A stretch of 64,000 nt of DNA from Chryseobacterium aquaeductus (lineage in GTDB: Bacteria; Bacteroidota; Bacteroidia; Flavobacteriales; Weeksellaceae): positions 1,426,001 to 1,490,000 of the forward strand of contig NZ_CAJIMS010000001.1 of the NCBI RefSeq assembly GCF_905175375.1. Direction: 5' to 3'. Each line of letters begins with the position of its first letter. Within the stretch, counting starts at the first letter, position 1. The notes under the pieces are model-generated. The model had not been told where the DNA came from, did no database searches, and saw only the letters and a list, made by a program, of their open reading frames with translations. Of the stretch, positions 1-64,000 are shown in pieces. The translations under genes and the position numbers were made by a program.

Positions 1-912
1 CTTTTGGGTCTGGATAATGCCGCAACACCTTTTGGCTTAAAGGCCATGGAAAGTTTACAAACTCTAAATACTGATAAAGATACGGCAAGCAATTCTCAAA
101 TTATGTTTCTTTGTCTGCATGCTGGAGGAATGACTTTGATTCCGGTTTCTATAATTGCCATTCGAGCTTCTATGGGTTCTAAAACACCGACAGATATTTT
201 TCTTCCTTGCATGATTGCGACATTCGCAGCAACTCTTGCGGCAATGATTATCGTTTCATTATATCAAAAAATAAATCTTTTGAAACCTATTGTACTTGCT
301 TATGTAGGTGGAATTTCAGCATTGATTGCACTTTTGGTTGTTTATTTAGTCCAGTTGAGCAAAAATGAATTGGATGATTTCAGCAAAATTTTAAGCAACG
401 GACTGATTCTTTTTATTTTCGTAGCAATCGTTCTTGGTGCCGTCTATAAAAAAATCAATGTTTTTGATGCATTTATTGAGGGCGCAAAAGAAGGCTTCTG
501 GACTTGCGTAAAGATCATTCCCTATTTAGTAGGAATGTTGATTGCCATTTCATTATTAAGAACTTCAGGAGTTTTTGATGTCATCATTGACGGAATGAAA
601 TGGGTTGCAAATATTGCTAATTTAGACGCAAGATTTGTAGACGGATTACCAACAGCTTTAATCAAACCATTATCAGGTTCCGGAGCTCGCGGAATGATGG
701 TTGATACGATGGCAACTTTCGGTGCAGATAGCTTCCAGGGGAAATTGGCGGCGGTGCTTCAAGGAAGCTCAGATACTACGTTTTATGTGATTGCGGTTTA
801 CTTCGGAGCAGTTGCTGTGAAGAATACGAGATATACGGTTGTTGCTATGCTTTTGGCTGATTTGGTGGGTGTGATTACTGCAATTGGATTGGCATATTTG
901 TTTTTTGCTTAA
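1..912 (+). CDS. SpmA/SpmB-like nucleoside recognition (Gate) domain membrane protein, 5' partial
   Basis: The reading frame is open from the first base, so the true start lies outside the window. The first codons read LLGLDNAATPFGLKAM, a typical interior motif of SpmA (spore maturation protein A, nucleoside recognition/Gate family), so an in-frame TTG at base 4 is not the start. About ten hydrophobic segments follow. The second half carries SpmB-type signatures: KIIPYLVGMLIAISLLR, ALIKPLSGSGARGMMVD and LQGSSDTTFYVIAVYFGAV. Bacteroidota usually carry SpmA and SpmB fused in one chain, which fits this gene. Members are inner-membrane proteins whose substrate is not settled; in a non-sporulating bacterium the spore name is historical. 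The stop is followed after 16 bases by the next gene, so the two are probably cotranscribed. Confidence 0.85.
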   Translation, partial: LLGLDNAATPFGLKAMESLQTLNTDKDTASNSQIMFLCLHAGGMTLIPVSIIAIRASMGSKTPTDIFLPCMIATFAATLAAMIIVSLYQKINLLKPIVLAYVGGISALIALLVVYLVQLSKNELDDFSKILSNGLILFIFVAIVLGAVYKKINVFDAFIEGAKEGFWTCVKIIPYLVGMLIAISLLRTSGVFDVIIDGMKWVANIANLDARFVDGLPTALIKPLSGSGARGMMVDTMATFGADSFQGKLAAVLQGSSDTTFYVIAVYFGAVAVKNTRYTVVAMLLADLVGVITAIGLAYLFFA

Positions 913-928
913 ATTTAAAATAAAAAAA

Positions 929-1321
929 ATGATACACGATAAAGACTACATTCTTCGCATTGTAAAACAATTCTCTGAATTTCTCACTAAAAGAATTTTA
1001 GGTGAAAGTGAAGAAACGATTTCCGATCAGCAAAGAATTTTCGATACCAATATGAACGATACTTTTAAGATGAGCTTTGATGAACTTTCTTCAAAATCTA
1101 CTGAAGAAATTACACAATCAATTCATGAAAAAGAAAGCAATCACCATATTCCGTATTTTGAACTTTTAGGTCATCTATTTTATGCGAAAGCAAAAGAAAC
1201 TGACAACAAAAATTTTTCAGAAAAATCTATCGTCTTTTACCAATTATATTTACAAACAAGCGGAATTTTTGCACTTCCCATTATCACTAGAATCAACGAA
1301 GTAAAAAAAGCACTTGAATAA
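929..1321 (+). CDS. Small conserved protein of unknown function (DUF6483-like)
   Basis: A 130-residue soluble protein beginning MIHDKDYILRIVKQFSEF. The frame stays open upstream into the preceding gene through a TTG at 884, but the ATG at 929 is preferred: it follows the upstream stop directly and gives the opening DYILRxIxQ that I associate with the small DUF6483-type family. There is no signal peptide or membrane segment. The chain looks largely helical, as in TPR-like adaptor proteins, with a mid-region rich in Ser/Glu/Lys. It lies 16 bases downstream of the SpmAB-like gene and is probably in the same transcript. The family name is from memory and the function is unknown. Confidence 0.7.
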   Translation: MIHDKDYILRIVKQFSEFLTKRILGESEETISDQQRIFDTNMNDTFKMSFDELSSKSTEEITQSIHEKESNHHIPYFELLGHLFYAKAKETDNKNFSEKSIVFYQLYLQTSGIFALPIITRINEVKKALE

Positions 1322-1334
1322 AGTGTTTTTTTGT

Positions 1335-2216
1335 TTAGAATGAAATTTTATACGTTCCTGTAGAAGAAACACTGGCTTTTTCTGCCTTTACATATTTCTT
1401 CACCCAAGAAACGGAAGTAGAAACCACACACGGGTCTGAAATTCCACCAGATCGTCTTGCTGATGATACATTTCCTGCTTTATCTACTGTGTAAGCAATT
1501 GTAATAGATCCGCCGGCAGAACAGTTGTGGCTTGGCTGAGCGCCGCCTCTTCCCATTGTACCGGGTATGTAGCCAACCAATCTTCTGTCGATTCCTACTT
1601 TGCTGTCACCATTTCCGTCGCCGCCTAGAGGATCGCCATCATTTCCGATTCCGTCACCTGTTCCCTGACTTCCTGCTTTGGTTCCACGACCTCTGATTAA
1701 GTTTCCGATTGCGGCAGTTCCCTTTCCATCTCCGTTGCCTGTTTTTGAATTGGCTGTTGTGGCAGAACTTTTAGCTTTCGTTTTTGTTGTAGAACTTGCT
1801 GTAGATTTTTTATTTGTTTTTGAATCCTCCTTTTTGGGAGCGGTCACTTTAGAATTGTTTCCGGTAATGATTTTATCTTTTACTTCAGTCTTTTTGTTTT
1901 CAGATTTATTGCCCTGGGTAATTACTGTTTTCGGTTCAGAAACTATATTTTCTATCGGTTCGGGTGCATTTTCTTTAGCATTTGCAGCTAGACTGCCTTC
2001 CTGATTTGCGGGTTCTTCAATTCCCGATCCGTTTCTGTTATCTCCAAAATTTACAAGCATTGTGGTTACCAGCTCTGGTTCTTTCTCACGCTCGGAAGGT
2101 TTTAGTTTATAAATAAAAACAAAAAGCAGAATTGCAGACCAGATAAGTGCAGAAAGTACCGCACTTTTTATCTTATCTTGTTTTTCTTCGTCCCTATTAA
2201 TAACGTAACCTCTCAT
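1335..2216 (-). CDS. TonB-like energy transducer
   Basis: A 293-residue protein with a short cytoplasmic N-terminus, one membrane anchor (about residues 18-40), then a long low-complexity periplasmic spacer rich in Lys/Thr/Ser and Gly/Asp/Asn. The compact C-terminal domain (about residues 225-293) contains ITIAYTVDKAGNV and two Cys, as in TonB/TolA-type domains. Such proteins carry proton-motive energy from an ExbB/ExbD motor to outer-membrane receptors. It lies 12 bases downstream of exbD on the same strand, which supports the role. The spacer has several GxG-rich stretches. It faces the preceding plus-strand gene tail to tail, 13 bases away. A TolA-like role cannot be excluded. Confidence 0.8.
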   Translation of the reverse strand: MRGYVINRDEEKQDKIKSAVLSALIWSAILLFVFIYKLKPSEREKEPELVTTMLVNFGDNRNGSGIEEPANQEGSLAANAKENAPEPIENIVSEPKTVITQGNKSENKKTEVKDKIITGNNSKVTAPKKEDSKTNKKSTASSTTKTKAKSSATTANSKTGNGDGKGTAAIGNLIRGRGTKAGSQGTGDGIGNDGDPLGGDGNGDSKVGIDRRLVGYIPGTMGRGGAQPSHNCSAGGSITIAYTVDKAGNVSSARRSGGISDPCVVSTSVSWVKKYVKAEKASVSSTGTYKISF

Positions 2217-2228
2217 TTCGTTTATGAT

Positions 2229-2627
2229 TTAATTTTCTTTTACCGTAGCGATGGCAATATTAAGTTTATGCTTTTCGGCAATCTCCATCAGAAAAACCAC
2301 ATCTCTGTGCATTGTGCTTTCATCTGCTCTTATGGTAAATGATTTTCCGTTTTTGCTTTGCAGATCATTTACAATTGTCTGCTCTACCAATTCACGGCTT
2401 ACCGGTTTATCGTCTATATAGTACGAACCGTCCGGTTTTACACTAACGGTCATTGGGTTCGGAATATTGTTTTCAATACTTCCTGTTTGTGGAAGTTTCA
2501 CATCAATTGCACTCTGATTTGCCGCCGAAGATGTGATCATAAAAAAGATCAACATCAGCAAAATAACGTCTGTCATCGCCGCTAAGCTGAATTCCGGATG
2601 CGCTTTATTTCTTCTTTGAATTTTCAT
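2229..2627 (-). CDS. exbD: ExbD/TolR-family biopolymer transporter
   Basis: A 132-residue protein of normal ExbD/TolR size. A short basic N-terminus (MKIQRRNKAHPEFSL) precedes one transmembrane helix (about 14-35). The helix contains Asp20, the conserved membrane acidic residue that carries protons in ExbD/TolR. The periplasmic part has the family's VSVKPDGSYYIDDKPV and FTIRADESTMHRDVVFLM segments. It sits between the ExbB-type gene (95 bases upstream) and the TonB-like gene (12 bases downstream), forming an energy-transducing module. Whether it powers TonB receptors or a Tol-like envelope function cannot be told from sequence alone. Confidence 0.9.
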   Translation of the reverse strand: MKIQRRNKAHPEFSLAAMTDVILLMLIFFMITSSAANQSAIDVKLPQTGSIENNIPNPMTVSVKPDGSYYIDDKPVSRELVEQTIVNDLQSKNGKSFTIRADESTMHRDVVFLMEIAEKHKLNIAIATVKEN

Positions 2628-2722
2628 CTGTAGATGTTTAATATTTTTAAATGTCAGATGTAATCGCTATCTAAATCTGTATTTTGAGTCAAAACATTTC
2701 AAAGCGATTTCATATATGAAGT

Positions 2723-3427
2723 TTATAAAGGTTTATTAATTAAATCTAAAAATTCTCCCGAAACATTCTGCGTTCTCAAAACGAACTTATCAATTCTCGT
2801 CAACAAAATATTGTAGAAAAAGTTTGCAGGAATTGCCACCGCCAAACCGACAGCGGTTTGTCCCAAAGCTGTGTAAATACCTTCAGATAAAGTTTTTGGC
2901 GAAAAAGCTCCTTCAGCGTGTGACAAATCAAAGAAGGCTATAATCATTCCGATAACCGTTCCCAAAAGTCCCAACATCGGCGCTATACTTGGTACAACTG
3001 CCAAAAGATTGAGGTTTTTCTCCATGTTGGCAACCTCGATCTGAGCCTGAGATTCCATGGCGCTTACGATGTCTGAAACAGGTCTTCCCAACCTTGAAAT
3101 TCCTTTTTCTAAAATTCTGGATTCCGGAGAATTCTGAGTTTTGCAATAATCTGCTGCTGCCTCAATTTTTCCGTCTCTGATGAAATCCTCAATGTAATTC
3201 ATAAAGTTTTCATCTGTCTTTGTGGTCATTCTTCTGATATAGAAAAATCTTTCAAAGAAAATATAAACTGAAAAAACACCCAAAGCCAAGACGGTTGCCA
3301 TTACTATTTTAGCAAAAGCACCTCCATGGAAGAGAATATCCCAAAATGAAAATTCAAGTTTATTGGCAACCACATTGGGCGTTGCAACCTGTGCGAATAA
3401 AATCTGAGTAAGTTCCGTTAACAGCAT
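2723..3427 (-). CDS. exbB: MotA/TolQ/ExbB proton channel family protein
   Basis: A 234-residue inner-membrane protein. The frame also allows a TTG one codon upstream, but the ATG at 3427 is the natural start. Three long hydrophobic segments are visible: about 35-58, then a pair around 140-165 and 180-210. The family core is present: AVVPSIAPMLGLLGTVIGMI, followed by EGIYTALGQTAVGLAVAIPANFFYN. ExbB forms the proton-conducting motor with ExbD, and both partners follow downstream on the same strand. The 170-base region upstream separates it from the 3601-4062 gene, so the operon probably starts here. Confidence 0.92.
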   Translation of the reverse strand: MLLTELTQILFAQVATPNVVANKLEFSFWDILFHGGAFAKIVMATVLALGVFSVYIFFERFFYIRRMTTKTDENFMNYIEDFIRDGKIEAAADYCKTQNSPESRILEKGISRLGRPVSDIVSAMESQAQIEVANMEKNLNLLAVVPSIAPMLGLLGTVIGMIIAFFDLSHAEGAFSPKTLSEGIYTALGQTAVGLAVAIPANFFYNILLTRIDKFVLRTQNVSGEFLDLINKPL

Positions 3428-3600
3428 CAATTTGATTATTTATAATGGTTTTAAACGACAAAAATAAACGAATATTATCAATTCGTATCTTAAAATAAGC
3501 TTAAAAAATGAGATTTAATTGAGTAATGACCCAAAAACAGCAAATTTCTTTCCAAAATACATTTGAAAAGAAATTTAGATAGGTATAAAAAACAGGATTA

Positions 3601-4062
3601 TTAGTCTTCGTCTACAATGATTTCGTCAGGTGTAAATTCACACTTAAGTCTAAACGGAAGCGGATTATCTGATCCTGTATAGAAGTCATCAATATTTCCT
3701 TTCCAGACTACCTGAAGATCGCCCTGCTCATTTTTATCAAATAAAAGCTCGTTGTCATAGATGAAAGCATCTTCATCATCATAAAGATCAACTACAGTGT
3801 AGACTTCATCATCAGAATCGTTGATTCTAAGAGATTTTCCTTCAATTTCCGGAGAATCTATAGGAAAATCATTGACCTGAAGAAGAAGCTGTGGAAAATT
3901 ATATTGAAGAGAATCGTCATCTACATGATCGAGACCATCATCCGTAATGATTTCAACTTCCAAAAAATGTTCCTGATTACTATAAACAGCCTTGCAGTAA
4001 GTGCTTTTTATATTGTACTTCAACGTTTCGTCCGGATGGTAAATTTTTAAAATCCCTTTCAT
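3601..4062 (-). CDS. Hypothetical acidic protein
   Basis: A 153-residue soluble protein, MKGILKIYHPDETLKYNI onwards, unusually rich in Asp and Glu (runs such as DDEDAF and VDDDS) and ending IIVDED. No signal peptide, membrane segment or catalytic motif is visible. The alternation of hydrophobic and acidic residues suggests a beta-rich fold. It stands alone, with 170 bases to exbB and 168 bases to the divergent DUF885 gene. I do not recognise a family; it resembles conserved hypothetical proteins of Chryseobacterium-type genomes, and no function can be assigned. Confidence 0.65.
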   Translation of the reverse strand: MKGILKIYHPDETLKYNIKSTYCKAVYSNQEHFLEVEIITDDGLDHVDDDSLQYNFPQLLLQVNDFPIDSPEIEGKSLRINDSDDEVYTVVDLYDDEDAFIYDNELLFDKNEQGDLQVVWKGNIDDFYTGSDNPLPFRLKCEFTPDEIIVDED

Positions 4063-4204
4063 TATTTCTTAAAAAAGAACTGTAATACTATGATTGTTAT
4101 ATGCTTTAGGCAAAGATAAAAAATTGTATGAATGTTTAGAATATTTTCAAAATTATTTTTTTACAAATAGTGATACTTCAAATCTATTGTGTTCTAATAA
4201 TATC

Positions 4205-4212
4205 TATTTTTG
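4205..4212 (+). promoter_or_regulatory. Bacteroidota-type -7 box of the DUF885 lipoprotein gene
   Basis: TATTTTTG matches TAnnTTTG, with a TTG element at 4187-4189 in the -33 position. The box ends 19 bases before the chosen ATG at 4231, leaving a leader of about 12 bases. This supports the ATG at 4231 over the in-frame TTG at 4210, which overlaps the box. Confidence 0.6.
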
Positions 4213-4230
4213 TGTTTTAAATATTTCAAA

Positions 4231-6027
4231 ATGAAAAACATCATATCTAAAACATTACTAGGATTAGGATTAGCGCTAAGTTTGGCTTCATGTAGAAAAA
4301 CCGACTCACCCTTAACAAAAGTGACACCTTCAAATTTAGATTCTATTGCGGCAAATTATTATGAGCAATATCTTAAACTATATCCATTGGAGGCAACTTC
4401 ACAAGGCGATTTAAGATATAATGACCAGCTTCCGATCAATATTGACAAAGATTTTATTTCGGGTGAGATTGCATTTTATCATTCTGTACAAAAACAGCTT
4501 GAAAATGTAGATTACAAAAGCCTTTCTGATGATGATAAAGTGGTGTATGATGTTTTGGATTATAGTTTAAAAGATAAAATTGAAGCGTACTCTTTTCATC
4601 CTGAATATATTCCGTTTAGTCAATTTACGGGTTTGCCTCTGAATTTTCCTTTGTATGGAAGTGGTGAAGGAAGCCAGCCCTTTAATACGGCTCAAGATTA
4701 TGACAATTGGCTCAAGAGAATGGAAAAATTTCCGATCTGGATGGATGCTGCTGCACAAAATTTCCGAGAAGGAATCAACACCAAAATGGTTTTGCCAAAA
4801 AAACTGGTTTTGAAAATGATTCCTCAAATGCGAGCTGAAGAAATTACCTCTTCAGATTTTGAAAAAAATATTTTCTTTGGTCCAATAAAAAAATTCCCGA
4901 AAGATTTTACAACTTCTCAAAAAGAAAAATACACTCAATTATACAAAGAAGCGGTTGCCAAAAACATTATCCCCGCCTATACCAAAATGGGAGATTTTCT
5001 GGAGAAAGAATACTTGCCTAAAGCAAGAGATACAGACGGTTACAACAACATTCCGAAAGGAAACGACGTTTATACTTACTATGTAAAAAGCTGGACGACC
5101 ACCAATAAAACTCCAGACGAAATCAATAAAATCGGGCAACAGCAAGTGGCGATGCTCCGTGCAGAAATGGAAAAAGTAAAACAGCAGGTTGGCTTTACCG
5201 GAACATTGGAAGAGTTTATCACCAATGTGAAAAATGATCCGAAAGCAATGCCATACCAAACGTCGAAAGAAGTTTTAGATGGTTTCAACGGAATTTTGGC
5301 AAAAATAACTCCAAAGCTGAAAACGATGTTCAGCGTCACGCCAAAAACCAAATTTGAGATCAGACAAACAGAAAAGTTCAGAGAAGCAAGTGCGAGCGCA
5401 GAATATATTCAAGGTACGCCGGACGGAAAAAGACCCGGAATTTTCTACATGCCACTTCCCGACCCTGCAAAATTCAACGTGACTTCCGGAATGGAATCGC
5501 TTTTCCTGCACGAAGCAATTCCGGGACATCATTATCAGGTTTCTCTACAACAAGAAAATACAAAACTTCCTAAGTTTATGAGATTCGGATGGTTTGGTGC
5601 GTACGGTGAAGGATGGGCACATTACTGTGAAACTTTGGGTCCGGAATTCGGATTATACACAGATCCTTATCAAAAAATGGGATATTTAAGTGATCAAATG
5701 CTAAGAGCGGTACGTCTGGTTGTAGATACAGGAATTCACACGGGAAAAATGACCAGAGAAGAAGCCATTACTTATTTCTTAAATAATATTGCTTACGATG
5801 AAGCAGGTGCAACAGCTGAAGTTGAAAGATATATGGCGATGCCCGGACAAGCTTTGGGATATAAAATAGGGTCTTTGAGAATTCGTGAATTGAGAGAGCA
5901 ATATCAGAAACAATTAGGTAAAAAGTTTAATCTTGCTAAGTTTCATGATGAGATTTTAAGTCAGGGCTGTCTTCCGTTGGATGTTTTGAACAGAAAGATG
6001 GAACTTTGGGCGAAGAAGCAGAAATAA
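4231..6027 (+). CDS. DUF885 domain lipoprotein, probable zinc peptidase
   Basis: A 598-residue exported lipoprotein. The ATG at 4231 gives a signal peptide with a lipobox, ALSLASC, with the lipidated Cys near residue 20; an earlier in-frame TTG would add seven residues in front and overlaps the promoter. The body is a full-length DUF885 protein. Its signature HEAIPGHHYQ supplies a HExxxGHH-type metal site, followed by FGAYGEGWAHYCETLG. The C-terminal part contains EAGATAEVERYMAMPGQALGYKIG, typical of the family. DUF885 proteins are thought to be zinc-dependent peptidases; the substrate is unknown. It has its own promoter and a strong terminator, so it is monocistronic. Confidence 0.88.
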   Translation: MKNIISKTLLGLGLALSLASCRKTDSPLTKVTPSNLDSIAANYYEQYLKLYPLEATSQGDLRYNDQLPINIDKDFISGEIAFYHSVQKQLENVDYKSLSDDDKVVYDVLDYSLKDKIEAYSFHPEYIPFSQFTGLPLNFPLYGSGEGSQPFNTAQDYDNWLKRMEKFPIWMDAAAQNFREGINTKMVLPKKLVLKMIPQMRAEEITSSDFEKNIFFGPIKKFPKDFTTSQKEKYTQLYKEAVAKNIIPAYTKMGDFLEKEYLPKARDTDGYNNIPKGNDVYTYYVKSWTTTNKTPDEINKIGQQQVAMLRAEMEKVKQQVGFTGTLEEFITNVKNDPKAMPYQTSKEVLDGFNGILAKITPKLKTMFSVTPKTKFEIRQTEKFREASASAEYIQGTPDGKRPGIFYMPLPDPAKFNVTSGMESLFLHEAIPGHHYQVSLQQENTKLPKFMRFGWFGAYGEGWAHYCETLGPEFGLYTDPYQKMGYLSDQMLRAVRLVVDTGIHTGKMTREEAITYFLNNIAYDEAGATAEVERYMAMPGQALGYKIGSLRIRELREQYQKQLGKKFNLAKFHDEILSQGCLPLDVLNRKMELWAKKQK

Positions 6028-6058
6028 TTTAAAAGAACCTTTTGCAAATAAAATATTC

Positions 6059-6090
6059 AAGTCACAAATTAATTTTTGTGACTTTTTTGC
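6059..6090 (+). terminator. Rho-independent terminator of the DUF885 gene
   Basis: A 9-bp perfect stem, AGTCACAAA (6060-6068) and TTTGTGACT (6075-6083), with a 6-base loop is followed by a T run. It lies about 35 bases after the stop of the DUF885 gene. Confidence 0.75.
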
Positions 6091-6131
6091 TTTAGATATT
6101 CTTACATTTAACTTAAATTAATTTTATATAA

Positions 6132-6578
6132 ATGATAACAGAATCATTACAATCACTTTTCACAAGAGATCTTAATATATTAAAAACAGAAATTGAATCG
6201 TACCAAAACGAAGAATCTTTTTGGAAAATTGATAAAGACATTTTAAATTCGGGAGGAAATCTTTGCCTTCATTTGGTTGGAAATCTGAAACATTTTTTCG
6301 GAGCAATCTTAGGAAATTCAGGATATGTAAGAAATCGTGAAGAAGAGTTTTCACTAAAAAACATTCCAAAATCTGAATTGATTCAACAGATTGAAGAAAC
6401 TTTAAATGTAGTTGTCACAACACTTAATCAACTCACTGAAGAAGATTTGGCTAAAGATTATCCCATTGAAACTTTTGGATATCCAATGACAACGGAATAT
6501 TTTCTGATCCATTTGTTTGGACATTTGAGTTATCATTTGGGACAGATTAATTATCACAGGAGATCGTTAGATGTGTAA
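6132..6578 (+). CDS. DinB-like (DUF1572-type) four-helix protein
   Basis: A 148-residue soluble protein with four predicted helices. Three regularly placed His-bearing segments are visible: NLCLHLVGNLKHFF (about 45-57), and LIHLFGHLSYHLGQINYH near the C-terminus. This is the DinB/YfiT fold, where three His residues hold a metal. Members include bacillithiol- or mycothiol-dependent transferases and damage-induced proteins of unknown chemistry. The start ATG at 6132 is the first in the frame and follows the upstream terminator by about 40 bases. The enzymatic role is unknown; the fold assignment is confident. Confidence 0.78.
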   Translation: MITESLQSLFTRDLNILKTEIESYQNEESFWKIDKDILNSGGNLCLHLVGNLKHFFGAILGNSGYVRNREEEFSLKNIPKSELIQQIEETLNVVVTTLNQLTEEDLAKDYPIETFGYPMTTEYFLIHLFGHLSYHLGQINYHRRSLDV

Positions 6579-6603
6579 TTTTTAAATTTATTATTCTAAA
6601 AAC

Positions 6604-6654
6604 CAGCCCGTCAAAAATTCTTTGAATTTTCGCCACCCCTCCAAAAGAGGGGAG
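6604..6654. repeat. Intergenic double-palindrome element
   Basis: Two adjacent hairpins lie between the convergent DinB-like and nth genes. The first is AAAATTC (6614-6620) with GAATTTT (6624-6630) around a TTT loop. The second is CCCCTC (6636-6641) with GAGGGG (6647-6652) around CAAAA. The second is unusually GC-rich for this genome. It could be a bidirectional terminator or a copy of a REP-like element; only one copy is in this window. Confidence 0.5.
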
Positions 6655-6672
6655 TTTCATTCGACTATGGTT

Positions 6673-7293
6673 TTATTTCTCAAACAGCATTTTCGTCAAA
6701 AAATCTCTTTCTTGGTTTCCTCTTGCAGGAGAATATTCTCTCCCGTAGAAAATAATCTGGAGATGCAATTTATTCCATACCTCTTCTTTCCAAATATTTT
6801 TAGCGTCTTTTTCTGTTTCTACAACGTTTTTTCCTGATGTCAGCTTCCATTGTGTCATCAATCTGTGAATGTGCGTATCGACCGGAAAAGCTGGAAATCC
6901 GAAGCCCTGACTCATGACGACGGAAGCAGTTTTATGCCCGACTCCTGGCAAAGCTTCCAATTCTTCGTAGGTTTGAGGTACAACTCCGTTGTGCCTTTCC
7001 AATAGAAGTTCTGCCATCCTTTTTAGGTTTTTAGCTTTTGTGTTGGAAAGTCCGATTTCTTTGATGAGTTCTTTGATTTGAAATTCCTCCAGCTTTGCCA
7101 TTCGCTGCGGAGTTCCTGCAACAGCAAAAAGATTTGGGGTTACCTGATTGACTTTTTTATCGGTAGTTTGTGCAGAAAGTACAACCGCAACCATTAGTGT
7201 AAAAGGATCTGTATGCTCCAACGGAATAGGAACTGTAGGATATAATTTCTCTAATTCGACCTGAATAATTTCGGCTCTTTGCTTTTTTGTCAT
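6673..7293 (-). CDS. nth: Endonuclease III-type DNA glycosylase lacking the iron-sulfur loop
   Basis: A 206-residue base-excision repair enzyme of the HhH-GPD family. The helix-hairpin-helix LEALPGVGHKTASVV contains the catalytic Lys, and FPVDTHIHRL contains the catalytic Asp. Endonuclease III removes oxidised pyrimidines and cuts the abasic site. The normal C-terminal four-Cys loop that holds a [4Fe-4S] cluster is absent: after LQIIFYGREYSPARG the protein ends with no Cys. The catalytic core is intact, so activity is expected. It is divergent from bcp with only 34 bases between the starts, linking two oxidative-damage functions. Other HhH-GPD glycosylases are a less likely alternative. Confidence 0.88.
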   Translation of the reverse strand: MTKKQRAEIIQVELEKLYPTVPIPLEHTDPFTLMVAVVLSAQTTDKKVNQVTPNLFAVAGTPQRMAKLEEFQIKELIKEIGLSNTKAKNLKRMAELLLERHNGVVPQTYEELEALPGVGHKTASVVMSQGFGFPAFPVDTHIHRLMTQWKLTSGKNVVETEKDAKNIWKEEVWNKLHLQIIFYGREYSPARGNQERDFLTKMLFEK

Positions 7294-7327
7294 TTAAACC
7301 ACTAAATTTGAACAAAAATAAATCATT

Positions 7328-7777
7328 ATGTTGAAAGTAGGAGATCAATTACCCAATTTTGAAGGAATAAACCAAGAGGGAGAAACTGTAACATCGTCTG
7401 CACTGAAAGGAAAAAAACTTGTTATCTTTTTTTATCCTCAAGCAAACACTCCGACTTGTACGGTGGAAGCGTGTAACCTCAGCGATAATTATTCTCATTT
7501 GGAAAAAGCTGGATTTCAGTTACTAGGAATCAGTGGAGATTCTGTGAAAAAACAGAAGAATTTTCATTCTAAATTTGCTTTTCCATACGATTTGATTGCA
7601 GATGAAAATCACGATATTATCGAGAAATTCGGAGTTTGGCAGGAGAAGACAACATTCGGAAAAACGTACATGGGAATTGTAAGAACCACATTTATTTTTG
7701 ATAAAAATGGAATTTGCTCTCGAGTAATTGAAAAAGTAACCTCGAAGACTGCAGCTGAACAAATTCTGGAAGGATAA
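7328..7777 (+). CDS. bcp: Thioredoxin-dependent thiol peroxidase (Bcp/PrxQ)
   Basis: A 149-residue cytoplasmic peroxiredoxin. The active-site segment FYPQANTPTCTVEACN carries peroxidatic Cys44 and resolving Cys49, the CxxxxC arrangement of the atypical two-Cys BCP/PrxQ group. The family's opening VGDQLPNF and the late RTTFIFDKNG are present, and the length is normal. It reduces hydroperoxides with electrons from thioredoxin. The position back to back with nth, 34 bases apart, allows a shared regulatory region, though I see no OxyR-type site. Confidence 0.93.
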   Translation: MLKVGDQLPNFEGINQEGETVTSSALKGKKLVIFFYPQANTPTCTVEACNLSDNYSHLEKAGFQLLGISGDSVKKQKNFHSKFAFPYDLIADENHDIIEKFGVWQEKTTFGKTYMGIVRTTFIFDKNGICSRVIEKVTSKTAAEQILEG

Positions 7778-7867
7778 TTTTTAACATAAATTGCGCAAAT
7801 GTTTTCACAAATTACACAAGTATCACAGCGGTTTATTCGTTAAAATATTTGTGGTTTTCGTGGTTAT

Positions 7868-8407
7868 TTATTCCGTTTCATAATACATCAACTCTTCATC
7901 TTCGTTGGGAAGTGTGACGTGTTTCTGGAATTTCAATCCTAATTTTTCGATTAATTTCTGAGAAGAAAAATTATCTTTTGTAGTAATTGCAGATATTTTT
8001 TTGAGCCCGAAATCATCCATGCCAATAGATTTTACTTTTTGAGCAGCTTCAAACATATATCCTTTTCCTTCAAATCTTTCAAGAACAGAAAAACCAATAT
8101 CCGCGATCTCTAATCCTTCCCTTTCAAAAATACCAACTCCGCCTATCTTCTGATTTCCTTCTTTTAAAATAATCAAATAATTTCCGAAGCCTGATTTTTC
8201 AAATTGCGGAAGAAATTTCGTTTTAATATAATTTTCAGCATCAGAAAGAGAACCGATGTTACGATTGCCGATAAACCTGATAAAATTTGGCATATTGTAA
8301 AGCTCCAGAATAAGATCGGCATCATCCAATGACATCGGACGAATCTGCAATCTATCGGTTTCATAGGTCTTATTTTCGTTTTTTGACAGGTTTCTTTTTA
8401 GGCTCAT
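7868..8407 (-). CDS. GNAT family N-acetyltransferase (RimJ/RimL type)
   Basis: A 179-residue acetyltransferase. The segment YETDRLQIRPMSLDDADLI is the usual opening of the RimJ/RimL-like group. The acetyl-CoA binding region is recognisable at VLERFEGKGYMFEAAQKV, followed by KKISAITTKDNFSSQKLIEKLGL, the typical C-terminal half. The substrate is unknown; relatives acetylate ribosomal proteins, antibiotics or small molecules. The start at 8407 overlaps the end of the upstream gene by 38 bases, so the two are probably translationally coupled. The next Met falls inside the domain, which supports this start. Confidence 0.82.
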   Translation of the reverse strand: MSLKRNLSKNENKTYETDRLQIRPMSLDDADLILELYNMPNFIRFIGNRNIGSLSDAENYIKTKFLPQFEKSGFGNYLIILKEGNQKIGGVGIFEREGLEIADIGFSVLERFEGKGYMFEAAQKVKSIGMDDFGLKKISAITTKDNFSSQKLIEKLGLKFQKHVTLPNEDEELMYYETE

Positions 8408-9044
8408 CTACAGGTTCTTCTTTCTTTTCTATTTTTAAAAGTCTCGGATTATTCGCACACTTTTTTGTGTACAATTCGATATAAGTTCCATTTTCCGTTA
8501 CCTTTGAAACTTGCGCTGTGGCTTTATTGACAGTAAGTGTGAAATGCTTTTTTTCGTAAGGACATTCTTTTGAAGTAACCTTCCCAAGATCTAAGTAGTA
8601 ATTGGTTTTGTCTTCGTAGTAATTTCCGGCAATGTCTACAAACTGCTCATCAATAAGATAACCGTCAAGCACCGCAGAAAGAGCCGCCTCTTCGGCATTA
8701 TCAACTTTCCCGATCAGATCTTTTAATCCTGCAACTTCTGTTATGTAGCTGATTTTTCCGGTTTTGGAGTAGACAATATAATAAAAACTGTCTTCCGTCG
8801 GCGTGATATTAAACCCGGAAGATTGAGGAAGATATTCTTTTTTGGTACCCGAAATTTTCAATTCTTCGTTTCTGCCGTAATTATTTTGCACCAAAACCCA
8901 AAAATCTATTTTATCATTCGGAATAATTTTAGACAAAACATTTTGAGTGCTCAAAATGTTTTTCTTATTCTTATCCTGAGAGTACAAAAAGGCTCCTAAA
9001 CTAAGGAAGAAAAACATAAATATTCTGCTGGTATCTTTTATCAT
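8370..9044 (-). CDS. Hypothetical secreted protein
   Basis: A 224-residue protein with a signal peptide (MIKDTSRIFMFFFLSLGAFLYSQ, cleavage likely after the SQ). The mature part contains KISGTKKEYLPQSSGFNITPT and SYITEVAGLKDLIG, with a paired-Cys region (KECPYEKKH and KKCANN) that might form a disulfide. It ends in a very basic tail, EPKKKPVKKRK. I recognise no family. The gene precedes the GNAT acetyltransferase and overlaps it by 38 bases. A periplasmic or surface location is inferred from the signal peptide only. Confidence 0.65.
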   Translation of the reverse strand: MIKDTSRIFMFFFLSLGAFLYSQDKNKKNILSTQNVLSKIIPNDKIDFWVLVQNNYGRNEELKISGTKKEYLPQSSGFNITPTEDSFYYIVYSKTGKISYITEVAGLKDLIGKVDNAEEAALSAVLDGYLIDEQFVDIAGNYYEDKTNYYLDLGKVTSKECPYEKKHFTLTVNKATAQVSKVTENGTYIELYTKKCANNPRLLKIEKKEEPVDEPKKKPVKKRK

Positions 9045-9077
9045 AAATTAAAATTGGGCAGAAATTATGCCATTATT

Positions 9078-10160
9078 TTACATGAATTTGTCTCCTTTTT
9101 TTAAGCTTTTAAGATCTAAAACGTATTCTTTGATCAATTGATCATGATCTCTTGGGCAAATCAGAAGAACTTTCTCTGTATCTACAACGATAAAATCTTT
9201 CAAACCGTCTATAACGATAGCTTTATTATTATTTTTTATATGAATAATATTTCCGTTAGACTGATACGTTAAAACATTTTTGATATTGATTGAATTTTGA
9301 TTTTCGTCTTTTTCACTGTTCTCAAAAACGGAAGTCCAGGTTCCAAGATCGCTCCATCCCAAATCTGCCGGAATAACATACACGTTTTTGGCTTTTTCTA
9401 AAATCCCGTTATCAATCGATATTTTCTGAATTTTAGGATAAATCAATTCGATACAGCTTTGCTCAGATTCTGCATTGTATTCACATGCGGTAAACTGCTG
9501 GGTCATCTCCGGAAGAAAATCTTCAAAAGCTTTGTGTATCGATTTTACACTCCATATAAAAATACCTGCGTTCCAAAGAAAATCACCACTCTCAAGAAAA
9601 CTTTTAGCAATTTCCAGCATTGGTTTTTCGGTAAAGGTTTTCACCTTATAATAATCAGAATTTTTCTTTTCAACAAATTGAATATATCCGTAGCCAGTAT
9701 CTGGTCTTGTAGGCGTAATTCCTAAAGTCACCAAATAATCATGGGTAGATGCAATGCTGAACGCCAACTCTACTTTTTCTAGAAAAGTTTCTTCTTTTAA
9801 GATCAAATGATCCGCAGGAAGCACTATCATCGTAGCGTCCGGATTGGTTTCGGCAATTTTGTTTGCCATATAAAGATTACATGCTGCAGTATTCTTCATC
9901 AAAGGTTCTCCCACAATATTTTGTTCGGGAATCTCCGGCAACTGCTGATGAGAAAGGCTTACGTATTCTGTATTGGTGATTACGAATATATTTTCGTTAG
10001 GAATAATTTTACTTATCCTGTCATAAGTCTGTTGAATCATTGTGCGACCTGTTCCCAATATATCCTGAAATTGTTTTGGGAATTTCTGTGTGCTCAAAGG
10101 CCAGAATCTGCTACCGATTCCTCCCGCCATAATCACACAGTATTTATCTGATTTTGACAT
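9078..10160 (-). CDS. manC: Mannose-1-phosphate guanylyltransferase
   Basis: A 360-residue nucleotidyltransferase that makes GDP-mannose from mannose-1-phosphate and GTP for surface polysaccharide or glycan synthesis. The signature CVIMAGGIGSRFWPLST with following KFPKQF is diagnostic. The FTEKP sugar-binding motif and GDFLWNAGIFIW are also present. It is the short form without a phosphomannose isomerase domain. An upstream ATG at 10172 would overlap the preceding gene by 10 bases; the ATG at 10160, 2 bases after that gene's stop, gives the better-fitting N-terminus MSKSDKYCVIMAGG. It belongs to a minus-strand run with the SprT-like and TolC-like genes. Confidence 0.9.
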   Translation of the reverse strand: MSKSDKYCVIMAGGIGSRFWPLSTQKFPKQFQDILGTGRTMIQQTYDRISKIIPNENIFVITNTEYVSLSHQQLPEIPEQNIVGEPLMKNTAACNLYMANKIAETNPDATMIVLPADHLILKEETFLEKVELAFSIASTHDYLVTLGITPTRPDTGYGYIQFVEKKNSDYYKVKTFTEKPMLEIAKSFLESGDFLWNAGIFIWSVKSIHKAFEDFLPEMTQQFTACEYNAESEQSCIELIYPKIQKISIDNGILEKAKNVYVIPADLGWSDLGTWTSVFENSEKDENQNSINIKNVLTYQSNGNIIHIKNNNKAIVIDGLKDFIVVDTEKVLLICPRDHDQLIKEYVLDLKSLKKGDKFM

Positions 10161-10162
10161 AT

Positions 10163-10753
10163 TTAATTGCATTTTTTCACTCTAGCCAACGCTCTGAAAG
10201 AATATTTCCTTCCGGTAGCCAGATTCAAACAAAGATAGTTTTTTTTAATAAGACCTTCCAACAAATACTTTTCGCCTCGATAAATGAAATGTTCACCTTT
10301 GGAAAGATGTTCCACATAAATCTCATCATCTTCCTGATTTTCAATATGAAAGTATTTTACCAAATCCGGGCTTGCCATAAAATTAGCTTTGGGAGATTTA
10401 GAAAATTTAAGAATGATTGGTTTCAGATCATCTTCATACACATCCAGACTTTCCAAAAGCATAAGCCTGAAAGTGTGTTTCCACTCGTTACCATGTGGTG
10501 AAATTCTGCGACCGAATTTTTCGAAAGCAATTAAATGTGCCAATTCGTGAGTCAGAACAAAGAAAAAAAGCTGTGGTGCAAGTGTGGAATTAATGGTTAT
10601 TTCATGCGAAAGATCCCGAAGTTTTCTATAATCTCCAAGTTTCGAATTCCGGTTTCTTGTTACTTTGATATGAATAGAGTAATCTGAGAACCAATTCCTT
10701 AAATGTGAAAGCGTATTTTGTGGTAAATATTTTTCTAAAGACTGGATAGACAT
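10163..10753 (-). CDS. SprT-like zinc metalloprotease-fold protein
   Basis: A 196-residue protein with the motif FVLTHELAHLIAF, a HExxH zinc site, and a later HGNEWKHTF with the third His, as in SprT/Spartan-type domains. The N-terminal part HIKVTRNRNSKLGDYR also fits SprT-like proteins. The C-terminal 60 residues are a small extra domain with ALARVKKCN at the end. Bacterial SprT-like proteins are poorly characterised; a protease role is inferred from the eukaryotic relative. It is 1 base downstream of the TolC-like gene's stop and 2 bases upstream of the GDP-mannose gene. Confidence 0.82.
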   Translation of the reverse strand: MSIQSLEKYLPQNTLSHLRNWFSDYSIHIKVTRNRNSKLGDYRKLRDLSHEITINSTLAPQLFFFVLTHELAHLIAFEKFGRRISPHGNEWKHTFRLMLLESLDVYEDDLKPIILKFSKSPKANFMASPDLVKYFHIENQEDDEIYVEHLSKGEHFIYRGEKYLLEGLIKKNYLCLNLATGRKYSFRALARVKKCN

Positions 10754-10754
10754 T

Positions 10755-12095
10755 TTACAAACTTAACGGAATTCCTGCATAGAAATTTAATAATTTCAGA
10801 CTAAAAAGATAATTATATTTTGCCTGCTCCACAGAACCTTGGGCATTTGCATAGTTGTTTCTGGCAATATTCAGATCATATATGGTTCCTCTTCCTGCAA
10901 CATAGCTTTTATCTGCAAACTCCATCGCCAGTTTGGTACTCTTTTCTGCTTCAACGGCAGCCAGATAAACTTCATAGTTGGCATCCACATCAAACTGTGC
11001 TTTCTGCACGTTTTGTCTTACCGCCTGCTTTTGCTGGTCTAAAGAATTTTTGGCTAAACTTTCATTGATTTTTGACTGCTCTACCTGAAGTTTGGTAATT
11101 CCTTTGTTAAAAATCGGAATATTTAAAGAAATTCCACCTTGCTGACCGAAATTTTCTTTGTATTGATTGAAGATCGTTTTTTCGTTGACGTAAAACAATT
11201 GACTTCCAATATTATTGGTATTCAACAAGTTATTATAAAAACTTCCGACTCCCACGCTCGCTGTCAAGGTTGGCCAAAAAGCTGTACGTGTAACTTCCGT
11301 TTGCGCTTCCGCAGACTTTATTCTGCTTTCGGCAGCTTTAATCTGTGGTTGACTTTCGTAAGCGGTATTTAAAACATCATCCACGGAGATAAGTTGCGGA
11401 CTTAATTGTTCACCAATTTCTACATTTTCAACATCAAAATCTTTATAATCTTGTAACTGCAGAAGTTGTGCAAGCGCAAACAGACTTCTTCCAACATTGA
11501 TTTCAGCGGTTTTCAGATTTTGCTTTTCTCTTGCCCACGCTGCCTCGGCTTCGGCAACAATCGTCTGAGCCGTAGTTCCTACTTCTGTTGTTATTTTTGC
11601 TCTGTCAAACTGTTTTTTTGCATTCTCGGTAGCACTTTGAGCAATCTTTACGATTTCTTTGTTCAGTAAAGTCGTCAGATATTGCTGGGCAATTTGAAGC
11701 GAAATATCATTTTTTATGGTCTCAATGTCATATTGGCTGGCTTCAACATCAAATTGGGTTTTTCTGATTGTTTTTTCCAGTCTGCCGTTGTTGTAAAGCA
11801 AAATGTCTGCTGCAATATTTGCATTATTGCTGTATCTGTCGTTTCGGATACTTCCCGTTCCCAATGATGCCTGCCCGAAACTCACGTTATTTCCCACATT
11901 TGCAGAAACGGAAGGAAGATAATTTTTTTGAGCAATTTTGAGATTAACATCCTGAATTTGTTTTGAGTATTGATTTTGGATCACCTGAAGATTATGCTCT
12001 ACTGCATAGTCTACACATTCTCGCAAAGACCATTTTTTCTGAGCGTTTACACCCAGAGCCGATAGTCCTAAAATAATCATCAAAACTTTTTTCAT
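10755..12095 (-). CDS. TolC family outer-membrane efflux protein
   Basis: A 446-residue exported protein. The signal peptide MKKVLMIILGLSALGVNAQ is followed by KKWSLRECVDYAVEHNLQV, the standard opening of the TolC/OEP repeat in Bacteroidota. Two long helical repeats are seen with the family's late segment YVAGRGTIYDLNIARNNY. It forms the trimeric outer-membrane channel of tripartite efflux or type I secretion. No inner-membrane pump or adaptor lies next to it, so the partner must be elsewhere. It heads the run TolC, SprT-like, manC, separated by only 1-2 bases, which suggests cotranscription rather than shared function. Confidence 0.9.
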   Translation of the reverse strand: MKKVLMIILGLSALGVNAQKKWSLRECVDYAVEHNLQVIQNQYSKQIQDVNLKIAQKNYLPSVSANVGNNVSFGQASLGTGSIRNDRYSNNANIAADILLYNNGRLEKTIRKTQFDVEASQYDIETIKNDISLQIAQQYLTTLLNKEIVKIAQSATENAKKQFDRAKITTEVGTTAQTIVAEAEAAWAREKQNLKTAEINVGRSLFALAQLLQLQDYKDFDVENVEIGEQLSPQLISVDDVLNTAYESQPQIKAAESRIKSAEAQTEVTRTAFWPTLTASVGVGSFYNNLLNTNNIGSQLFYVNEKTIFNQYKENFGQQGGISLNIPIFNKGITKLQVEQSKINESLAKNSLDQQKQAVRQNVQKAQFDVDANYEVYLAAVEAEKSTKLAMEFADKSYVAGRGTIYDLNIARNNYANAQGSVEQAKYNYLFSLKLLNFYAGIPLSL

Positions 12096-12282
12096 TTGTA
12101 TATATTTTTGTTTTTAAAGTTATCCATCTTCACCAAAGTTGTATGCCTTATACAAGCGATACATTAAGCAAATGGCAATTTTATATTGAGCTTTTTCATC
12201 ATTAGACGTCAAGAATGTAAAAAAGTTACAATTTTAAAAAATTATTGTTTCATTTTACTGAAAGTTTTGAGAATTTTGCAAC

Positions 12283-13527
12283 ATGACAAACCAAGAATAT
12301 CAGGAAGCTGTTGATTGGCTATTCGTACAGGCTCCGAATTATCAGATTGACGGCGAGAAGGCTTACAAACCGGGTTTAGAAAACATCTCTAAACTCTGCA
12401 ATTTTTTTGATAATCCTCAGGAAAAAATAAAATGCATTCACATTGGCGGTACAAACGGAAAAGGTTCTACAAGCAATATGCTGGCCTCGGTGTTGCAGGA
12501 AGCGGGTTATACCATTGGTTTGTACAATTCACCTCATCTCATAGATTTTACCGAAAGAATAAAAATAAACGGTCTCAACTGCGATAGAGAATTTGTATTT
12601 CAGTTTATTCAAAAGCTTAAAACATTACCGGAAGATATTTTACCTTCTTTTTTTGAATTTACTACGATCATGGCTTTCGAATATTTTTATCAGAAGCGTG
12701 TTGATTTTGCCATCATCGAGGTGGGTTTGGGCGGAAGATTAGATTCAACCAATATCATTACACCAATACTTTCAGCGATTACAAATGCGCAGTTGGATCA
12801 TCAGAATATTTTAGGAAATACGATTGAAGAAATTGCTTTCGAAAAGGCTGGAATTATCAAAAAAAATATCACTGTAATTTCGGGAGAAGAAGATGAGAAA
12901 GTAAAGAATATATTCCAAAAGAAAGCTCAACAAGAAAATACTCGGTTTGTTGATGCAACATTCATTAAATCAGATCTAAAATCAGATCTAAAAGGAAATT
13001 ACCAGCAAAAAAATATCAAAGTGGTTTTGGCTTTGGTAGAAGAATTAAAAAAATTAAATCTCAATATTTCTAATAAAAATGTTGAGCAAGGATTAATGAA
13101 GGTTTACCAAAACACCGGTTTTATTGGTCGTTGGTTTGAATTTTCCCAAAATCCGTTGACGATCTGTGATACGGCACACAATCAGGCAGGATTGGAACAG
13201 GTTTTTTCGCAACTCAATTCTATTCCCAAGCGCAAACATATTATTTTAGGATTCGTGAGTGATAAAAATATTGATGAAGTAATGGCATTGCTTCCAGCCA
13301 ATTCTGAGTTTTACTTTGCTAAACCGTCTATAAACAGGGGAAGAAATCCGAAAGATTATGAAAATCTACTCATCGATGCAAAAATAAATTACAAAATTTT
13401 CGATTCGGTACAGGCAGCTTATCTTTCTGCAAAACAACATGCTACAAGAGAAGAAATGATTTTTGTCGGAGGAAGTAATTTTGTCGTTGGAGAATTTTTA
13501 GAAAAAAACTTGACTGATAAAGAATAA
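12283..13527 (+). CDS. folC: Bifunctional dihydrofolate/folylpolyglutamate synthase
   Basis: A 414-residue Mur-ligase-type enzyme that adds glutamate to dihydropteroate and folates. The P-loop HIGGTNGKGSTSNML (about residues 53-67) and the SPHLIDFTERI segment are typical of FolC. EVGLGGRLDSTN and the late ICDTAHNQAG complete the ATP and folate sites. The length is standard. It is transcribed divergently from the TolC-like gene with 187 bases between. Two tRNA genes follow under their own promoter. Confidence 0.93.
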   Translation: MTNQEYQEAVDWLFVQAPNYQIDGEKAYKPGLENISKLCNFFDNPQEKIKCIHIGGTNGKGSTSNMLASVLQEAGYTIGLYNSPHLIDFTERIKINGLNCDREFVFQFIQKLKTLPEDILPSFFEFTTIMAFEYFYQKRVDFAIIEVGLGGRLDSTNIITPILSAITNAQLDHQNILGNTIEEIAFEKAGIIKKNITVISGEEDEKVKNIFQKKAQQENTRFVDATFIKSDLKSDLKGNYQQKNIKVVLALVEELKKLNLNISNKNVEQGLMKVYQNTGFIGRWFEFSQNPLTICDTAHNQAGLEQVFSQLNSIPKRKHIILGFVSDKNIDEVMALLPANSEFYFAKPSINRGRNPKDYENLLIDAKINYKIFDSVQAAYLSAKQHATREEMIFVGGSNFVVGEFLEKNLTDKE

Positions 13528-13532
13528 GTATG

Positions 13533-13540
13533 TATATTTG
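13533..13540 (+). promoter_or_regulatory. Promoter of the tRNA-Val pair
   Basis: TATATTTG is a perfect TAnnTTTG box, with TTG at 13510-13512 in the -33 position (20 bases between). The box ends 26 bases before the first tRNA. It overlaps the region just after the folC stop, so the tRNAs do not depend on folC transcription. Confidence 0.7.
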
Positions 13541-13566
13541 CACCACTCAAAACGAGAAATCGTCTA

Positions 13567-13641
13567 GGGCTCTTAGCTCAGTTGGTTCAGAGCATCTGGT
13601 TTACACCCAGAGGGTCGGGGGTTCGAATCCCTCAGGGCCCA
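13567..13641 (+). tRNA. tRNA-Val (anticodon TAC), copy 1
   Basis: A 75-base cloverleaf. The acceptor arm GGGCTCT pairs with AGGGCCC, the D-arm is GCTC/GAGC, and the anticodon stem TCTGG/CCAGA holds the loop TTTACAC, so the anticodon is TAC (Val, reads GTA and probably other GTN codons). The T-arm GGGGG-TTCGAAT-CCCTC is intact. The discriminator is A, and CCA is not encoded (ACA follows), so it must be added after transcription. Confidence 0.95.
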
Positions 13642-13642
13642 C

Positions 13643-13662
13643 AAAGGTTTACTGAAACCTTT
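13643..13662 (+). other. Hairpin between the two tRNA-Val genes
   Basis: AAAGGTTT-ACTG-AAACCTTT forms a perfect 8-bp stem with a 4-base loop in the 33-base spacer. It lacks a long T run, so it is more likely a processing signal in a two-tRNA precursor than a terminator. The role is inferred. Confidence 0.45.
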
Positions 13663-13674
13663 CAAAAAAATTCA

Positions 13675-13749
13675 GGGCTCTTAGCTCAGTTGGTTCAGAG
13701 CATCTGGTTTACACCCAGAGGGTCGGGGGTTCGAATCCCTCAGGGCCCA
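13675..13749 (+). tRNA. tRNA-Val (anticodon TAC), copy 2
   Basis: Identical over all 75 bases to the copy that starts at 13567, with the same anticodon TAC, and no encoded CCA. The copies are 108 bases apart start to start. Identity suggests recent tandem duplication or gene conversion. Confidence 0.95.
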
Positions 13750-13751
13750 CA

Positions 13752-13781
13752 AAATCTCTCAATTTATTGGGAGATTTTTTT
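13752..13781 (+). terminator. Terminator of the tRNA-Val operon
   Basis: AAATCTC (13752-13758) pairs with GAGATTT (13771-13777), with additional CAA/TTG pairing inside the loop, and is followed by a T run. It begins 3 bases after the second tRNA. Confidence 0.75.
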
Positions 13782-13789
13782 GTTTAATA

Positions 13790-14686
13790 TTATTTCATTT
13801 GTCGCAAAAACAATCCCAGTTTATAAATATTCAGATTTCTAAGACTTGGATATTCAGAGAGAAGATTTCTTTTAATTTTTTTTTCAACAAAAGTGAATAA
13901 ATAGAGAAATACAGATTGTAAATTCGTTTTCATTAAAATATTATACGCTTTTACCAATTTTATCTCTGAAAGCTTTGGTCTTACAGAATCCAACTTCATC
14001 ATTTTTGCGAGGCTCTCTACTGATTCTTCTACTTTTGTAAGATAAACGTCATTCGTTTCCAGATCATTGTTGAAAATCGGATTGTCTACATGGTAAATTT
14101 TACGATGGTCAGACTTCAGATCCATTGCAAATAGCAAATCTTCATAGCCGTATTTACTAAATTCAGCATTGAATGGTATTCTGTTGAAAATCTCTTTTTT
14201 AATAATAAAATTATTTGTCTGAAAAGAAAGATAAGGTTTTGATATACGAGCTGAAACAGGCAGATTTTCACGCTCCACGGCAAACTTCCAACGTAAGATA
14301 TGTTTTCGGTCAGAAAGATCCTTTACCATTCTCCCTCCGTACAAAACCTCAGCTTCTGTATTTTGATTTAAAAAATCGATATAAATCTTCAGGAAATTGG
14401 TGTTAATAATTTTTCCGTCACAATCCAAAAACAGGAGATAATTCCCTTTTGTGTAACGTAGAAAAAGATTTCGGATTTTTGTTCTTCCTATATTTTTTTC
14501 GAGGAAGACAAATTGATTCACCTCGTTTTGAAGTTCGCTATTAATCGTTTTGAATTTTTCCTCAGAAGCATCATCAATCAATATAATTTCTGCCTCAATA
14601 GAATGTTCTTTTATTTCTTTTTTTAAATCATAAACAAGTGCCCGGACATCAAAATTATAAACAGGAATACATATAGAAAGTATCAT
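13790..14686 (-). CDS. Family 2 glycosyltransferase
   Basis: A 298-residue GT-A fold transferase. It opens MILSICIPVYNFDVRALV, the usual GT2 start, followed by the nucleotide-binding ILIDDASEE, and LLFLDCDGK, which provides the DxD-type metal site. KYGYEDLLFAMDL matches the ED acceptor-side motif. No membrane segments are evident. It is 3 bases downstream of the GT9 gene, and another glycosyltransferase (GT4) lies about 1.6 kb away on the same strand, so all three probably act in surface glycan or lipopolysaccharide core synthesis. The sugar specificity cannot be told. Confidence 0.87.
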   Translation of the reverse strand: MILSICIPVYNFDVRALVYDLKKEIKEHSIEAEIILIDDASEEKFKTINSELQNEVNQFVFLEKNIGRTKIRNLFLRYTKGNYLLFLDCDGKIINTNFLKIYIDFLNQNTEAEVLYGGRMVKDLSDRKHILRWKFAVERENLPVSARISKPYLSFQTNNFIIKKEIFNRIPFNAEFSKYGYEDLLFAMDLKSDHRKIYHVDNPIFNNDLETNDVYLTKVEESVESLAKMMKLDSVRPKLSEIKLVKAYNILMKTNLQSVFLYLFTFVEKKIKRNLLSEYPSLRNLNIYKLGLFLRQMK

Positions 14687-14689
14687 CAG

Positions 14690-15655
14690 CTATATTTTAT
14701 CTATAATTTTCTGCACACTTATTTCTTCCAGACAAGCCCAATCTCCACGATAGCATTCTTTATCGCCAAAAACCGAACATGGTCTGCAGGTAAGATCATT
14801 GATCTGAACGACATCGTTTTCACTTTGTCCGAAACCTAAAAACCCTGCAAAAGGATGAGTTGATCCCCAAATCGAAACACAACGAGTTCCTACGATACTC
14901 GCAAGATGCATATTTGCAGAATCCATCGAGATCATTACTTCAAGTTGAGCGATTCTGTTTAATTCTTCAGAAAGAGTAAGTTTTCCGGCTAAACTTTTGG
15001 TATTGGGAATTTGCATTTCCCAGTTTTCAAGCATTTCTGCTTCTTTTTTTCCGCCACCAAAAAAATAGATGGTATGTTTTTCTGCCAATATCTTTACAAG
15101 TTCGAAAGATTTTTCCAGTGGTAACATTTTACCTTTATGCTGAGCAAATGGTGCAAAACCAATTCCAGATTTTTTATCAGAAATTGGTCTTAACTGATGC
15201 GAAAGCTCTACCTTGAATCCCATATCGCGAAAAACATCGGCGTACCGTTCTACTGTAGATTTAAGTTGTTTTTTATTTAAATTCCAAACATCTGTAAGTT
15301 CTTCTTTCTCTTCTTTTCCTTTATTGATTTTGAAGACTTTCAACCCTTTTCGTACATAAATTTTATCTAAAATCTTTGTGCGTATCACGTCATGCAAATC
15401 TGTAATATAATCCGGACGAAATTCTTTCAACAATTCTTTAGACAATCTTCGAAGTCCTAAAAAACCTTTATAATCATCAAGATCAATTCCTTTGAAGATA
15501 ACGTTCGGAATATCAGCATATAAAGCCTTAAAATTGCTTCGAGAAACCATCACTATTTCAACCTCCGGATTTTGCTCCAGAAATTCCCGAAATACAGGAA
15601 CTGTCATAGCGACATCTCCAAAAGCAGAAAAACGATATGCTAAAATTCTTATCAC
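14690..15655 (-). CDS. Family 9 glycosyltransferase (heptosyltransferase-like)
   Basis: A 321-residue protein starting MIRILAYRFSAFGDVAMTVPVFREF, the N-terminal signature of the GT9/ADP-heptose:LPS heptosyltransferase group. IGFAPFAQHKGKMLPLEKSFELV and the late VMISMDSANMHLASIVGTRCVSIWG are the donor-binding C-terminal motifs, and the segment TCRPCSVFGDKECYRGD matches the Cys-rich tail common to the family. It transfers a sugar onto lipid A core or a related acceptor at the inner membrane. It is followed after 3 bases by the GT2 gene and preceded by sufE. Confidence 0.9.
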   Translation of the reverse strand: MIRILAYRFSAFGDVAMTVPVFREFLEQNPEVEIVMVSRSNFKALYADIPNVIFKGIDLDDYKGFLGLRRLSKELLKEFRPDYITDLHDVIRTKILDKIYVRKGLKVFKINKGKEEKEELTDVWNLNKKQLKSTVERYADVFRDMGFKVELSHQLRPISDKKSGIGFAPFAQHKGKMLPLEKSFELVKILAEKHTIYFFGGGKKEAEMLENWEMQIPNTKSLAGKLTLSEELNRIAQLEVMISMDSANMHLASIVGTRCVSIWGSTHPFAGFLGFGQSENDVVQINDLTCRPCSVFGDKECYRGDWACLEEISVQKIIDKI

Positions 15656-15657
15656 GA

Positions 15658-16077
15658 CTAAGATTTCAGTTGATATGCAACCGCATAAAATTTGATCTGT
15701 TTGGTCATCGCCATCAAACCGTTGGCTCTTGATGGAGATAAAAATTCCTGCAATCCGATTTCAGAAATAAATTCAAAATCAGAATCCAGAATTTCCTGGG
15801 TAGAATGACCGCTGTAAATACTTACCAACAAAGAAACGATTCCTTTTGGCAGAATTCCGTCAGAATCTGCATTGAAAAATAGTTTTCCATCTTTATATTC
15901 AGCATCAATCCAGACTTTACTTTGGCAACCTTTGATCAGATTGTCGTCACTTTTCTTTTCCTCGGGAAGACCTTTCAGTTCTTTACCAAGATCTATGATA
16001 TACTCATATTTCTGCTCCCAGTCTTCAAGAAACGCAAATTCGTCGATTATTTCCTGCTGATTTTCTTTTATGGCCAT
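15658..16077 (-). CDS. sufE: SufE cysteine desulfuration protein
   Basis: A 139-residue sulfur acceptor protein. SufE takes persulfide sulfur from the SufS desulfurase for iron-sulfur cluster assembly. The active Cys is in LIKGCQSKVWIDAEYKDGKLFF, and the C-terminal IGLQEFLSPSRANGL is diagnostic. The open frame reaches an upstream TTG at 16098, but the ATG at 16077 (MAIKENQQEI) is the expected start. Only 2 bases separate it from the GT9 gene, although the functions differ. The other suf genes are not in this window. Confidence 0.93.
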   Translation of the reverse strand: MAIKENQQEIIDEFAFLEDWEQKYEYIIDLGKELKGLPEEKKSDDNLIKGCQSKVWIDAEYKDGKLFFNADSDGILPKGIVSLLVSIYSGHSTQEILDSDFEFISEIGLQEFLSPSRANGLMAMTKQIKFYAVAYQLKS

Positions 16078-16287
16078 TTGTATACTTTCTTTTGGCAAAG
16101 ATAACCAATTTAAAAAAGATAAGTTAAAACAGATTTAATATGATAAAAGCATTTAAATTTTATTTTTAAACGCAAGGTTAGACAATGATTTTTGGAAGTT
16201 TTGAAAATAATTTTAAGTTAAACAAAGCCGCTTCGCTTATTTTCGAAATACAATTTAATCTTAAAGCAAAGTTCCCTTCAATAATTC

Positions 16288-17415
16288 TTAATCCTTTAAA
16301 TCTCTTAATGGTTTAAATAATTTTGATGCTCTTTCAAAAACCTGAAGCAATTTTACCTCTTCATTTTCCCAACAAAGAATTTCGGAAGCTTTTTCCAATT
16401 CAGTTTGATAGTTTTTTCGTCCTTTGTTTAAAATTAAATTGACCGCCTTAGCAATATTTTCAGGCTGATGATTTTCAACAATTACGCCAATATCAAATTG
16501 ATTTTTAATAGCAATCATTTCAGGAAGCGGAGATAAAATTAATGGAACTCGTGCCTGAATACAGTCTAAAACTTTATTAGGAAGTGAAAATTCGTAGCTC
16601 TCGCCACCGTTTTCTTCAATGCTCATTCCTACGTCTGCTGTTAAAGTAATTTCCCTTAATTCTTCCGGAAGCAACTTTCCTAAAAACTGGACTTTATCCT
16701 GAAGGTTTTCTTTGATAACTAAATCCTCATATTCTTTTTTTTTCGGACCATCTCCTGCAATTTTAAAAACAACATTTTCAAGATGATGCATTGCTAAGAT
16801 CGCTTTATCCATTCCACGAAAAGGATTAATTGCGCCCTGATACAGAAGGATTTTTGGATTGTTTTCAGGAATTTCTATTTTAAAATCAATTTTTCTAGGA
16901 GCATTTTGAACAACGACAGCCTCAATTCCGTATTTTTTCTGAAACCATTGTGCATAACTTCCGCTTGCGGTAATCATGAATTTAAGATTAGGAACTATTT
17001 TATTTTGAAGATAACGCCACAATTTCTGAGACATTTTTCCTTGAATAGCAGGCATTTCCGAAAAGATTTCGTGACTATCGAATACTAAAGGGATATTTAA
17101 TTTTTTTGCTAAAAGATAATTGGGCAGTAAAGCATCCAAATCATTAGCAAGAAGAATGGTATTTTCGTCAGCTTTTTTCTTGAGCTCTTGGTACAACTTC
17201 CAATTGAATTCAAAATAAGCCGTTTTTAAAGTTTTAGAAATAAGATTTATTCTTGAAAAAGGATATGGGCGAGACATTTCCTCTTCTCCACCCCAATTGT
17301 TGCCAATCAATTCAATTTCGTAACCATTGTCATGCAATGTTTTGCATACTTTTTCGATTCTCTGGTCAGTATAAAGATTACTGAAAGCAGAAGTTAGAAT
17401 TTTTTTTTGAGTCAT
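16288..17415 (-). CDS. Family 4 glycosyltransferase
   Basis: A 375-residue GT-B fold transferase. The N-terminal acceptor domain begins KILTSAFSNLYTDQRIEKVCKTL. The donor domain has ILLYQGAINPFRGMDKAI and FKIAGDGPKKKEYEDLV, then SLPNKVLDCIQARVPLIL with the GT4 ExxxxE-like region, here in a reduced form. The length is normal. Its ATG overlaps the stop of the upstream small membrane protein by one base (TAATG), so they are translationally coupled. The product is probably cytoplasmic or membrane-peripheral and acts in cell-surface polysaccharide assembly. Confidence 0.87.
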   Translation of the reverse strand: MTQKKILTSAFSNLYTDQRIEKVCKTLHDNGYEIELIGNNWGGEEEMSRPYPFSRINLISKTLKTAYFEFNWKLYQELKKKADENTILLANDLDALLPNYLLAKKLNIPLVFDSHEIFSEMPAIQGKMSQKLWRYLQNKIVPNLKFMITASGSYAQWFQKKYGIEAVVVQNAPRKIDFKIEIPENNPKILLYQGAINPFRGMDKAILAMHHLENVVFKIAGDGPKKKEYEDLVIKENLQDKVQFLGKLLPEELREITLTADVGMSIEENGGESYEFSLPNKVLDCIQARVPLILSPLPEMIAIKNQFDIGVIVENHQPENIAKAVNLILNKGRKNYQTELEKASEILCWENEEVKLLQVFERASKLFKPLRDLKD

Positions 17416-17639
17416 TATTTCTTCTTTGCTGTCAATAAATGATAAATCTGCACAAAACAGATAATTGCATTAGGAATGATAACCGGCCAAAGCATTCCGC
17501 TGAAAATTCCGTAGATGACAAAACAGATGCAACCTACTAAATTGACAATTCTGATTTTTCTTAAATCTTTAAGTATAAAACTCAAAACGATGAAAACTGA
17601 AGCGGCATAGCCGATGTAAGTAGCAATCTCGGGACTCAT
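17415..17639 (-). CDS. Small membrane protein, YgjV-like
   Basis: A 74-residue protein with three hydrophobic helices. The pattern IGYAASVFIVLSFILKDLRKIRIVNLVG followed by FVIYGIFSGMLWPVIIPNAI resembles the repeat unit of YgjV-type and SemiSWEET-like membrane proteins. Its function is unknown. It is translationally coupled to the downstream GT4 gene by a one-base overlap. I judge the gene real from its coupling and composition. Confidence 0.75.
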   Translation of the reverse strand: MSPEIATYIGYAASVFIVLSFILKDLRKIRIVNLVGCICFVIYGIFSGMLWPVIIPNAIICFVQIYHLLTAKKK

Positions 17640-17796
17640 GAGGAAAATTTGAGGATAACAAACTTAGTCATTTTCAGTAAGATAAAAAACTTTTATCTGC
17701 CATAAAGTCATTAATTGTTTTTTGGTAAAATATTTGTAATTTAGATATAGAATAAACGATAAATGTTGTCGTTATTCCAATTTGAGATACAATATT

Positions 17797-20328
17797 ATGG
17801 ATTATAAGTTTTCACAGGGTTTGAGCCAAGTGTTCAAACAAAGCAAAAATGAAGCTAAGCGGCTGAAAAGTGAATTTCTTAATACAGAACATCTACTTTT
17901 AGGTATTATAAAAACAGAAAACTCTGCAAAAGAAATCCTTCAAGGGCTGAATGCCGATTTAACACAAATCAGAAGAAAAATTGAAACTTTAAATACAGCA
18001 AGTCTAAATCCTATTTCTGAGGAGGTTACCAATATTTCTTTCACCAAAATGGCAGATCATTCCATTAAACGTGCAGAGCTAGAATGCAGACAATATAAAA
18101 GCAACGAGATCAATACCGTTCACTTGCTTTTGGGCATTTTATATAAATATGAGGATCCTACTTCAAGTATTCTAGGAGCTTATGATATTGACTATGAAGG
18201 AGTTTCAAGAGAGTATCAAACCATGCTGAAAAATTCTGGGCAATCTTCACCTCAAAATTCTGCGTATGACGACGACGACGACAGAGAGGAATTTGAGCAA
18301 ATGAGAAAGCCTACAGGAAATTTGGGCTCTGCAAAAAGTAAAACTCCGACTTTGGATAATTTTGGTAGAGACTTGACTTCTTTGGCTAGAGACGGGAAAT
18401 TAGACCCTGTAATTGGTCGTGAGAAAGAAATCGAAAGAGTTTCTCAGATTTTATCAAGAAGAAAGAAAAACAATCCTTTGTTGATTGGTGAGCCTGGAGT
18501 TGGTAAATCTGCAATCGCTGAAGGTCTGGCTTTAAGAATTCAACAGAAAAAGGTTTCCAGAGTTCTGTTTGGGAAAAGAGTAATTACTTTGGATTTGGCA
18601 AGTTTAGTTGCCGGAACAAAATACCGTGGTCAGTTTGAAGAAAGAATGAAAGCGATCATGACAGAACTTGAAAAGAACCGTGATGTAATCTTATTCATCG
18701 ACGAGTTGCACACAATTGTCGGAGCAGGAAGTTCTACCGGGAGTTTAGATGCTTCCAATATGTTCAAACCGGCTTTAGCAAGAGGAGAAATTCAATGTAT
18801 TGGTGCTACAACTCTTGACGAGTACCGACAGTACATTGAAAAAGATGGTGCTTTAGAAAGAAGATTCCAGAAAGTAATGGTAGAGCCTACCAATATTGAG
18901 GAAACAATTCAGATTCTGAATCAGATTAAAGATAAATATGAGGAGCATCACAATGTTGTTTATACTGATGAAGCAATTCTTGCTTGTGTCAATTTGACAT
19001 CAAGATATATTACAGACCGATTTTTACCGGACAAAGCAATTGATGCGATGGACGAAGCTGGATCTCGTGTTTATATTAAAAACATGAAAGTTCCTACCGA
19101 AATCATTGATTTTGAAAAGAAAATCGAAGACATCAAAGAACTGAAGCAGAAAGCCGTAAAAGCTCAGGATTATCTGGAAGCAAGAAAGCTTAAGGATGAA
19201 GAAGAGCGTTTGCAAATGGAATTGAACTCTGCCCAGGATCAGTGGGATAAAGATGTAAAAGAGAAAAAAGAAACGGTATCTGAAGAAAGTGTCGCTGAAG
19301 TAGTTTCTATGATGAGCGGTATTCCTGTAACTAAAGTCGGCAAAAATGAGCTTGATAAATTAGCCGGAATGGATAATAATCTTAACGGAAAAGTTATCGG
19401 ACAGGAAGATGCTGTGAAAAAGGTAGTAAAAGCTATCCAAAGAAACAGAGCCGGGTTGAAAGACCCAAACAGACCGATCGGAACATTTATTTTCTTGGGA
19501 ACAACCGGTGTCGGTAAAACTGAGTTGGCTAAAGTAATGGCGAGAGAACTCTTCGATTCTGATGAAGCATTGATCAGAATTGACATGAGTGAATATATGG
19601 AGAAATTTGCGGTTTCCAGATTGGTTGGTGCGCCTCCGGGATACGTTGGATACGAAGAAGGCGGACAATTAACGGAGGCTGTAAGAAGAAAGCCTTATGC
19701 AGTTGTTCTTTTAGATGAGATTGAAAAAGCGCATCCAGATGTGTTCAATATCTTATTACAAATTTTAGATGAAGGTCACGTTACAGACAGTTTAGGCAGA
19801 AAGATTGACTTTAGAAATACCATTATCATCCTTACTTCAAACATCGGAACCAGAGATATCAAAGACTTTGGTGATGGTGTAGGATTCGGAACAAATGCGA
19901 AGAAAACAAACTCAGATTCAAGAACAAGAAGTACCATTGAAAATGCCCTTAAAAAAGCATTTGCTCCGGAATTTTTAAACAGAATTGATGATATTGTAAT
20001 CTTCAACTCGCTTGAAAGAAATGATATTTCTAAAATCATCGATATCGAATTGGCTAAATTATACTCAAGACTTGAAAAATTGGGTTATAAAGTAGACTTG
20101 ACCCCGGAAGCCAAAGATTTCATTTCTGAAAAAGGCTGGGATAAAGACTTTGGTGCCAGACCATTGAAGAGAGCCATTCAGAAATATATTGAAGACTTAT
20201 TAGCTGAGATGTTGGTAAACAAACAATTATCTGAAGGTGAAACGTTAACTTTAGATCTGAATGAAGCTAAAGACGGATTAGAAGGGAAAAGTCAGAAGAC
20301 GAAAAAATCGGCGACTGAGAAATCTTAA
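17797..20328 (+). CDS. clpC: ClpC-type AAA+ unfoldase
   Basis: An 843-residue ATPase of the ClpA/ClpC group, which unfolds proteins for ClpP. An in-frame TTG exists at 17782, but the ATG at 17797 (MDYKFSQGLSQVFKQ) is the proper start. Two N-terminal Clp repeats (about 1-145) are followed by an acidic linker with a run of five Asp, then AAA-1 with Walker A GEPGVGKS (about 231-238). The middle domain contains a UVR-like motif (about 438-475), and AAA-2 has Walker A GTTGVGKT (about 568). The ClpP-docking loop is probably the IGF-like VGFGTN region. It stands alone, with a strong terminator after the stop. Confidence 0.95.
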   Translation: MDYKFSQGLSQVFKQSKNEAKRLKSEFLNTEHLLLGIIKTENSAKEILQGLNADLTQIRRKIETLNTASLNPISEEVTNISFTKMADHSIKRAELECRQYKSNEINTVHLLLGILYKYEDPTSSILGAYDIDYEGVSREYQTMLKNSGQSSPQNSAYDDDDDREEFEQMRKPTGNLGSAKSKTPTLDNFGRDLTSLARDGKLDPVIGREKEIERVSQILSRRKKNNPLLIGEPGVGKSAIAEGLALRIQQKKVSRVLFGKRVITLDLASLVAGTKYRGQFEERMKAIMTELEKNRDVILFIDELHTIVGAGSSTGSLDASNMFKPALARGEIQCIGATTLDEYRQYIEKDGALERRFQKVMVEPTNIEETIQILNQIKDKYEEHHNVVYTDEAILACVNLTSRYITDRFLPDKAIDAMDEAGSRVYIKNMKVPTEIIDFEKKIEDIKELKQKAVKAQDYLEARKLKDEEERLQMELNSAQDQWDKDVKEKKETVSEESVAEVVSMMSGIPVTKVGKNELDKLAGMDNNLNGKVIGQEDAVKKVVKAIQRNRAGLKDPNRPIGTFIFLGTTGVGKTELAKVMARELFDSDEALIRIDMSEYMEKFAVSRLVGAPPGYVGYEEGGQLTEAVRRKPYAVVLLDEIEKAHPDVFNILLQILDEGHVTDSLGRKIDFRNTIIILTSNIGTRDIKDFGDGVGFGTNAKKTNSDSRTRSTIENALKKAFAPEFLNRIDDIVIFNSLERNDISKIIDIELAKLYSRLEKLGYKVDLTPEAKDFISEKGWDKDFGARPLKRAIQKYIEDLLAEMLVNKQLSEGETLTLDLNEAKDGLEGKSQKTKKSATEKS

Positions 20329-20351
20329 TAATCAATTTTAAATAAATAAAA

Positions 20352-20385
20352 AAAGCATCGGGAAATTCCCGATGCTTTTCTGTTT
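20352..20385 (+). terminator. Terminator of clpC
   Basis: AAAAGCATCGGGA (20352-20364) and TCCCGATGCTTTT (20368-20380) form a 13-bp perfect stem with a 3-base AAT loop, 23 bases after the clpC stop. A-run before and T-run after allow it to act in both directions. Confidence 0.85.
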
Positions 20386-20466
20386 TTCTTTATCACAAAG
20401 TAGCACAGATTTTCAAAAATAACAAAGTGTAATTTAAAGAAAGTAAGATAACAATTTGAGCTTGAC

Positions 20467-20492
20467 AAAAAGTTGATTTAGCTCAACTTTTT
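20467..20492. terminator. Terminator between clpC and the toxin-antitoxin-like pair
   Basis: AAAAAGTTGA (20467-20476) and TCAACTTTTT (20483-20492) form a 10-bp perfect stem with a TTTAGC loop, 10 bases past the stop of the minus-strand DUF4411 gene. It is symmetrical, so it can end transcription from either side. Confidence 0.7.
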
Positions 20493-20502
20493 ATATTCTT
20501 TA

Positions 20503-20997
20503 TCACAAAAAACATTTAAATTTTAGGTCTAGCTCATGAATGAATTGAAAATCATTTATCCAACGTATACCCATATTATCACAAACATTTGGAATCTTTA
20601 TTTTGTTGGAATTCAACGCAGTTACCTTTTCTTCTTTTGTGACAACAGTAGCATTTTCATATATGGAGTGTGCAATTACCCAAGGGTCAGCTAATGAACG
20701 TGCTTTGGTATTATCTACCAAGTTTACATGATTAGGATTTGATGAGTAAATGTTTTTCAAACAATTTGCAACTTGTTCGCTAACCTTCTTAATTGGAATT
20801 TTGCTGCTTTTCAACCACTTAGAAAGATCATCTTCAGTTCTTACAATTTCTTCATAAACATATTCAGGAATAAATATCCGGTCTTGTTTGCCTAGCTCAA
20901 TCAATATATCCCAATAGTCTGGACAAAATTTTGGGTTGTAATATTTTTGCCATGCTTGAATTAGCACATTGGCATCTAAACAGTATTTATTTGCCAT
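20503..20997 (-). CDS. DUF4411 PIN-like protein, probable toxin
   Basis: A 164-residue soluble protein opening MANKYCLDANVLIQAWQKYY, where Asp8 in the LDANV motif is the first acidic residue of a PIN nuclease site. EIVRTEDDL and LADPWVIAHSIY supply further acids, and TVVTKEEKV fits the end of the fold. DUF4411 is a PIN-like family usually found beside an XRE-ImmA/IrrE gene. That is the arrangement here: the neighbour is 4 bases upstream on the same strand. The likely role is an RNA-cleaving toxin held in check by the partner. Toxicity is inferred, not shown. Confidence 0.85.
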   Translation of the reverse strand: MANKYCLDANVLIQAWQKYYNPKFCPDYWDILIELGKQDRIFIPEYVYEEIVRTEDDLSKWLKSSKIPIKKVSEQVANCLKNIYSSNPNHVNLVDNTKARSLADPWVIAHSIYENATVVTKEEKVTALNSNKIKIPNVCDNMGIRWINDFQFIHELDLKFKCFL

Positions 20998-21001
20998 CGT
21001 C

Positions 21002-22180
21002 TTATCTAATTAGTTGAGATTCTAACTTGTGAAATTTATTCACTTGTACATTTAAAAGATTACTTGCTATTGTTGGTTCAATATATCCTCCACGAAATGC
21101 ATCTAAAACGGTTTGTGTAAACAACTTACTATTTCTATTTAACTGTAATAAAAAATAATTTGGTCCACCTGCATTTTCCTTTTCCTTTTGTTTTTTTTTC
21201 TTCTCAGCTTCTCTTCTTAGATATTCCTTAAAATCTATATCTGCTTGCTTTTTGAGTTTCTGATAGGTATTTAATGTGATAATATTTAGATTTAATGCTC
21301 TTACTATTAATGCAAATGAACTAACGCCCAATTGTTTAGCAATTTTAAAAATATTTTTTGAAGATTGAAACAATGAAGCATCAAAATCTAATATTATAGC
21401 TTTAGGCATAAGTGCGTTTGCTGCTACTTCGTTGCAAAATAATTCGACAGGATGAAATTTATCTTTTTGTTTCAAATTAGGTTCAACTTCGTTTGAAACA
21501 CCAGTTTCTGCAATCCAAACGTGTGCTAATTCATGCAGTAATGTAAAAAGTTGTGGTGCATTCCAATCTTCTGAATTTACAAATACAAAAGGGGCATGAG
21601 GATCTGCAATTGCAAAACCTTGTAGTTCCTCAGAATCTAACTTCAGTCGAGAATGGATAAAACTAGTTCGTGATACAAATATTCCATTAGTTTCTGCTGC
21701 ATCAATCCACTCTTTTATTGGATTGTCAGATTTATAAAATAATGGATTTATATTCAAGGTTTGAAGTATGTCATTTGCTACTTTTTGAGGATCATCATAA
21801 ATATTAAATCGTCCTACAAATGGCAGCTTTTCTTCTTGATTATCCGAATAATTATCGCTTATCCAAGATTGTTTCTGCTGTATTTCCCTAATAATAAAAA
21901 TTGAAGAAGTTGTTAAAGATTTTGACCCTGGTTTTCTAAAATCTTGCAATGGTTGGAAGTCTCGTGGAATTTCTGGTAAAAAGAAAAGCGCAAAAGATCT
22001 TTTATATGCTTTAGCTAATGTCTGAGCTTGGCGAATAGTCGGCTGGTTGATTCCTGCTTCCCATTCCTTTAGCTTTTCAATACTCACAGAAACTTTGCCA
22101 GCAGCAATTTCCTCGGTCATTCGTGCCGATTCCCTTGCCCATTTTAGAACGTTTGGTGTTATGTATGCTTTGTCTGACAT
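21002..22180 (-). CDS. XRE-type HTH plus ImmA/IrrE metallopeptidase, probable antitoxin/regulator
   Basis: A 392-residue two-domain protein. The N-terminal part (about 1-65) is a lambda-repressor-like helix-turn-helix with VSIEKLKEWEAGINQPTIRQAQTLAKAY. The central ImmA/IrrE domain has LFTLLHELAHVWIAETG, with the HExxH zinc motif at 216-220, and the later VELFCNEVAANALMP that supplies the third ligand. A Lys/Glu-rich coil (about 318-332) precedes the C-terminal tail. COG2856-type proteins act as metalloprotease regulators or antitoxins of mobile elements and toxin pairs. It heads a two-gene operon with DUF4411, 4 bases away. Confidence 0.88.
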   Translation of the reverse strand: MSDKAYITPNVLKWARESARMTEEIAAGKVSVSIEKLKEWEAGINQPTIRQAQTLAKAYKRSFALFFLPEIPRDFQPLQDFRKPGSKSLTTSSIFIIREIQQKQSWISDNYSDNQEEKLPFVGRFNIYDDPQKVANDILQTLNINPLFYKSDNPIKEWIDAAETNGIFVSRTSFIHSRLKLDSEELQGFAIADPHAPFVFVNSEDWNAPQLFTLLHELAHVWIAETGVSNEVEPNLKQKDKFHPVELFCNEVAANALMPKAIILDFDASLFQSSKNIFKIAKQLGVSSFALIVRALNLNIITLNTYQKLKKQADIDFKEYLRREAEKKKKQKEKENAGGPNYFLLQLNRNSKLFTQTVLDAFRGGYIEPTIASNLLNVQVNKFHKLESQLIR

Positions 22181-22295
22181 CGTTGGGTTAAAAGTACAAA
22201 TTTTATAGCTAATTCTAACAAAATTTAATGTTCTAGATTTATCGCCTTCATTGTTTTAAGCAAATTCATACATAAACATCGAATCTAGAAAACCT

Positions 22296-22823
22296 CTAAA
22301 GCCCAACCACAAAACCCACAGTAGGAATCAATCCACCAGAAAAAACACTGCTGTTTTCTTTATATAAAACATTGTACATCAAGCCGATCTGCATAAAGGA
22401 ATTGTTTCCAATTTGTTGCATATATCCGCCTCCCAAATACAGTGCAGTTTCCTGCTGATTATTTTTAAAATCATAGAATTTATCTTCGTAATTCACAAAG
22501 AAATGCTGCAAATTTCCGCTGACAAAGAAAGATCTTGCAAAATAATAATTTACAAAAGGACCAAACCCAAACATTGTCGATTTATAAAAATCTGAAGATT
22601 GCCAAGAAACACTTCCAATTAATCCTGCTTCCAAATCATTTGTCAACCTATATCCAACTCTTGGTGCAAACTGAAGATTAAAGTAAGAATTGCTTCCGAA
22701 ACCAACGCCTAAACCACCACCAAAAGTCCATCTGTTGTTTTCTGAGGCTGGCGTTCCGATTGCAATCTGAGAGAATGCTACGCCGGAAACTAACATGAGT
22801 GAAGAAATAAATAGTTTTTTCAT
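22296..22823 (-). CDS. Small outer-membrane beta-barrel protein
   Basis: A 175-residue exported protein with signal peptide MKKLFISSLMLVSGVAFSQ. The mature part is made of alternating Gly/aromatic strands (WTFGGGLGVGFGSNSYFNLQ, PRVGYRLTNDLEAGLIGS, PFVNYYFARSFFVSGNLQ) and ends VGFVVGL, so it looks like an eight-stranded OmpA/OmpX-type barrel. It is monocistronic and divergent from mnmA, with 157 bases between. The function is unknown; such proteins are common in Bacteroidota. Confidence 0.8.
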   Translation of the reverse strand: MKKLFISSLMLVSGVAFSQIAIGTPASENNRWTFGGGLGVGFGSNSYFNLQFAPRVGYRLTNDLEAGLIGSVSWQSSDFYKSTMFGFGPFVNYYFARSFFVSGNLQHFFVNYEDKFYDFKNNQQETALYLGGGYMQQIGNNSFMQIGLMYNVLYKENSSVFSGGLIPTVGFVVGL

Positions 22824-22926
22824 ATTTAAATTTTTTGCTTTTTCGAAAATGTAAGTATCGATTTTTAAGAACTATCGTTTTTATCAATGCATAAAATTAT
22901 CATTTTTTTTGTGAATGGGATTATTG

Positions 22927-22934
22927 TAATTTTG
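22927..22934 (+). promoter_or_regulatory. -7 box of mnmA
   Basis: TAATTTTG matches TAnnTTTG and ends 46 bases before the mnmA ATG. A small inverted repeat AACTC/GAGTT lies in the leader (about 22949-22965). Confidence 0.6.
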
Positions 22935-22980
22935 CAACTCAACTAAGAACTCCCGTTAAGAGTTTCGTAAAATTGAATAC

Positions 22981-24168
22981 ATGAAAGTAGTAGTAGGCCT
23001 CTCCGGAGGTGTAGATTCGAGTGTTACAGCGTATTTGCTGCAGCAGCAAGGTCACGAGGTTGTGGCTTTATTTATGAGAAACTGGAACGATGCTTCCGTG
23101 ACTTTGGAAGATGAATGTCCATGGGTTGAGGACAGCAATGATGCCTTAATGGTTGCTCAAAAGCTTGGAATTCCGTTTCAGGTGATTGATATGAGCGAAC
23201 TATATAAAGAAAGAATCGTTGATTATATGTTCGAGGAATATCAAAGAGGAAGAACTCCAAATCCTGATGTTTTGTGCAACAGAGAGGTGAAATTTGATGT
23301 TTTTATGAAAACAGCGATGTCGCTTGGTGCCGATAAAGTGGCAACAGGACATTATGCAAGAGTAGATTCTACCTGTGGCGAAAACGGAAAGGAAATTTTT
23401 CACCTTTTGGCAGGAAAAGATAACAATAAAGATCAATCTTATTTTCTTTGTCAACTCAATCAGGATCAATTATCTAAAGCGTTGTTTCCTATCGGAGAAT
23501 TAACGAAGCCTCGGGTCAGAGAAATTGCCAAAGAAATTGGTTTGGTAACGGCAGATAAAAAAGATTCTCAAGGATTGTGTTTTATCGGTAAAGTCAGTCT
23601 TCCTCAGTTTTTACAGCAACAGTTGGTTCCAAAAGAAGGAGAAATTGTTGAAATTTTCGAAGATTCCCCTTTATTTTCTGAAGAAGTACCACCATTTTCT
23701 TCTAAAAAAGAAGAATTAGAATTTTTAAGCAGAAAAATCAATTATAAAAAAGCCGACGGAAAGGTTATAGGAAAGCACCAAGGCGCTCAGTTTTTCACGA
23801 TCGGACAAAGTAAAGGTCTTGGAATTGGCGGACATAAAGAAAGCTGTTTTATTGTCTCAAGAGACATGGAAAACAACATTATTTTCGTTGGTGAAAGTCA
23901 TAGTTTTCCGGGATTGCACAAGAAAGCGTTAAAAATTGACAATTCTGAATTACATTGGGTTCGAGAAGATTTAAGATTAAAAAATGGCGAGTCTATGAAC
24001 GTTTCGGGAAGATTCCGTTACAGACAAGAACTTCAGAATGCTACAATTTATCAGTATGAAAATGCTTTTTACATGGAATTTGAAAATCCCCAATCGGCAA
24101 TTGCAGAAGGACAATTTGCGGCTTGGTACATCGATGATGAATTGATCGGAAGCGGAGTTATTTCTTAA
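22981..24168 (+). CDS. mnmA: tRNA-specific 2-thiouridylase MnmA
   Basis: A 395-residue enzyme that makes 2-thiouridine at the wobble base of tRNA Lys, Glu and Gln. The PP-loop SGGVDSS is at residues 8-14, the catalytic Cys pair is Cys99 ([10 protein letters not shown]) and Cys200 (SQGLCFIGK), and the RTPNPD and ATGHYARV segments are standard. The C-terminal barrel domain contains [10 protein letters not shown]. It carries a small insertion rich in Glu/Ser around 215-240. It is monocistronic, with its own promoter and a short-stem terminator. Confidence 0.95.
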
Positions 24169-24221
24169 AATGAAGATCGAGAAAAGATCAAAGATTTATA
24201 AATATCTAAAGAAAAATAATC

Positions 24222-24248
24222 CCGAAGCATTTTTGTTTCGGTTTTTTG
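24222..24248 (+). terminator. Probable terminator of mnmA
   Basis: CCGAA (24222-24226) and TTCGG (24237-24241) form a short stem followed by a run of six T, about 50 bases past the mnmA stop. The stem is only 5 bp. Confidence 0.5.
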
Positions 24249-24270
24249 TTTTGTTAAAGACTAAAATGAT

Positions 24271-24621
24271 TTATTTAAACTTTTTGTTGAATTGATATGA
24301 TTTAATAATGATTATTACAGCAATTTCTATAACTAAAATCATTACTAAATATCCAACAGGTTTTCCTAAATACAAACCTCTGATCAGCTTGATCAAACCT
24401 AAAATAAATATTGAAATAAGGAAGTAAAAAGTTGTTTTAGAAATAGATTCTTTGAAGAATTTCAGCATAAAAATCGAGAGATAAATTCCACTTAAAAGAA
24501 TGATATAAAACTTTAAAAAATCTGGACCTTTCAAAAAGAGCGGTTGGTAAGTTTTGTGCTCTGTCACGAGCCAAATCATGCTTATGAAAACCGGAATTGA
24601 GTGAATGATTATCTTTTTCAT
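24271..24621 (-). CDS. Hypothetical four-helix membrane protein
   Basis: A 116-residue membrane protein beginning MKKIIIHSIPVFISMIWLV. The frame stays open upstream to 24771, but that extension is the shadow of the Cys/Gly-rich tail of the neighbouring gene in another frame, so the ATG at 24621 is chosen. Four hydrophobic segments are seen (about 6-22, 36-52, 60-77, 85-106). It begins 13 bases after the stop of the upstream gene and is probably cotranscribed with it. No family recognised. Confidence 0.65.
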   Translation of the reverse strand: MKKIIIHSIPVFISMIWLVTEHKTYQPLFLKGPDFLKFYIILLSGIYLSIFMLKFFKESISKTTFYFLISIFILGLIKLIRGLYLGKPVGYLVMILVIEIAVIIIIKSYQFNKKFK

Positions 24622-24634
24622 AATTTCAATCAAT

Positions 24635-25393
24635 TTAGCTTCCACATCCACCACATCCGCTTCCACAGCTATTTCCGCAAGAACTGCTGCAACCAGATGA
24701 ATTTCCGCCGTCTCCGTGAGAACTGTCGCTTCCGCAGGAGAAAAAAAACGTTCCGCTTTCGTTGTCATCATTCTTTTTGTCAGAAGAATCAGAGTTTTTA
24801 CTAAATTTTCTAATTATTGATACAATGATTAGAAAAAAGACAGCCAACAAAGAGAAAACTGTAATGCCGCTATTGTTGTTTTCCCGACAAGAATAGATGA
24901 TCAGAATTAAACCCAGCATCAGAACAATTTTACCAGAGAATGGTATTTTATTCTTTTTTGGGGAATTACTTGTTGGTTTCCAGATGTCTTCCGGTGGTTC
25001 TTGTTGAAAAATGGTTTTGTAATTTTCTAAAGTTTCTGAGAACCAGTTTTCGTGTTTGCTTTTTTCTTTGTTTCCGCCATTTGAAGGATGATGATGCAAA
25101 TTCATTTTTAAAACATTCGGGCAAAAATCTTCCCAATAATTCTGAGTGTAGATTAAATGCATGTGCCAAACTTTATCTACAATTTCGCTTGGTGAAGCTC
25201 CGTTTGGCAAAATACAGCAGAGATAAACAAACTTTTTATACTCATCAATTGCTTTTTGAGTAAAATATAAACTCCAGTTTTCTTCCTTCGCCAATTTTTT
25301 AGAGAAAGGAAATGATGCGTTCTGAGCATCCAATGAAAATCCCTGTATTCTTTGCCAAAGATCTTCGTTTCTTAATACAATTTTTGTTTTCAT
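24635..25393 (-). CDS. Membrane protein with Cys/Gly/Ser-rich tail (TIGR04222/GRDP-like)
   Basis: A 252-residue protein. An upstream in-frame TTG at 25420 is less likely than the ATG at 25393 (MKTKIVLRNEDLWQRI). The N-terminal half has EIVDKVWHMHLIYTQNYWEDFC, the DKVWHxHI-type core of glycine-rich-domain proteins. Two hydrophobic stretches follow (about 145-160 and 170-187). The C-terminus is an extreme tail of Gly, Ser and Cys (about the last 35 residues, with ten Cys, ending GSGCGGCGS). This layout resembles the TIGR04222 group of uncharacterised membrane proteins. Its function is unknown. It is transcribed with the following small membrane protein. Confidence 0.65.
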   Translation of the reverse strand: MKTKIVLRNEDLWQRIQGFSLDAQNASFPFSKKLAKEENWSLYFTQKAIDEYKKFVYLCCILPNGASPSEIVDKVWHMHLIYTQNYWEDFCPNVLKMNLHHHPSNGGNKEKSKHENWFSETLENYKTIFQQEPPEDIWKPTSNSPKKNKIPFSGKIVLMLGLILIIYSCRENNNSGITVFSLLAVFFLIIVSIIRKFSKNSDSSDKKNDDNESGTFFFSCGSDSSHGDGGNSSGCSSSCGNSCGSGCGGCGS

Positions 25394-25511
25394 TTTGTTT
25401 TTTTTATTTTTTCTACTCAAATTTCAATCGATTCGAAAATATAAAAGTCCTGCAAAAATCTTTTTTAGAATTAAATAAATCTTAAATTAGTCTTATCTAA
25501 ATAATATAGCC

Positions 25512-26411
25512 ATGAAAAAAGAAGCTATTTTACATCTCGAAAAACTGATGAACTTTCTTAGCCTTCATTTTTTGAAGAAAAATCATTGGGAAAATGTCAC
25601 CAAAACTGAATGGTCTTACATCGTCGATGAACTCAACGAATTGATTGTGAACGACAATGAAGAAAAAAATATCAAGAAAAAAGCAGATGTCTTAGGATCA
25701 AATTATCTTTACGAACATTTGATTATCAATAAACTAAAGAAATTTTACCAAAATGAAAATTCTGTTCTGAGTAAACCCAATCTTGCAAAACTCAGTATTA
25801 TTGTAAAAGTTTTGGGTTACTCAAATTATATTGATTTTATTAATTCAAATACAGAAGCTTTCAATTTTAATGATCTTAAAATTGACATGAACATTACGAA
25901 GCAAAACACTGTTCTTTTGGATCTTTTAGTTGGTTGTTGGTATTCTTACAACAGAAATTTTCCAGACAATCCTTCCAAGGTAAAAGACGACAGAATATGG
26001 CGATCAGCAATGGAAATATATAAGTCTGAAACTTCAGGAGAATATTTTATCGAAAGAAGTGGTGGCGATCACCATAAGTATTTCGGAAAAGTGACTGCGT
26101 ATTCTGATTACGTATTTATCATCATGAACAGCAATACGTTTATCCGCCAAAGACATTTTATTTCAAGAATAAAAGATATCAAGGAGAAGATCAAAAACCC
26201 AGAATATAAGATCTATGAACTGCATTTTATAAGTACCTGCATTAGTTTTAACCAAGAGCCGATTGCTCTTTTCGAGATTTTCCAGAAGGTAAGTGACAGA
26301 AGAACTTTTGTTCCCGATTCCATCAGTTTTCCGATTGACAGTAGTGAAATTCCTGCTTCAATTATAAAGCAACTTGAAGATACTGAAGCGAATAGAATAG
26401 ATTACAGATAG
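25512..26411 (+). CDS. Hypothetical protein
   Basis: A 299-residue soluble protein starting MKKEAILHLEKLMNFLSLHFL. The N-terminal third is Lys/Glu/Asn-rich and helical (about 1-120). The remaining part contains LLVGCWYSYNRNFPDNPSK and FIERSGGDHHKYFGKV, then a beta-rich C-terminal domain. No signal peptide, membrane segment or known motif was found. It is divergent from the Cys/Gly-rich membrane protein and tail to tail with the LytTR regulator (28 bases apart). No function can be assigned. Confidence 0.6.
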   Translation: MKKEAILHLEKLMNFLSLHFLKKNHWENVTKTEWSYIVDELNELIVNDNEEKNIKKKADVLGSNYLYEHLIINKLKKFYQNENSVLSKPNLAKLSIIVKVLGYSNYIDFINSNTEAFNFNDLKIDMNITKQNTVLLDLLVGCWYSYNRNFPDNPSKVKDDRIWRSAMEIYKSETSGEYFIERSGGDHHKYFGKVTAYSDYVFIIMNSNTFIRQRHFISRIKDIKEKIKNPEYKIYELHFISTCISFNQEPIALFEIFQKVSDRRTFVPDSISFPIDSSEIPASIIKQLEDTEANRIDYR

Positions 26412-26439
26412 TTGTCAGTTGATGGTTTTTAGTTTTAAA

Positions 26440-27183
26440 TCATCCCACCAGCCAATCTTTAAAATCTTTCACGCGGTCTCGGCTTACGGTAATCTCTTCT
26501 TGTGGCTGATATTGCATTTCAACCTTATAATTGGGGGAAGTGTGAATGTTTTTGATAAAATCTGAATTGATGATAAACTGCCTGTTGGATCGGAAGAATT
26601 TCTTTTCATCAAGCACGTCTTCCAACTCATCCAACGTGAAATCTGATGGATAGGTTCGGTCTTGGGTCTGGAGATATACTATTTTGTTTTCGCTAAAAAA
26701 ACAACTCACTTCATGGGTCTGCACAATCTTTAAATTGTACCCTATTTTCACAAGAATTCTTGAAAGCGTACTTTTTTCTTTTTTGATTAATTGCTTAATA
26801 TCCTGTGAATTAACAGACTGATTTGAAGGTAAGAACGATTTGAATTTCTCGATTGCACCGGCAAGATCTTCTTCCATGATTGGCTTCAAAAGATAATCGA
26901 TACTGTTGAGTTTAAACGCTTTCAAAGTATATTGATCAAACGCTGTTGTGTAAATGATAAACGCTTTTGTAGAAATCTTCTCGAAAATATCAAACGACAA
27001 ACCGTCACCCAAAACAATGTCTGAAAAAATAAGTTGGGGATGATCATTTTCAGAAAACCAATGTACCGCATCTTCTACAGATTCCAGATTAGCAACCAAC
27101 TGTAAATCAGGAAAAAGACTCAACATTCTTTCCAACTTTCTTGCTGCTGGTTTTTCGTCTTCTATGATAACCGTTTTAATCAT
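26440..27183 (-). CDS. LytTR-type response regulator
   Basis: A 247-residue response regulator of the LytR/AlgR class. The receiver domain (about 1-120) has the acidic pocket IIEDE, the phospho-acceptor Asp55 in LIFSDIVLGDG, the Thr of IYTTAF and the conserved Lys of LLKP. A LytTR DNA-binding domain follows (about 150-245), with FFRSNRQFIINSDFIKNI typical of the family. It lies last in the minus-strand cluster, with 167 bases before it. Its partner kinase is the 2TM-fused sensor at 28399-29724. The repeats at 28031, 29780 and 32830 are candidate binding sites. Confidence 0.92.
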   Translation of the reverse strand: MIKTVIIEDEKPAARKLERMLSLFPDLQLVANLESVEDAVHWFSENDHPQLIFSDIVLGDGLSFDIFEKISTKAFIIYTTAFDQYTLKAFKLNSIDYLLKPIMEEDLAGAIEKFKSFLPSNQSVNSQDIKQLIKKEKSTLSRILVKIGYNLKIVQTHEVSCFFSENKIVYLQTQDRTYPSDFTLDELEDVLDEKKFFRSNRQFIINSDFIKNIHTSPNYKVEMQYQPQEEITVSRDRVKDFKDWLVG

Positions 27184-27350
27184 TGAGCTTGGTTTTTAGT
27201 TTAATTTGAATTAAATATTTCTTAGTAGTCATAATGTTTAATTTTAACGCAAAGTTGACAAAGATTTTTTAACTACTAACTGTTTTTAAGTTATAATAGA
27301 TTACAGACAATAATAAATTTTAAATAAAAATAATTAAATCTTTTCTTTTT

Positions 27351-27626
27351 CTAAAACTTAATCGGTTTTTTCGTTTTATTCAATTCTTCTTCCAGGATTC
27401 TATTTTCCCATTCTGCATTCAAAACAAATAATTTTACAGCTTTTACGACCAAAATAATTGCCCAAATCGTTACAATAATCGAACCGCCGAATAGCGATTG
27501 AGACCAATCTCCGGTTTTAAAAAATCTTCTGATAAATATAAATGCTGCTACGATCGCAAACCACATGCAGTTTTTATAGAATGACTTCAGGTCTTTTACT
27601 CTCTGTTGTGCGTTGTTGTAATTCAT
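27351..27626 (-). CDS. 2TM domain-containing protein
   Basis: A 91-residue protein with two transmembrane helices (about 20-37 and 47-63). It has the 2TM-family layout AQQRVKDLKSFYKNCMWFAIVAAFIF and a degenerate end, AEWENRILEEEL, where paralogues read WEERKI. It is 25 bases downstream of another 2TM gene (27652-27948) and likely in the same transcript. It is the most divergent of the four 2TM domains in this cluster. Its function is unknown; proteins of this family cluster with LytTR systems. Confidence 0.85.
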   Translation of the reverse strand: MNYNNAQQRVKDLKSFYKNCMWFAIVAAFIFIRRFFKTGDWSQSLFGGSIIVTIWAIILVVKAVKLFVLNAEWENRILEEELNKTKKPIKF

Positions 27627-27651
27627 TTTTTTAGTTTTTAAAGGTTATTGA

Positions 27652-27948
27652 TTAAAGTGATTTTGTATTTCTTTTTTCTCTTTCCATCAGTTCTTTTATT
27701 TTTCTTTCTTCCCAATCTTTTCCGATTCCGAAAGTTCCGATTGCGTGTATGGCAATCCCTAATCCCCATCCCAACATCGGCCAATAAAACCAAAGATGTT
27801 GCGGTGATGTTAAAAGATTAAGAATCAATAAAAACGGAATAACGATGCAGTATGAAGTAAGATTTCCATAAAAACCTTTAAGATCTTTTACTCTTTTTGC
27901 TGCTTTTTCGTAAGCTAAATTTTCTTTGTTGAATGATAAATTTTCCAT
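27652..27948 (-). CDS. 2TM domain-containing protein
   Basis: A 98-residue protein: helical start YEKAAKRVKDLKGFYGN, two transmembrane helices (about 30-48 and 58-75), and an end segment GKDWEERKIKELMERE. It is very close to the C-terminal domain of the histidine kinase at 28399-29724 (shared SLWFYWPMLGWG-type core and GKDWEERKI), so the two arose by a recent duplication. It has its own promoter (box 27992-27999) with an upstream repeat pair at 28031-28060, and it is separated from the kinase operon by a terminator. Confidence 0.9.
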   Translation of the reverse strand: MENLSFNKENLAYEKAAKRVKDLKGFYGNLTSYCIVIPFLLILNLLTSPQHLWFYWPMLGWGLGIAIHAIGTFGIGKDWEERKIKELMEREKRNTKSL

Positions 27949-27991
27949 GATATTTATTTTTAAAATTAGATTTTGTTTGTTTTTCTTGAGT

Positions 27992-28060
27992 CAAATTTAG
28001 GTCAAGAAACAGCCTTACTTCAACTTTATATTACCGAACGGTCAATTTTCTGCACTGAAC
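27992..28060 (-). promoter_or_regulatory. Promoter and LytTR-type direct repeat upstream of the 2TM genes
   Basis: On the minus strand there is a -7 box TAAATTTG (27992-27999, plus strand CAAATTTA). Upstream lies a two-part repeat: TTACCGAAC (28031-28039) and GCACTGAAC (28052-28060), 21 bp apart start to start, read on the plus strand. The ACCGAA core starts 34 bases beyond the box. The same layout is found at two other promoters in this window. The minus-strand form of the proximal half is ACCGTTCGGTAA, which resembles the CCGTTCG core of AlgR sites. Confidence 0.65.
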
Positions 28061-28068
28061 AGCAAAAA

Positions 28069-28091
28069 TCCCGACTCTATTGAAATCGGGA
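28069..28091 (-). terminator. Terminator of the kinase-2TM transcript
   Basis: TCCCGA and TCGGGA pair around a 11-base loop; read on the minus strand the hairpin is followed by TTTTTG. It lies 22 bases past the stop of the 2TM gene at 28113 and before the promoter of the next 2TM gene, so the cluster is split into two transcripts. Confidence 0.7.
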
Positions 28092-28112
28092 CTAATATGT
28101 GTTGAAATCGGT

Positions 28113-28412
28113 TTACTTGTTTTTATCCATCAGTTCTTTTATTTTTCTTTCTTCCCAATTGCTGCCGAATATCATTGCCGGTAAGAAAACACTCAATCCG
28201 TGTGCAACCAGACCGACACCCCACAAGAGAGGCAACTTCAATAAATCCCATTCCCAGTACTTTTCTCCCCGATCCAGATCGAGTGCTTTTGCACCAACAA
28301 TAAAAATATTGACGAAAAAGTAGACCATAGCATGCGTATAAAATCCTTTGATTTTTTTCATCCTTCTTTCCGCCTCGCGATAGCGGATGTGATTTTTGTT
28401 AATATTTTCCAT
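28113..28412 (-). CDS. 2TM domain-containing protein
   Basis: A 99-residue protein, MENINKNHIRYREAERRMKKIKGFYTHAM, then two transmembrane helices (about 30-45 and 62-82), and the signature GSNWEERKIKELMDKNK at the end. It overlaps the end of the kinase gene by 14 bases, so the two are translationally coupled and their stoichiometry may be linked. It belongs to the same paralogous group as 27652-27948 and the kinase C-terminus but is more divergent. Probable inner-membrane partner of the kinase (inferred). Confidence 0.88.
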   Translation of the reverse strand: MENINKNHIRYREAERRMKKIKGFYTHAMVYFFVNIFIVGAKALDLDRGEKYWEWDLLKLPLLWGVGLVAHGLSVFLPAMIFGSNWEERKIKELMDKNK

Positions 28413-29724
28413 TCCTATTTTGTTTTTCTAAAATTTCTCTTATTTTTCTCTCTTCCCAATCTTTTCCTACAGCAAAAGTTCCCATTCCATGAGCCGCAAC
28501 ACCAATTCCCCAACCCAACATTGGCCAATAAAACCAAAGACTCTTGGGAGATGTAATCAGATTTAAAATAATCAGAAAAGGAATAATTACACAATAAGCA
28601 ATAAGATTTCCGTAAAAGCTTTTTATCTCCATCATCCGTTTTTTTGCTCTGTCGTATGCGTGATTATCATCCTCCATCAAATTAGTAACAACACTTGGTT
28701 TATCATTGAGAACAGGAAGTTTTACTTTAAAATAATCTTCAGATTTTTCAATAAAAACATTTTTATCTGTAAGCAAAGAATATCTCTGTACGATGTTTGC
28801 CAAGCCAATTCCTGCACTCTCTTTGATCTGCTCCCGAATCTGGAGATTATTTTCTATACACAAATTGTCGCCTTCGGTAAAAATTGTTATCAACAATGGC
28901 TTAGAAGATGTTGCCAAATTGTGCTTGATGCAGTTTTCCAAAAGCAGCTGCAGAGAAAGTGGGACTACAAACCTTCGCATATCTTCATTTTTGACATTGA
29001 ATTCAAAATTTACACTTTCTTCAAATCTTGTTTTCAACAGATCACAATAGGTTTTTGCAAATTCTATTTCGTCTTCAATAGTCACCAATTCCTTATCTTT
29101 TTGCTCTAAAACATACCGATAAATCTTCGACATGGAAGCGGTGAATTTTTGTGCTTTTGCAGGGTTTTCGTCGATTAATGAGCTTAAAACATTTAAGGAA
29201 TTGAAAAGGAAATGAGGATCTAGCTGGTTTTTTAAACTTTCAAACTGTGCGTTGGCAGATTTTGCGATAAGTTTTTGCTCTACCACTTCTTTTTTGGAAG
29301 TTTTTTTGAGTTCTTCCATAAAGCCTTTTGCGTGCAAAAAAGCCGAAATCAGTAACGCAATATTGATCGTAAACCAATTGATAAAATTGTACCTGCCCGA
29401 AAAATATTCCTGTGTAGAAACTGCTTTTTGAAACACCACAAAATTCATATAATTACAAAAATAAACCAGAATTGTATTGGCGAGAAGTATGGAAATTATA
29501 CTGATAATTGTCCGTTTTGTAGTTGCCTCAGACCAAGGGATTTTTTTGTTTAAAAAGTCATTGATCAATCCGTTTCCTGCACCTAAAAGAAACGAATACA
29601 TTGCGGAAATAAGTAAGGTGAGAAAAAAATTCTCAACAGTTTTTTCGTCAGTAAAAGCGAAAAAAAAGAAAAGTGAAGTGCCAAGCGAAATCCAAAGCAG
29701 TATGATAAAATCTTTACGTTTCAT
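28399..29724 (-). CDS. LytS-type histidine kinase fused to a C-terminal 2TM domain
   Basis: A 441-residue sensor kinase. The N-terminal membrane part has four helices (about 6-25, 33-52, 70-92, 115-135). The kinase (His_kinase PF06580 type) has the phospho-acceptor His171 in LDPHFLFNSLN, the N-box LLLENCIKHN (about 261-270) and the G-box GIGLANIVQRY (about 305-315). Beyond the ATPase (after about 345) it continues into a complete 2TM domain (about 356-435) ending WEERKIREILEK. A membrane domain placed after the kinase is unusual; it would bring the C-terminus back to the membrane. The promoter carries the LytTR-type repeat, implying autoregulation. Confidence 0.9.
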   Translation of the reverse strand: MKRKDFIILLWISLGTSLFFFFAFTDEKTVENFFLTLLISAMYSFLLGAGNGLINDFLNKKIPWSEATTKRTIISIISILLANTILVYFCNYMNFVVFQKAVSTQEYFSGRYNFINWFTINIALLISAFLHAKGFMEELKKTSKKEVVEQKLIAKSANAQFESLKNQLDPHFLFNSLNVLSSLIDENPAKAQKFTASMSKIYRYVLEQKDKELVTIEDEIEFAKTYCDLLKTRFEESVNFEFNVKNEDMRRFVVPLSLQLLLENCIKHNLATSSKPLLITIFTEGDNLCIENNLQIREQIKESAGIGLANIVQRYSLLTDKNVFIEKSEDYFKVKLPVLNDKPSVVTNLMEDDNHAYDRAKKRMMEIKSFYGNLIAYCVIIPFLIILNLITSPKSLWFYWPMLGWGIGVAAHGMGTFAVGKDWEERKIREILEKQNRNGKY

Positions 29725-29741
29725 GAGTCAATTTTCTGATT

Positions 29742-29809
29742 CAAAAATAATTTAAAATATTCTCAGCAAAAATTAATGATTACTGAATGGTTGATTTCAA
29801 TTTCTGAGC
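29742..29809 (-). promoter_or_regulatory. Promoter and LytTR-type direct repeat upstream of the kinase operon
   Basis: The minus-strand -7 box is TATTTTTG (29742-29749; plus strand CAAAAATA). Plus-strand repeat halves are TTACTGAAT (29780-29788) and TTTCTGAGC (29801-29809), 21 bp apart, and the ACTGAA core starts 33 bases past the box. A CAA (minus-strand TTG) at 29767-29769 fits a -33 element. The second half is the weakest of the three sites. The kinase ATG is 18 bases downstream of the box. Confidence 0.65.
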
Positions 29810-29851
29810 AATATAACTTAGCTTTCCAAGAAAAACATGGAACACTTTTCA

Positions 29852-30502
29852 TTATTTTCCAGCTTCTGAACTGATAAAATATTCTGCTTCAGATTTTCCC
29901 CAATGAGGATCTAATGATGTTTTTGGTTTGAAAGAATTAAACTTTTCTAATGCCAATTTAAACATTTCAATACCTTTCGTTTTGCTTCCTCCATATTGCT
30001 CCGGAGTAAAATAAGTATCTTCTGCTTTTATCAAAATGACTCTCGGGTTGTTGGGATTCAATTTTTCTGCAAGATTAAGTTCTTCCTGAGCTTTCATCCC
30101 GAACGTCATGTATCTCTCTTGTGGATTGACCATCATTTTCAAAGAATAAATCATTTTCTGCAAAAGATGAATTTCAGAATTGTCTTTTTCTAAATTGTCG
30201 GCGCTATCCACATATTTTTGCGCCTGATCAGCTGCCTCATCCAAACCTTGGGTTTTGCCTTCTCTCATTATTAATCTTCCTTTCTGAATGTAAGATAATG
30301 CGGCGTAGTAATTGGGTTGCCATTTTGTCGATTCTTTATCGGCAATTCTCTGAAAATCATTTGCCAGAGTCTGGAATTCTTCAGCCGTTTTACAATTCTC
30401 TATTTTAGAGATTTTTTCGGTCATTATTTTTTCATAATTGGTCTGAGCAAATGATACTAAACTCATCATAACTAAAGCAAAGCTTAAAAGATATTTTTTC
30501 AT
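29852..30502 (-). CDS. Exported helical repeat protein, cotranscribed with a TonB-dependent receptor
   Basis: A 216-residue protein with signal peptide MKKYLLSFALVMMSLVSFAQ, so periplasmic. The mature part is almost all helical, with EEFQTLANDFQRIADKES, NYYAALSYIQKGRLIM and LAEKLNPNNPRVILIKAEDTYF, which look like TPR units of irregular length. It lies 40 bases downstream of the TonB-dependent receptor on the same strand and is probably in its transcript and under the same LytTR-type promoter. It could be a periplasmic partner of the receptor; that is inference from position. Confidence 0.72.
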   Translation of the reverse strand: MKKYLLSFALVMMSLVSFAQTNYEKIMTEKISKIENCKTAEEFQTLANDFQRIADKESTKWQPNYYAALSYIQKGRLIMREGKTQGLDEAADQAQKYVDSADNLEKDNSEIHLLQKMIYSLKMMVNPQERYMTFGMKAQEELNLAEKLNPNNPRVILIKAEDTYFTPEQYGGSKTKGIEMFKLALEKFNSFKPKTSLDPHWGKSEAEYFISSEAGK

Positions 30503-30542
30503 GATTATAAATTTTTAATGTTACTATTTTATTATTAAATTA

Positions 30543-32774
30543 TTAAAGATTATTATTAATTGCGTCCTGGGTTTTATCTACTCCAAAACTAATGAACATT
30601 CCTACAAACACAAAAGTATTGACTGGCGGAACTACTGCTGAACTTCGTGATCCGTTTTGAGAGAAATTGTAACCATAAACGTTTTTTGTTCCTAAAATAT
30701 TCGAAACGCTTAAAACAAAAATAGTAAATGCTTTAGCATCTTTTTTACCGAGATTTGGAAGGTAATTAATGCTGAAATTCAGCGCATTATAATCTTTCAG
30801 TCTTCCTTCGTTTCTGATTACATTCTCATTGTTTTGAGTGATAATATCGTAATAAGGTCGTCCTTTTGCGTACGTGTAAGAAAGATTAAATCCGGTTTTC
30901 CATTCCGGGAAAAATCTTTTGGCAACGGCAGAAAGTGTGTGTTCTGCTGCAAAATTTGGCTTTAAGCTCACAGGATAATTCAGAAAATCTCTTTTAGAAT
31001 CCAGAAATGAATAACTGATCCAATAATCTATATTTTCAAAAGTTTTTTTGTCTCTCCAAAAGAGTTCTATTCCTTTTGCAAATCCGTTTCCATTGTTGTT
31101 GAAAGCAGTCTGCACTTGTTGGTTTTGATCGGCATTCGGTATTATATTTTGTGTTTTTATCAATTCATCATACTTTTTATAGAACGCTTCCAGTCTCAAA
31201 CTTCTTCCTTCAGTGGATCTCTGTACCTGAAAAATAAAATGCTGAGATTTTTGAAAATCTAAATTCGCAGACGAGTTAATATATTTACTTTCAGGGTTTT
31301 GAAAGAACAAACCGTAAGCAAAAGAGGTCGTCCAATCTTTTGCCAGACGATAAGCCAATGCAAAACGTGGAGCGATGTTGGTTTTATTTAAATAAGAAGA
31401 ATTTTCTGCTCTTACACCAATCTTTGCAGACAAATGATTGCTGAAACCTAGATCTGTTTCTAAAAATGCTGAAGATATAAGATCCTTAAAATTTTTATTA
31501 ATATCGCCGAAATTCATTTTTTCGCTCGCATTATTTAGTTCAAAACCACCTCTCAAAGCGCTTATTTTATTTATTTTTCTGTCTAAAACTGCCTTAAAGT
31601 TGATATAATTCCCATCGTTTAATACTTGATTACTGGCAGATTCCACTTCATTTTTCTCAGTTGAGAAATTGAGATCAGATTGATTATAAGAATAAGAAGC
31701 TCCGGCATTCAAAAGATATTTCCCGAATTTTTGTTTGAAAGATAAGTTATGATACGTGTTTTTCCCTTTTAATTTAACTAAAGCAAAATCGTAATCCGGT
31801 TCTAAACTTTCTGTTTTTACACCCAATTTATTACTGTCAAACATTCCGTAATATTTTAAAAAACCTCCGGATTTTGTTCTCAGTCTAAAATTGGCATCTC
31901 CGTTGAAACCTTGCGGAGCGTCGATGAAATTGGTATTAAAATTAAAAACTTCCTGCATCAGACTCAGCATAGAATATCCTGCAGTTGCGCCGTAAGAATA
32001 GTTTTTGCTCTCACTTAATTTCTGAAAACCTCCATTCAAAAATATCGGTGACACCCCAAAATCATAAGAACTCTGATCCGGAAGATCAACACTTTCCAAC
32101 ATTAAAGCTCCCGAAAGTGCCTGCCCATATAAAGCAGAATATCCACCGCTTGAGAAAATATTTCCTTTGAAAAGAGAAGTGTTGAAACGGTCTCTGCCTG
32201 CAATTCCCGGAACTGAGTTGGAGAAATAATTGTTGATTAAACTTCCATCCATAAAAATTTTCGTTTCCGAACCTGTTCCTCCACGGACGAAAAGCCCTTC
32301 CGTTTCTCCTACTTTCTGTACGCCTGGGAGAAAATTCAGAGCTGAAGATATTTGTCCGTCTGCTCCTGCGGTTGTATAGATATCTATAGGTGTCAGCAAT
32401 GCTGTGGCTCTTTTTTTGTCACTTGCTTCAATTGATCCCGCAGAAACTACTACAGCGTCTATTTCGTTGATTTGCTCCTTCAATTCAGCGTTTACCAAAA
32501 TATTTTTGTCTTCGATGAAAATCTTTTTCTCAATCTCATTGAATTTTGAATGTACAAATGTGATCGTGTGATTGCCTTTCTCTGAAGTTTCAAAGGAAAA
32601 ATTTCCTTCAGAATCTGTAGTTGCACCGTCGTATGTGTCTTTTAAAGTTACATTAATTTCACTAACTCCTTTGTTCTTGAAGGTTACCTTCCCCGAAATC
32701 TTCACCTGTGCAAAATTCAGAAAAAAACAAAAAAAGAAAATGAGAAATAAAATCCTCTGAATCATGGTATTCAT
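30543..32774 (-). CDS. TonB-dependent receptor with carboxypeptidase-like N-terminal domain
   Basis: A 743-residue outer-membrane receptor. Signal peptide (MIQRILFLIFFFCFFLNFAQ if the ATG at 32765 is used; 32774 also possible) is followed by a carboxypeptidase regulatory-like domain (about 25-105: VKISGKVTFKNKGVSEI onwards). The plug domain contains LNFLPGVQKVGETEGLFVRGG, and a 22-strand barrel follows to the C-terminus. It is shorter than SusC-type proteins and has no SusD neighbour. The substrate is unknown. Its promoter carries the same repeat as the kinase operon, so it is a likely target of the LytTR regulator. Confidence 0.92.
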   Translation of the reverse strand: MNTMIQRILFLIFFFCFFLNFAQVKISGKVTFKNKGVSEINVTLKDTYDGATTDSEGNFSFETSEKGNHTITFVHSKFNEIEKKIFIEDKNILVNAELKEQINEIDAVVVSAGSIEASDKKRATALLTPIDIYTTAGADGQISSALNFLPGVQKVGETEGLFVRGGTGSETKIFMDGSLINNYFSNSVPGIAGRDRFNTSLFKGNIFSSGGYSALYGQALSGALMLESVDLPDQSSYDFGVSPIFLNGGFQKLSESKNYSYGATAGYSMLSLMQEVFNFNTNFIDAPQGFNGDANFRLRTKSGGFLKYYGMFDSNKLGVKTESLEPDYDFALVKLKGKNTYHNLSFKQKFGKYLLNAGASYSYNQSDLNFSTEKNEVESASNQVLNDGNYINFKAVLDRKINKISALRGGFELNNASEKMNFGDINKNFKDLISSAFLETDLGFSNHLSAKIGVRAENSSYLNKTNIAPRFALAYRLAKDWTTSFAYGLFFQNPESKYINSSANLDFQKSQHFIFQVQRSTEGRSLRLEAFYKKYDELIKTQNIIPNADQNQQVQTAFNNNGNGFAKGIELFWRDKKTFENIDYWISYSFLDSKRDFLNYPVSLKPNFAAEHTLSAVAKRFFPEWKTGFNLSYTYAKGRPYYDIITQNNENVIRNEGRLKDYNALNFSINYLPNLGKKDAKAFTIFVLSVSNILGTKNVYGYNFSQNGSRSSAVVPPVNTFVFVGMFISFGVDKTQDAINNNL

Positions 32775-32791
32775 GTCTTATAGTTTGACCT

Positions 32792-32859
32792 CAAAATTAT
32801 ACCACATTATTTTAATCTCATAATTTTTTGTACTGAATGGTCATATTTTTGTACTGAAT
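32792..32859 (-). promoter_or_regulatory. Promoter and LytTR-type direct repeat upstream of the TonB-dependent receptor
   Basis: The minus-strand -7 box is TAATTTTG (32792-32799; plus strand CAAAATTA), 17 bases from the ATG at 32774. On the plus strand the repeat halves are GTACTGAAT (32830-32838) and again GTACTGAAT (32851-32859), identical over 9 bases and 21 bp apart. The ACTGAA core starts 33 bases past the box. This is the cleanest of three sites. It also overlaps the plus-strand promoter of sodC (32844-32851). Confidence 0.75.
32844..32851 (+). promoter_or_regulatory. -7 box of the sodC-like gene
   Basis: TATTTTTG matches TAnnTTTG and ends 34 bases before the sodC ATG. It lies between the two halves of the LytTR-type repeat, so a bound regulator would probably block or alter this promoter while activating the divergent receptor gene. 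Confidence 0.55.
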
Positions 32860-32885
32860 AGGTTTTAAACCACTAAATACAATCT

Positions 32886-33389
32886 ATGAAACTACAAACC
32901 TTAACCTTATTTACAGGTTTTGCACTATTAGCTACATCTTGCAGTTCTAGCAAAACCTACAATATTTTAGCAAAAAGCGGAACCCAAACTGAAGGAATGG
33001 CAGAATTTACTCAAAAAGGGAATGACGTTGTTCTAAAACTGGAAGTGAATAATCTAACTCCTGGCATCCATGCGGTTCATATCCATGAAAAAGGCGATTG
33101 CTCCTCTCCTACTGCAGAATCTGCCGGCGGACACTGGAATCCGTCAAAATCTGACCATGGCAAATGGGGAAATGCACACTTCCACATGGGCGATATAGGA
33201 AATTTGGTTGCTGACCATGAGGGAAAGGCAAAACTGACCTTCAAAACCGACAAATGGTGTCTTGATTGTCCTGAAGAAGCAAAAAACATTATGGGCAAAG
33301 GATTAATCATTCATGCAGGAAAAGATGATTATCAAACTCAGCCAACCGGAAATGCAGGCGGACGAGTGGGATGTATTGAGATTAAATAA
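32886..33389 (+). CDS. sodC: Cu/Zn superoxide dismutase family lipoprotein
   Basis: A 167-residue envelope protein. Signal peptide with lipobox (LLATSC, lipid Cys at 19). The SOD fold has copper ligands in HAVHIHEKGDC and later HFHMGDIGN, the zinc loop GGHWNPSKSDHGKWGNAH, and the end segment LIIHAGKDDYQTQPTGNAGGRVGC, which retains the active-site Arg and the disulfide Cys. It converts superoxide in the envelope to peroxide and oxygen. An inserted CLDCPEEAK segment adds two further Cys. It is divergent from the TonB-dependent receptor. Confidence 0.93.
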   Translation: MKLQTLTLFTGFALLATSCSSSKTYNILAKSGTQTEGMAEFTQKGNDVVLKLEVNNLTPGIHAVHIHEKGDCSSPTAESAGGHWNPSKSDHGKWGNAHFHMGDIGNLVADHEGKAKLTFKTDKWCLDCPEEAKNIMGKGLIIHAGKDDYQTQPTGNAGGRVGCIEIK

Positions 33390-33407
33390 TTTTAATGTAT
33401 CCAAAAA

Positions 33408-33444
33408 CAAAAGCGGCGCTAATCGATGATTAGCGCCGCTTTTG
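33408..33444. terminator. Bidirectional terminator between sodC and prc
   Basis: A 17-bp perfect inverted repeat (33408-33424 with 33428-33444) around a 3-base GAT loop, GC-rich in the middle, with A runs on the left and T runs on the right. It sits between convergent genes, 18 bases after the sodC stop and 12 before the prc stop. Confidence 0.92.
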
Positions 33445-33456
33445 TTTATTTTAGTT

Positions 33457-35586
33457 TTAAACTTTAGCTTTCATTTCTGCAATGATATTCATCGCTTCCT
33501 GAAGATAAGTATCTTTCTTTAAGTTTTTTATCCACATTTCAGACTTTTTCTTAAATGCTTCATCTTTTTTCTCTCTTTCGATTTCTGCAGGAAACATTGA
33601 GAATTTCAATCCGTTTTCAAATTTACTTAATGCTTTGAATTTTTCTATCTGAGCTTTTCTCTGCTTCATCAAATCATTAAACTTGGTGATATTTAATGTG
33701 ATCGTTTCTTCTTTATCCAATTGTTCTCTCCATTTTGCAGATTCCAAAAGTAGCTGATAATTTGAGTTTTTTGCCATTCTTGCATTGCTGGAGTTTTCTA
33801 AAGCTTTCACATCAAAATAGCTCAACTTCTGATAGTTTGAACTAGGGATTTTGTCCCACGCCAATGCAAAATCGTCATATCTTTCGCCTACTTCTGCATA
33901 CGTAAAGAAATCTTCCATTCTGATGTCTGAAACAATCCCTTTTCTTTGGTTTGACTCTCCGCTGATTCTGTAGAACTTCTGAATCGTCAGTTTTAAAGAT
34001 CCGAAATCATCCTCAGTATTTAAAAACCTGTTTAAGTCTACAAAAGTCTGTACAGTTCCTTTTCCAAAAGACTGTGGCGAACCAACAATAATTGCTCTTC
34101 CGTAATCCTGCATCGCACCCGCTAAAATCTCAGATGCTGAAGCAGAAAGTTCGTTTTGCATGATTACTAAAGGACCTGTCCAGATGGGAGTTTCCTGTTT
34201 GTTTTTCAAAGTCTGAATTTTTCCGTTTCCGTCTTTCACCTGTACGTAAGGTCCGGCATTCATGAATAATCCCATGATGTCACCCACTTCCGTCAATGAA
34301 CCACCACCATTATTTCTAAGATCTAAAACGATTCCTTCAATTCCCTGACCTTTCAGTTTTACGATTTCATTTTTGATGTCGTCAGAAGCATTTCTTCCTT
34401 TTTCATCTTCAAAATCTGCATTGAAACTTGGTAAATTAATGATTCCGTATTTTTTCCCGTTTGGAGAATTCACGATGATGCTTCTTGCGAAAGTATCTTC
34501 AATGGCTACTTCCTCACGAATCATGGTAACCTCAACAATCGTTTTATCTTTTTTCTGAACCGTCAATGTAACCGGAGTTCCTTTTTCACCTCTGATTAAT
34601 CGTACGGCTTCATCAGAAAGCATTCCTACAACATTTACGGCATCCTCTTTCGGTTTTGATCTTACTTTCAAAATTTTATCACCTTCAGAAAGCTTTTTAG
34701 ATTTCCATGCCGGTGCACCAATCGTCAAAGCTCCTAAGAATAAATTCCCTTTTTTCTCCTGAATAATTGCGCCGATTCCGATCACTTTTCCTTTAAACTG
34801 AGTATCAAAATCTTCTTTATCTTTTGGAGAATAATAGTTGGTATGAGGATCGAAAACTTCTGTATATGCATTCATATACACGGTAAACCAATCCATTTTT
34901 TTTCTCTTTTTAAATCTTGTAAAAGTTTCTTTTACCAAATCTTTCACCTCATCGGTTGCTTTTTTCAGCTTTTGATCAGGGTTTAGAATTTCAAGTTTAA
35001 TGGTATCATTCAGCTTATATTTCTGTACAGAATCTTTCTTTTCTTTCTGAGCTTCTTCTTTGCTGTTCATCGATTCAATTTCCTGAAGAATATTGTATTT
35101 GATAAATTTTCTCCATTCATTGTACTGTTCTTTTTTATCAGCCGGAACGCTCTTAAGTTTAGATTCCAAAGTCAAGGTTTCATCTTCTTCTAAATTGATT
35201 GGCTTACTGAAAATATCCTGAGTAATTTTATCAATCTCGTCAACCCTTTGGTACAATCTGTCAACCGTTAGTTTGTAGAAAGAAAGGTCTCCCATGTTCA
35301 GATAATCATCCAACTTAGTTTCGTGCTTTCCAAATTCTATCATATCAGACTGCAGGAAATATCTTTTCCCGGGATCAATCATTTCAAAATAATGTTTGTA
35401 AACATCTTTTGAATAAGCATCATTAATGGGTTTTGGGCTGTAATGTAAATATGAAAGAGTGTTTTTAACGCTCACCATTATCGTCTGCATTTTCTCATCG
35501 TCATTTTTCGGCGAGTTGAAACAAAACATAAGACTTGTTAACGGAATAAAGAGTAGAAATTTATTTAGTTTAAAATTTTTCCACAT
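33457..35586 (-). CDS. prc: Carboxy-terminal processing protease (Prc/Tsp, S41)
   Basis: A 709-residue periplasmic protease with an N-terminal hydrophobic signal (about 9-24). A long helical N-domain comes first, then a PDZ domain (about 262-355: AIIQEKKGNLFLGALTIGAPAW). The S41 catalytic core follows, with the Ser in SASASE (481-486) and Lys509 in QSFGKGTVQTF. The C-terminal helical domain is of DUF3340 type, as in Tsp. It degrades or trims envelope proteins from the C-terminus. Its length is typical of Bacteroidota Prc. It is monocistronic. Confidence 0.93.
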   Translation of the reverse strand: MWKNFKLNKFLLFIPLTSLMFCFNSPKNDDEKMQTIMVSVKNTLSYLHYSPKPINDAYSKDVYKHYFEMIDPGKRYFLQSDMIEFGKHETKLDDYLNMGDLSFYKLTVDRLYQRVDEIDKITQDIFSKPINLEEDETLTLESKLKSVPADKKEQYNEWRKFIKYNILQEIESMNSKEEAQKEKKDSVQKYKLNDTIKLEILNPDQKLKKATDEVKDLVKETFTRFKKRKKMDWFTVYMNAYTEVFDPHTNYYSPKDKEDFDTQFKGKVIGIGAIIQEKKGNLFLGALTIGAPAWKSKKLSEGDKILKVRSKPKEDAVNVVGMLSDEAVRLIRGEKGTPVTLTVQKKDKTIVEVTMIREEVAIEDTFARSIIVNSPNGKKYGIINLPSFNADFEDEKGRNASDDIKNEIVKLKGQGIEGIVLDLRNNGGGSLTEVGDIMGLFMNAGPYVQVKDGNGKIQTLKNKQETPIWTGPLVIMQNELSASASEILAGAMQDYGRAIIVGSPQSFGKGTVQTFVDLNRFLNTEDDFGSLKLTIQKFYRISGESNQRKGIVSDIRMEDFFTYAEVGERYDDFALAWDKIPSSNYQKLSYFDVKALENSSNARMAKNSNYQLLLESAKWREQLDKEETITLNITKFNDLMKQRKAQIEKFKALSKFENGLKFSMFPAEIEREKKDEAFKKKSEMWIKNLKKDTYLQEAMNIIAEMKAKV

Positions 35587-35706
35587 AAATCTGTAATATA
35601 TTTTTATTAAAATCTTTTTAAATCATGTAATAAGTAGCATTTATTAAATGACTGTTACAAACTATCAAATTTAATACCTTATTTATAATTATCAATTAGT
35701 TTTAAG

Positions 35707-35714
35707 TATTTTTG
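35707..35714 (+). promoter_or_regulatory. -7 box of surE
   Basis: TATTTTTG matches TAnnTTTG and ends 16 bases before the surE ATG at 35730. An in-frame TTG at 35712 lies inside the box, which supports 35730 as the start. Confidence 0.6.
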
Positions 35715-35729
35715 TTAAAATTAATTTTT

Positions 35730-36500
35730 ATGGACAGACCTCTTATTCTGGTAACCAATGATGATGGAATTACGGCTCCCGGTATCAGAAATCTTGTAGA
35801 ATTTATGAACGAAATCGGAGAAGTTATCGTAGTAGCACCCAATTCTCCCCAAAGCGGAAAAGGTCACGCGATCACCATCAACTCAACATTAAGTTACGAA
35901 GAAGTACAGCTTGAAGGTCCTCAAAAAGATTATTCATGCAGCGGAACTCCTGTTGATTGTGTGAAAATGGCTTTAGATAAAATTCTTCCGAGAAGACCGG
36001 ATATTGTGGTTTCAGGGATTAATCACGGCGCAAATTCTTCGATCAATGTAATTTATTCAGGAACGATGTCTGCTGCGGTGGAAGGTGGTGTGGAAGGTCT
36101 TCCTTCGATTGGTTTCTCTCTTTTAGATTTCAGTTGGGAAGCAGATTTTACTCAGGCAAAAGAATATATTCAGGGAATCGTAAGAAAAACGTTGGAAAAT
36201 CCGATGCCTAAAGGTGTTGTTCTCAATGTAAACATTCCGAAACTTTCAAAAGAAGAAATCAAAGGAGTGAAAATCTGCAAGCAGGCCAATGCAAAATGGG
36301 AAGAAAGTTTTGACGAAAGAGTCAATCCGCACGGAAAGAAATATTACTGGTTAACAGGTTATTTCAACAATATGGATGAATCTGAAGATGCAGACGAGAC
36401 CGCTTTGGCAAACGGATATATTTCCATTGTTCCCGTTAAATTTGATATGACGGCGTATGAGTATATGAATACACTGAATGAAGTGATGAAGTTTGATTAA
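35730..36500 (+). CDS. surE: 5'/3'-nucleotidase SurE
   Basis: A 256-residue metal-dependent phosphatase that acts on nucleoside monophosphates. The ATG at 35730 gives MDRPLILVTNDDGITAPG, where the NDDG metal motif is diagnostic. VVVAPNSPQSGKGHAIT, the GTPVDCVKMAL segment and SGINHGANSSINVIYSGTMSAA are the remaining conserved blocks. The length is normal. It has its own promoter and terminator, divergent from prc. Confidence 0.95.
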   Translation: MDRPLILVTNDDGITAPGIRNLVEFMNEIGEVIVVAPNSPQSGKGHAITINSTLSYEEVQLEGPQKDYSCSGTPVDCVKMALDKILPRRPDIVVSGINHGANSSINVIYSGTMSAAVEGGVEGLPSIGFSLLDFSWEADFTQAKEYIQGIVRKTLENPMPKGVVLNVNIPKLSKEEIKGVKICKQANAKWEESFDERVNPHGKKYYWLTGYFNNMDESEDADETALANGYISIVPVKFDMTAYEYMNTLNEVMKFD

Positions 36501-36508
36501 AATTAAAG

Positions 36509-36542
36509 AAAAGCGTAGAAAATTATTCTCACGCTTTTTTTA
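36509..36542 (+). terminator. Terminator of surE
   Basis: AAAAGCGT and ACGCTTTT pair around an interior with GAA/TTC, followed by T residues. It starts 9 bases after the surE stop. Confidence 0.75.
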
Positions 36543-36843
36543 TTGCTTCTGTTCTTTTGTCTTGAAACAAAAGAACCAAAAATTCAAGACTTGGAATCTG
36601 AAGGCTAAAAATTTAAAAATAATCCTAAAATCCCCAAACTTGCGCGAATTGACTATTAATTTTTCAATTCAAAATTGATCTCGCGCTTCGAACAGTGGGA
36701 ATTTTTTAACGGATTATTTTTAAATTTTCTTAACGCTTCAGATTCCTATGTCGTAATTGATTTATCAAGATAAAAATCTGTGCAAATCCGTGAAATCTGT
36801 GGGAAGTTTTTATTTTACTTTTAACATCAAATTATACGAGAAT
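36543..36843. repeat. Intergenic region with nested palindromes
   Basis: About 300 bases without a gene between convergent surE and the radical SAM gene. GTTCTTTTGT (36551-36560) and ACAAAAGAAC (36567-36576) form a perfect 10-bp hairpin. GCGCGA (36642-36647) and TCGCGC (36681-36686) form the base of a larger stem-loop. The phrase 'AAATCTGTGCAAATCCGTG' near 36775 is of the low-complexity kind seen between genes in this group. It may be a degenerate interspersed element. No protein-coding frame is convincing. Confidence 0.45.
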
Positions 36844-38247
36844 TTAAAACAAAACCTTATCCTCTCTCCTCAATTCCTCCAGATATTTAATCTTATCATC
36901 ACGGTAAAACAAATTCATCGTCTCAAAAGGGATCATTTTCATATCTTTATTCACAATGTGAACGCATGATTTTTTTACTGCACGAACATCAAAATCATGT
37001 GCATCCATAAAATTCATGATGATAATTCTGAACAAGTTGTCGTAATCTAAATTCGGAGCCGAAACTTCTGGAAGACAACACAATAGCTGATTCACTTTAG
37101 GCTGTACTTGATCTACAGAAATCCCTGTGCTGAAAATGTCTAAAAGCTGCATTTGCAAACCTGCATCTTGTTCGTAAACAATTGTGTTTTTAGTTTCATT
37201 ATTCAGCAGATCAGCAGGATTGATATATCGTGTTAAAGGAATTGTTTCTCCTTCCAGTTTCAGAATATAACCCATCGCCAAAGAATCCGGATTACATGGA
37301 ACAGGAATAATATCGTCACCATTCAAAAGCGGAAACTGGTTTAAAATTTCCTGACGAACTTCTGTTAACGTAATTTTTTCATGTGCAGAATCTTCTCTGT
37401 TTCTTCCCGCAACTTCAACGGGCTGAAAAGTAATTCCGCGAACGCATTTTTGTTTTAAAGCAAACTCAATCAGTTTTCCGATCTCGTCGATATTTTTTCC
37501 TTTTTGAAGAACTATAACAAGCGTTGTGGAAAGATTTAATTCATTTAATTTTTCCAGAGCTTTCAAGCGTACATTCGTGAGATCTTTCCCTCTGAAATCT
37601 TCTAAAACTTCAGGCTTAAATGAATCAAACTGAAGATAAATTTCAAATTCGGGAGCATAAGTCGCCAGTTTTTCTGCAAAACCGGGATCATTTGCAATAC
37701 GGATTCCGTTGGTATTGAGCATCAAATGTTTTATCGGCTTTGTCTTGGCGATATCCATAATTTTGAAAAACTCAGGATGAATGGTCGGTTCGCCACCACT
37801 TATCTGAACAACATCGGGTTCTCCCTCATTTTTAACGATTGTATCAAACATTGCTTCAATCTGCTCCAGACTTCGGTGACTTCCATAATGTGGCGAAGAC
37901 ATCGCATAACACGTCGGGCAAGTTAGATTACATCGATCCGTAACTTCTACAATCGATAAACAACTGTGCTGCTCATGATCTACGCACAATCCGCAATCAT
38001 AAGGACAGCCATATTCTACATCAGTTCCGAAATGAACAGGCATTTCTGAGGCTTTATTGAAGTTTCTGATGTTTTTATAATACTGAACATCAGAAGCAAT
38101 CATTGTCTTAAAAAAACCATGATCGGGACATCTTTTGGTCATAAAAACGGCTTCGTCTTCAATGATAATCTTCGCTCCTACCCTTTTCAGGCATTCCGGA
38201 CAAAGACTTATGGTATAATCGTAATAGGTATAATTTCTTACTGGCAT
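36844..38247 (-). CDS. Radical SAM enzyme, tetraether-synthase-like (MJ0619/Tes type)
   Basis: A 467-residue radical SAM enzyme. Many Cys are arranged in sets: CPEC (16, 19) with CPDH (40) at the N-terminus, CPYDCGLC (81, 85, 88) with Cys96, then the radical SAM motif CNLTCPTC (106, 110, 113). SGGEPTIHPEF is the SAM-binding motif. This pattern (N-terminal small iron site, extra cluster, then the CxxxCxxC core) matches the MJ0619/tetraether synthase group, which joins unreactive lipid methyl carbons in archaea. The substrate here is unknown. It is the last gene of an operon with a small membrane protein and an Lgt-like protein, which supports a lipid or lipoprotein substrate. Confidence 0.78.
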   Translation of the reverse strand: MPVRNYTYYDYTISLCPECLKRVGAKIIIEDEAVFMTKRCPDHGFFKTMIASDVQYYKNIRNFNKASEMPVHFGTDVEYGCPYDCGLCVDHEQHSCLSIVEVTDRCNLTCPTCYAMSSPHYGSHRSLEQIEAMFDTIVKNEGEPDVVQISGGEPTIHPEFFKIMDIAKTKPIKHLMLNTNGIRIANDPGFAEKLATYAPEFEIYLQFDSFKPEVLEDFRGKDLTNVRLKALEKLNELNLSTTLVIVLQKGKNIDEIGKLIEFALKQKCVRGITFQPVEVAGRNREDSAHEKITLTEVRQEILNQFPLLNGDDIIPVPCNPDSLAMGYILKLEGETIPLTRYINPADLLNNETKNTIVYEQDAGLQMQLLDIFSTGISVDQVQPKVNQLLCCLPEVSAPNLDYDNLFRIIIMNFMDAHDFDVRAVKKSCVHIVNKDMKMIPFETMNLFYRDDKIKYLEELRREDKVLF

Positions 38248-38259
38248 AATTTCATTTTT

Positions 38260-38493
38260 TTACATTCCACCGCAGACAACGCCGCTTATTAATCCACAAA
38301 TTAGCATTGAAATCAGCACCGTAAGCCAAAATTGTTTTCTGGAAAATTTCTTGCCGTCCTTACTCTCGTAAATCAGTTTGACAAAAACAGTGATTACCAA
38401 GGAAACAACGAAAGCAACCGCCAGAATCATCAAAATAATCACAGCGACCAAGCCTTCCAATCCACCAACTTCCAAAAGTGTCAGCATATTCAT
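38260..38493 (-). CDS. Small two-helix membrane protein
   Basis: A 77-residue protein with two long hydrophobic segments (about 12-38 and 56-75) and a short basic loop, YESKDGKKFSRKQFW. It lies between the Lgt-like gene (3 bases upstream) and the radical SAM gene (12 bases downstream) on the same strand. No family recognised. Its position inside a probable lipid-modifying operon suggests an accessory or anchoring subunit, which is inference. Confidence 0.7.
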   Translation of the reverse strand: MNMLTLLEVGGLEGLVAVIILMILAVAFVVSLVITVFVKLIYESKDGKKFSRKQFWLTVLISMLICGLISGVVCGGM

Positions 38494-38496
38494 ATT

Positions 38497-39255
38497 TTAA
38501 ATTTTTTGATGTTTAATTAAAACTGTACTGCTTTTAATCTTATAAATGTAATAAATAATCATTGAAAGACAAACCAGCTGTATTGTTCCTAAATTTCCTA
38601 TGATCTCAATTTTAGGTTTAATAAAATCTAAAAGAAATCTGAATGAAAAGTAACTCAGCATAAATAACTGAAAAAGAAATCCCGAAACATATTTATCTCT
38701 TTTTGCTATCATTTTTAATTCAAACCACATGAAAAGTAAAAATGCAATTTCGTACAACGCAACAGGATGTCTGAGATATTCATCTCCAAGATACATCCCG
38801 AAGACTGATGTCGTTGGTAAACCATAAGTTTCCTCATAAACTCCTGTGAGAAAACAACCTATCCTGCCAATAATGATGGCTAAAATTAAAGGGAAAACGA
38901 TCAAATCTCCCGTGCTTTCTTTGTGACCTACAATTTTCTTTGCTATTTCTACACCAATTAATCCGAAAGCCAATCCGCCAACGATTGTATTATTTGTCCA
39001 GAATCTTTTAATACTAAAATTTTCAAATAAAACGATAGGATTTTCGAGATTTCCGATCAATTTAGAACCAATTAAAGCTCCGGCGGTAGCACCGATAAGA
39101 ACAGCCGCTGAGGTATTGAAAGACATTTTTTCGGTTGATTTCCTTTTTAGAAAAAAATAATAGCGCATCGCTAAAAATATTCCCATTGTCTCAAAAATGG
39201 GATGTGCTAAAATTGTTTTGTTAAAAATTTGAAAACTTACAGGGAAATCCATCAA
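38497..39255 (-). CDS. Lgt-like membrane protein (prolipoprotein diacylglyceryl transferase family), divergent
   Basis: A 252-residue membrane protein with about seven hydrophobic segments. IIIGRIGCFLTGVYEETYGLPT corresponds to the Lgt signature GRIGNFxNxE, and YLRHPVALYE to RHPSQLYE. In true Lgt the catalytic His lies in an HGGLIG segment; the matching region here reads TIVGGLAFGLIG, with no His. So it may use the fold for another lipid-linked reaction. It heads the operon of Lgt-like, small membrane protein and radical SAM gene. It begins MMDFPVSF, so either Met may be the start. Confidence 0.75.
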   Translation of the reverse strand: MMDFPVSFQIFNKTILAHPIFETMGIFLAMRYYFFLKRKSTEKMSFNTSAAVLIGATAGALIGSKLIGNLENPIVLFENFSIKRFWTNNTIVGGLAFGLIGVEIAKKIVGHKESTGDLIVFPLILAIIIGRIGCFLTGVYEETYGLPTTSVFGMYLGDEYLRHPVALYEIAFLLFMWFELKMIAKRDKYVSGFLFQLFMLSYFSFRFLLDFIKPKIEIIGNLGTIQLVCLSMIIYYIYKIKSSTVLIKHQKI

Positions 39256-39315
39256 TTCAAATGTAGTATATTTAAGATAAATTTTTAATTTTTAAACATT
39301 TAATCAAATTACATA

Positions 39316-40356
39316 ATGCGCATAGAAAACGATATTAAATTAGGTTTTAAAGACGTCATGTTTCGTCCCAAAAGATCTACCCTAAAATCCCGTTCTGAAG
39401 TTGACCTGAAAAGAGAATTTGTTTTTCTACACACTCAAAAAAAGTGGAAAGGAACTCCAATTATAGCCGCAAATATGGATACAGTGGGAACTTTTGAAAT
39501 GGCTGTAGAATTGGCAAAAGATAAGATCATCACCGCTATACATAAGCACTACACGGTTGAAGAGTGGTCTCAATTCCTTGAAAATCAAGACACGAGCATT
39601 CATCAATACATCGCATTAAGTACCGGAACCGGAAAAGCAGATGAAGAGAAAATAAAAATCATTCTCGATAAACATCCACAGATCGAATTTCTCTGCATTG
39701 ATGTAGCCAATGGCTATTCTGAACATTTTGTACAATTTGTAAAAAAAGCGAGAAAAGATTTTCCTGATAAAATTATTATTGCAGGAAATGTTGTGACCGG
39801 AGAAATGGTAGAGGAACTTCTCTTGGTAGGTGCAGACATCATCAAAGTTGGAATCGGTCCCGGTTCGGTTTGTACGACGAGAGTGAAAACCGGAGTTGGC
39901 TATCCTCAGCTTTCTGCAATTATCGAATGCTCTGATGCAGCTCACGGATTGAAGGGCCATATCATTGCAGACGGAGGTTGTAAAGTTCCCGGAGATGTTG
40001 CCAAAGCTTTTGGCGGAGGAGCAGATTTTGTGATGCTCGGAGGAATGTTTGCCGGACATGATGAAAGTGGAGGCGAAATGATAGAAGAAGACGGCAAAAA
40101 ATTTAAACTTTTCTACGGCATGAGTTCCAAAACTGCGATGGATAAACACGCAGGAGGTGTCGCCGAATATCGTGCCTCGGAAGGTAAAACGGTGAAGATA
40201 AAATACAAAGGTTCTGTGTCTGAAACTGTGAAAGATATTTTGGGTGGCGTACGCTCAACCTGCACTTATGTAGGTGCATCAACTCTCAAAGAATTGTCTA
40301 AAAGAACCACTTTTATCAGAGTTCAGGAACAGGAAAATCAAATTTTTAATGATTAA
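39316..40356 (+). CDS. guaC: GMP reductase
   Basis: A 346-residue IMPDH/GMPR-family enzyme that converts GMP to IMP with NADPH. It opens with [26 protein letters not shown], typical of GuaC rather than IMP dehydrogenase, and there are no CBS domains. The catalytic Cys is in [39 protein letters not shown] is the C-terminal GuaC block. It is divergent from the Lgt-like gene, 60 bases away, and is followed by a long gene-free stretch. Confidence 0.95.
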
Positions 40357-41146
40357 TCTTTGTAAAATATTTTGTGTTCTATATAAAGAAATAAAATTTA
40401 ATTACCTGCAAAGCCTCATCAGCAAATGAATTACAAAATTAGAGGGATTGTTGAGGGGTACCTTTTTTGGAGATTTTTTAAAATTTTATTCTATTTGCAT
40501 CATCGAATGAAACACAAATACACGAATGACGGAAGAAATTCATGTCCGAATATTTTATCTCTTTTTGGATAAAGTATTCGGATTTTTTTTGCTAAAATCT
40601 TACAATGCATAGTCTCAATCTGGTCATGTTTTTAAATAACTCTATTCTGGTCTTGTAACGCTTGATTAATTATGAAAGTAGACCAATTCAGTCTTATCTT
40701 TTAATACTAAAAGCCTTATTTACACAAATTAAATATTTTCTCATAATTTATTTAAATCTTCTAAAAAGTAATCTGCTCAATAATCTATAGTTTGAAAAGC
40801 AATATGATATAAAACAATTATGTTGAAAAAAACTGAATTCGGTGATTAAATTATTATTAAGTAAATACTATATTCTACTAAAAAAACATATCTTTATAAC
40901 ATAATTGGTATCAAAAATATGGTTAATTTTGTTTTTAGTAAGTAATAATTGCTAATTTGGTAATCAGTATTCAACGATTGTTATCCAAAATGATAATGAG
41001 AATATTTTTTTATTATATCAATTATTTGTATTCTCCACATATAAAAACATTATACCGTGAGCTTAGTAACAGGAAGAATGATTTTCACAAACCAAAGCCT
41101 TTTTTTGAATTTCAACCTTACAATTAATATGATCAACCAATAAACA
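40357..41146. other. Long AT-rich gene-free region
   Basis: About 790 bases without a convincing gene between guaC and the TPR regulator. It is very AT-rich. The only clear structure is the hairpin at 40545-40590. Short frames in it are spurious: they lack codon structure and start signals. It could hold a small RNA that ends at the hairpin; nothing else is seen. Confidence 0.5.
40545..40590 (+). terminator. Hairpin with T run in the gene-free region
   Basis: TCCGAATA (40545-40552) and TATTCGGA (40575-40582) form an 8-bp stem, with TATC/GATA pairing inside, followed by eight T. It is about 190 bases past the guaC stop, too far to be a simple guaC terminator, so it may end an unannotated transcript. 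Confidence 0.6.
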
Positions 41147-42658
41147 ATGGATTTCCAGAGATCCTCGTGCCAAATATTTGTCATCCTGCTTATTTTATTA
41201 TCTAACTTATTTTCGGCGCAAGATGATGAGAACGCCAACCAAAAAATTAATCATTTAATCAACCAGACCAATCAACTATTTTTGGCAGGGAAAACTGATG
41301 CTGTTCTCGCATCTTCAAAAACAATTATTGCCCAATCTGAAAAACTAAATTCTGAAAAAGGACTTTCGTATGGATATTATTATCTCGCAACCTACTACTA
41401 CGACAACGCAGAGTTCAGAGAAAGCATAAAGATTGCTAAAAAGGCTCAGGAATACGATTCTTATTTATCTCAAGACAAAACTCATGCTGCCAGAATTTCT
41501 GCTTTGCTTGGCGGGAACTATTTGTTGCTGGAACTGTACACTCTTTCTTCAAAAAATTATAGAACTACCCTAAAAATTCTTGACAGTAAACCTAAAAAAA
41601 ACACCACAGATTCTCTTACAGAAAGTGCTGCATACTCTAATTTGAGTTATCTTTTTTATAATATCAATATGCGGGATTCGATGTATTTTTATCTTAAAAA
41701 AGAGAAAGTAATTCTCAAAAAAATTAAATTCAAAGATGCGTATATCGAGAAAGGATGTTCCTGCTTAGGATTTGGAAATTATCATCTGAGTCAGAATAAG
41801 ATCGATTCTGCACAATACTATTACAACAAATCTTTAGCGTTTTTTAGCACTAATAAACATCCTTGTAAAATAGAATCTCTGATAGGACTCGGCAATCTGT
41901 ATACCCAAGAAAAAGATTACGACAAAGCTCATTTTTTTTATGATAATGCGCTCAAAAGTTTTAATCAGAATACTTTCCCAGATATACAGAGTGAACTGTA
42001 CAAAAAAATATCTGAGCTCTACATCGCTGAAGGAAACGCTTTACAGGCAAAAAAATATAATGATTTGTATGTGAAAATATTTTCACCACTGGATGCGAGA
42101 CAGAAAAAAGAGCGCGATTTTGTACTGAATGAGGTGATGAAAGAAGAAAAAGAAAATCATGAGGCTGAAGTGATGAGAAATCGCAAAGTAACTATTTTGA
42201 TTATTTCTTTATTGGTTTTAATTACTTTATTCATTGTTTACCTTCTGAGAAAATCTAAAAGTAAAAACCAAGAAACGCTGGAAATCACGCAACAACTGCG
42301 TTCCGAAAAATTAATCAACGAAAAGACCAACGATAGTTTAAAACTCCAACTGAATGAAGCTTTTGAAGAGATAAGAAAACTTGCTAAAGAAAACAATCCG
42401 GAATTTTTTATCCGTTTTCAGGAGATTTATCCAACTTTCAGCATCAAAATGCTGGAGCTTAATCCCAAATTTAAAGTTTCTGAACTTACCTTTGCAGCAT
42501 ATATTTACTTGGGTTTCAACACCAAAGAGATTGCAGAACATACTTTCAAAGCAGTGAAAACTATTGAGAACAACCGTTATAATCTGAGAAAGAAACTTGA
42601 AATTTCACCTGAAAAAGACCTTCAGATCTGGCTTAGAAATTACATAGATTCTGAATAA
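41147..42658 (+). CDS. Membrane-anchored TPR protein with C-terminal LuxR-like helix-turn-helix
   Basis: A 503-residue regulator-like protein. Signal/anchor MDFQRSSCQIFVILLILLSNLFSAQ is followed by TPR repeats (about 35-310, with LATYYYDNAEFRESIKIAKKA and GLGNLYTQEKDYDKAHFFY). One transmembrane helix is at about 345-365. A coiled coil comes next, and then a C-terminal helix-turn-helix of LuxR type, with YIYLGFNTKEIAEHTFKAVKTIENNR (about 445-470). The layout puts a TPR sensor in the periplasm and a DNA-binding domain in the cytoplasm. Similar regulators are common in Bacteroidota. The target is unknown. It has a strong terminator. Confidence 0.85.
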   Translation: MDFQRSSCQIFVILLILLSNLFSAQDDENANQKINHLINQTNQLFLAGKTDAVLASSKTIIAQSEKLNSEKGLSYGYYYLATYYYDNAEFRESIKIAKKAQEYDSYLSQDKTHAARISALLGGNYLLLELYTLSSKNYRTTLKILDSKPKKNTTDSLTESAAYSNLSYLFYNINMRDSMYFYLKKEKVILKKIKFKDAYIEKGCSCLGFGNYHLSQNKIDSAQYYYNKSLAFFSTNKHPCKIESLIGLGNLYTQEKDYDKAHFFYDNALKSFNQNTFPDIQSELYKKISELYIAEGNALQAKKYNDLYVKIFSPLDARQKKERDFVLNEVMKEEKENHEAEVMRNRKVTILIISLLVLITLFIVYLLRKSKSKNQETLEITQQLRSEKLINEKTNDSLKLQLNEAFEEIRKLAKENNPEFFIRFQEIYPTFSIKMLELNPKFKVSELTFAAYIYLGFNTKEIAEHTFKAVKTIENNRYNLRKKLEISPEKDLQIWLRNYIDSE

Positions 42659-42659
42659 A

Positions 42660-42700
42660 AAAAAGATTCCTTTCACGTCTGATGAAAGGAATCTTTTTGT
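42660..42700 (+). terminator. Terminator of the TPR-HTH regulator
   Basis: A 16-bp perfect stem (42660-42675 with 42683-42698) around a 7-base CGTCTGA loop, starting 2 bases after the stop. It is A-rich on the left and T-rich on the right. Confidence 0.88.
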
Positions 42701-42734
42701 GTTTGGGTACTTCATAACTATTACACCTAATTTT

Positions 42735-42836
42735 GCAGCCCGACTTGAGCGGAGCTCTTTTTCTTTTCCGTTGACTGAGCGAAGTCGAAGTCGACGGAAA
42801 AGAAAAAAGCGGGAGCGGAAGGCGGATAAAGCTGCC
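42735..42836. repeat. Palindromic intergenic repeat element, about 100 bp
   Basis: Between the convergent regulator and fabG genes. The ends are GCAGC and GCTGC in inverted order. Inside, CTTTTTCTTTTCCGT (about 42757-42771) pairs with ACGGAAAAGAAAAAAG (42794-42809), and the loop contains further GACT/AGTC repeats. The flanks are GC-rich relative to the region (CCCGACTTGAGCGGAGC and GCGGGAGCGGAAGGCGG). It looks like a mobile or REP/BIME-like element of the genus, from memory of similar sequences in related genomes. One copy is in this window. Confidence 0.6.
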
Positions 42837-42848
42837 CTAAAAAATATC

Positions 42849-43592
42849 TTAAGTTAACATACCTCCGTCAACATTGAGTACCTGCCCGGAAATATAAGAC
42901 GACATTTCGCTAGCGAAGAAAACGCATGCATTGGCAACATCTTCCGGTTGTCCGCCTCTTTTCAAAGGAATTCCGTCTCTCCAGTTTTGCACGGTTTTTT
43001 CGTCTAGAGCAGCCGTCATTTCAGTTTCAATAAATCCTGGTGCGATAGCGTTGCAACGGATGTTTCGAGAACCTAATTCTAGCGCTACAGATTTTGTAAA
43101 TCCTATAACTCCTGCTTTTGAAGCTGCGTAGTTTGCCTGTCCGGCATTACCTTTCACACCTACAACCGAAGTCATATTGATGATTGAGCCAGATTTAGCC
43201 TTCATCATTGGTTTAATAACTGCTTTGGTAAGGTTGAATACAGAATCTAAATTGACCTTGATAATGGTGTCCCAATCGTCTTTTGACATTCTCATCAAAA
43301 GATTATCTTTGGTAATCCCTGCATTATTGACCAAAATATCAATTTTACCAAATTCTGCCATTACTTCATCTACTAATTTCTGAGCAGCATCATAATCTGA
43401 TGCATCAGACTGGTATCCTTTAATCTGCGTTACAGAACTCAAAGCAGTTTCTAATTCTTTCGCTTTTTCTACGGAACCTGCATAAGTAAATGCTACTTTC
43501 GCTCCCTGTTGAGCAAAAATTTCTGCAATCCCTTTCCCGATTCCTCTTGTAGCTCCGGTAATTAGTGCTACTTTTCCTTCTAATAGTTTCAT
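42849..43592 (-). CDS. fabG: 3-oxoacyl-[ACP] reductase FabG
   Basis: A 247-residue short-chain dehydrogenase. The cofactor motif TGATRGIGKGIA, the NNAGIT segment, the catalytic Ser in INMTSVVG, and YAASKAG are all FabG-type. VDGGML ends the chain. It reduces 3-oxoacyl-ACP with NADPH in fatty-acid synthesis. Its length is exactly that of FabG. It is monocistronic or first in a minus-strand run, with 87 bases to the rsmI gene upstream. Confidence 0.93.
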   Translation of the reverse strand: MKLLEGKVALITGATRGIGKGIAEIFAQQGAKVAFTYAGSVEKAKELETALSSVTQIKGYQSDASDYDAAQKLVDEVMAEFGKIDILVNNAGITKDNLLMRMSKDDWDTIIKVNLDSVFNLTKAVIKPMMKAKSGSIINMTSVVGVKGNAGQANYAASKAGVIGFTKSVALELGSRNIRCNAIAPGFIETEMTAALDEKTVQNWRDGIPLKRGGQPEDVANACVFFASEMSSYISGQVLNVDGGMLT

Positions 43593-43679
43593 ATATATGA
43601 TAGTTGTTATTTAAATTTGACCTTCTGCAAAGATATTATTTATCTTAAAATAATTCTGATTTACTGATTCTAATACCAC

Positions 43680-44357
43680 TTATTTAATCGTGTTGTTTAC
43701 AATCAAAACAATTTCTCCTTTTAAAGTTTTACTTTTAGAAAAATCAATTAATTCATTGATTGTACCTCTTTTAGTTTCTTCAAATTTTTTGGAAATTTCA
43801 CGGCTCAGACTCACTTTTGTTTCTTCTCCGAAGAATTCTTTGATCTGTTCCAAAGTTGTATTGATTTTGTGTGGACTTTCATACAAAACAATGGTTTTTT
43901 TCTCTTCAGCCAACTGTTTCAGCTTCGTTTGTCTTCCTTTTTTTGGCGGAAGAAAACCTGCAAACAAAAACTCGTTATTTGGTAATCCTGAAACGACTAA
44001 TGCAGGAATTAGTGCTGTGGCACCAGGCAGACAGATCATTTCTACGTTGTGGTCTGATCCCGCTTTTGCCAACAAATATCCGGGATCTGAAATTCCTGGA
44101 GTTCCTGCGTCTGTGATAATCGCAATGTTCTGACCGCTTTTCAGATCATTAATTACCTTTTCGGTCGCCGTATGCTCGTTGTGTAAATGATAAGATTTTA
44201 AAGGTTTTGAAATTTCGTAATGCTTCAGCAACACTCCGGAAGTTCTCGTGTCTTCACACAAAATATAATCGACTTCTTTCAGCACTTTTACAGCTCTGAA
44301 AGTCATGTCTTCTAGGTTCCCAACAGGCGTGGGAACGAAATATAAGATTCCGCTCAA
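43680..44357 (-). CDS. rsmI: 16S rRNA (cytidine-1402-2'-O)-methyltransferase RsmI
   Basis: A 225-residue SAM-dependent methyltransferase of the tetrapyrrole-methylase fold. It opens ILYFVPTPVGNLEDMTFRAV, the diagnostic RsmI start. EDTRTSGVLLKHY, ITDAGTPGISDPGYLL, and ETKVSLSREISKKFEE complete the conserved blocks. It is shorter than the longest RsmI but matches the Bacteroidota form without the C-terminal extension. It lies 2 bases downstream of the acidic repeat protein gene. Confidence 0.94.
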   Translation of the reverse strand: MSGILYFVPTPVGNLEDMTFRAVKVLKEVDYILCEDTRTSGVLLKHYEISKPLKSYHLHNEHTATEKVINDLKSGQNIAIITDAGTPGISDPGYLLAKAGSDHNVEMICLPGATALIPALVVSGLPNNEFLFAGFLPPKKGRQTKLKQLAEEKKTIVLYESPHKINTTLEQIKEFFGEETKVSLSREISKKFEETKRGTINELIDFSKSKTLKGEIVLIVNNTIK

Positions 44358-44359
44358 AA

Positions 44360-45868
44360 TTATAAGAATTTATTTTCTACCAATAACCAAAGTCTTTGGG
44401 CATATTCGTCTACTTTATTCCATTTTCTGTCGTAGTATAGTTCGCTTAGATATTCTTTTGCTTCTTCCAGACTTCTGCATCTGTTGAGTTCAGAAACCGC
44501 CTGGTTAAGATCTGTCTGGCTGCCTCCGAACAGCAATTTTGTAAAAGCCATTCTGTCATTCAAATCTAATCTGAATTCAGGTTTCTGCTTTTCTGCTTCC
44601 ATGAAATTGGTCGGAATATTTGTTTTCAGCAAGCTTCCACTATCTTCTTTTACTATCGGCAAAGGTTTTTCCTGAGACGCTTCTCTTTCCAAAGGATCAT
44701 CGTCAAACAAGGTCTGAATACTTTTAAGACCTTTTATATTCGCTAGTCTTATTTTTTTCTCCTGCTGGTAAGCTTCTAGATTTTCAAAACTTTCATCAGA
44801 TGCAGGTTTGTCTTTTTCAGATATAGGTTTGTCTATGTCTACGATTTTTCTTCTGCTCGAATCTTCTGATTGTACTAGATCTTCTTCATTGGTTTGAGAT
44901 TCTTTTTTTATCTCGGTAAGAATGCTTTCGACATTAGAATTTTCAGTGATCATTTCATCCTCGTCGTACTTAAAATCATCCGAGGCAGATTCTTCATCAG
45001 ACTCTTCAATTAAAATCTCGTCATCAAGTTTTTCTGTATCAAAAATACTTGGAACTATTTCTGACTCTGCTTTTCTATTTACATTTTTTTCATAATTAAA
45101 CTGAATTTGCTCTTCTTCTTCAAAAGGGTTGGAAGCACCTTCACTAGAAATTTCATTTTCAAATTCTTCAATTTCGTTTAATTGACTGCTAAAAATTGCT
45201 TCTTCTTCAGAAACTTTTTGGTCAAATATTTCTTCATCAATTTCCTCTTCGTCCTCAGGTACAGAATTTTCTAAAATTCTTTCTTCATCTACAAAACTCA
45301 AAACTTTTGAAACTTCTTCAGACGTTTCTTCTTTTTCCATTTCGTTGAGCTGTTGATCAAAAACAGATTCTTCATCACTGATTTCTTCGCTGAAATATTC
45401 CTGCTTATCTTTTCCTTCTTCTGAATTTTCAACAATTTGTTGTTCTTCGGTAAGGTTGATTATATTTTCGTGATATTCATTTTCAGCAATTTCATTGAGC
45501 TGATTATTAAAAATTGCTTCTTCTTCTAACTCTTCAGTTGCCAGATTGTGGTCGTTTTGATCAATTTCGTTCAGTTCATTATTGAAAATTGCCTCTTCTT
45601 CCGTTACATCATAAGAAAAATCCTGAGAATTTAATATCAAATTTTCTACAGATTGGTTTGGTCGCTCTTCAGCAAACTCCGAATGAGAATTTTGATAATA
45701 CTCCACTTTTGTTTTCAACAGTTTCAAGAAAGAAATCCTTTCCGTAAGCTCATCAACAAGATTTTGCTTAGAAAGTAGCTCGTCAACCTGGTTTATTTTG
45801 CCTAGAATACTGATGATATTCTTGGATTCAAAAAAAATCTTTTCCTGTAAATCTTGGATGTTCTGCAT
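44360..45868 (-). CDS. Acidic protein with a fourfold internal motif, unknown function
   Basis: A 502-residue, very Glu/Asp-rich soluble protein. It has an N-terminal coiled coil (about 1-60), a long low-complexity acidic middle, and a compact C-terminal domain (about 430-502: LNDRMAFTKLLFGGSQTDLN onwards) that I recall from other Bacteroidota proteins of unknown function. The middle holds four near copies of EEAIFxxQLNEI at about residues 91-102, 116-127, 166-177 and 222-233. Such short linear motifs in disordered acid tails usually bind a partner. It lies 2 bases upstream of rsmI and is divergent from tdk. Confidence 0.72.
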   Translation of the reverse strand: MQNIQDLQEKIFFESKNIISILGKINQVDELLSKQNLVDELTERISFLKLLKTKVEYYQNSHSEFAEERPNQSVENLILNSQDFSYDVTEEEAIFNNELNEIDQNDHNLATEELEEEAIFNNQLNEIAENEYHENIINLTEEQQIVENSEEGKDKQEYFSEEISDEESVFDQQLNEMEKEETSEEVSKVLSFVDEERILENSVPEDEEEIDEEIFDQKVSEEEAIFSSQLNEIEEFENEISSEGASNPFEEEEQIQFNYEKNVNRKAESEIVPSIFDTEKLDDEILIEESDEESASDDFKYDEDEMITENSNVESILTEIKKESQTNEEDLVQSEDSSRRKIVDIDKPISEKDKPASDESFENLEAYQQEKKIRLANIKGLKSIQTLFDDDPLEREASQEKPLPIVKEDSGSLLKTNIPTNFMEAEKQKPEFRLDLNDRMAFTKLLFGGSQTDLNQAVSELNRCRSLEEAKEYLSELYYDRKWNKVDEYAQRLWLLVENKFL

Positions 45869-45891
45869 AGAAGAATCTTATTAAAATTGCT

Positions 45892-45899
45892 TACTTTTG
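45892..45899 (+). promoter_or_regulatory. -7 box of tdk
   Basis: TACTTTTG matches TAnnTTTG and ends 29 bases before the tdk ATG, in the 60-base divergent spacer. Confidence 0.5.
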
Positions 45900-45928
45900 A
45901 TCTTAAAATATTACGGCTAAAATAACAA

Positions 45929-46522
45929 ATGTTTTTAGAAAATACAATTAATCATTCCAAACAAAGCGGTTGGATGGAAGTTATTTGTGGCTCTATGTTT
46001 TCCGGAAAAACCGAAGAGTTGATTCGGAGACTGAGAAGAGCTGAAATGGCGGGGCAAAATGTAGAAATTTTCAAACCCAAAACAGATACAAGATATTCTG
46101 ATGAAGACGTCGTTTCTCACAATAAAAATAAAATCCGCAGCACAGCAGTAGAAAATCCTAATGAAATTATTCTTTTGGGATCAAATTGCGATGTGGTAGG
46201 AATAGATGAAGCCCAATTTTTTGACGAAAGCATTGTTGAAATAGCTAATCAATTGGCAAACAATGGAATACGGGTAGTAATTGCTGGCTTGGATATGGAT
46301 TTTCTCGGACGACCTTTCGGACCGATGCCCAATTTGATGGCAACCGCAGAGTATGTGACCAAAGTACATGCAATCTGTAAAAAAACCGGAAATCTTGCCA
46401 ATTACTCAATGAGGATTTCTCAGGGAAATAATCTTGTGGAATTGGGTGAAACGGAAAGCTACGAAGCAGTAAGTCGCAGGGTTTTTATTGACGAAGTGCT
46501 TTTGAAGAAGAAGAATGGTTAA
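45929..46522 (+). CDS. tdk: Thymidine kinase
   Basis: A 197-residue type II thymidine kinase. The P-loop is ICGSMFSGKTEELIRR, followed by the catalytic-region DEAQFF and IAGLDMDFLGRPFGP. The lasso/zinc segment normally has CxxC...CxxC; here it is AICKKTGNLANYSMRI, with one Cys and no second Cys, and the C-terminal RRVFIDEVLL lacks the late pair. So the structural zinc is apparently lost. The rest is standard and the length is normal. It opens the long plus-strand block. Confidence 0.92.
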   Translation: MFLENTINHSKQSGWMEVICGSMFSGKTEELIRRLRRAEMAGQNVEIFKPKTDTRYSDEDVVSHNKNKIRSTAVENPNEIILLGSNCDVVGIDEAQFFDESIVEIANQLANNGIRVVIAGLDMDFLGRPFGPMPNLMATAEYVTKVHAICKKTGNLANYSMRISQGNNLVELGETESYEAVSRRVFIDEVLLKKKNG

Positions 46523-46652
46523 CTTAGTCTGAGTGTAAGGTTTAGGTTAGTCTAAATTTACTTCTCTGCTGTTAACTAATTACAAAATCAAGAATCGAGA
46601 ATCAAACACATTCAAAAACATCTAACACAAAATATAAGCGGAAAGTGTACCA

Positions 46653-49100
46653 ATGAATTATACAGTACAACAGATTGCAGAAATCACCAAGGCAACAATT
46701 ATTGGAAATAAAGATCTAATAATCAAAAACATAGCTTTTGACAGTAGAATTATTTATTCTACCAAAAACACTGCTTTTATTGCAATTAATACTCAAAAAA
46801 ATTCTGGTGAGAAATTTATAGAATCTGCTGTTGACAGAGGTATTACAACTATTATTTCCGAACATCAATATCCACAATTTGAAAATATAACGTGGATTAT
46901 TGTCGAAAACTCTGTCAAATTTCTACAGAAATTAGCAAAATATCATTTTGAAAATTCTAATATTCAATCAATAGGAATTACCGGAAGTAATGGTAAAACG
47001 ATTCTCAAAGAATGGCTTTATCAGTGCTTATGGAACGAATTTCCTACCGTAAAAAGTCCGAAAAGTTTTAATTCGCAAATCGGTCTTCCTCTCTCTTTGT
47101 TACAGATTAATTCTACAAATCAATTAGGAATTTTTGAAGTCGGAATTTCTGTGCCGAACGAAATGAATATCTTAGAAAATATTTTTCATCCACAAATTGG
47201 TTTACTGACTCATATTGGAAGTGCACACGCTGCCAATTTTCAATCTGAAGAACATCTTATTGATGAAAAAATAATTCTTTTTAAAAATTCTGATGTTATC
47301 ATTTATAACGGCGACAATATATTGGTTGACAGTAAGGTAAAAGAAATCTATTCAAGTAAAAAATTAATATCATACGGACTCAAAAACGCCAATCATGTTT
47401 TCATTGAGAACAATATTTCGAAAGATGAAAATATTATCGTAAAGTATTTTGATGAAGAAATAAAATTCCCTGCACACCAACGAGACGAAGCAACGTTAAC
47501 GAATGCTTTGGCGTTGATCACTGTCTTAAAGGAACTCAATATCAGCAACGAAAAAATAGTTGATAAAATAAACGCTTTGAAAGCCGTAGAAATGCGTCTG
47601 GAAGCGATTGAAGGAATTAAAAGTAACATCGTGATCAACGATTCTTTCAATCTGGATCTGGATTCTTTGAAAACCGCTATGCAATTTCTAAATGAATACA
47701 AAAAGTCTAAAAAATCATTGGTTTTAACGGATATTATTGGAGTAAATTCCAATTCTAAGGAATTGTATGAGGAAGTATCAGAACTGGTGAACGAACAGAA
47801 TTTTGATCATCTTTTTCTAATAGGCGAAGAAATTACTCAATTTAAAGATTTATTTAAAGCTAAAACTTTTACTTTCGTTAGCACTCAGGAATTAATTGAT
47901 AACAAATCTCTTACGGAAATTGAAAATCAAATTATTTTGTTGAAAGGTGCAAGAAAATTTGAGATTGAAAAACTGAAAGATCTGCTCGAACTCAGAAAGC
48001 ATGATACTGTTTTGGAAGTGAATCTAAATGCGATACTTCATAACATCAATTATCATAAATCTTTGCTGAAACCTACTACCAAGATGATGGCAATGGTAAA
48101 AGCAAATGCTTATGGATTAGGAAGTTATGAAATTTCGGAGTTTTTGCAGCATCATCATATTGATTATCTCGGAGTTGCGTATGCCGATGAAGGTGTAGAA
48201 CTTCGTAAAAAGGGAATTACCACTCCGATTGTTGTGATGAATCCCGAACAGCACAGTTATGATGCGATCATTCAATACAATCTGGAGCCGGAAATTTACA
48301 GTTTCAGAGTTTTAGAATTGTTTTATGAATCGGTACAAAAATCAGGTTATGATAAAGAATATGCCATTCATATAAAACTTGAAACCGGAATGCATCGTCT
48401 TGGTTTTAAGGAATATGAATTGAATCAATTAAGCCAAAGTTTAGAATATAAAAACTTGAAGGTTCAGAGTATTTTCAGTCATTTGTCTTCATCTGACGTT
48501 CCGGATGAACGAGAATTTACTTTAAAGCAACTTGAAACGTTTGGTAAAAACTCAGATCATTTAATTAAAAATTTGGGTTATCAACCACTAAGACATATAT
48601 TAAATTCATCAGGAATTACGAATTATACTGATCATCAACATGATATGGTGAGAATTGGCATAGGAATGCTGGGAGAATCTTCAAATGCTGAGATTCAGAA
48701 GCAACTGAAATCCAGCGTAAGTTTTAAAACAGTAATTTCTCAAATTTCTATTGTAGAAAACGGAGAATCAGTAGGTTACAGTAGAAAATATAAGACTGAT
48801 CACTTAACAAAAATTGCAACAGTTCCGGTAGGTTACGCAGACGGAATCCCCAGATTAATTGGGAACCAAATAGGTAATGTAGGTATCAATAAATGTTTTG
48901 CGCCTATCGTAGGAAATATTTGTATGGATATGATGATGATCAAAGTAGATGATATTCCCAATGTAAAAGAAGGCGATACTGTAACGATTTTTAATGCTAA
49001 ACCAAGCCTTAAAGAATTTGCAGGATATTGCAAGACAATTACTTATGAAGTATTAACCTCAATTTCTCCTCGGGTTAAACGGATTTACATAAAAGATTAA
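46653..49100 (+). CDS. Bifunctional UDP-MurNAc-tripeptide:D-Ala-D-Ala ligase / alanine racemase (MurF-Alr)
   Basis: An 815-residue fusion. The N-terminal half (about 1-445) is MurF, with P-loop GITGSNGKT (about 108-116) and DRGITTIISE in the N-domain; it adds D-Ala-D-Ala to the peptidoglycan precursor. The C-terminal half (about 455-815) is alanine racemase, with the PLP Lys near 483 in MAMVKANAYGLGSYE. IGMLGESS and the late NICMDMMMIKVDD are typical of Alr. The fusion joins production of D-Ala to its use and is typical of Bacteroidota. It is 2 bases upstream of the patatin gene. Confidence 0.95.
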   Translation: MNYTVQQIAEITKATIIGNKDLIIKNIAFDSRIIYSTKNTAFIAINTQKNSGEKFIESAVDRGITTIISEHQYPQFENITWIIVENSVKFLQKLAKYHFENSNIQSIGITGSNGKTILKEWLYQCLWNEFPTVKSPKSFNSQIGLPLSLLQINSTNQLGIFEVGISVPNEMNILENIFHPQIGLLTHIGSAHAANFQSEEHLIDEKIILFKNSDVIIYNGDNILVDSKVKEIYSSKKLISYGLKNANHVFIENNISKDENIIVKYFDEEIKFPAHQRDEATLTNALALITVLKELNISNEKIVDKINALKAVEMRLEAIEGIKSNIVINDSFNLDLDSLKTAMQFLNEYKKSKKSLVLTDIIGVNSNSKELYEEVSELVNEQNFDHLFLIGEEITQFKDLFKAKTFTFVSTQELIDNKSLTEIENQIILLKGARKFEIEKLKDLLELRKHDTVLEVNLNAILHNINYHKSLLKPTTKMMAMVKANAYGLGSYEISEFLQHHHIDYLGVAYADEGVELRKKGITTPIVVMNPEQHSYDAIIQYNLEPEIYSFRVLELFYESVQKSGYDKEYAIHIKLETGMHRLGFKEYELNQLSQSLEYKNLKVQSIFSHLSSSDVPDEREFTLKQLETFGKNSDHLIKNLGYQPLRHILNSSGITNYTDHQHDMVRIGIGMLGESSNAEIQKQLKSSVSFKTVISQISIVENGESVGYSRKYKTDHLTKIATVPVGYADGIPRLIGNQIGNVGINKCFAPIVGNICMDMMMIKVDDIPNVKEGDTVTIFNAKPSLKEFAGYCKTITYEVLTSISPRVKRIYIKD

Positions 49101-49102
49101 TT

Positions 49103-51259
49103 ATGAAAAAACTCTTAATTCTTTTTTTCGCATTCCAATTATTATTGATCCAATCACAGATAAAAAAAGGATTGGTAATACCGAAAAACCCAAAAATTGG
49201 GCTCTCACTAGCCGGTGGAGGTGCAAAAGGATTTGCGCATGTTGGCGTTTTGAAGGTTTTAGATTCATTGGGAATTAAGGTTGATTATATTGCCGGAACA
49301 AGTATGGGATCCATCGTCGGTGGTTTGTATGCCGCAGGATATACCGGAAAAGACATCGAAAAAATAGTGATGGATACAGATTTCTTTTCTTTAATCAGAG
49401 ATCCAAAATCACGTACAGAAAGTACATTTTTTAATAAATCGGTAGACAAATATCTCTTATCAATACCTTTGAAAGATGGGAAAATCAATCTTCCCTCCTC
49501 TATCAGTTCCGGACAAAAAAATGTTTATTTATTAAAAGAATTGTTCAAAAATGTATCAACGATCGAAGATTTTTCCAAATTGCCCATCCCTTTTTTGTGT
49601 GTTGCCACCAATTTAGAAAGTGGTAATATGCAGATTTTTGAAAAAGGTGATCTTGTACAGTCCATCATGGCGAGTTCTGCGTTTCCATCGCTCATGGATC
49701 CTGTGAAAATTGGTGACAGTATTTATATTGATGGTGCGATGACTGTCAATTACCCGTCAAAACCATTAAAAGATAAAGGAATTGATATTGTAATTGGTGT
49801 AGATCTGAATCAGGATCTTTCAAAAAGAGAAGATTTGAGTAATATCATCGCCATTTTGAATCAGGTGATCGACTTTGGAATCCAGAAAGACACGAAACGG
49901 CAGTACAAATTTACAGATATTAATATCAAACCAAATCTGAAAGGGATGACTGCCACAAGTTACGACGACAAAAAGAAAATTCTTGATAGTGGTTTTGTGG
50001 AAGGTTTGAAATATACAGGCATTTTATATGAGCTCCCTAAACGCTCTTTTGAACGTCTCAGACAGCCCGTAAATCCAATTTTTTCTAATGTTTATAAGAT
50101 AGATAGCATTCAGCTGATTGGTGGCAGAATATACGGTAAAAACTATGTTCTGGGGAAAATGGGTGTAAGACTTCCCTCTATGCAGACTTATGGAAGCATT
50201 AATCGCGGAATTGATAAATTAGTTGCTACAAACAACTATAGTTTTATTAATTATGACATAGTAACAGAAAACAATATCAATTCACTTAAATTATATGTTA
50301 CAGAAGATAATGCACGACATTTTTTGAAATTTGGATTGCATTACGATGAAATCTTCAAAACAGGATTGCTTCTTAATTACTCGGCAAAAAGATTATTATT
50401 TAAAAACTCAAATTTATCTCTTGATGTTATAGTTGGAGATAAACCGAGATATTATCTAAATTATTTTATTGATAATGGATACATTCCCGGCTTCGGAATT
50501 TACTCTTCCGGGATGAGTTTTGATCTGAAAGGAAATAACAACATCAATATTGACAAATGGGAATGGCTGAGAAATGAAGTTTACATTCAGTCTATCTGGA
50601 AAGATAAATATGCAGTCGGCACCGGACTTAGCCACGATTATTTTGAAGCTGAAATGAATGGCACAAATAAAAGATACAGCCGTTTTATGAATCCTTATAT
50701 TTTCCTGAAAAGTGATACCCAGGACGACAAAGATTTTCCGCGCAGAGGATTTTATTTAAATGCTGAAGGAAAAGTAATCGATTTGCTGAAGTCTGAAGTT
50801 GAAAAAAGAGTGGTTCAGGTAAAGGCAGATATACGTGTTAATATTCCTATATCAAAACAATTCAGCTATCATCTTAATCTGTACGGCGGAATAACTATTG
50901 GCGACAATCTACCGCAATATTACCATTATAGATTGGGAGGAATATTTGAGCAGAATGTTATAAATTTTAAAACTTTCAACGGATTTTATTTTGCACAGCT
51001 CAACAGCAATAATGTGGCTTTGATTTCAAACGATATTCAATTTAAATTTTATAAAAACTTTTTCCTGCGCGGTAATTTTTCTTTTGCAAATATTTCAAAT
51101 GATATAAGTTTTGAGGATGCAGTGAAAGTAAATTATAGCTCAATAGGATTTATGGCAGGTTATAAATCTCCCTTCGGGCAGATCAAATTCAACTTCAGCC
51201 ATTCCCTTAGAGATAATCAAAAAGGTATATTCAGTGTGATTTTAGGACACTGGTTTTAA
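49103..51259 (+). CDS. Patatin-like phospholipase fused to an Omp85-type barrel
   Basis: A 718-residue exported protein with signal peptide MKKLLILFFAFQLLLIQSQ. The patatin domain has the oxyanion loop SLAGGGAKGFAHVGVL (about 35-50), the nucleophile Ser67 in GTSMGS, and the dyad Asp in YIDGAMTVNYPS. A short POTRA-like linker is followed by an Omp85/BamA-type beta-barrel (about 400-718), ending ILGHWF. This is the type Vd (PlpD-like) arrangement, in which the barrel anchors or exports the lipase. The substrate is probably a membrane phospholipid. It is 2 bases downstream of murF-alr and 4 upstream of ybeY. Confidence 0.9.
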   Translation: MKKLLILFFAFQLLLIQSQIKKGLVIPKNPKIGLSLAGGGAKGFAHVGVLKVLDSLGIKVDYIAGTSMGSIVGGLYAAGYTGKDIEKIVMDTDFFSLIRDPKSRTESTFFNKSVDKYLLSIPLKDGKINLPSSISSGQKNVYLLKELFKNVSTIEDFSKLPIPFLCVATNLESGNMQIFEKGDLVQSIMASSAFPSLMDPVKIGDSIYIDGAMTVNYPSKPLKDKGIDIVIGVDLNQDLSKREDLSNIIAILNQVIDFGIQKDTKRQYKFTDINIKPNLKGMTATSYDDKKKILDSGFVEGLKYTGILYELPKRSFERLRQPVNPIFSNVYKIDSIQLIGGRIYGKNYVLGKMGVRLPSMQTYGSINRGIDKLVATNNYSFINYDIVTENNINSLKLYVTEDNARHFLKFGLHYDEIFKTGLLLNYSAKRLLFKNSNLSLDVIVGDKPRYYLNYFIDNGYIPGFGIYSSGMSFDLKGNNNINIDKWEWLRNEVYIQSIWKDKYAVGTGLSHDYFEAEMNGTNKRYSRFMNPYIFLKSDTQDDKDFPRRGFYLNAEGKVIDLLKSEVEKRVVQVKADIRVNIPISKQFSYHLNLYGGITIGDNLPQYYHYRLGGIFEQNVINFKTFNGFYFAQLNSNNVALISNDIQFKFYKNFFLRGNFSFANISNDISFEDAVKVNYSSIGFMAGYKSPFGQIKFNFSHSLRDNQKGIFSVILGHWF

Positions 51260-51263
51260 AAAA

Positions 51264-51671
51264 ATGATACAGTTCTTTTACGAAAACATAGCAGAATCTG
51301 TAAGTACAGATTACTCAAAATGGCTGGAAGATATTATTCTTTCAGAGCAAAAAAAATTGGGAGACATCAATTACATATTCTGTGATGACGAATATTTGTT
51401 AAAAATCAACCAGGATTATCTTCAGCATGATTATTACACAGACATCATCACATTCGACTCGGTAAAGGGTAAAACAATAAATGGAGAGATTTTCGTATCT
51501 TTGCAGCGCATTTCAGATAACGCTTCTACCTTATTAAAAAACTATGAAGAAGAATTACGTAGAGTTTTGGCTCACGGTATTCTACATCTTTGCGGTTATA
51601 AAGATAAATCTGAAGAAGAGGAACAGGAGATGCGCAGAAAAGAAGATTTTTATATTTCAAGATATAATTAA
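51264..51671 (+). CDS. ybeY: Endoribonuclease YbeY
   Basis: A 135-residue metal-dependent RNase for 16S rRNA 3'-end maturation and ribosome quality control. The zinc motif is HGILHLCGYKDKSEEEE. Most YbeY proteins have HGxLHLxGYDHxxxxE; here the third His position reads D (GYKD). The active-site Arg-region and TDIITFDS are as usual. The length is a little short. It follows the patatin gene by 4 bases, so it is part of the tdk-to-ybeY plus-strand run. Confidence 0.92.
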   Translation: MIQFFYENIAESVSTDYSKWLEDIILSEQKKLGDINYIFCDDEYLLKINQDYLQHDYYTDIITFDSVKGKTINGEIFVSLQRISDNASTLLKNYEEELRRVLAHGILHLCGYKDKSEEEEQEMRRKEDFYISRYN

Positions 51672-51780
51672 TAACGACTTCAATTAACCGCACTTTTTTT
51701 CAATAAAAAAACGAAAACAATTGCTACTATTGGGTTAGAAAATCACGGAATAGAGGCACTTTGAGCCTTTATTTCAATAT

Positions 51781-51800
51781 AATGTTTCACGTGAAACATT
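51781..51800. promoter_or_regulatory. parS-like centromere site 1
   Basis: AATGTTTCACGTGAAACATT is a perfect 20-bp palindrome whose 16-bp core (51783-51798) equals the ParB binding site consensus TGTTTCACGTGAAACA. It lies 41 bases upstream of mnmG. A second copy with the same core follows mnmG at 53712-53727. Confidence 0.88.
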
Positions 51801-51841
51801 TACAATAAGATTAAAATTTAAGGCTTAAATAAGCAATTAAA

Positions 51842-53704
51842 ATGATTTCAGAAATATATGATGTAATTGTAGTAGGTGCAGGTCACGCAGGTTGTGAAGC
51901 TGCTGCTGCTGCTGCCAATTTAGGATCTAAGACTTTATTGGTTACTATGAATATGCAGACCATTGGACAGATGAGCTGCAACCCGGCAATGGGAGGAATT
52001 GCCAAAGGACAAATCGTAAGAGAAATAGACGCAATGGGAGGATATTCCGGAATTATTGCTGACAAATCTGCGATACAATTTAAAATGCTGAACCTTTCAA
52101 AAGGTCCCGCAATGTGGTCTCCAAGAACGCAAAATGACAGAATGCTATTTGCTGAAGAGTGGAGATATGCATTAGAAAATACTCCAAATCTTGACTTTTT
52201 TCAAGATATGGTAAAGAGCTTAATTATAGAAAATAATAAAGCAGTAGGAGTTGTAACTTCTTTAGGAATCGAAATCAGATCAAAAGCTGTAGTTCTTACA
52301 AACGGAACATTTCTTAACGGATTAATTCATGTTGGCGATAAACAGTTAGGAGGTGGCAGAATGGGTGAGCCAAGAGCTTTTGGTATTACCGAGCAATTGG
52401 TATCTATAGGCTTTGAATCTGGAAGAATGAAGACTGGTACTCCACCGAGAGTAGATGGTAGAAGTCTGGATTATTCTAAAATGGAAGAACAGAAAGGCGA
52501 TGAAAATCCTCAAAAATTCAGCTATTTAGATACTCCGAAATTAACCAAACAATTAAGTTGCCACATTGTTTATACAAACGAAACAGTACATGAAGTTTTA
52601 CGTGAAGGTTTCGACAGAAGCCCAATGTTTAACGGTACTATCCAAAGTTTAGGTCCAAGATACTGCCCAAGTATTGAAGATAAAATAAATCGTTTCGCAG
52701 AGCGTACAAGACATCAGCTTTTCGTAGAACCAGAAGGTTGGAGAACAGTTGAAATCTACGTAAATGGCTTTAGTTCTTCTTTACCTGAAGATGTTCAGAT
52801 TAAGGCAATGAAACATATTCCCGGATTTGAAAACGTAAAAGTATTCAGACCAGGCTATGCTATTGAATATGACTACTTCCCTCCTACTCAGCTAAAACAT
52901 ACTTTAGAAACAAAACTGGTAGATAATTTATATTTTGCAGGTCAGATTAATGGTACAACAGGATATGAAGAAGCGGCTGGACAAGGCTTAATGGCGGGTA
53001 TAAATGCTCACAATAAAGTACATGAGAAGGATGAATTCATCTTGAATAGAGATGAAGCTTATATTGGCGTTCTAATCGATGATTTGATTACCAAAGGTAC
53101 TGAAGAACCATATAGAATGTTTACTTCCAGAGCCGAATACAGGCTGCTTCTGAGACAAGATAATGCAGACATTCGTTTGACTGAAAAAGCATACCATTTA
53201 GGTTTAGCAAAGGAAGAGAGATTAAAAAAAGTTGAAGAAAAAATAACTAAAAGTCAGGAACTTGAAAGCTTTCTTCGAGAAACTTCTTTAAAGCCCGGAA
53301 TTATTAATCCTATTTTAGAAAGCATTGAAAGTAATCCTGTTGATCAGGCATACCGTGCTTCTCAGTTTCTTACAAGACCAAATATTACTTTAGATAAATT
53401 GGATCAGATAGATTCTATTAAAGAATTTACTGCAAAATACAGTGAAGAAGTGAGAGAACAGGCCGAAGTCAATATCAAATATAAAGGCTATATAGAAAAG
53501 GAAAAAGAAAACGTTGCGAAGTTGAACAGACTTGAAAATGTAAAAATCCCTGTAGATTTTGATTATATTAAAATTACAAGCCTTTCGTCAGAAGCCAAAC
53601 AAAAAATGACCAAAGTAAGACCTAAAACTTTGGCACAGGCCGGGAGAATCAGTGGCGTTTCTCCTGCAGATATCAACGTTTTAATGGTGTATTTAGGAAG
53701 GTAA
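51842..53704 (+). CDS. mnmG: tRNA uridine-5-carboxymethylaminomethyl modification enzyme MnmG (GidA)
   Basis: A 620-residue FAD enzyme that, with MnmE, modifies the wobble uridine of several tRNAs. It opens YDVIVVGAGHAGCEAA (FAD dinucleotide fold), then CNPAMGGIAKGQIVREIDAMGG, GTFLNGLIHVG and TGTPPRVDGRSLDYS, all standard. The C-terminal helical domain binds tRNA and MnmE. It is flanked on both sides by perfect parS palindromes. In many bacteria gidA lies near oriC, which fits. Confidence 0.96.
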   Translation: MISEIYDVIVVGAGHAGCEAAAAAANLGSKTLLVTMNMQTIGQMSCNPAMGGIAKGQIVREIDAMGGYSGIIADKSAIQFKMLNLSKGPAMWSPRTQNDRMLFAEEWRYALENTPNLDFFQDMVKSLIIENNKAVGVVTSLGIEIRSKAVVLTNGTFLNGLIHVGDKQLGGGRMGEPRAFGITEQLVSIGFESGRMKTGTPPRVDGRSLDYSKMEEQKGDENPQKFSYLDTPKLTKQLSCHIVYTNETVHEVLREGFDRSPMFNGTIQSLGPRYCPSIEDKINRFAERTRHQLFVEPEGWRTVEIYVNGFSSSLPEDVQIKAMKHIPGFENVKVFRPGYAIEYDYFPPTQLKHTLETKLVDNLYFAGQINGTTGYEEAAGQGLMAGINAHNKVHEKDEFILNRDEAYIGVLIDDLITKGTEEPYRMFTSRAEYRLLLRQDNADIRLTEKAYHLGLAKEERLKKVEEKITKSQELESFLRETSLKPGIINPILESIESNPVDQAYRASQFLTRPNITLDKLDQIDSIKEFTAKYSEEVREQAEVNIKYKGYIEKEKENVAKLNRLENVKIPVDFDYIKITSLSSEAKQKMTKVRPKTLAQAGRISGVSPADINVLMVYLGR

Positions 53705-53711
53705 TCAAATA

Positions 53712-53727
53712 TGTTTCACGTGAAACA
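53712..53727. promoter_or_regulatory. parS-like centromere site 2
   Basis: TGTTTCACGTGAAACA, a perfect 16-bp match to the ParB consensus and an 18-bp palindrome with its flanks (53711-53728). It starts 8 bases after the mnmG stop and is 1929 bp from site 1. Confidence 0.9.
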
Positions 53728-53738
53728 TTAAAAATAAA

Positions 53739-53787
53739 CAAAGGTATTTAGAAGCTTTAAAAACTTTTCTGAATACCTTTATTTTTA
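53739..53787 (+). terminator. Terminator of mnmG
   Basis: AAAGGTATT (about 53740-53748) and AATACCTTT (53772-53780) with an AGA/TCT extension form a stem, followed by ATTTTT. It lies just after parS site 2, so both sit in the 99 bases between mnmG and the methyltransferase gene. Confidence 0.65.
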
Positions 53788-53803
53788 AAATACAATACTC
53801 AAA

Positions 53804-54625
53804 ATGAAAATTAAAGATCATTTTCTTTCTCAAGAAATATTCGAAATACATGAAACCGAAACCCAAGGGGTTTTCAAAACTGCTCCTATTCCAACCAATA
53901 TTTCTAAATATTACGAAAGTGAAGACTACATTTCTCATCATCAGGACTCAGGAAGTTTAAAAGAAAAACTCTATAAATTTCTTCAATCTTTCAATCTTCA
54001 GTACAAGAAAACTATTCTCATTGACAGAATAAAAAAGAATTCTAAAGTACTAGATTACGGATGCGGTGCAGGAGAATTTGTGAAATTTATTGAAAATGAT
54101 TTTGAAACGTATGGTTTCGAACCAGATCCAGATGCTAAAACTGCAGCTACAAAAAAGGTCTCAAAAGCAAAAATAGTTGACAATATTAATTTCATTGAAA
54201 ACGATAGTTTAGAAGCAATTACTCTTTGGCATGTTTTCGAACACATCGAAAATCAAAGTGAAATGCTTTCTATTTTTCATTCAAAACTAAGAGAAAAAGG
54301 TTTATTGATTATTGCTGTTCCTAACCCTACTTCTTATGATGCAAAACATTATAAAGAATTTTGGGCAGCTTATGATGTACCCAGACACATCTATCATTTT
54401 TCTAAAAACGGAATGGAAAATCTTATCTCAAAAAATCAAAACTGGAAAATGAGAAAAATAAAACCTTTGGTTCTAGATTCATATTACATCTCGATGCTGA
54501 GCGAAAAATATAAAAAATCACCCCTGTTTTGGCTAAAAGCTGTAGTTCACGGAACGATTTCTAACGTAAAAGCACTTTTTTCCAACGAATTTTCGAGTTT
54601 GATATACATTATCGAAAAAAAATAG
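53804..54625 (+). CDS. Class I SAM-dependent methyltransferase
   Basis: A 273-residue methyltransferase. The SAM-binding motif I is VLDYGCGAGEFVKF (about residues 82-95), followed by an acidic motif II (YGFEPDPDA) and LWHVFEHIENQSEML. The N-terminal segment ISKYYESEDYISHHQD is typical of the group that acts on polysaccharide, quinone or lipid precursors. The substrate is unknown. It follows mnmG and parS site 2. A terminator follows at 54684. Confidence 0.85.
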   Translation: MKIKDHFLSQEIFEIHETETQGVFKTAPIPTNISKYYESEDYISHHQDSGSLKEKLYKFLQSFNLQYKKTILIDRIKKNSKVLDYGCGAGEFVKFIENDFETYGFEPDPDAKTAATKKVSKAKIVDNINFIENDSLEAITLWHVFEHIENQSEMLSIFHSKLREKGLLIIAVPNPTSYDAKHYKEFWAAYDVPRHIYHFSKNGMENLISKNQNWKMRKIKPLVLDSYYISMLSEKYKKSPLFWLKAVVHGTISNVKALFSNEFSSLIYIIEKK

Positions 54626-54683
54626 AAAGTTGATTTTTAAGCTATTTCTGAAAGCCAATTTTTACTAAAATTCGTCAAAAAAA

Positions 54684-54714
54684 CAAAAACTCAGGATAAT
54701 TACTGAGTTTTTTG
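54684..54714 (+). terminator. Terminator of the methyltransferase gene
   Basis: CAAAAACTCAG (54684-54694) pairs with CTGAGTTTTTTG (54703-54714), a stem of about 11 bp with a short loop, followed by T residues. Confidence 0.75.
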
Positions 54715-55103
54715 TTGGTTCATCTTTTTGCCATTTTAATTTTGATAAAATAATTTTTCTAACTTATATTAAATTTTAGAATTCAAATTAATGTTCAAAA
54801 GATTTTTTTATTTAATGAATTATAAATTTCCGAAATAGTTATTAACATCAGCTTAGTTATATTTCATTTTAACAATTTAAAATCTGTAAAGAAGAACTGA
54901 ACTTTAATAAAAATTTTACTAATTACTGAAAATACTGATTGTAATTAAATATTAATTTACCAATTACAAGTTTTTACAAAAACATCATTTATAGCTTTAC
55001 ACTAAAATTAAATATTGATTCTGATAAAATTTAATCTTTTAACTTTTAAATAAACTTCTAAAAGTCATTATATGATTTTATTTTAAAATTGTTTTAAATA
55101 AAA

Positions 55104-55130
55104 AAGTCTGCTGAATAATTCAGCAGACTT
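55104..55130 (-). terminator. Terminator of pgk
   Basis: AAGTCTGCTGAA (55104-55115) and TTCAGCAGACTT (55119-55130) form a 12-bp perfect stem with a 3-base loop. It is 23 bases past the pgk stop; the minus-strand read ends in a T run. Confidence 0.85.
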
Positions 55131-55152
55131 CAGAAAATATAATTTATAAAAT

Positions 55153-56343
55153 TTATTTATTGATTGCAGCAATTCCCGGAAGTTCTAAACCTTCCAGGCT
55201 TTCTAACATCGCTCCCCCTCCGGTAGAAACATAACTTACTTTATCGGCATAATCAAATTGCTTTACAAAAGCCACACTGTCTCCTCCTCCAACAAGCGAG
55301 AATGCTCCCATTTTTGTTGCTTCAGCAATACTATCACCCAAAGCAACAGTTCCTGCTGCAAAATTTGACATTTCGAAAACTCCAATTGGTCCATTCCAAA
55401 GAATTGTTCTAGAGTTTAAAAGTACATCATTAAAAAGTTCACGAGATTTTGGTCCGGCATCTAATCCCATCCATTCTTCAGGAATTTCATAAATATCAAC
55501 TTCTTTTCTTTCTGCATCATTATTGAAGCTTTCAGCAATCACAGTATCTGATGGCAGATATACTTTTACGTTATGTTCTTTTGCTTTACCTAGAATTTCT
55601 AGCGCTAAAGGCAATTTATCTTCCTCTACTAAAGAATTTCCTATCTTACCTCCAAGTGCTTTAACGAATGTGAATGCCATACCGCCACCAATGATTAAAT
55701 TATCAACAGCAGGTAAAATATTTTCTATAATGGTAATTTTAGTTGAAACTTTTGAGCCACCTAAGATAGCTGTCACAGGCTTTTCTCCGCTTTTCAGAAC
55801 TTTATCAATAGCTTTTAATTCATCTTCCATTAGTAAACCGAAAAATTTAGTCGAAGGAAAGTATTGAGCGATTACTGCTGTAGAAGCATGAGCTCTATGT
55901 GCAGTACCGAATGCGTCGTTTACATAAGCATCTCCCAATTTTGAAAGTTTTTCTGCAAATGCTTCATCTCCTTTTTCTTCTTCATTGTGAAAACGTAGAT
56001 TTTCCAGCAATAAGATCTCTCCGGGTTGAAGTTCAGAAGCAGCTTTCTCAGCCTTCTCTCCTATTGATTCTTCCACAAATTTTACTTTGTGTCCTAAAAC
56101 AGTTGTAACTTCATCAAGGATATTTTTTAAAGAAAATTCCTCCTTCACTTCGCCTTTAGGTCTTCCAAGGTGAGTCATCAAAATTACAGAACCACCATCT
56201 TTCAGAATTTTTTCTATGGTTGGTTTTACTGCAGAAATTCTTGTGTTATCTGTCACTTTAAACTGATCATCCTGAGGAACATTAAAATCAACTCTCACTA
56301 ACGCCTTTTTATCTTTGAAATTAAAATCACTGATTGTTTTCAT
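55153..56343 (-). CDS. pgk: Phosphoglycerate kinase
   Basis: A 396-residue glycolytic enzyme that makes ATP from 1,3-bisphosphoglycerate. The start [15 protein letters not shown] is diagnostic, as are [28 protein letters not shown], and the late [14 protein letters not shown]. The length is normal. It is the only clear minus-strand gene in the right-hand 18 kb and is highly expressed in most bacteria, so its direction is notable. The region upstream (56344-56891) holds the DnaA-box cluster. Confidence 0.96.
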
Positions 56344-56891
56344 AAATAACTTTGAATTTTTGTTTCACAAATGTAAGATTTTAAACTTTCTGAAAAGATC
56401 TAAATGAATAAAAGTTTCAAAAAACTTCCCACAAAACTCTCATTCAATAATCAACATTAATTTCTTTATAGATAAAAAAAAAGAATGATAGTTGTTGTTG
56501 AGTGTTGTGAGTTTAGGGGATAACTTTCCGCAAGAAACTTCATAACATACAGTTTGAGTTCTATTCATATTTAATTCACAATGTAATTAACTGATCATCT
56601 GAATTATTGAATACTTACTCACAAATATTAGTAATTTTTAAAAACTGTTAAATATTAGTTTCTCGAGTATGGAAAAAAGAAAGAATTATGACGGTAAAGA
56701 AATTGAAAGTTTTGTATTGAGTTTGTCAGGGTTTAGTTCATTAGCAAATTTTCCTATTAAAAAATATTATAGTTCAATAAAGTTTTCCACAGTTATTCAC
56801 ATTGCTTTTCACATTTTATGAGTGGGTAAATCACAATTTGTATTTTAATACTTAAATTTGCAGAATAATCTAAAGTATAAATAAGTTTGTA
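56344..56891. other. Gene-free region with DnaA-box-like cluster, candidate origin segment
   Basis: About 550 AT-rich bases between the divergent pgk and rpiB genes. TTTTCCACA (56783-56791), TTATTCACA (56793-56801) and CTTTTCACA (56805-56813) lie in tandem, 10 and 12 bp apart; the first two fit the degenerate DnaA consensus TTWTNCACA, and the third differs at one position. Weaker CACA-ending 9-mers are at 56361 and 56425, and a GGGGATAA on the opposite strand at 56516. The two perfect parS sites lie 3-5 kb to the left. No coding frame is convincing here. Confidence 0.45.
56853..56860 (+). promoter_or_regulatory. -7 box of rpiB
   Basis: TAAATTTG matches TAnnTTTG and ends 31 bases before the rpiB ATG. 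Confidence 0.5.
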
Positions 56892-57326
56892 ATGAAAAGA
56901 AAGATCGCTATTGCCGGAGACCATGCCGGTTTTGAGTATAAAGAAATCCTGAAAAAGCATCTTGAAGAACAATTTGAAGTACAAGATTTCGGTACGTTTT
57001 CTACTGACAGCGTAGACTATCCGGATTTTGTGCATCCTGCAGCAACTTCTGTTGAGAACGGAGAAAACGAATTGGGAATTCTAATCTGCGGAAGTGGAAA
57101 CGGAGTACAAATTACTGCCAACAAACATCAGAAAATTCGCTGTGCACTATGTTGGATGCCAGAAATTGCTGAGTTGGCAAGACAACACAATGATGCCAAT
57201 ATGATTTCTATCCCGGCAAGATTTATTTCTAAAGAAGTAGCTATAGAAATTGCTAATAAGTTTCTGTCTACCGATTTTGAAGGTGGAAGACATCAGACCA
57301 GAGTTGATAAAATAGCATTCTGCTAA
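56892..57326 (+). CDS. rpiB: Ribose-5-phosphate isomerase B
   Basis: A 144-residue LacAB/RpiB-type isomerase that interconverts ribose-5-phosphate and ribulose-5-phosphate. IAIAGDHAGFEYKE, the DSVDYPDFVHPAA segment and ILICGSGNGVQITANK are diagnostic; the GSGNG contains the active-site region. The late RARF-type ISIPARFIS and GGRHQTRVDKI are as usual. It is close to the right edge of the candidate origin region. A terminator follows. Confidence 0.93.
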   Translation: MKRKIAIAGDHAGFEYKEILKKHLEEQFEVQDFGTFSTDSVDYPDFVHPAATSVENGENELGILICGSGNGVQITANKHQKIRCALCWMPEIAELARQHNDANMISIPARFISKEVAIEIANKFLSTDFEGGRHQTRVDKIAFC

Positions 57327-57332
57327 ATCATA

Positions 57333-57364
57333 AAGGCTTGTAATTCAGTTTGCAAGCCTTATTT
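57333..57364 (+). terminator. Terminator of rpiB
   Basis: AAGGCTTG (57334-57341) and CAAGCCTT (57354-57361) form an 8-bp stem, followed by T-rich sequence. It starts 7 bases after the rpiB stop. Confidence 0.7.
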
Positions 57365-57377
57365 ATTATTTATTTCT

Positions 57378-57385
57378 TATATTTG
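57378..57385 (+). promoter_or_regulatory. Promoter of rnr with long leader
   Basis: TATATTTG is a perfect TAnnTTTG box. It ends 262 bases before the rnr ATG, so the messenger would have an unusually long leader of about 255 bases, which contains hairpins such as TTTGTAT/ATACAAA. Confidence 0.5.
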
Positions 57386-57647
57386 CATCATCAAACAGAA
57401 ATTACCAATCTGTTTATTTCCATTCAAACCTATAAATACGAAAGATATTATTAACAGGTTTTTCTCCTCTCTTCTCCTTTTTTGTATTAAATTTATACAA
57501 AACAAAAATTTCAATTCTTAAATAATAATTGGAAAAGAATTTAACTCATTATCAACAAAATAAAAACCTCGTACCAATGGTAGGAGAAAAATAATAAAAG
57601 AATTATCAGAGAAATTTGATAATTGTATTAAAATTTAAAAGAATAAA

Positions 57648-59798
57648 ATGCCAAAAAAAAATAAATACATAAGTCAGAAAAATGACTCAAAACTCTTGGA
57701 AATTGGAAGATTGATTCTCCGTTTTATGAATCAGAACCAAACCAAAATATACAATTACAAACAGATTTCAGATGGAATTGACTATAAAAATCCGAGACAA
57801 CGTGAGTTGGTCATCCAGTCTTTACATAAGCTTTTAGCAAATCAAAGAATCAAGGAAACAGAAAAAGGAAAATTCAGCATTAATCTTAATATTGAAGGAA
57901 CTTTAACTGGAATCATAGATTTTAATCAATCTGGAAATGCTTACGTAACTGTTGAGAATTTAAAGGATGATGTTTTCGTTCATGCAAAGAATGTGAAAGA
58001 TGCATTACAAGGCGATAAAGTTCTCATTGTTACCTACAATTTTAAAGGAAAAAAAATAGAAGGTTCTGTGCTGGAAGTTTTAGAAAGAAGCCGTACAGAG
58101 TTTGTAGGAACCTTCCAGCTTGTTCCGCATAAGGAATTCGGATTTGTAGTTTGTGATAAAAAGACAATCAACACAGATATTTTTATCCCAAAAGGTAAAA
58201 TAAATGGTGCAGAAAACGGCGATAAAGTCGTTGTAAAAATGCTTGAATGGAAAGCAGGAGATAAAAATCCTGATGGAGAAATTATAAAAGTTTTGGGAGC
58301 TCCGGGAGAACACGAAACTGAAATTCACTCGATCTTAGCTGAATACGGTTTGCCGTATAATTTCCCTGAAGAAGTAGAACAGGATGCAGAAAAAATCGAC
58401 AGAAGAATTACCGAAGAAGAGGTGGCAAAACGTAGAGATATGCGAAAAATCTGCACGTTTACTATTGACCCGAAAGATGCAAAAGATTTTGATGATGCGT
58501 TATCCATCCAAAAATTAGAAAACGGAAATTTGGAAATTGGTGTGCACATTGCCGATGTTTCTCATTATGTAGTTCCGGGAACGATGTTGGATGATGAAGC
58601 CTATGAAAGAGCAACTTCTGTATATCTGGTTGACCGTGTGGTACCGATGTTACCCGAAGTTTTAAGTAATGATGTTTGTTCGCTTCGTCCGAATGAAGAT
58701 AAATTTACCTTCTCAGCAGTTTTTGAGATGAATGATAAAGCTGAAGTGGTGAACGAATGGTTTGGAAGAACCGCAATTCACTCAGACAGAAGATTCACTT
58801 ATGAAGAAGCTCAGGAAAGAATTGAAACTCAGGAAGGTGATTTAACGGAAGAAATTCTTACACTCGACAGACTCGCAAAAATTATGCGCGATCAGAGAAT
58901 TAAAAACGGGGCTATTACTTTTGACAGAAGCGAAGTTAGATTTAATTTAAATGAAAAGAGCGAACCGATTGGGGTTTACTTTAAAGTCAGCAAAGACTCA
59001 AATCATTTGATTGAAGAATTCATGCTTTTGGCAAACAGAAAAGTATCGGAATTTGTTTCATTGAAGAAAGGAAGACCGAACAACAATACTTTTATTTACA
59101 GAATTCACGACGATCCGGATCCTGCTAAATTGGAAGCTTTAAGAGATTTCGTTTCCACTTTCGGATATAAAATGGATTTGGCAAACACCAAAAAAGTTGC
59201 CGAATCTTTGAATAATTTACTTTCTGAAGTAAAAGGAAAAGGAGAAGAAAATATGATAGAAACTCTGGCAATGCGAAGCATGAGCAAAGCGGTCTACTCT
59301 ACCGATCCGATTGGTCATTACGGACTTGGGTTTGACTATTATTCGCACTTCACCTCTCCTATCCGTCGATATCCCGATTTGCTTGCACACCGTTTGCTTC
59401 AACATTATTTGGATGGCGGAAAATCTCCTGACAGAAATGAACTGGAAGAAAAATCAAAACATTGCAGTGCCAGAGAACGTTTGGCTGCAGATGCAGAGAG
59501 AGATTCTATCAAATTTATGCAGGTAAAATTCATGGAGAAACATTTGGGAGAAACATTTACTGGTGTGATTTCTGGAGTTGCGGAATTTGGTTTTTGGGTG
59601 CAGATTCCAGAAAATGGTGCAGAAGGTTTGATCAAATTACGAGATTTGATGGATGATTCTTATACTTATGACAAGTCTACCCACGCTGTATATGGCTCAA
59701 GAACTGGGAACAGATACCAATTGGGTCAGGAAGTTAAAATAAAAGTTATTAAAGCGAATTTAATTCAGAAACAACTGGATTTTAAGATTGTTGATTAA
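57648..59798 (+). CDS. rnr: Ribonuclease R
   Basis: A 716-residue 3'-5' exoribonuclease of the RNB family. The order is a helix-turn-helix-like N-terminal domain (about 10-85), cold-shock domains (about 85-260), and the RNB catalytic domain, with the acidic cluster FTIDPKDAKDFDDALS near residue 279. The late YSHFTSPIRRYPDLLAHR motif and a C-terminal S1 domain (about 625-716: GVISGVAEFGFWVQIPENG) follow. It degrades structured RNA and works in rRNA quality control. It is monocistronic with a long leader and a terminator. Confidence 0.95.
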   Translation: MPKKNKYISQKNDSKLLEIGRLILRFMNQNQTKIYNYKQISDGIDYKNPRQRELVIQSLHKLLANQRIKETEKGKFSINLNIEGTLTGIIDFNQSGNAYVTVENLKDDVFVHAKNVKDALQGDKVLIVTYNFKGKKIEGSVLEVLERSRTEFVGTFQLVPHKEFGFVVCDKKTINTDIFIPKGKINGAENGDKVVVKMLEWKAGDKNPDGEIIKVLGAPGEHETEIHSILAEYGLPYNFPEEVEQDAEKIDRRITEEEVAKRRDMRKICTFTIDPKDAKDFDDALSIQKLENGNLEIGVHIADVSHYVVPGTMLDDEAYERATSVYLVDRVVPMLPEVLSNDVCSLRPNEDKFTFSAVFEMNDKAEVVNEWFGRTAIHSDRRFTYEEAQERIETQEGDLTEEILTLDRLAKIMRDQRIKNGAITFDRSEVRFNLNEKSEPIGVYFKVSKDSNHLIEEFMLLANRKVSEFVSLKKGRPNNNTFIYRIHDDPDPAKLEALRDFVSTFGYKMDLANTKKVAESLNNLLSEVKGKGEENMIETLAMRSMSKAVYSTDPIGHYGLGFDYYSHFTSPIRRYPDLLAHRLLQHYLDGGKSPDRNELEEKSKHCSARERLAADAERDSIKFMQVKFMEKHLGETFTGVISGVAEFGFWVQIPENGAEGLIKLRDLMDDSYTYDKSTHAVYGSRTGNRYQLGQEVKIKVIKANLIQKQLDFKIVD

Positions 59799-59815
59799 AA
59801 TTTAAAATAAATCAT

Positions 59816-59846
59816 CAAAGACCGTCACTGTGGCGGTCTTTTTGTT
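59816..59846 (+). terminator. Terminator of rnr
   Basis: AAAGACCG (59817-59824) pairs with CGGTCTTT, and the inner TCA/TGG pairs with one mismatch; a T run follows. It begins about 18 bases after the rnr stop. Confidence 0.75.
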
Positions 59847-59944
59847 TTAAAAATGCTTTTGTATTGAAATTTAAGTTTAAAAAATCACTTTTTACAGACA
59901 AATAAAAATATAATCTTTAAATTTGATTTTGAAACAGATTGTAA

Positions 59945-60631
59945 ATGTTTGAACTCATATTTTCGGCCATTGGTCTCGGTTTTATGCTGAGTCTTGTTTT
60001 TATTGGTCCTATCTTTTTTTTGCTCATAGAAACCAGTTTTTCAAGAGGTCCGAAACACGCTTTAGCACTGGATTTTGGTGTCATTACTGCAGATTTGTTG
60101 TGTATAGTAGCTGCCTATTATGCCAGTGCAGACATTGTAAATCTCATCGATAAACACCCAGGTTTTTATAGAATTACCTCCATTCTTATTCTCTCCTATG
60201 GGATTGTAATGCTGGTTACCAAAACCAAAATGCATTTGCCTGGCGAAGAAAAAATCATCAGTCAGAATTATATTAAAACTTTTTTAAATGGTTTCCTTCT
60301 CAATCTTTTGAACGTGGGAGTTATTCTGTTTTGGCTTCTAACGGTAATTGGAGTCCGCAATCAATATCCTGACACAGGAAATGGGATTCTTTATATAGGA
60401 ATTGTTATTGCAACTTATCTTTCCATTGATTTGATGAAAATTTTCTTGGCTAAACAGTTTCATTACAAACTGACTCAGAAATTAGCGAATAAAATCAGAC
60501 GAATTGTTGGGATTATTCTTATCATTTTCAGTTTCTTCATATTCCTGCAAAGTTTTAAGATGTTTAATCAGTTTGATAAAAAATTGGAGGAGGCTGAAAA
60601 GAAAGAATTAAAATACAAAAAAAACAGATAA
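59945..60631 (+). CDS. LysE family amino-acid exporter
   Basis: A 228-residue inner-membrane protein with six hydrophobic segments. It opens FELIFSAIGLGFMLSLVFIGPIFFLLIETSFSRG, which contains the family GP motif that precedes the first loop, and continues ALALDFGVITADLLCIVAAYYAS. The C-terminal tail is Lys-rich and cytoplasmic. LysE/RhtB-type proteins export amino acids or related solutes; the substrate is unknown. It is separate from rnr by a terminator and stands in the plus-strand run. Confidence 0.85.
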   Translation: MFELIFSAIGLGFMLSLVFIGPIFFLLIETSFSRGPKHALALDFGVITADLLCIVAAYYASADIVNLIDKHPGFYRITSILILSYGIVMLVTKTKMHLPGEEKIISQNYIKTFLNGFLLNLLNVGVILFWLLTVIGVRNQYPDTGNGILYIGIVIATYLSIDLMKIFLAKQFHYKLTQKLANKIRRIVGIILIIFSFFIFLQSFKMFNQFDKKLEEAEKKELKYKKNR

Positions 60632-60667
60632 ATCACCCTTAGGCATTATAGAACATCAAATAATTAA

Positions 60668-61597
60668 ATGAAAAAAATATTTCCAAAATCACTTAAGAAA
60701 GGCGATAAAATTGCCATTATTTCTCCTGCAGGAGCCGTAGAACAATCACAGCTCGAAAAAGGCATAAACATGATCAAAAGCAAAGGTTTTGAACCTGTTT
60801 TAGGAGAACATCTCTACACCAAATTTTCAAATGGATACAATTACGCCGGAACTGAGGAGCAAAGAACCAAAGACATCAACTGGGCTCTTAATGATCCTCA
60901 AATCACTGCAATCTGGGCTTCTCGTGGTGGCTACGGTTGTCAGCATTTGGTTGAGAAATTAAACTTAAAAGGTTTTGCGAAAAATCCCAAGTGGTATATC
61001 GGTTATTCTGATAATACAGTGATACAAAGTTATTTATTGAAAAAAGGTTTCGCTTCGATTCACGGACAAACTATTAAAACTTCAAGTTTTGGCGTTACCG
61101 ATGAAAGCTATGATTTGATTTTTAATATTCTAAAAGGTAAAGCTTTAAAATATACTTTAAAATCAAACCAGTTTAACAAAGACGGAAATGTGGAAGGTGA
61201 GTTGGTTGGAGGAAATTTGGCACTGATATATGCACTTTTAGGAACCAAATATTCTTTCGATTTTAAAGATAAAATTTTGTTCATTGAAGATATTGGTGAA
61301 AACTTTTATGCGCTAGACAGAATGATGATGAGCTTAGAAATGGCAGGAGTTTTCACCAAAATTAAAGGCTTAGTAATTGGTGGAATGACCAATATGGGTG
61401 ATGAGAAAGAAAATAAGCAATACGAAGAAAGTTTTGACGAATTTGCTTATCAGTTAATTTCAGAAAGAATTTCAAAATATCAATTTCCCGTCGTTTTTGG
61501 ATTTCCAAATGGGCATATTCACAATAATATTCCTCTGATTATTGGTGCGGACGTTTCTCTTCAATCGGGGAAAAATGTTTCATTAACTTTTAAATAA
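60668..61597 (+). CDS. LD-carboxypeptidase (peptidase S66)
   Basis: A 309-residue peptidase of the LdcA/MccF group. It opens LKKGDKIAIISPAGAVEQS, then AIWASRGGYGCQHLVEKL and KWYIGYSDNTVIQSYLL, in which the Ser of GYSD is the nucleophile. EGELVGGNLALIYALLGTKYSFD and the late FGFPNGHIHNNIPLIIG supply the rest of the catalytic Glu/His pair. Such enzymes trim the D-Ala of muropeptide tetrapeptides during cell-wall recycling. It is cytoplasmic (no signal peptide). It is 6 bases upstream of the DoxX-like gene. Confidence 0.9.
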   Translation: MKKIFPKSLKKGDKIAIISPAGAVEQSQLEKGINMIKSKGFEPVLGEHLYTKFSNGYNYAGTEEQRTKDINWALNDPQITAIWASRGGYGCQHLVEKLNLKGFAKNPKWYIGYSDNTVIQSYLLKKGFASIHGQTIKTSSFGVTDESYDLIFNILKGKALKYTLKSNQFNKDGNVEGELVGGNLALIYALLGTKYSFDFKDKILFIEDIGENFYALDRMMMSLEMAGVFTKIKGLVIGGMTNMGDEKENKQYEESFDEFAYQLISERISKYQFPVVFGFPNGHIHNNIPLIIGADVSLQSGKNVSLTFK

Positions 61598-61603
61598 AAA
61601 ATA

Positions 61604-61954
61604 ATGTTTTACTCAAAATTTATACTCGCATTTTTATTGATCACAGCTGGAGTTTTTCATTTTGTAAAACCTCATTTTTTTATGAAAATAATGCCGGATT
61701 ATGTTCCGTTGCATTTACAGATGGTTTACATCAGTGGGGTGGTAGAAATTTTGTGTGGGATTCTACTTCTTTTTCCGGAAACTCAAAAGATCGGAGCTTA
61801 TCTTTCTATTGCTTTATTTATCGCTGTTTTTCCTGCAAATATAGAGATGGCAAGAAAGTTTTATGAGATTAATCATCAATATTTTTGGCTCACGGTTTTA
61901 AGACTTCCCTTGCAGTTTGTTTTGATCTGGTGGGCGTATCAATTTAGAAAATAA
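61604..61954 (+). CDS. DoxX-like membrane protein
   Basis: A 116-residue protein with four hydrophobic segments (about 5-20, 42-60, 68-82, 93-112). It opens FYSKFILAFLLITAGVFHFVKPHFF, as in DoxX/DoxD-like family members, and has VEILCGILLLFPETQKIGAYLS. The function of these proteins is unclear; some work with thiol or sulfur metabolism. It is 6 bases downstream of the LD-carboxypeptidase gene. Confidence 0.78.
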   Translation: MFYSKFILAFLLITAGVFHFVKPHFFMKIMPDYVPLHLQMVYISGVVEILCGILLLFPETQKIGAYLSIALFIAVFPANIEMARKFYEINHQYFWLTVLRLPLQFVLIWWAYQFRK

Positions 61955-62042
61955 TAGCAAGGAAATAGAATTATTTTCAATGCAGTAGATCATTGTTCAT
62001 TAAACCTCAAACTCTCCAACACTTTAACTCTCTAGTACAATA

Positions 62043-62414
62043 ATGGCAGATCACAATGACTTAGGTAGAAAAGCAGAAGATTTAGCAGCCGAATATCTCA
62101 TAAAAAATGGACATAGAATTCTTATGCGAAACTTTCGGTATCAAAAAGCTGAGATTGATATTATTTCTGAAAAAGATAATCTAATTGTCGTCACAGAAGT
62201 AAAAGCCAGATCAACCGATTTTTTTATCCTGCCACAGGAAGCCGTTACAAAAGGAAAAATCAAGTCAATTGTTACGGCAGCCAATCATTTTATGGAAGAG
62301 TTTAATAAAAATCAAGAAGTGAGATTTGATATAATTTCAGTACTTCCCGACAAAAACAAAAACCTGACAATCGAGCATATACCGGATGCCTTTGAAGCAT
62401 TTGATGCCAACTAA
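62043..62414 (+). CDS. YraN family protein, predicted endonuclease-like
   Basis: A 123-residue soluble protein. The UPF0102 signature is present: GRKAEDLAAEYLIKNGHRIL, then KAEIDIISEKDNLIVVTEVKARS, the PD-(D/E)xK-like core with Asp, Glu and Lys, followed by EAVTKGKIKSI. It resembles Holliday-junction-type nucleases by fold, but no activity is established. The length is normal. It is monocistronic. Confidence 0.9.
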   Translation: MADHNDLGRKAEDLAAEYLIKNGHRILMRNFRYQKAEIDIISEKDNLIVVTEVKARSTDFFILPQEAVTKGKIKSIVTAANHFMEEFNKNQEVRFDIISVLPDKNKNLTIEHIPDAFEAFDAN

Positions 62415-62460
62415 AGTAAGGTAACAATCTAGCAATGTAACAATGTGTCAATATTGGTAA
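62415..62460. repeat. Short degenerate microrepeat
   Basis: GTAACAAT, GCAAT, GTAACAAT and GTGTCAAT follow one another after the YraN gene, a decayed repeat of an AACAAT-type unit. It is intergenic and probably without function. A similar low-complexity run (ACTCTCCAACACTTTAACTC) precedes the YraN gene. Confidence 0.35.
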
Positions 62461-62504
62461 ACGGCTAAACTGATACTTTGCTATATTTAAAAATTGAAAT
62501 TTTT

Positions 62505-63257
62505 ATGAAAACAATACTCATCACCGGAGCCACTTCGGGAATAGGAAAAGCCACTGCAGAACTTTTTGCAAAACAAGGAAACAGAATCATTATCTGCGGA
62601 AGAAGAGCGGAGGTTTTAGAATCTGTGAAAAAAGAATTATCTGTTTTAACCGAGGTTTTTAGTTTAAAATTTGATGTACGAAATCTTGAAGAAGTAGAAA
62701 ATGCCATTGCATCTCTTCCTCAAGAGTGGAAGAATGTAGATGTATTAATCAACAATGCAGGGAATGCGCATGGTTTAGAGCCTTTATCTGCAGGAAGTAC
62801 AGACGACTGGGATTCTATGATTGACGGAAACGTAAAAGGTCTTTTATACGTGTCAAAAACGTTGATTCCAATGATGAAAGAAAGAAGTTCGGGACATATC
62901 ATTAATATCAGTTCGGTTGCTGCAAGACAAACTTATGCAAATGGTGTTGTGTATTGCGCAAGCAAAAAAGCAGTAGATGTGATTTCTGAAGGAATGAGAA
63001 TTGAGCTTACAGAATTTGGAATCAGAGTAACAAACATTCAACCTGGAGCAGTTTCCACAGATTTTTCTTTGGTTAGGTTTAAAGGAGATCAGGAAAGGGC
63101 AGCAACAGTTTATGCTGGTTATGAGGCTTTAAAAGCAGAAGATATTGCCGATGCGATCGCCTATTGTGTGAATGCTCCGCAGCACGTTACGGTTTCAGAT
63201 ATGACGATTTATCCTAGTGCTCAGAGCGAACCGAGAACCATTCACAGAAAAGAATAA
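62505..63257 (+). CDS. Short-chain dehydrogenase/reductase
   Basis: A 250-residue NAD(P)-dependent SDR. The ATG at 62505 gives MKTILITGATSGIGKATAELF, while the upstream TTG at 62478 would add nine residues that do not belong to the fold. The glycine-rich motif, the NNAGNAHG segment, the catalytic Ser in INISSVAAR and Tyr in VVYCASKKA are all present; it resembles YdfG-type serine/3-hydroxy acid dehydrogenases. The late INIQPGAVSTDFS is also typical. Substrate unknown. Confidence 0.88.
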   Translation: MKTILITGATSGIGKATAELFAKQGNRIIICGRRAEVLESVKKELSVLTEVFSLKFDVRNLEEVENAIASLPQEWKNVDVLINNAGNAHGLEPLSAGSTDDWDSMIDGNVKGLLYVSKTLIPMMKERSSGHIINISSVAARQTYANGVVYCASKKAVDVISEGMRIELTEFGIRVTNIQPGAVSTDFSLVRFKGDQERAATVYAGYEALKAEDIADAIAYCVNAPQHVTVSDMTIYPSAQSEPRTIHRKE

Positions 63258-63287
63258 CTTGAAATCTTATAATTTGAAAATTTAAAA

Positions 63288-63719
63288 ATGAGATTTTTGT
63301 GTGGAATTCTTTTATTGTTCTTTGTTTTTGGATCTTCTCAAAAGATTTCAAAGCATGAGAAAGCGGTTTTAGTTCAAGCCAAAAAGCTGGATTCTTTGAT
63401 GAAGAATAATAATGATGCAATCATTGATTTATTTTCCGAAGACGTTTCTTTCGGTCATTCTAATGGTTGGATTCAAAATCTGGATGATTTTATAAAAGAT
63501 TTTTCGTCTAAAAAAGTGATTTACAAAGAAGTCAGCCAGACTGAATTTTCTGAAATTAAAGAATTTAAAAACAGCATCAGTCTAAGAAGAGTCATTAAAG
63601 TTGCAGGTCTTTATAAAAATCAGGACTTTGAAATGAAATTAGCTTTACTCGAAATCTGGATTAAAAAGAAATCTGTCTGGAAATTGTGGAGCCGGCAGAG
63701 TGTGGAAATAAAGCCATAG
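63288..63719 (+). CDS. Exported NTF2-like (DUF4440) protein
   Basis: A 143-residue secreted protein with signal peptide MRFLCGILLLFFVFGSSQ. The mature part has the NTF2/SnoaL-like pattern: VLVQAKKLDSLMKNNNDAIIDLFSED, VSFGHSNGWIQNLDDFIKDF, and WIKKKSVWKLWSRQSVEI. Many members bind small ligands; here no catalytic set is evident. It begins 30 bases after the SDR stop and may be cotranscribed with it. Confidence 0.8.
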   Translation: MRFLCGILLLFFVFGSSQKISKHEKAVLVQAKKLDSLMKNNNDAIIDLFSEDVSFGHSNGWIQNLDDFIKDFSSKKVIYKEVSQTEFSEIKEFKNSISLRRVIKVAGLYKNQDFEMKLALLEIWIKKKSVWKLWSRQSVEIKP

Positions 63720-63742
63720 ATTTGTAAAAAATTTTGAAATAA

Positions 63743-64000
63743 ATGAAAATATTATATCTGGAAACTTCCTCAAAAAACTGCTCAGTCGCTATTTCAGATG
63801 ATGAAAAGTTGCTTTGCGTATGTGAAGAAGTTTCAGAAAATTATAAACAATCAGAAAGTCTGCACTCATTTGTGGAATGGACTTTAGAAGGCGCAGAAAT
63901 TTCTTTAAAAGATTTAGATGCAGTTTGCCTTGGGAAAGGTCCGGGTTCTTACACAGGCTTGCGAATTGGTGCGGCATCAGCGAAAGGTTTTTGCTATGGC
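63743..64000 (+). CDS. tsaB: tRNA threonylcarbamoyladenosine biosynthesis protein TsaB, 3' partial
   Basis: The first 86 codons of a plus-strand gene that continues past the window end. It opens MKILYLETSSKNCSVAISDD, the ASKHA-fold start of TsaB, and has LGKGPGSYTGLRIGAASAKGF, the most conserved TsaB motif. It partners TsaD in making the t6A base of tRNAs that read ANN codons. The start follows the NTF2-like gene by 23 bases. Confidence 0.92.
   Translation, partial: MKILYLETSSKNCSVAISDDEKLLCVCEEVSENYKQSESLHSFVEWTLEGAEISLKDLDAVCLGKGPGSYTGLRIGAASAKGFCYG

Follow-up and report, generated by a model that had tools for sequence, protein, structure and literature searches.

A candidate LytTR regulon joining a 2TM-kinase system to a TonB-dependent receptor and its HusA-like neighbor in Chryseobacterium aquaeductus

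Within the 64,000-nucleotide stretch of the C. aquaeductus genome analyzed here (the window), genes for a histidine kinase, a LytTR response regulator, and small 2TM membrane proteins lie next to a TonB-dependent receptor gene, and three promoters of this locus carry a similar direct repeat. Is this repeat the operator of one regulatory system, and what would that system control? We consider it highly probable that a LytS/LytTR regulon with a 9-12-9 operator governs a Hus-like uptake pair together with its own genes.

Repeat pairs, promoters, and transcription units

The three 21-bp-spaced pairs reported by an initial sequence-only reading were all located. They read, on the plus strand, TTACCGAAC/GCACTGAAC (28031-28039/28052-28060), TTACTGAAT/TTTCTGAGC (29780-29788/29801-29809), and GTACTGAAT twice (32830-32838/32851-32859). 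On the coding strand, the operator consensus is approximately ACCRTTCRG-12 bp-ACCRTTCRG, 33 to 34 bp 5′ of TAnnTTTG, the −7 box of Bacteroidota promoters, and the minus-strand box claimed at this distance was found at each repeat (Table 1). The TTGA that follows the repeat of the 2TM-regulator operon may represent a −33 element. The geometry also agrees, as had been proposed, with LytTR repeats described in the available text of PMC6193735, i.e., 9 bp-12 bp-9 bp elements lying roughly 10 bp upstream of the −35 element; the AgrA site is placed at about −60 (PMC4227749).

Table 1 Features of the locus (all on the minus strand)
Feature	Coordinates	Strand	Basis or remark
Response regulator with receiver and LytTR domains, the predicted binder of the operator	26440..27183	-	PF00072 + PF04397 above cut-off
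2TM protein	27351..27626	-	profile match
2TM protein, 60% identity to kinase C-terminal domain (close paralogue)	27652..27948	-	profile match and comparison
TAnnTTTG box TAAATTTG, 2TM-2TM-regulator promoter	27992..27999	-	34 bp from operator
Operator of 2TM-2TM-regulator operon, GCTGTTCAG-12-ACCGTTCGG	28034..28063	-	TTGA after 10 bp
Terminator-like hairpin directly before the 2TM-2TM-regulator operator	28067..28093	-	5 hairpins in region vs 4.6 in shuffles; weak alone
Free 2TM protein, overlapping end of kinase gene	28113..28412	-	PF13239
Histidine kinase of LytS type: membrane part (N-terminal), His_kinase, 2TM domain (C-terminal)	28399..29724	-	profile match
TAnnTTTG box TATTTTTG, kinase promoter	29742..29749	-	33 bp from operator
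Operator of kinase operon, ATTGCTCAG-12-ACCATTCAG, distal half degenerate	29783..29812	-	sequence
Secreted HusA-like protein of 216 aa, helical (TPR-like)	29852..30502	-	homology to PDB 6bqs/6crl (PG_2227)
TonB-dependent receptor, 743 aa, CarboxypepD_reg-like + Plug; HusB-like by position only	30543..32774	-	
TAnnTTTG box TAATTTTG, receptor promoter	32792..32799	-	33 bp from operator
Operator of receptor operon, CCTATTCAG-12-ACCATTCAG, 21-bp phase	32833..32862	-	sequence

The genes appear to form three transcription units: the receptor with the HusA-like gene, the kinase with a 2TM gene, and two 2TM genes with the regulator. The earlier assignment of the three promoters to the 2TM, kinase, and receptor units held, with the correction that one of these units also carries the regulator, if cotranscribed; on that proviso the regulator's own operon is probably among the operator targets. 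The regulator gene is preceded by a 167-bp gap, so that it could have its own promoter in this genome. No operator was found immediately 5′ of the regulator gene in any of the 35 genus genomes (of 36) whose stretch included that gene. The hairpin listed in Table 1 would mark the boundary between the kinase operon and the 2TM-regulator operon. Judged by eye, many relatives have a similar element.

The kinase is of the PF06580 type, with an H box (LKNQLDPHFLFN), an N box (ENCIKH), and a G box (GIGLAN). Four 2TM modules are present in the system, one fused to the kinase and three free, and profile searches matched the free membrane proteins to PF13239 2TM only, with E values up to 0.001. The SodC gene (32886-33389), considered as a possible target, was rejected as a conserved regulon member: here it starts about 24 bp from an operator, yet it is more than 1 kb away in many relatives, and in one of the compared loci (L031) another gene intervenes between the two.

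Conservation of the operator and identity of its binder

The core pair YTCRG-16-TTCRG occurs five times in the window, against a mean of 0.91 and a maximum of 3 in 100 shuffles, and three of the five are the operators. Combined with the promoter box (33-bp gap only, at most 2 mismatches), it gave two window matches for 0.01 expected. Across the whole genome, pattern plus box occurred without mismatch at the receptor and 2TM promoters only; the kinase site has two mismatches, as do two unrelated places (C1:243210 and C1:363003). Allowing up to 3 mismatches returned 23 and 32 matches versus 11 and 12 for a backwards control, indicating that three-mismatch matches are mostly noise.

We compared this genome with 35 others of the genus, counting a site as kept when at least 16 of 18 positions matched. 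The operator was present at the 2TM-2TM-regulator promoter in all 36 genomes, at the receptor promoter in 34 of the 34 where the receptor was found, and at the kinase promoter in 33 of 36 (the pair is absent in L048, L051, and L061). The 21-bp phase was by far the commonest, at 34 receptor, 32 kinase, and 36 2TM-regulator places versus 5, 2, and 12 for the next commonest, and the genus alignment showed that much of the spacer varies while this exact phase is kept. Two whole-genome pattern searches hit 75 and 76 of the 78 genomes scanned, and the backwards control hit none in either. By our own reading of the lists, 218 of the 246 matching places in the 78 genomes fall within the locus and 16 at a hydrolase gene described below; 19 of the 28 extra-locus places were examined (18 plus one in G072), and several of the other nine resemble coding DNA by eye. 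The repeat is thus not scattered at random places out of line with promoters: it recurs at the same orthologous promoters, with fixed phase, a fixed distance to TAnnTTTG, and co-occurrence with the regulator.

The operator is also retained by genes that have moved. In 8 of 11 genomes, the receptor gene is located away from the 18.7-kb kinase locus, and the operator is retained at all eight, as it is in the three loci where the receptor is divergent (3/3). All 16 further loci chosen from 80, mostly in other genera, have the operator before the kinase operon, and in another family (f3) it was found in seven of eight loci (L317 being without it), the box there often scoring 5/6. These observations bear on the notion of a promoter-strengthening or RNA element spread by local duplication and lacking a specific binder, as three copies within 5 kb and an A-rich spacer that could bend DNA might suggest. 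We regard this as very improbable, given that the repeat travels with the receptor and hydrolase genes, holds its exact 21-bp phase despite a variable spacer, has the geometry of LytTR repeats in the published text available, and seldom occurs in genomes without the regulator.

As for the binder, a survey of 128 further genomes of the family found the operator in 73 of 74 with the regulator versus 4 of 54 without it, in a comparison that ignores descent and is partly circular because most operators share the locus with the regulator. In genera g21, g24, g42, and g43, the genomes without the regulator are also without the operator. A different protein, either another LytTR protein (three more are encoded in this genome) or an unrelated factor, might nevertheless bind, the site at the kinase operon then reflecting one-way control. 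In four relatives, an RND-type pump has a related repeat upstream, and three of these relatives (G153, G205, and G218) carry a paralogous LytTR gene (39% identity) about 7 kb away; operator specificity may therefore be shared, related LytTR proteins reading similar sites. The co-occurrence counts and the four genera argue against a different binder here, and no operator was found near the three further LytTR genes that this genome carries, making this explanation quite unlikely.

Conservation, geometry, and regulator co-occurrence together support the candidate LytTR regulon first proposed from the window sequence, which would join the 2TM-kinase system to the receptor. As one operator stands at the kinase and regulator genes and at the receptor, and is retained by targets that have moved, a dedicated sensor very probably controls the receptor uptake system. 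Binding would activate the promoters, because the repeat is located immediately 5′ of the promoter, as it is for AgrA and for LytTR systems with autoregulation. The same regulator and operator could instead act by repression, relieved when a signal removes the regulator. The sequence itself does not decide between activation and repression, and at 4 of 34 receptor promoters in the genus an inverted third half-site lies between operator and box, where binding could block transcription. This third half-site is not general, however, and an upstream repeat occupies the activating position described, in the text available, for AgrA and autoregulated LytTR systems; we thus consider repression unlikely.

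The receptor pair and a hydrolase of relatives

The receptor's neighbor matches PDB 6bqs/6crl (PG_2227) over residues 21-209 (E = 1.8e-29), with strong homology over the whole mature protein. It is thus a homologue of HusA, the porphyrin/haem-binding protein of Porphyromonas gingivalis, which makes the receptor pair Hus-like. The Plug match of the receptor falls just below cut-off; in a homologue from L319, both Plug and barrel exceed it. The AlphaFold model of the receptor is weak (mean pLDDT 56). Of 20 loci from outside the family, 16 have a receptor homologue 5′ of the HusA-like gene on one stretch, and the two genes are paired in Bacteroidota loci across the phylum.

In several neighborhoods of relatives, once inside the locus, the same operator stands upstream of a gene for a secreted alpha/beta hydrolase. 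This gene accounts for 16 of 18 examined extra places in the genus and for all 10 selected places in other genera, its sameness across places being judged by eye from the gene start. Five of the 10 orthologues of the hydrolase in the 36 genomes have at least 11 of 12 half-site positions, four have 10, and one has 8. No orthologue was found in this genome; in relatives, the hydrolase is probably a fourth regulon member.

Does the pair take up porphyrin? HusA homology across the mature protein and the pairing kept across the phylum speak for a porphyrin/haem system, and the HusA Y164F variant retains a wild-type-like haem spectrum (PMC6173696). On the other hand, the groove positions M124, V125, Y131, and F165, hydrophobic or aromatic here, vary widely over 39 aligned rows. 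TPR domains often bind peptides, porphyrin binding having been suggested as co-opted in Porphyromonas (PMC6173696, available text), and the regulon of relatives includes a hydrolase. That the HusA-like protein carries a peptide, lipid, or siderophore-like ligand instead is, in our estimation, slightly more probable than not.

Proposed circuit and its relation to known systems

In the mechanism that we favor, the LytTR regulator, partnered by the kinase, would bind the two ACCRTTCRG half-sites as a dimer and switch on the kinase operon, the 2TM-2TM-regulator operon, and the receptor/HusA-like operon, plus the hydrolase gene elsewhere in the genome in relatives. The receptor pair may import a small hydrophobic compound (a porphyrin or similar molecule), which the hydrolase could help release or process, and the free 2TM proteins, as paralogues of the kinase tail, may tune the kinase as feedback partners. 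More speculatively, and with rather low probability, this might be a porphyrin-status circuit of Bacteroidota: the 2TM kinase would sense a membrane-soluble porphyrin or similar ring compound within the inner membrane, the free 2TM proteins would be titrating partners or ligand-binding subunits, and one operator would drive a HusAB-like importer, a releasing hydrolase, and the system's own synthesis. If true, the 2TM family (PF13239), for which we found no function in the open-licence literature, would gain one, and Hus-type systems would gain a dedicated regulator. The operator is so well fixed by phase, distance, gene set, and retention with moved genes that binding and signal are directly testable; the HusA link suggests the ligand class to try first, and the operator could tag further regulon members across Weeksellaceae.

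We found no earlier report of a 2TM-LytTR-receptor circuit in the open-licence literature. Added here to the initial reading are the HusA-homologous neighbor, the hydrolase as a probable fourth member in relatives, and the regulator's own operon as a probable target. In the parts of the literature available, LytTR control of hus is not mentioned for P. gingivalis, two Flavobacterium iron/haem papers have no HusA, 2TM, or two-component system in their main text (PMC9331221 and PMC9618737), and PMC7139808 mentions LytTR for AgrA only. An OmpR/BaeS-type pair of Riemerella (PMC5399024) and the system of a PSP paper that names 2TM and LytTR (PMC11237479) are, from the text available, different systems. 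HaeSR of P. gingivalis resembles the proposed system as self-regulated two-component control of haem acquisition in Bacteroidota, but it is a different system whose kinase resembles VicK/YycG/PhoR, the main text available containing neither LytTR nor hus nor a direct repeat (PMC3764172). In the P. gingivalis Hus system (HusA PG_2227, HusB), a HusA-type carrier likewise adjoins a TonB receptor, whereas here the receptor gene precedes the HusA-like gene.

AgrCA, ComDE, BtsSR, and AlgZR similarly combine a kinase with a LytTR regulator and direct-repeat operators, and BtsSR switches on a transporter gene (PMC10653868). The present system differs from them by the C-terminal 2TM domain of its kinase and several free 2TM proteins, and by its TAnnTTTG promoters and a regulon of receptor and hydrolase. 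In the LytTR Regulatory Systems HdrRM and BrsRM, as described in the text available, membrane proteins are also encoded with the regulator, 9-bp direct repeats 12 bp apart stand at the own operon, mostly 10 bp before the −35 element, and autoregulation is positive (PMC6193735). Here, in contrast, the regulator contains a receiver domain and is partnered by a histidine kinase, the membrane proteins are 2TM (PF13239) rather than DUF3021/DUF2154, and the targets include a TonB receptor. The present system works like a LytTR Regulatory System without being a member of that class.

A repeat shared by three promoters

The locus comprises three apparent transcription units on the minus strand. The kinase keeps its H, N and G boxes and begins with four hydrophobic stretches joined by short loops; its tail and the protein of 27652-27948 are close paralogues (60% identity). 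The Plug match of the receptor falls slightly below the Pfam cut-off, and a receptor homologue in L319, a locus from another family, has both Plug and barrel above it. A SodC-like gene (32886-33389) adjoins the receptor divergently.

Genes of the three transcription units, in window positions
Gene	Position	Strand	Unit and remarks
TonB-dependent receptor	30543-32774	-	unit 1, with the 216-aa secreted protein
216-aa secreted (HusA-like) protein	29852-30502	-	unit 1
Kinase	28399-29724	-	unit 2; His_kinase and 2TM by Pfam
2TM protein	28113-28412	-	unit 2; 2TM by Pfam
2TM protein	27652-27948	-	unit 3; 2TM by Pfam
2TM protein	27351-27626	-	unit 3; 2TM by Pfam
LytTR regulator	26440-27183	-	unit 3; receiver and LytTR by Pfam

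The sequence-only reading had reported three repeat pairs, each with its halves 21 bp apart and close to a TAnnTTTG box, and had proposed a LytTR regulon that would link a 2TM-kinase system with a TonB-dependent receptor. All of its coordinates and spacings proved right when the sequence was read again. Read as the genes are transcribed, each site is a 9-12-9 direct repeat, the best half being ACCRTTCRG, and TAnnTTTG follows 33 bp downstream at the receptor and kinase promoters and 34 bp downstream at the 2TM-regulator promoter, where TTGA begins 10 bp after the repeat. We take TAnnTTTG to be the Bacteroidota -7 box. The half-sites of AlgR and other LytTR regulators resemble ACCGTTCGG. This layout agrees with that of LytTR sites, described in the available part of the source as 9-bp repeats mostly 12 bp apart and often 10 bp before the -35 element (PMC6193735); the repeats of AgrA are centered near -60, according to an excerpt of PMC4227749.

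The core pair YTCRG-16-TTCRG occurs five times in the window, three times at these sites, versus 0.91 times in shuffled sequences, and with the box at 33 bp it occurs twice versus an expected 0.01 times. In the whole genome (3.49 Mb, the window being C1:1426001-1490000), the full pattern was found without mismatch at the receptor and 2TM-regulator promoters only; the site at the kinase departs from it at two positions, and two other places do likewise. With up to three mismatches there were 23 and 32 matches, versus 11 and 12 for a control in which pattern and box were read backwards. When 12 half-site and 6 box positions are scored (18 in all; cut at 16 or more), the genome's three remaining LytTR loci reach just 9 to 13. 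Side matches of the scan were tandem 21-bp units of the TTCGGAATGTCATCTGTACGC type at C1:3247228-3247403 and C1:837375-837445.

Stretches of 15 to 19.5 kb around the kinase were compared in 35 further members of the genus and in two genomes of another family, and gene order was mostly kept. Within the genus, a score of at least 16/18 was obtained at the 2TM-regulator promoter in 36/36 genomes, at the receptor promoter in 34/34 (its start lies off the stretch in L053 and L058) and at the kinase promoter in 33/36, the lower ones being L048, L051 and L061. By a stricter half-site score, the 21-bp phase was found at 34 receptor, 32 kinase and 36 2TM-regulator places, versus at most 5, 2 and 12, respectively, for the best other phase between 14 and 32. 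The genus-wide search that had been suggested for the pair next to TAnnTTTG supported the proposal: when no more than one mismatch was allowed, 76 of 78 whole genomes had matches with the 33-bp gap and 75 with the 34-bp gap, and the backwards control gave none with either. By our reading of the lists, 218 of the 246 matching places lie in the locus and 28 outside.

Some features vary between relatives. At 4 of 34 receptor promoters (L031, L038, L039 and L067) a third half-site in inverted orientation (CAGAAAGG) stands between operator and box, none being seen in that of the window, and a longer inverted repeat is visible by eye at more of them. Four annotated relatives have, between the 2TM genes, an ICMT/PEMT-like membrane methyltransferase of about 189 aa that is absent from the window (L031:8725-9294, with similar frames in L053, L054 and L064).

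Receptors and other genes away from the kinase operon

Eleven genomes, most of them of other genera, were compared for the place of the receptor. In eight its orthologue is found away from the 18.7-kb kinase locus, and all eight carry the operator upstream of it (half-sites 11-12/12, box 6/6). Provided that contig numbers and accessions denote the same contigs, receptor and kinase are about 13 to 15 kb apart in three Kaistella genomes and tens of kb apart in the Epilithonimonas examined. The remaining three genomes gave no receptor match at the threshold and keep both operator and kinase operon. In three more loci the receptor lies downstream of the regulator on the opposite strand, each time with the operator, and L325 contributed, by chance, one more receptor promoter bearing it. 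The operator precedes the kinase operon in all 16 loci that we picked from 80. A SodC homologue adjoins the receptor in six of the eight loci with a moved receptor, and because this adjacency is kept, the two genes may share more than position.

Of the 28 places outside the locus in the genus, the 18 fetched first precede either one and the same alpha/beta hydrolase, which is secreted and about 265 aa long (16 places; Hydrolase_4/Abhydrolase_1 by Pfam), or a different, membrane-anchored open frame (two places), of 352 aa in one case and shorter in the other. Hydrolase orthologues of at least 51% identity were found in 10 of 36 genus genomes searched; the genome of the window gave none, its best match being 25%. 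The box is full at all 10 promoters, with half-sites of 11-12/12 in five, 10/12 in four and 8/12 in one. In other genera, 10 of 10 places selected among the matches listed precede the same hydrolase, as judged by eye from the gene start. Its neighbors, by our reading, are psd and lon, fumC and lon, or an alcohol-dehydrogenase-like gene and htpG. In the genus of L268 the hydrolase lies inside the locus and has an operator, as do the receptor, the HusA-like gene and the 2TM-kinase operon. Two loci (L126 and L127, from G007 and G061) show an operator-like pair (box 5/6) before a membrane-anchored frame and one of 329-338 aa, a possible further target in these two genomes.

Association of regulator and operator beyond the genus

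A family survey covered 148 genomes at the 33-bp gap, 20 of the genus itself being set aside, with regulator orthologues called at E below 1e-80. At least one operator with box was present in 73 of 74 genomes with the regulator (the exception being G167) versus 4 of 54 without, counted regardless of kinship; the backwards control matched three genomes, once each. Part of this association is circular, since the operator and the regulator gene occupy one locus. Even so, within g21, g24, g42 and g43, four genera in all, genomes without the regulator are also without the operator, and their sisters have both.

Four loci within the genus itself (L321-L324, from G153, G205, G218 and G072) contain a related 21-bp repeat with box at about 3100-3440 of each oriented locus. 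Its half-sites score 11/12, and it lies upstream of an apparent RND-type efflux operon (membrane fusion protein and pump). G153, G205 and G218 encode a paralogous LytTR regulator (39% identity) about 7 kb away. This repeat likely belongs to a sister LytTR circuit.

Eight loci came from another family of the same order, probably Flavobacteriaceae (L046, L047 and L315-L320). Kinase, 2TM gene or genes and regulator lie beside the HusA-like gene in all but L320, and the receptor was found in five. Operator-like pairs occur in seven (box 5-6/6, that of L047 being excluded from scoring), none being found in L317. The arrangement is therefore older than the genus. A DUF2141-type secreted protein, assigned by Pfam in L046, lies between receptor and HusA-like gene (L046:8702-9109, minus strand; also L047, L315 and L320) and has its own operator-like pair.

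The receptor pair and the proposed circuit

What had been called a periplasmic neighbor of the receptor aligns with P. gingivalis HusA (PDB 6bqs and 6crl; E 1.8e-29, residues 21-209). As the available part of PMC6173696 describes it, HusA resembles TPR proteins, binds porphyrins with no coordination of the iron and is believed to pass them to the receptor HusB; four groove residues were tested there, L123, V124, W130 and Y164. Their aligned equivalents are M124, V125, Y131 and F165, positions that vary across 39 aligned rows, one of which is the window's own gene again. Across the phylum, 105 of 395 genomes encode a HusA-like protein (E up to 1e-6), with a receptor homologue upstream in 16 of 20 loci from outside the family. 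Among the matches listed (120 of 1128), the named homologues are labelled hypothetical, uncharacterized or tetratricopeptide repeat proteins. A Hus-like function of the receptor pair is a promising lead rather than an established result.

We propose that the regulator would act as an activator, binding as a dimer to one helix face with half-sites two turns apart, and would exert positive feedback on the kinase and regulator genes. The free 2TM proteins, which duplicate the tail of the kinase, may serve as feedback partners. A membrane-borne signal fits, because the kinase has no sizeable outer domain. We infer whether control is positive, which kind of ligand is taken up and what the 2TM proteins do.

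We found no published description of a 2TM-LytTR-receptor circuit in the open-licence literature, the scope of our search. According to the part of PMC10197871 available, all five lines of F. johnsoniae co-evolved with Burkholderia had mutations in a LytTR gene (two lines) or an adjacent-numbered histidine kinase (three lines); the adjacent locus tags suggest that this pair is not the 2TM system, because the latter has 2TM genes in between. Two-component systems of the LytTR type are already known to have such repeats, and LytTR systems with membrane inhibitors are known as well. New, as far as we have searched, are a kinase that ends in a 2TM domain and is accompanied by free copies of it, the HusA-like receptor operon as a putative target and a small candidate regulon defined by a single operator.
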